DNA of 14,498 bases. Source: Candidatus Auribacterota bacterium (GTDB lineage Bacteria; Auribacterota; JAFGBW01). Each line of letters begins with the position of its first letter. Within the stretch, counting starts at the first letter, position 1. This document shows, piece after piece, positions 1 through 14,498 of this stretch. The notes beneath the pieces are model-generated. The model saw only the letters and a program-made list of their open reading frames with translations. It was not told the DNA's origin and made no database searches. The position numbers and the translations under genes were made by a program. The DNA is taken from contig JAFGBW010000299.1 in NCBI GenBank assembly GCA_016932965.1, positions 1-14,498 on the forward strand, given 5' to 3'.

Positions 1-390
1 AACAGGACGTCTTACTGAAAATTCAGACAGTAACATCTGTTCTTTTCCCCCTTTTTACAGGCGGTCATTATACTTTGCTCTGCTTATTCTTTTGTTGATC
101 TCCCAGGCTGCACGGACATGATTTGAGGATCATTTGCCTAAATTATGTGTAATGCCAAGCACAACATCACTGATGGATACGGTTAACACCTTTCTATTTT
201 CGATCCGAAAGCAGTTTAATGCCTTGAAGATACGCTGTAAAATATAAAATCACTCAGTTTTGAAAAATATAGATGAACTATTGCTGCTGACCGGTATCTA
301 TTTGAATGACCCTTTATTTATTGGCCATATTTTTTTCTTTAAGAGTATTTAATACCATCACAAATAGTCAAAAAATTACCTGAATCACCC
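1..390. other. Gene-free leader region, nothing recognised
   Basis: All frames are broken by frequent stops and I recognise no gene end, RNA gene or mobile element. Small imperfect hairpins (CTGAA-AA-TTCAG at 15-26, then ACAG/CTGT followed by a T- and C-rich run near 40-58) could be the tail of a terminator for a gene outside the window, but they are too weak to call. The stretch is AT-rich towards position 390, as expected upstream of a promoter. Confidence 0.5.
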
Positions 391-419
391 TTGACAAGAA
401 CCTTAATATGGGGTAAATT
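391..419 (+). promoter_or_regulatory. Sigma-70 type promoter of the receiver-PilZ gene
   Basis: A perfect -35 hexamer TTGACA (391-396) is followed after 17 bp by TAAATT (414-419), which matches 4 of 6 positions of the -10 consensus. Transcription would begin near 425-427. That leaves about 20 nt of leader with a Shine-Dalgarno sequence before the ATG at 447. It also places the upstream in-frame ATG at 423 at or before the transcript start, which supports 447 as the real start. Confidence 0.6.
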
Positions 420-446
420 TTAATGATTCAAAAAGGAGATGAATTC

Positions 447-1148
447 ATGAAAAAACGGATTCTGATTATAGATGATTCCAAGGATATCCGGATGCTTCTC
501 AGTATGCGTCTTCATGATATAGGCTTCAGTGTAATGGAAGCGGAAAATGGAAGAGAGGGGATCGAAAAAGCCAAAGAACGACTTCCGGACCTCATCATCA
601 CGGATTATTCCATGCCGGAGATGGATGGCTTAAAAGCCGCCCGCATTCTCAAGGCTGACCAGGAAACAAAAAATATTCCCATCATCCTGCTATCTTCTTT
701 TCCTTTCGGAAAAGACATGATCGAGCAAATCAAATCCATCGGAATCGATATTTACATGATCAAACCCTATGAATTTGATCTGCTGCACAAGAAGATCACT
801 GAACTGCTTATCCGGAAAGAGAAAGTGCTTGTTGACACTCCTTCCGGAGAGAAAAGAAAATTTTTCCGTTATCCCGTCACTTCTACGGCACGTGTGCAGA
901 CCGGCGGGACGCATTATATAGCCAGACTCTTGAATGTATCCAGGGAAGGGTTCAGCATGATTCTTCCCCAGAAGGAGAATATCGGGATTCAGCTCTCCAT
1001 TTCTTTTGATCCCTCTCCGGAATCCGATATTGATCCGAATTCGGAACATGCTTACGGCCGTGCCACGCTGGTGTGGATTTATCAGAACAATCAGCATGAA
1101 TACATCGCCGGTTTTGAAATGCAATCGTCCTCCCGGCTTGCTTCCTAG
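447..1148 (+). CDS. Response regulator: receiver domain fused to a PilZ domain
   Basis: A 233-aa cytoplasmic two-component regulator that should be phosphorylated by a partner histidine kinase (none in the window) and bind cyclic di-GMP. Residues 1-120 are a CheY-like receiver with the acidic pair D9/D10, phospho-acceptor D53 in an ITDYSMPEMDG context, S83/S84 and K106 followed by P. Residues about 135-230 are a PilZ domain with both halves of the cyclic di-GMP motif: R137-K-F-F-R141 (RxxxR) and N163-V-S-R-E-G168 (NxSxxG). There is no DNA-binding domain, so output is probably by protein contact, as in PilZ control of motility, exopolysaccharide or pili. The start at 447 is chosen over the ATG at 423 because AGGAGAT lies at 434-440, six bases upstream, and the receiver begins at once (MKKRILIIDD). 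The diguanylate cyclase converging on it is a plausible partner (inference). Confidence 0.93.
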   Translation: MKKRILIIDDSKDIRMLLSMRLHDIGFSVMEAENGREGIEKAKERLPDLIITDYSMPEMDGLKAARILKADQETKNIPIILLSSFPFGKDMIEQIKSIGIDIYMIKPYEFDLLHKKITELLIRKEKVLVDTPSGEKRKFFRYPVTSTARVQTGGTHYIARLLNVSREGFSMILPQKENIGIQLSISFDPSPESDIDPNSEHAYGRATLVWIYQNNQHEYIAGFEMQSSSRLAS

Positions 1149-1217
1149 ACCTGATTCAGACAGAATCATTCCGCCGCTTGCGATCCTTTTCAGATGATTC
1201 AGACATTCCGGATTGAA

Positions 1218-1400
1218 TTAACCCGCATTTCTCACAGTATTTCTACTGCGAACGCAAACTGCCTCTCCTATTTTGCGTCGAATCGCCAAAACGACCTTGA
1301 CATATTGCAATATGCCGGCGCCCGTTTTGAAGTTTCTATCCTCAAATCTGAGGGCATTTGTACGTTCTCGTGATAAAATCCTGTGAGAAATGCGGATTAA
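1218..1400. repeat. 183-bp palindromic MITE-like element with TTAA ends
   Basis: The left end TTAACCCGCATTTCTCACAG (1218-1237) is the reverse complement of the right end (1381-1400) at 19 of 20 positions. The rest of each arm also pairs imperfectly, and the centre is the exact palindrome CATATTGCAATATG (1301-1314), close to the geometric midpoint. The element therefore folds on itself over its whole length, as non-autonomous palindromic elements do. It carries no ORF of its own. TTAA at both tips may be the target-site duplication (inference). It lies between two convergent genes and may act as a two-way terminator. The stop codon of the diguanylate cyclase (TAA, complement of 1397-1399) lies within the right-hand TTAA. 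Confidence 0.8.
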
Positions 1401-2338
1401 GCTGCCGCTTTTTTTCTGCGATCAATGAGATAATGGGATCCCCTGAAGGATTTGAGGTAATGCTTTATTTCAGAACCCCGGGCACTGATTTCCCCGTAAT
1501 GAAGGGCAGAACCTTTTTCATTGACCACCACGGCCAGAGTGAGACTCATGAGGGGAAATTTTTTCAGCATGCCTTTCCGGTCCCTGCTCATGATATAGCC
1601 GCGTTCCCGGTCCCTTTTAGAATAAAAGCCTGTAATTTTTTCATCGAATTTTTGAATCAATTTTCCGCAAAAGGATTCCATATGGGAAACAGGCCGGATC
1701 AGGACAAAATCATCGCCGCCAATATGGCCCACAAACGTATCCTCAGCATGATCATCAGCCTGAAGGGCCTCAACATGGCATAGATCAGCCACAAACCGGA
1801 TCACTTCATCTCCTTTAAAATATCCGTAGTAATCATTATAAGCCTTGAAATTATCCAGATCAAGATAGATGACGGCAAATTCCTCTTTGAGAGAGGACAA
1901 ATGCATGATGCGCTTCTTAATGGCAATATTGCCAGGCAAATGGGAAAGAGGATTGGAATTCAGAACTTCTTCATGACGCCTCAGGACCCTTTCGATTCGG
2001 GCACTGACCTCTTCCTGATTATAGGGCTTGACCAGATAGTCGTTCACATTTCCGTTGATTTTCCTGATGATGGAAGTGATCTCTGTTTTTCCCGCACACA
2101 AAATAATGGGAATGTTGGAGAGAAAGGAATTATTCCTGAACTGACTGACCAGGTCCTCCTGATTCATCCCCCCGAAATCTCCCAGAATCAGGTCCGGTTT
2201 GAATTCCCTTGCTTCAGTTAAAATGTGTTCCGGATTCTTATAAAAACAGAAGGCCACATTCATTTCCTTCAATATTTTTTCCAGACAGCTTTTTCCGGAA
2301 TCCACAACAAAAAGCCTTTTTTTTAGCTGTTTTTGCAT
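1397..2338 (-). CDS. Receiver-GGDEF protein, probable diguanylate cyclase
   Basis: A 313-aa cytoplasmic protein expected to condense two GTP into cyclic di-GMP. Residues 7-120 have a receiver fold: D54 is the likely phospho-acceptor and K104-P is present. The usual acidic pair is reduced to D13 (VVDSG), the conserved Ser/Thr after strand 4 is C81, and the loop after D54 lacks the usual MPxMDG, so phosphorylation may be weak or lost. Residues about 135-307 are a GGDEF domain with YLDLDNFKAYND (metal-binding D160) and the signature G207-G-D-D-F211, an acceptable GG[DE][DE]F variant. No RxxD inhibitory site precedes it. The C-terminal FPLMSLTLAVV stretch is typical of the family. The ribosome site is poor (GGGAT before ATG 2338). 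The stop codon is inside the adjacent palindromic repeat. It faces the PilZ regulator, a likely reader of its product (inference). Confidence 0.9.
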   Translation of the reverse strand: MQKQLKKRLFVVDSGKSCLEKILKEMNVAFCFYKNPEHILTEAREFKPDLILGDFGGMNQEDLVSQFRNNSFLSNIPIILCAGKTEITSIIRKINGNVNDYLVKPYNQEEVSARIERVLRRHEEVLNSNPLSHLPGNIAIKKRIMHLSSLKEEFAVIYLDLDNFKAYNDYYGYFKGDEVIRFVADLCHVEALQADDHAEDTFVGHIGGDDFVLIRPVSHMESFCGKLIQKFDEKITGFYSKRDRERGYIMSRDRKGMLKKFPLMSLTLAVVVNEKGSALHYGEISARGSEIKHYLKSFRGSHYLIDRRKKAAA

Positions 2339-2585
2339 AACTTTATCCCATTCAGTATGTTATATAATCCGTCATACCAGTACTATGCATAATCCATACC
2401 TGATATTGTGTTTAATTTTAAGACAAGACTGGAGTTCATAAAAGCGGGCTTATTAAGAATCCCGTTCGAAACAAGGTTTCCCAACTGTTATTTCGTCCTT
2501 TCCCCTGCGCAAGAAAAGAGGTTTTTAGTCCCGCGAATTCATTTATTATATGGAAAAAAAAGCGTTTTTTTGATTTAATAAAATC
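2339..2585. other. Divergent intergenic region
   Basis: This 247-bp gap lies between the divergent cyclase and pseudopilin genes and must hold both promoters. AT-rich candidates exist, such as TATTAT at 2544-2549 for the + strand, but none has a convincing -35 partner. An A8-GCG-T7 run (2554-2571) directly before the pseudopilin can form a weak all-A/U hairpin. I see no tRNA and no cyclic di-GMP riboswitch core. Confidence 0.4.
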
Positions 2586-3188
2586 ATGAGAAAGCAAGCC
2601 TTTACCCTGATTGAACTGCTGACCGTGATCGGCATTATTCTCATATTGGCCTTGTTGGCTATAGGGGGAACCCAATCTGTCAGAAAACGGGCCAAGGTCG
2701 TTCTCACTAACAGCACTTTTTCCACCATAACCCAGGCCCTGACGATTTACAGGGAAGTGGAAGGGGATTTTCCGAAAACAGCCTTATCCTGGACAGGAAC
2801 GGACATCAACTATAATCCGTCAAGTAATGAGAATGAGTATTACAGGCTCGTTGATTTATTGACCAACAATTTATCCATCAAGGACAAAACCAAATCTCCT
2901 CCGGTTGTATTAAAAATAGTGGAACCCCCGTTAAGCAGGGGAGAACTCCGGGAAAACGGGATGACAGCGAATATCAACGGCCACGATTTTTTTGTGGATG
3001 CCTGGGGAAATTACATTCTGTATTATTACGCGGCTAATCTCACCTCTTCGTCCGCTCATCCCTATACTGACTTCAGTACGAATCCTTATCCGCCTAGTAT
3101 CAAGTACGACTGCAGGCTGTTTGATCTCATTTCAGCCGGCCCTGACGGCGACTATCAGACCAAAAACGACAACATCACAAATTTCTAA
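2586..3188 (+). CDS. GspG-like type II pseudopilin (orphan)
   Basis: A 200-aa prepilin-type protein. The short basic leader MRKQA is followed by FTLIELLTVIGIILILALLA: prepilin peptidase would cut before F6, leaving the conserved Glu at mature position 5 (E10) and a hydrophobic helix of about 20 residues that anchors the subunit and packs in the filament. The -1 residue is Ala rather than the usual Gly, a tolerated but less common variant. The C-terminus (DAWGNYILYYY, then LISAGPDGDYQTKNDNI) matches the major pseudopilin GspG pattern, including the DxWGN block and the Asp-rich calcium-binding loop. A TGA at 2571-2573 in frame forces the start at 2586, although no Shine-Dalgarno sequence is visible. 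No secretin, ATPase or other pilin gene is adjacent, so it probably serves a machine encoded elsewhere or a specialised filament. Confidence 0.87.
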   Translation: MRKQAFTLIELLTVIGIILILALLAIGGTQSVRKRAKVVLTNSTFSTITQALTIYREVEGDFPKTALSWTGTDINYNPSSNENEYYRLVDLLTNNLSIKDKTKSPPVVLKIVEPPLSRGELRENGMTANINGHDFFVDAWGNYILYYYAANLTSSSAHPYTDFSTNPYPPSIKYDCRLFDLISAGPDGDYQTKNDNITNF

Positions 3189-3380
3189 CAACCGGTTCCT
3201 GAAGGCAATTCAATCACTTAAAACGATAACGAATTCTCACGCAGTGACGCCAGAGACAATAAGACATCCGCTTTTCAGGAAATTTCTCTTTTCCTATCCT
3301 GCGGCTAATTCCGGCAAAGGATCTTCCTGCCATTTGCATAAAACGATTTTATCAGGTAAGCATATAACTGGAGAAAAGTT

Positions 3381-4163
3381 ATGCGGCTCATCGTATCCAT
3401 GTTCATCCTCACCTGTTTATTGTCAGGACAGATGGTCTTCCCCCATAGGGATCATCTGGCTCCGCAATCCTTATTGATCAGGATGAAAGACCATCGTCTT
3501 TTCCGTTTTCTCGATGAATATGGAAATAATCCCCCGGAGGTGATTGCCAGAATTTTAGATTTTTTTCATGGCACTTCTTCCGGTCGTCCCACCTGGCTGG
3601 AAATCGGATGCGGGGACGCACAAGTATCGCTTGAAATCGCAAAAAGAAACCCAGGTGCCAATGTCCTTGCCACAGATCAGTATAGGAAAGGAGATCCTCG
3701 GACTGATGCCTATGCAAAAGTCACTCATGATTGGGAACAAGGAGAATTACAGGCTCAACAATCCGGGCTTGATAATATATCAATTGCCAGGGCAGAATTT
3801 AACATTCTACATGAAATTCCAGATCATTCTTTGGATTATCTTTTACTGATTAATACAAGCACACCTTCTGCTTTACAGGATCTCTGCTCTTATAAAAGGC
3901 TTATACAGCAAAAATTAAAAATTGGAGGAGTCATACTATGGTATCCGTATAATAATCCTGAAATATATGTTGATGTTAATAATCATTATCATTTTCAAAA
4001 AACTGAAAATTTTTCCTGGTTAGAAGCAATTATTCCTAATCTTTCTTCCTGGAGTCGTTCGAGAACAAGACCACAAACTGGGTTTATGATCTGGACCAAC
4101 ACTCCTGAAGAAAGGCCTGTTTCTCGGTTTCTATCGGAGCAGGAAACCGGTGCATCCGCTTAG
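3381..4163 (+). CDS. SAM-dependent class I methyltransferase with signal-like N-terminus
   Basis: A 260-aa predicted methyltransferase. Residues 70-100 form the Rossmann SAM site: LEIGCGDAQ (73-81, motif I) and an acidic strand-2 end at D99. Later blocks (DNISIARAEFNILH near 131-144; LDYLLLINTS near 151-160; GGVILWYPY near 182-190) fit the rest of the fold. The motif I neighbourhood is reminiscent of TrmB tRNA (guanine-N7) methyltransferases, but the TrmB PDPW motif is not present, so the substrate is unknown. GGAG at 3370-3373, seven bases before ATG 3381, supports this start, and that start gives a hydrophobic MRLIVSMFILTCLLSG leader with no lipobox. This is odd for a SAM enzyme. The second half is strongly AT-rich (about 25% GC over 3901-4020, my count, against roughly 50% in neighbours), which suggests foreign origin. 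A strong hairpin follows the gene. Confidence 0.75.
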   Translation: MRLIVSMFILTCLLSGQMVFPHRDHLAPQSLLIRMKDHRLFRFLDEYGNNPPEVIARILDFFHGTSSGRPTWLEIGCGDAQVSLEIAKRNPGANVLATDQYRKGDPRTDAYAKVTHDWEQGELQAQQSGLDNISIARAEFNILHEIPDHSLDYLLLINTSTPSALQDLCSYKRLIQQKLKIGGVILWYPYNNPEIYVDVNNHYHFQKTENFSWLEAIIPNLSSWSRSRTRPQTGFMIWTNTPEERPVSRFLSEQETGASA

Positions 4164-4272
4164 AAGACCCGAACCCCATCCTTCCTCAATCAGTTCAGAC
4201 AGTCGGGCGGCAGATTCCCTCCCCGTTCATCTGCACTTGTTTTGTTCTAGCTGCTATCCGATAAACTTTATT

Positions 4273-4309
4273 CCGCCGGATGAGAAACGTTTCGTTTCTC
4301 ATCCGGCGG
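4273..4309. terminator. Perfect 17-bp hairpin after the methyltransferase gene
   Basis: CCGCCGGATGAGAAACG (4273-4289) pairs perfectly with 4293-4309 across a TTT loop, and an AT-rich stretch with a T run (near 4312-4324) follows on the + strand. It fits a Rho-independent terminator for the + strand gene, although the T tract is interrupted. It sits between convergent genes together with a second hairpin at 4333-4370. Confidence 0.7.
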
Positions 4310-4325
4310 CATTTAAAATTTTTTG

Positions 4326-4384
4326 AAAGGGGTGCGGGGAAAACTTTTTTCTAAAAAAGTTTTCCCCGCATCTTCTCCCCTTTT
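4326..4384. terminator. Perfect 18-bp hairpin repeat, probable two-way terminator
   Basis: TGCGGGGAAAACTTTTTT (4333-4350) pairs with 4353-4370 with only CT between the arms, so the helix tip will open. Outside it, AAAGGGG (4326-4332) can pair with CCCCTTT (4377-4383) around a TCTTCT bulge. The A- and T-runs make it work as a terminator in either direction, most directly for the VIT/VWA gene on the - strand, which ends 18 bp away at 4402. The core GCGGGGAAAACTT and the preceding TTGAAAGG recur in the hairpin at 7838-7880, so the two are members of one repeat family. Confidence 0.72.
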
Positions 4385-4401
4385 CCAGCTAAACCTTTAA
4401 C

Positions 4402-7400
4402 TTACCCTTCCACGGTACCTAAGTTGACGAAAGCCTGGTCGTTCATGATGAGGAAGGGCCGGTTTTCGAGGGAGAGTTTTCCGGAGTCAGAAAGTTTAAG
4501 GATCTGTAAAAGACCCATGCCGTAACCCATGGGGCCTCTGGAATAATAATGGGCCTGGAGGCGATACGGTGCTGCGCGGGGATTTTCAATGACAAAGCAC
4601 TCCGGACCATAGCCCTGGGTGATATCTGCGTAGAGTTTTCCGCCTGATGAAAGGCTGGGCTGGGAATAAAAGGCGTGGTTATTGGATTTATCATGAATAT
4701 GGAAATCCACGTCATTGGCATCGGTTTCCCAGGAAAGGATGAAACGGTATTGAGGTTTCAGTGTTGGATTGATGCGGTACTGCTGGATGATTTTTTTGAC
4801 CTGTTCATTGTCCTTGAGATGAGATGCGATGGAAGAAGAAAGAATAAGGGACAGATCTTCGGCCAAGATTTCTTTCACCTTCAGGAACCTGTTGTTGAAA
4901 TTCCGGCTGAGCCCCTCGGTCAGGGTATTGATGGCGGATCCAACTTCACCCTGGGCCAAAAGGGCCATGGCAAGGAGGTGAAATCCTGAAGGATGATCCG
5001 GCCTTTGGTCTTTTGCTTTTTGGAACGTATCTGCCGCCAGGGAGATGGCTTCAGGGATTTCCATGAGGCGTTCTCCTGCCCAGCGCCTGATATCGGCCCG
5101 GGACGGAAACAGGTCGATTAAAGAACCATATGCCCTGCAAGCTTCATTTGCATCGCCTGTTTTCATCAGGACTTCCCCAAGGGAGACATAGGCCATGGGA
5201 TCTCCGGGATTTTTGTTCAGCCAATTCAGAGTCAATTCAAGAGCCTTTTTCAGATCATTATTTTTGATCAGGGTTCTCATTTTTTCGTAATCCCCGCTCC
5301 AGGGGGGCACCTGGTCATTTTGTCTGACCCTGGGCTGGTCGATATGAACGGTGATGGTAACGATTCTTTCTCCGGGAGGAGTTTCACTCTGGAGAACCAC
5401 CCGCTCAGGAACGGATGCTCTTGGTTGAGGGGGAGGAGTGTCGCTGACAGTTTTATCGGACAACTCTGTCTGAGAGGTGATCCGGCTTTTTGTAACCGTC
5501 TCGGAAACTTCCTGCTCATCTCCTAATGTGAACTCCAGACCTTCTTCCATGCCGGCCGGTTTACCAGCAGCCATTTCAGAAGCCGGAGCAGCAGCCGGAA
5601 GAGCGAGTTTTTCTTTTTCTTCAGGCACAGACGATTCTTGTCTGGCATTTGATGCGGTTATCTGGTCCAATCCCATCTCCTCCATGGATTTTCTGGCTTC
5701 TTCTTTCACTCGAAGGAAATTCCTTCTTGGACGTTCGATCACAGGCACAGGCCGGGGGATGTCTGTTGGTTTACGGTGTACAACATTGATGCCGTCAGGC
5801 CCGATGGTCAAAATATCAGACAGGGCATTTCGGTCGATGTTATACCGCTGATAATCATATTCGGTTTCCAGAACCAATAAAGCGGTATAAGGGCACAGGA
5901 TTCTTTCGGTTGTGGAAAGCCGGATGGCTTCATTATGCATGGCATTTTTCATGTCTTTATCGGCGGCGCTTTTCTCCTTTTCAATCAACCTCAGAATACG
6001 GGCCTTTCCCCATTCTCTTTTCAGAAGCAAAGGATGGGTCGCCTGTGTTTTCAACGTCAGTTCTCTTCCATTCCAGCGAAGAACAAAGGGTTTGTCTTCC
6101 GAAACTTCGGCAAAAACAACTATTTCTTCTCCTTCCTGAATGCCTTCCAGCTTCTCCGGCCAGAACCAGACTGAATCCGGCACTTCGATCCTGATTTCCG
6201 CATGGACCGGTTTCAATAATTTCGCGGCAATATGGTTATCATCCATTTTCCCGTGTACAAACGTTCCGGGCGTTTTACCGCTCAATGTTATTTCTTTCAA
6301 AGCCCCTTCATCACGGTAAGCCGTGAAGCACAACGCATCCGTTCTATGGATTGAATTGGTTTCAGACAATTCGGCCCTCAATTGATTCATGTCAACGCAG
6401 CCGGCAGTGGGGATCCCATCAGAGACAAGGAGCAGCCGAATTTTTTGATCTGAGATCATGGCGGTCAACTTCTCAAAGGCATTTTCCATATTGGATGCGC
6501 CCAGAGGCCGGCGTTCTTTGAGTTTACCCAATCCTGTCCCGGACGAATACAGACCCATGTCCTCGATATCCTGATCAAAGGCAATAAGCCTGATTTCCCT
6601 GGCCCCTTTTTCCGTGAGTAAATGAAGTATCTGCTGAAGGCGATCCATATTGGATGAAAAGGAGACGGCCTGGGAGGCGGAGGTATCAATCAAAACAACC
6701 CATTTTTCAACCGGAACGGGATCATTTTTTCCCTCAGAGACAGGCTGGAATCTGACTGCGCAGAGGTTTCCCGCGCGCAGGGCATAATACTCCTCCTTAT
6801 TATTTGGCGGAATTTTCAGGATGAAATCCTCAACAGGAGTGAAGTCCTTTTTTTCAATGCTCATGATCTTCCAGTTCTTGATTTCTCCTCCCAAAGAAGA
6901 GGTGACAGCCGTTGAAGATTCCGGCTCCCCTTTATAAAAGGCTTTGATTTCAAGGCGTCCCAGTTTGGGAAGGCCTTTCAGGGGGAAATAGAATGTATTG
7001 GCGTTGTTCACCAGCAGTTCTGAATAGGAGAGGATGATATTTTTTTCAGCATTGGGGGGAATAGGGAACACCCGGGCCCTGAAATAATTTCCGCTGTCCT
7101 GTTCCAAAAGGGCCGGGTCCTGGCGGCGGTGGAGAAAATCTTCATAGACCTGCCGGGCCTTTTGTTTTTCAACCACTTCTCCCTCCTGCCAGTTCTGACC
7201 GATCTTCATGGCAAAGCGGCTGACACTTGCATTAGATGGAAGCAAGATGGCAAACCTTCCCTCTCTCTGACGGTTTTCAGGATTATAGAAGCTCATTTCC
7301 AGTTCCGTGAAGGCCGTAATGCCGTCTAAGACGACCCGGACCTTCAATTCCCGCATTTCCAGGCCGGTTCCGTCAGAAGCTGTCAGAGAAACAGGGGGAG

Positions 7401-7479
7401 TTTCTTCCGCCTGGGCGGAACACATCAGCCAGGCAAACAAGATAAAAATCATCGGCTTGTAATGACGAATGCTATTCAT
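4402..7479 (-). CDS. Secreted VIT-VWA-TPR protein with C-terminal DUF2135 domain
   Basis: A 1025-aa envelope or secreted protein. Residues 1-25 are a Sec signal peptide (basic start, hydrophobic core, AQA-E cleavage). Residues about 28-155 are a VIT domain (the RQREGRFAILLP and KARQVYEDF blocks are typical). Residues about 258-410 are a von Willebrand A domain with a complete MIDAS: D265-T-S-A-S269 (DxSxS), a Ser/Thr-containing loop near 328 and D354 in VSDG. The family's TPYTALLVLE-like block is at 529-538. Residues about 570-725 are a charged Pro/Glu-rich linker. TPR-like repeats follow (730-870), then a DUF2135/YfaP-like domain (about 910-1025) with WETDANDVDFHIHD and GYGPE. VWA and TPR parts usually mediate metal-dependent protein contacts, so a scaffold or adhesion role is likely; no catalytic domain is seen. 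AGGAGG (complement of 7485-7490), five bases before ATG 7479, fixes the start. It appears to be transcribed alone. Confidence 0.9.
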   Translation of the reverse strand: MNSIRHYKPMIFILFAWLMCSAQAEETPPVSLTASDGTGLEMRELKVRVVLDGITAFTELEMSFYNPENRQREGRFAILLPSNASVSRFAMKIGQNWQEGEVVEKQKARQVYEDFLHRRQDPALLEQDSGNYFRARVFPIPPNAEKNIILSYSELLVNNANTFYFPLKGLPKLGRLEIKAFYKGEPESSTAVTSSLGGEIKNWKIMSIEKKDFTPVEDFILKIPPNNKEEYYALRAGNLCAVRFQPVSEGKNDPVPVEKWVVLIDTSASQAVSFSSNMDRLQQILHLLTEKGAREIRLIAFDQDIEDMGLYSSGTGLGKLKERRPLGASNMENAFEKLTAMISDQKIRLLLVSDGIPTAGCVDMNQLRAELSETNSIHRTDALCFTAYRDEGALKEITLSGKTPGTFVHGKMDDNHIAAKLLKPVHAEIRIEVPDSVWFWPEKLEGIQEGEEIVVFAEVSEDKPFVLRWNGRELTLKTQATHPLLLKREWGKARILRLIEKEKSAADKDMKNAMHNEAIRLSTTERILCPYTALLVLETEYDYQRYNIDRNALSDILTIGPDGINVVHRKPTDIPRPVPVIERPRRNFLRVKEEARKSMEEMGLDQITASNARQESSVPEEKEKLALPAAAPASEMAAGKPAGMEEGLEFTLGDEQEVSETVTKSRITSQTELSDKTVSDTPPPQPRASVPERVVLQSETPPGERIVTITVHIDQPRVRQNDQVPPWSGDYEKMRTLIKNNDLKKALELTLNWLNKNPGDPMAYVSLGEVLMKTGDANEACRAYGSLIDLFPSRADIRRWAGERLMEIPEAISLAADTFQKAKDQRPDHPSGFHLLAMALLAQGEVGSAINTLTEGLSRNFNNRFLKVKEILAEDLSLILSSSIASHLKDNEQVKKIIQQYRINPTLKPQYRFILSWETDANDVDFHIHDKSNNHAFYSQPSLSSGGKLYADITQGYGPECFVIENPRAAPYRLQAHYYSRGPMGYGMGLLQILKLSDSGKLSLENRPFLIMNDQAFVNLGTVEG

Positions 7480-7654
7480 TTTTTCCTCCTATCTTTATTT
7501 TCTTCATGATCTTCATTGTGTTTTATACCCCTTTAGACAGGACTTCTTCCAATTTGTTCCTGAAAAAACATCCTATATTTACCAGGGAGTTACACGCAGA
7601 CCACAGAGGAAATGTTGCTTCGCATGCGCTCGCAAGTAAAACAAAACGATTCCC

Positions 7655-7674
7655 GCAGAGGCGCTGAGGCGCAG
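7655..7674. repeat. GCAGAGGCGC-type short dispersed repeat
   Basis: The sequence GCAGAGGCGCTGAGGCGCAG is a degenerate copy of the CGCAGAGACGCAGAG type of extragenic repeat that I know from many environmental bacterial genomes (from memory, not searched). An earlier ACACGCAGACCACAGAGG at about 7591-7608 and ACGCAGTGACGCCAGAGAC near 3239-3257 look like further degenerate copies. Confidence 0.45.
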
Positions 7675-7696
7675 AAAAAGAGAAGGATATATTTTT

Positions 7697-7726
7697 GACA
7701 GGATTTTCAGGATCAACAGGATTTTG
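7697..7726. repeat. Three-copy 9-bp tandem repeat CAGGATNNN
   Basis: CAGGAT occurs at 7699-7704, 7708-7713 and 7717-7722 with an exact 9-bp period (CAGGAT TTT, CAGGAT CAA, CAGGAT TTT) in a TTGACAGGATTTTCAGG context. It is intergenic, on the promoter side of the VIT/VWA gene. It resembles a widely spread TTGACAGGATTTACAGG type of extragenic repeat (from memory). Confidence 0.6.
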
Positions 7727-7774
7727 TCTTGTTTTTATTATCAAAGCTCTGCTGTGAAAATTTAGTAATCTTTT

Positions 7775-7812
7775 GCTGATAATGTTTTTTTGCTTAAAAA
7801 AACATCATCAGC
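7775..7812. terminator. 17-bp A/T-rich hairpin, likely distal terminator of the exonuclease gene
   Basis: GCTGATAATGTTTTTTT (7775-7791) pairs with 7796-7812 with a single mismatch around the loop GCTT. On the - strand it lies about 100 bp after the stop of the DnaQ-like gene and behind the hairpin at 7838-7880, so it could be a second terminator. The run of seven A/T pairs next to the loop is unusual for a classical terminator, which has its G/C pairs there. Confidence 0.5.
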
Positions 7813-7837
7813 CAATTGATTTTCTTGAAAGGCGGGT

Positions 7838-7880
7838 TTGGGCGGAAAACTTCTTTTTCCAAAAGAAGTTTTCCGCCCAA
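7838..7880. terminator. Perfect 20-bp hairpin repeat, probable terminator
   Basis: TTGGGCGGAAAACTTCTTTT (7838-7857) is exactly complementary to 7861-7880 around a TCC loop. It lies 31 bp downstream of the exonuclease stop on the - strand, as expected for its terminator. Its core (GCGGAAAACTT) and its leader (TTGAAAGG at 7825-7832) match the hairpin at 4326-4384, so both belong to one repeat family and lie on both flanks of the VIT/VWA gene. Confidence 0.72.
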
Positions 7881-7911
7881 ATAACTGCATCCCGTACCAA
7901 GGGACAATCCG

Positions 7912-8526
7912 TTATTGGATTTTATATGCCTGGAGGGCCTGGAGGGTGGATCCGGGCGGCAATTTCTGCATGAGGACCTGGAGCAATTTAGCCGCGGCTT
8001 TGGCATCGGGGAGGGCGCGGTGGCTTTCTCTCTGTCTGATTTTCAGGGCGGAAGTGATCTGCTGGAGGGTATACCGTTCCAGATTGGGGAGAAGCTCCTT
8101 GGAGACCTTGAGGGTATCCACCAGCCACAAATTGACCTTGGGCCGGTTCATTTTTTGAAGCTGGTAATTGAGAAACGAGATATCAAAAGAAAGGTTATGC
8201 CCTGCTATCACGGAATTGGTGATGAACGCCATGATTTCATCTATTTTTGATTCCATCAAAGGCGCGTTTTTCACCATGTCATTGGTGATATGATTGATCC
8301 GGGTGACTTCTTCGGACAGGGGGATACAGGGATTGATCAGAGTTTCATAATTTCCCAGGAATTTATCAGCCTGGATGCGGACGATTCCCGCTTCAACGAT
8401 ACGGTCTCCATTATAGGGGTAAAGACCGGTGGTTTCAAAATCCAGGACGCAGAATTCAATCTCCCGGACCGGGGTGTTCAACAGATCGTTGCAGACATAA
8501 AAATCGTTCAGAAAAAAATCGAGCAT
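7912..8526 (-). CDS. DnaQ-like 3'-5' exonuclease (DEDDh family)
   Basis: A 204-aa protein of the DNA polymerase III epsilon / RNase T exonuclease family, which removes nucleotides from 3' ends with two metal ions. All five catalytic residues are visible: D29 and E31 in LDFETTG (ExoI motif), D115 in HNLSFD (ExoII), and H169 and D174 in SHRALPDA (ExoIII, DEDDh type). The conserved INHITNDMV block lies at 77-85. It has no polymerase, helicase or GIY-YIG extension, so it is a stand-alone exonuclease; a role as the replicative proofreading subunit or in repair cannot be told apart here. The start at 8526 lacks a clear Shine-Dalgarno sequence, and residues 1-22 precede the core domain, so a slightly later start is possible. 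It is divergent from the sigma-factor operon. Confidence 0.88.
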   Translation of the reverse strand: MLDFFLNDFYVCNDLLNTPVREIEFCVLDFETTGLYPYNGDRIVEAGIVRIQADKFLGNYETLINPCIPLSEEVTRINHITNDMVKNAPLMESKIDEIMAFITNSVIAGHNLSFDISFLNYQLQKMNRPKVNLWLVDTLKVSKELLPNLERYTLQQITSALKIRQRESHRALPDAKAAAKLLQVLMQKLPPGSTLQALQAYKIQ

Positions 8527-8615
8527 GAATCAGGTCATAGTTTTTTTTCAGACGGTTAGCAAGAAAAATGAATGAACTTTGCTGTCGCGTAAAATGAAAA
8601 AATAAAGTTAAATAA

Positions 8616-8669
8616 GTCTAAATGACATCAAATAACCGGAACTTCTGGAAGAAAAAACGGTCTAAATGA
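8616..8669 (+). repeat. 10-bp direct repeat GTCTAAATGA upstream of the sigma gene
   Basis: GTCTAAATGA occurs at 8616-8625 and again at 8660-8669, 44 bp apart, close to four helical turns. The second copy contains both the predicted ECF -10 element and the annotated start codon. The repeat may be a regulator site or the remnant of a duplication; chance is possible in this AT-rich stretch. Confidence 0.35.
8638..8665 (+). promoter_or_regulatory. ECF-type (SigE-like) promoter for the sigma operon
   Basis: GGAACTT (8638-8644) is the exact -35 consensus of RpoE-type ECF sigma factors, and after 16 bp comes TCTAA (8661-8665), a good match to their -10 element. Transcription would start near 8671-8673, just inside the annotated reading frame. 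The sigma gene is thus probably autoregulated, and its usable start codon may be downstream of 8666. Confidence 0.62.
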
Positions 8670-9283
8670 ATGGAAAAATCAACGTGATCGAATATATTGA
8701 TTCAGGAACTGACGAATATTTAATCAGGTCATTTCTGGAGAATAAGCCGGAGGCGTTTGATACCTTGATCACCCGATATAAAAACCGTATTTTCAACCTG
8801 TGCTATCGCTTTCTTGGCCATCATGAAGACGCCAATGACTGCGCCCAGGAGACCTTCATCAAAGCCTGCAAACACTTAAAAAACTTTAAATTTCAATCTT
8901 CCTTTTACACCTGGCTTTACACGATCGCGGTGAACACCTGTAAAAACAGGTTGAATTCCAGGGAAATGCGACACAGAAAATACATGTTTTCAACGGACCA
9001 GCCGGTCAATACGGAAGACGGTATGCTCATGCCTGAACTAAAAAGCACCGGGCCGACTCCTTTTGTCCAGACAGCCCAAAAAGAGGAGGATAAACAAATC
9101 CAGGAAGAAATCAACGCGCTGTCTGAAGACTATAAAACCATAATCCTGTTGCGGGATATTGAAGGTTTTTCCTACGATGAGATTGCATCCATAACGAATC
9201 TGAAGATGGGGACGGTCAAATCCAAAATAGCGAGGGCGCGTGATGTACTTAAAGAGAAACTCAAAAGGAGAAACATCCTTTGA
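8666..9283 (+). CDS. ECF sigma factor (RpoE-like, sigma-70 family)
   Basis: A 205-aa extracytoplasmic-function sigma factor that would direct RNA polymerase to stress or envelope promoters. Residues about 25-97 are region 2 (AFDTLITRYKNRIFNLCYRF, DANDCAQETFIKA, then FYTWLYTIAVNTCKNRL, the -10 recognition and melting part). Residues about 145-200 are region 4 with a helix-turn-helix (LRDIEGFSYDEIA, then MGTVKSKIARAR). No regions 1 or 3 are present, as usual for the class. The stop TGA (9281-9283) overlaps the TTG start of the anti-sigma gene, so the two are translationally coupled and should be made in similar amounts. An ECF promoter at 8638-8665 predicts that transcripts start after the ATG at 8666. 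GTG 8684 (V7), with GGA at 8672-8674, is an alternative start that keeps both domains whole. Confidence 0.93.
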   Translation: MNGKINVIEYIDSGTDEYLIRSFLENKPEAFDTLITRYKNRIFNLCYRFLGHHEDANDCAQETFIKACKHLKNFKFQSSFYTWLYTIAVNTCKNRLNSREMRHRKYMFSTDQPVNTEDGMLMPELKSTGPTPFVQTAQKEEDKQIQEEINALSEDYKTIILLRDIEGFSYDEIASITNLKMGTVKSKIARARDVLKEKLKRRNIL

Positions 9284-10605
9284 ACTGTGAACAGGTAAAA
9301 GAAATGTTATCCGCCTATCTGGATGAGGCGGTTTCGGGGGAGGAAAAAAATCTCCTGGAACAACATCTCCTGGGATGTTCTGTTTGTTCCCGCGAATATG
9401 ATTCTTTGAAAGAATACCGGAAACTGATGACTGGACTTGAACAGGTGAAAGCGCCTGATCATTTTTTAGATGAATTTCATCGGCGTCTGGGTCAGGAAAT
9501 TTCCCCAGCAAAGGAAGAGAGCGTACTTTCTTTCAGATATCTTTACAGGACCATCGGCGTAGCGGCCGTTTTCTTCATAGCGATTTGGGGCTACTATCAT
9601 TTCATTCCTGAAAAAGGGAAAATGCTCGCATTAGCCCCCAGGACACCTGCCCCGGTTTCTGCTGATTCTCACGATCAGGATAATAAAACTGAATCCGGCA
9701 TAACTGAAGAACTGACGACCCTAACCATTTCTTCCAAGAAAAAGGAAGAAACCGCTTTTCTTGATGTTAAAAAACGAAACGAAGAAGGTGCGAGGCAGAG
9801 ACAATCCTTTTTGTTTGAACAGAAAGAAGCAAGAAAAGGCGCGGCGGACCGGTCCATTGCCGAACCGCTTCCTCCCTCCCCATTGGGACAAATCTCCGGG
9901 CAGGAACGAATGATGAAGAAGCCGATGTCCGAAACAGAAAACTCAAAAAAACTAACTGAAGCTCCTAAAAACTCTCTTTTGGGGATCTCCGATCGCAAGG
10001 ATGCTTCACAGCTTTCTGTTCGGCCTGCCCCCGCTGCAGGGGAAGGGGTTTACAGCCGGCGAATTCAGCCTGAAGCAGAAAAAGAGCTGGTCCAGCAAAT
10101 CTCCTCCGGTTCAGCTGTTTCTTCTCCTGTCCTTCTTGATGAGGTTATCAGCCAAAAGGAAGCTCCGGTCATTTTCACACTCATGATACAACCTTCTGAA
10201 GAAGAACACTTGCGCGGGGACAGCCTGGATTCTTCACTTATGATGAAGCAGGACAAGGAAGAAGTACAATCCGGCACAAAACAGTCCGCTTCCGAACTAC
10301 AACGATTTATACCCAAAATGAAAGACTCTCACAAAGAGGCCGCCATAGGCCTTCGCCAGGAGGTCCTTGGCCTGGTCAAGGACGTCAAAGGAGAAATTCT
10401 GGAGGAGGAAAAGGATAAAACAGAAATTGCCGATACGGTTCCTTCGGTCCTTGCGCTGATTCCCGGAGAGAGCTATCAACCTTTTCTTGACGGGCTTTCG
10501 AAAATATCCGATCTCTCCGGGACTGTTCCAGAGAGGGCGACATCTTCAAAACCAGCACAAAAGATCAAGGTGCGGGTCCGGTTCAAATACCCGGTCAATG
10601 AGTAA
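9280..10605 (+). CDS. Zinc-finger anti-sigma factor with long extracytoplasmic domain
   Basis: A 441-aa single-pass membrane protein that should hold the upstream sigma factor inactive. Residues 1-55 form a ZAS/zf-HC2 domain with C3 and H29-xxx-C33-xx-C36 as metal ligands. A membrane helix lies at about 88-108 (TIGVAAVFFIAIWGYYHF), so the rest faces the periplasm. Residues 115-290 are low-complexity, charged and probably disordered. Residues about 296-437 look folded (APVIFTLMIQP; LRQEVLGLVKDVKGEIL; IPGESYQPFLDGLSKI; QKIKVRVRFKYP) and recall the DUF4349/DUF2275 type of envelope domain found in some anti-sigma proteins (inference by pattern). The start is TTG 9280 inside TTGA, with AAAAGGAG nine bases upstream. 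It lies between the sigma and kinase genes and is probably released by proteolysis or ligand binding at the periplasmic domain. Confidence 0.85.
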   Translation: MNCEQVKEMLSAYLDEAVSGEEKNLLEQHLLGCSVCSREYDSLKEYRKLMTGLEQVKAPDHFLDEFHRRLGQEISPAKEESVLSFRYLYRTIGVAAVFFIAIWGYYHFIPEKGKMLALAPRTPAPVSADSHDQDNKTESGITEELTTLTISSKKKEETAFLDVKKRNEEGARQRQSFLFEQKEARKGAADRSIAEPLPPSPLGQISGQERMMKKPMSETENSKKLTEAPKNSLLGISDRKDASQLSVRPAPAAGEGVYSRRIQPEAEKELVQQISSGSAVSSPVLLDEVISQKEAPVIFTLMIQPSEEEHLRGDSLDSSLMMKQDKEEVQSGTKQSASELQRFIPKMKDSHKEAAIGLRQEVLGLVKDVKGEILEEEKDKTEIADTVPSVLALIPGESYQPFLDGLSKISDLSGTVPERATSSKPAQKIKVRVRFKYPVNE

Positions 10606-10697
10606 GAAATATCCGGGTATTTTCCGATCAACCCCATGCGCTGTTGGTCCGAAGAGGAAAACCCGACAGACGATTTAATCAGGCAGCGGACAGCCGC

Positions 10698-13142
10698 ATG
10701 GAAAAAAAACACGCCATGAATGAAGAAAGCAAGCATCAGATATTTGAAAAACTGGCCCAATCCGTATCAGCGGTTGAAATCCTGAAAACCGATTTCAACC
10801 TGCCGGGTTACAACCTGGTCCGTTTTCTGGGAAAAGGGGCGATGGGGCTGGTTTTTGAATGTGAGAACATTTTCAACGGAAACCGTTACGCCGTCAAGAT
10901 ATTGAACCCGCAATACACACAGGATGAAAAAATCAACCAGCAGTTTGAGCAGGAAGCCAGGCTGATCGCAAAACTGAAACATGAAAACATCATTTCTGTC
11001 TTTGACCTGAAAAAAACAGAAGGAATCTATTATCTATTGATGGAACTTTGTCCGGGAAAATCACTCTCCAAGGTGCTGAAAGAAGAGGAACTCCCTTTTC
11101 CGGTTATTTTACACATAGTAGAACGGCTGTTAGATGCTCTGAAATACGCCCATGAGAAAAAAATCGTGCATCATGACGTCAAGCCCGGCAACGTCATGAT
11201 GGTGGAAGGACACCGTCCGATTTTATGCGATTTTGGATTAGCGACCATTCAAACCGATGTCATGCCTGCATCTGTATTAAAAAGACCTTTTGGAACACCC
11301 CACTTCATGTCTCCGGAGAAGATCAGGGGGGACTGGACATCCCGCAATGAACACTCAAGCGATATATTCGCCATGGGTGTTTTGTTTTATTACATGGTGA
11401 CCAGACATTATCCCTTTCCCGGAACCAAGAGGGAAGAACTGTATCACCAGATCCAATATATGCGGCCCGTGGATCCCATGGAGATAAACCCCTGTATTCC
11501 TCTTTCCATCAACGCCATCATCCATAAATTCCTGGAAAAAGATTCGCGTGACCGGTATCGTTCAGCCGGGGAAGCGCTAACGGACATTTCCAATTTCCGA
11601 AGCAACCGGCCCATTTCCCTATTTAAAAAATCATGGACATACACTTTCATTCAGGCGATCCTGGCCCATAAAATCCGGTCTCTGGTGACCGGAACCCTGC
11701 TGTTCATTTTCTTATTCCTGACCTCTTTTTTTGTTCTTAAAAAAATACGTTCCGACTCTCTATGGATTCCTGATCCATACGTCAAAACGCTATTTTCAAA
11801 AATCGGATTTGAAAACAAATGGAACGCACTGGACCCTGTGCGCATGGCCGTTGTTTACGAGTCCAGCCTGCATGAATTTTTTGACATACAAAAAAATTCC
11901 CTGACATCCATTCCAAAGAAAAATTTCCTTCTTTTTCAAAAAACCCCATCTGTTCCCGCAGACTGCCTGTTCAGGATCCAAACACAAGGGCCCTTTCCAC
12001 TTGAAGGACAATGGGGGCTTTTTTACGGCGACGCCCAAACCAGCCGCGAAAACCATCGGGGGATTTATTTCATGATCTCCTCCGCAGGAATCGATATTCA
12101 TTACCCGCACGCAACAGCCCCTGTTTTAGCCCATGTTGATGTAGAAAATGATTTCAGGGGAACAGCAGCGGAACTAAAAAAAGAATTTCCTTTCCTGGAA
12201 TTCAGAGTGAATAAGCGTCTCATCATCCGGCTCAATCTGCTTTTTTTCCCTTTTTCATCCTCCTCATTCGGAGTGGTATCCATGAACTCAAACCGGACAT
12301 TTCAAAAACCGGTTTTTTATCATAAAGACCCTCACTTTTCCGGCAGCGCTCTGGATGCCATGCTGGGACTTGTCGCTTCCGATTCGCCCTTAAAAATCGC
12401 GCTGGATCTTCTCAATAAAGGGGAATACACCGCAGCGGCGAATGAACTGGAAAATCTGCAAACAAGGACATCTGACCTCAACCTTCTTTCCGAAATCGCC
12501 TATTACCTGGCATTTTGTTTTTTCAACGGGAACCGGAACGGACCGTCCTTTACTCTGCTTGAAAAACAGCTTCCGGCAATCAGGAAGGGCAAGAAAAACG
12601 AGGTACAGCTGCTCTTAAACTGGGTCAACTATCTGGCCAGTCCGCAGGCTGATCTGGCAGAAACCATTCCGCACCGGATGAACCAAAAACAGGGGGAACG
12701 GCTGCTGGTCCTTCTTTTTCTGAAGCGTTTTCCTTCTGAAGAAGCCATAGAAAAAGAAAACGGTCCGGAACGTTATTTCCGGGAATTTTCAAAATTAAAA
12801 CAGATCGATCACCGGTATCTTGTTGGCGTAGCCAGGCTCATAGCAAAACAATACCTGAAGGAAAATCCGGAAAAGGCTCTTTTATTCATGAAGAAACATC
12901 ATGCCCTTTTTTATGAAAAAGATCCCTTCGACAGCGAAACCGGCCTTGCTTTCTGGATTCATATAACGGAAGAGCTGAAAAAAGAAAAAAAATTTCAGGA
13001 AGCCATCCGGCTGTACGAGAATCTGATTCAGGAATATCCTGAGAGGTCTGAAGTCATTCGTACCGCCAATTTGGGTCTGGAGGAATGCTATCTCATTCTT
13101 GGAGAATACAAAAAGGCGGCATTTTACAGAAAGAAGTCATGA
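10698..13142 (+). CDS. Hanks-type membrane Ser/Thr protein kinase with extracytoplasmic TPR-like region
   Basis: An 814-aa kinase (numbering from ATG 10698). Residues about 38-300 are the catalytic domain: Gly loop GKGAMG (45-50), ATP-binding K67, helix-C E86, catalytic H-H-D160-V-K-P-G-N165, D178-F-G, and GTPHFMSPE (207 = Glu of the APE motif). HHD replaces HRD, a non-RD form. A membrane helix at about 328-348 (LVTGTLLFIFLFLTSFFVL) puts some 460 residues outside. The first part of these (about 400-550) is beta-rich and may be a concanavalin-like sandwich. The rest holds TPR-like helical repeats, clearest near the end (KKFQEAIRLYENLIQEYPE). No PASTA repeats are seen. A longer frame from TTG 10644 exists but lacks a ribosome site and homology; ATG 10716 is also possible. 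The gene follows the anti-sigma gene after 92 bp and probably shares its operon, giving a sigma/anti-sigma/kinase envelope-signalling unit. Confidence 0.9.
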   Translation: MEKKHAMNEESKHQIFEKLAQSVSAVEILKTDFNLPGYNLVRFLGKGAMGLVFECENIFNGNRYAVKILNPQYTQDEKINQQFEQEARLIAKLKHENIISVFDLKKTEGIYYLLMELCPGKSLSKVLKEEELPFPVILHIVERLLDALKYAHEKKIVHHDVKPGNVMMVEGHRPILCDFGLATIQTDVMPASVLKRPFGTPHFMSPEKIRGDWTSRNEHSSDIFAMGVLFYYMVTRHYPFPGTKREELYHQIQYMRPVDPMEINPCIPLSINAIIHKFLEKDSRDRYRSAGEALTDISNFRSNRPISLFKKSWTYTFIQAILAHKIRSLVTGTLLFIFLFLTSFFVLKKIRSDSLWIPDPYVKTLFSKIGFENKWNALDPVRMAVVYESSLHEFFDIQKNSLTSIPKKNFLLFQKTPSVPADCLFRIQTQGPFPLEGQWGLFYGDAQTSRENHRGIYFMISSAGIDIHYPHATAPVLAHVDVENDFRGTAAELKKEFPFLEFRVNKRLIIRLNLLFFPFSSSSFGVVSMNSNRTFQKPVFYHKDPHFSGSALDAMLGLVASDSPLKIALDLLNKGEYTAAANELENLQTRTSDLNLLSEIAYYLAFCFFNGNRNGPSFTLLEKQLPAIRKGKKNEVQLLLNWVNYLASPQADLAETIPHRMNQKQGERLLVLLFLKRFPSEEAIEKENGPERYFREFSKLKQIDHRYLVGVARLIAKQYLKENPEKALLFMKKHHALFYEKDPFDSETGLAFWIHITEELKKEKKFQEAIRLYENLIQEYPERSEVIRTANLGLEECYLILGEYKKAAFYRKKS

Positions 13143-13158
13143 GATGATTGTATCTTTA

Positions 13159-13294
13159 TTTTTTCACGACGGACAGCACGGAGTGAACAGGCAAAACGCC
13201 TGCAATTTGAGATTTGAATTTTGTTATTTTTAATTCATCATGCCTTACAGGCATGATGATGTTCTCCGTGCTCTCCGTGTAAAGTGGTGAAAAT
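13159..13294. repeat. MITE-like repeat with CACGGAG ends and a central hairpin
   Basis: The left end contains TTTTCAC (13161-13167) and GCACGGAG (13176-13183). The right end contains their reverse complements CTCCGTGC (13264-13271) and GTGAAAA (13287-13293), in mirrored order but with unequal spacing (8 and 15 bp). Inside is a perfect hairpin CATCATGCCT-TAC-AGGCATGATG (13236-13258). There is no gene; a 61-aa minus-strand frame across it is repeat-derived. It sits between convergent genes and its hairpin may help end the kinase transcript. The CACGGAGAGCACGGAG style is one I know as a dispersed extragenic repeat (from memory). Confidence 0.6.
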
Positions 13295-13369
13295 GTACTT
13301 TTAAAAAACCCGTAAACCGTTAAAACTTCATGAGTCTTCATGCAAAACCGGAGATTGATCTGTTTAAAA

Positions 13370-14092
13370 TTATCCCTTATTCGAACTTTTCTCAGAGAGA
13401 AAGAGAACCCGGATTTGATGCAATTCTTTTCCCCACTTTTCGTGAGATGGAAAAAACCGGATATCTCCCTCCATCATGAAAGGCAGAACAGCGGAGCGGC
13501 ACGCTGCGGCAAGAATCCGTCCGCCGGTTTCGGCATCGCTGTTTTCCAGAGAATGGACCGCACCTTTAAATGAAAAAAGAACCGGGATCAAATCAGAAAC
13601 ACTTTCTGAATGGGCCCCGATGATTTCAGGGGCGGGATCAGGAACCCCGACCCTCAGCCAGTTCTTCATGGCCGGAAAAGGGCCTTCATGAATTCCGGCG
13701 ATCCAGTGTTTATAATTTCCCTGTAACATGAAAATGACCTTCATCTCCGCAGGAGAAGAAGATATAGACGCTTCAATCCGGCAATGAAAAGAGCTTTCCT
13801 TTTTTACGAGCAATTCAAAAATGATCCTGTCATTTGAGGAAAATTTTTCAATCATCAGCTTATAAGGCGTCCATTTCAGTATCCGCTGGTTCCAGGCTGA
13901 GCAGTCATGCCAGGCGTCCAGCTCTTTCCATGCAAAACTCAAACCCACATTTTTGGTCAATTCAGACTGACGATAAAAAAATTTTATCCCTTCCGGACAG
14001 GCCCAAAGGGAAACCGGGCCCTCTGCCAGCGAAGGGACCCTGCCCCGGATTCTCCGGTTTATGTGCTTCATGAAATCCATCCAATGAGTCAT
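13370..14092 (-). CDS. Hypothetical protein, 240 aa
   Basis: I do not recognise this protein. From ATG 14092 it is 240 aa, Trp- and Phe-rich in the middle (FAWKELDAWHDCSAWNQRILKW, given here as a rough block near 68-90), with alternating hydrophobic strands such as DRIIFELLVKK and EMKVIFMLQG, which suggests a beta-sandwich. No signal peptide, membrane helix or catalytic motif is evident. The open frame extends back to 14239, but the part before 14092 overlaps the end of the upstream gene in another frame, so the ATG 13 bp after that gene's stop is preferred; GAGG and GGAAAAG before it give a modest ribosome site. It is the last gene of a - strand transcript that includes the partial gene at 14106-14498, and the two products probably act together. 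Confidence 0.6.
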   Translation of the reverse strand: MTHWMDFMKHINRRIRGRVPSLAEGPVSLWACPEGIKFFYRQSELTKNVGLSFAWKELDAWHDCSAWNQRILKWTPYKLMIEKFSSNDRIIFELLVKKESSFHCRIEASISSSPAEMKVIFMLQGNYKHWIAGIHEGPFPAMKNWLRVGVPDPAPEIIGAHSESVSDLIPVLFSFKGAVHSLENSDAETGGRILAAACRSAVLPFMMEGDIRFFPSHEKWGKELHQIRVLFLSEKSSNKG

Positions 14093-14105
14093 CACTTTTC
14101 CAGCC

Positions 14106-14498
14106 TCAAGAAAAAGGAATAAAAAAAATCCGGATGCTTCCCAATTCATGGATTCCGGGTTCAAAAAGGACAGGGTCGGGAAGCCAGGTAAAATTACTGA
14201 TAAGGGCGCGCTGGGACGAACTTTCCACGCTCTGCACAAAAGGGAATAGAAGTTTTCTGCCGTCTAGGGTCAACTGGCCTTCCGGCCGTTTAAAAACATA
14301 ATGATCATTTGAAAGCGTCGCCTCATGAACTTCATGGCGGTTGTTTCCTGCGCGGGACCTGTTTATTTTCAACTCATTTCCTTTTGAATCCAGTACCTGA
14401 TAGAAAGACTCATCCAGGTGGAAACAGAGCTGAACCTTCTCGATCCGCACGGGTGCAATGATCTCTAGTTTCCAGCAGACATCCGCAATTTGTCCGTG
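14106..14498 (-). CDS. Hypothetical protein, 5' end beyond the window (partial)
   Basis: Only the C-terminal 130 residues are in the window. The frame looks like it could start at GTG 14450, but reading further upstream to the window end gives 16 more sense codons with no stop (ending ...DVCWKLEIIAPV before the GTG), so the gene most likely enters from outside. The visible part has a strand-rich pattern (VRIEKVQLCFHLDESFYQVLD; HYVFKRPEGQLTLDGRKLLFPF; GSIRIFFIPFS). I do not recognise a family. The stop TGA (complement of 14106-14108) is 13 bp before the start of the next gene, so they form an operon. Confidence 0.6.
   Translation of the reverse strand, partial: HGQIADVCWKLEIIAPVRIEKVQLCFHLDESFYQVLDSKGNELKINRSRAGNNRHEVHEATLSNDHYVFKRPEGQLTLDGRKLLFPFVQSVESSSQRALISNFTWLPDPVLFEPGIHELGSIRIFFIPFS

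Follow-up and report, generated by a model that had tools for sequence, protein, structure and literature searches.

A promoter abutting the start codon of its own ECF sigma factor gene is conserved across phyla and may serve negative autoregulation

In a 14,498-nucleotide stretch of DNA from a Candidatus Auribacterota bacterium (the window), a promoter of the RpoE type ends directly at the ATG of an ECF sigma factor gene, and this placement was found again in orthologues of three phyla. The best explanation, in which we place moderate confidence, is that the site (8638-8665, forward strand), judged by sequence comparison, is a true promoter at which the sigma factor encoded just after it acts. 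By the same explanation this promoter would yield an RNA for the anti-sigma factor and the sigma factor itself would come from an upstream promoter, which would amount to negative autoregulation. The usual reading of an ECF operon is that of a positive feedback switch. Should a promoter that lies before a sigma gene be able to leave this gene out of the transcript it makes, the motif by itself would not reveal the sign of the feedback. The case also indicates that start codons and promoters, when annotated separately, can clash in a conserved and informative way. It is simple to test, since the regulon apparently consists of two promoters, the geometry is fixed and the +1 is predicted. The idea of the circuit and its parts are already known. 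In limited literature searches, no description of a conserved overlap of self-promoter and start codon across phyla was found.

The sigma operon and the elements of its promoter

The sigma gene (8666-9283, forward strand) encodes a protein of 205 amino acids. Pfam assigned Sigma70_r2 to residues 34-99 and Sigma70_r4_2 to residues 144-192 and gave no other domain, and the protein matches the ECF chains 6in7, 1or7 and 5wuq. It belongs with the ECF (group IV) factors by its sigma2 and sigma4 domains only and by the adjacent anti-sigma gene. The nearest NCBIfam model is TIGR02939 (RpoE). The score was 149.1 bits, below the curated cutoff of 236.15 for an RpoE equivalog. The anti-sigma gene (9280-10605, forward strand) encodes a zinc-finger protein (zf-HC2, PF13490), and its TTG start overlaps the sigma stop codon. 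The order of sigma and anti-sigma genes is kept in the orthologue loci examined. The strong Shine-Dalgarno sequence of the anti-sigma gene, AAAAGGAG (9263-9270, forward strand), lies within the sigma gene, with a duplex energy of -8.7 kcal/mol versus -3.3 kcal/mol at the sigma ATG of the window. The next gene (10644-13142, forward strand), which by Pfam encodes a Ser/Thr protein kinase with a TPR-like C-terminus, possibly belongs to the same operon. On the reverse strand, a DnaQ-like exonuclease (7912-8526) was recognised by ORF and domain search, and a VIT-domain/TPR protein (4402-7479) is the predicted target.

The promoter is composed of a -35 element GGAACTT (8638-8644), a purine-rich spacer of 15 nt (8645-8659) and a -10 element GTCTAA (8660-8665), all on the forward strand, and the sigma ATG (8666-8668) follows immediately. 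If the -10 element is read as TCTAA (8661-8665), the spacer is 16 nt (8645-8660). The bases and coordinates of the preliminary description, which used this second reading (GGAACTT at 8638-8644, N16, TCTAA at 8661-8665, ATG at 8666), were confirmed exactly. The site has the sigma-E-type pattern GGAACTT-N15/16-GTCTAA/TCTRA, and the exact pattern occurs once in the window versus a mean of 0.01 in shuffles. Relative to the predicted +1, the ATG would lie at about -6 to -4. Since the TAA of the -10 element is a stop codon in the sigma frame, the 205-residue ORF can have no start before ATG 8666. Its Shine-Dalgarno-like sequence, GGAAGA (8647-8652, forward strand), is weak and lies inside the spacer. 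Two minor features overlap this region. The ten-base direct repeat GTCTAAATGA is found at 8616-8625 and 8660-8669, 44 bp apart, and the first copy lacks a -35 element. An upstream ORF of 15 codons, MTSNNRNFWKKKRSK (8622-8669, forward strand), ends with a TGA that shares bases with the sigma ATG (ATGA), an overlap of the kind met in translational coupling; no equivalent of this ORF and overlap was seen among the orthologues.

Promoters of Escherichia coli RpoE (sigma-E) have the form GGAACTT-N16-TCTGA. The window resembles that system in the type and spacing of the -35 and -10 elements and in the nearest curated model, TIGR02939, but it differs in scoring below the model cutoff and in having an anti-sigma factor of the zf-HC2 and not the RseA type. 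The rpoE gene of E. coli is described as positively autoregulated (PMC8103513), unlike what is proposed for the window.

Conservation of the junction and extent of the regulon

The three nearest relatives in the phylum (L002, L003 and L004), with sigma identities of 45-47% in the orthologue alignment, carry GGAACTT-N15-GTCTNN with the ATG directly after it. A profile search of 384 genomes gave further orthologues in other phyla (L106, L107, L108, L124, L125 and L126). The -10 element abuts the sigma ATG as in the window in the first five of these, and four bases (ATAA) stand between the two in L126. With the window included, GGAAC[C/T]T-N15/16-GTCT is present in all ten orthologues from three phyla, and the distance from the -10 element to the ATG is zero in nine and 4 nt in one. 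A quick tree of 87 ECFs, used as the ECF phylogeny, groups the ten in a single clade (SH-aLRT 94). The zero distance is partly inherited among these related genes, because nothing but an insertion precisely at the junction would alter the spacing. When GGAACYT-N15/16-GTCTNN-ATG was searched in the 384 genomes, 41 matches were obtained versus 24 for the reversed control; seven of the 41 are orthologues and one (L159) is a distant ECF gene. A contig scan for the named relatives returned a distant match only. Other ECF genes with similar promoters have the -10 element at 14-16 nt (L030, L064, L091, L109 and L111) or at 24-29 nt (L011 and L059) from the ATG. An unrelated ECF gene (L083, GGAACAT-N15-GTCTAT-ATG) was considered as a second collision and rejected, since further ATGs lie 9 and 12 nt on.

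A genome-wide scan for GGAACTT-N15-17-TCTAA had been suggested in the preliminary description as the way to define the regulon. The scan gave a single match in the 3.14-Mb genome (four in the reversed control), and the regulon emerged instead from GGAAC-N17/18-GTCTAA, which occurs exactly twice in the genome, both times in the window, with six reversed-control matches. Looser versions of the motif were no commoner in this genome than their reversed controls. Rarity of the motif alone was rejected as proof of a promoter because reversed controls were as common or commoner, and the promoter is judged real by its position and conservation. One of the two sites is at the sigma ATG. The other, GGAACAA-N15-GTCTAA (7533-7560, reverse strand), lies 1.1 kb away, with its -10 element 53 nt upstream of the ATG of the VIT-domain gene; the predicted +1 is A7526, and the gene has an AGGAGG Shine-Dalgarno sequence.

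Nine relatives were searched with GGAACYT-N15/16-GTCTAA. Among the six with exact GTCTAA promoters, five have two sites per genome and the sixth has three, reversed-control matches were zero, and one site is always at the sigma ATG. The second site precedes a neighbour gene, which encodes a VIT/vWA protein at L164, L168, L169 and L195 and a DUF4139 protein at L165; the L195 target lies on another contig of G385, and the L166 site runs to the contig end. A variant -10 element (GTCGGT or GTCAAG) stands upstream of the VIT/vWA gene in L066, L067 and L068, and the VIT/vWA gene adjoins the sigma operon in these three as well as in L164, L168 and L169. The distance from the -10 element to the ATG is 30-219 nt at the target promoters. 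Therefore, the tight placement belongs to the sigma gene in particular and is no general feature of the promoters of this sigma factor. The earlier claim that the RpoE-type promoter is recognised by its own sigma factor gains support from the motif kept in ten orthologues and from the two-site regulon. No paper tying VIT domains to an ECF/anti-sigma pair was found in limited literature searches. As separate observations, L164 and L165 come from two species of one genus, and the second sigma promoter serves a VIT/vWA gene in the former and a DUF4139 gene in the latter. L176 (G000:C135:20404-20431, reverse strand) carries GGAACTTTTTTGGAATGATTTTGTCAGA 47 nt upstream of the gene for a 484-residue, probably exported protein, shows a CA initiator as expected, and is a possible third regulon member.

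Predicted transcription start and origin of the sigma message

A pyrimidine-purine (YR) step is the usual initiator of transcription. In the initiator counts, which leave out L107, this step falls on the 6th and 7th bases after the -10 element in eight of eight independent sigma promoters, and in L126 as well, versus a frequency of 0.34 at later codon boundaries. The same holds for eight of ten target promoters. A YR step at the 2nd and 3rd bases of the sigma promoters is merely the TG of the ATG. ECF structures were used as a further guide, in which the GTT of sigma-H promoters is at -11 to -9 (PMC6411747), and sigma-L tolerates a variation of a few bases (PMC6372665). By this guide the +1 is expected 5-6 bases after the A of the ATG. 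Initiator and structures together give G8672, the first base of codon 3, as the predicted +1 of the window (forward strand). A start at codon 3 means that the RNA made by the sigma factor would be without the sigma AUG. The equivalent +1 of L126 is the G of its ATG, so that its start codon is also lost, and the sigma-made RNA of all ten orthologues would lack the sigma AUG. These predictions agree with the preliminary description, in which the transcript began near 8672 and the ATG could not be used from its own promoter: the conserved YR step is at exactly 8671/8672, downstream of the ATG. The arrangement that goes with positive autoregulation, a self-recognised promoter followed by a sigma start that can be translated, was not seen, as the -10 element abuts the only conserved start.

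The ATG is in frame in ten of ten orthologues, and residues 2-15 vary in sequence and length in the alignment. Orthologues that keep residues 1-6 and lose the motif would have spoken against the collision; the opposite was seen, as the motif and the ATG are kept and residues 2-6 are variable. Codons 7-12 of L106, L107 and L124 differ by synonymous changes and still encode KQG[RG]LF. Considering the conserved in-frame ATG and these synonymous codons, translation from the ATG probably does yield sigma protein, from an mRNA that would have to begin upstream. A candidate vegetative promoter, TTGCTG-N18-TAAAGT (8579-8608, forward strand; boxes at 8579-8584 and 8603-8608), reaches p=0.10 versus shuffles in the window. 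The combined p for all ten orthologues, a set that includes near-duplicates, is 0.01. In the genus of L106, L107 and L124, a TATAAT block is conserved within diverged surroundings at 31-34 nt before the ECF -35 element, and L125 has TTGACG-N17-TATCCT upstream. From these sequences, a vegetative promoter appears convincing in part of the orthologue group and weak in the window. The spacers are purine-rich, often with GGA, at the sigma genes and pyrimidine-rich at the targets (p=0.002), which would be expected if the sigma spacer doubles as the ribosome-binding leader of a longer RNA. The ribosome site of the anti-sigma gene is stronger than that of the sigma gene in eight of ten orthologues (mean -7.8 versus -3.1 kcal/mol, p=0.02), and the strength of this site suggests that the anti-sigma factor can be translated independently. 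A clear Shine-Dalgarno sequence at the sigma gene is absent in half of the orthologues.

Another explanation, which we regard as unlikely, is that translation of the sigma-made RNA begins at a later codon or one other than AUG, such as GTG 8684, giving a shorter sigma factor, hence two forms, and positive autoregulation. In its favour, GTG 8684 lies in the sigma reading frame, and the sigma factor is variable N-terminal to D16. The literature also offers counterpoints to our proposal. Positive autoregulation is found in most ECF factors (PMC8103513), and non-AUG starts are known in ECF genes, such as the GTC of Streptomyces sigR (PMC5472188) and the non-canonical starts used from P3, a promoter inside the sigE gene of Mycobacterium tuberculosis (PMC10027907). 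However, GTG 8684 is not conserved. Codons 2-20 contain no in-frame ATG, GTG or TTG in six of ten orthologues; the other four have GTG at codon 7 (window), GTG at codon 11 (L126) or a start at codon 18 (L124 and L125). No start is common to the ten, nor is any non-AUG codon. Moreover, a +1 at 8672 would leave a leader of 12 nt with a weak GGAA site. A common downstream CTG, ATA or ATC start with a Shine-Dalgarno sequence was likewise tried and rejected, a good site being present in L003 only. The restart at GTG 8684 and the two sigma forms of the preliminary description were thus not borne out. Its other option, in which a separate promoter further upstream serves the ATG, agrees best with the data, but what follows from it is a transcript with the anti-sigma and without the sigma, not a second isoform.

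Proposed feedback and comparison with known circuits

The circuit that we favour is one of anti-sigma feedback. Another upstream promoter, probably vegetative, would supply sigma and anti-sigma together. Freed sigma factor would activate the VIT/vWA target gene as its normal output and would also fire the promoter on its own start codon, with RNA starting at about G8672 inside codon 3. This sigma-dependent RNA would carry the anti-sigma gene and later genes and no sigma start. RNA polymerase-sigma on the start codon may also hinder the upstream transcript. The outcome would be a self-limiting (negative) feedback. The motif, its conservation, its restricted genomic occurrence and the common initiator were computed; the start site, the upstream promoter and the feedback sign are what we infer. 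More tentatively, and with slightly less than an even chance in our estimate, a widespread ECF clade may keep its autoregulatory promoter exactly on the start codon, so that the transcript made by the sigma factor is always without the sigma AUG and negative feedback through the anti-sigma factor is forced, the same short piece of DNA serving two transcripts.

The sequence and its conservation fit a predicted loop of the sigH-rshA type, where a sigma-dependent RNA would carry the anti-sigma gene and no sigma start. In Corynebacterium glutamicum (PMC3489674), similarly, the sigma gene is transcribed from housekeeping promoters and a SigH promoter inside sigH drives rshA only. That promoter lies within sigH and is of the GGAATA/GTT type, whereas the promoter in the window is of the GGAACTT/GTCTAA type, abuts the start codon and is conserved in position across three phyla. 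The sigE gene of M. tuberculosis, with P1, P2 and P3 (PMC10027907), also combines a housekeeping promoter with promoters at or inside the start of an ECF gene. However, its P2 is leaderless and made by SigE and its P3 is made by SigH, whereas in the window the +1 is predicted 6 nt past the A of the ATG, and the orthologues keep no second start.

Bound holoenzyme has precedents as a repressor. Pseudomonas syringae HrpL is an ECF factor that represses its own gene from its own promoter sequence, RNAP-HrpL occluding the hrpL promoter (PMC5263251), and Streptomyces coelicolor sigma-E can repress directly (PMC10771440). The site in the window could accordingly be an operator, at which polymerase-sigma covers the start codon, obstructs the upstream promoter and makes little productive RNA. 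This is quite improbable, as the YR initiator is conserved exactly as at the targets, which suggests real initiation, and the consensus elements are unusually good. The HrpL case also differs in its divergent promoter, in occlusion of activator sites and in the lack of an anti-sigma transcript.

Positive autoregulation through a leaderless mRNA, with the A of the ATG as +1 as at P2 of M. tuberculosis sigE, is more doubtful still. It would suit the orthologues without a clear Shine-Dalgarno sequence, and leaderless spacing does occur after RpoE-type -10 elements, as the ECF genes L007 (ATG 5 nt after it) and L098 (6 nt) would give leaderless mRNAs. However, it needs a +1 right after the -10 element, and ECF structures put the +1 several bases on (PMC6411747, PMC6372665). 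In eight of eight promoters the conserved initiator lies 6 nt further on than the A of the start codon, so that the prediction does not place +1 on this first base. Finally, it is scarcely credible that the motif or the start codon was misassigned and that the locus is an ordinary one, for although the loose motif matches about as often as its reversed pattern at this genome size, ten orthologues, a two-site regulon and a common initiator contradict coincidence.

Apart from these genes, four ECF genes (L005, L110, L112 and L120) have a start codon inside or upstream of the predicted -10 element. In L005 and L110 there is no later canonical start before region 2, save a TTG at its edge in L110.
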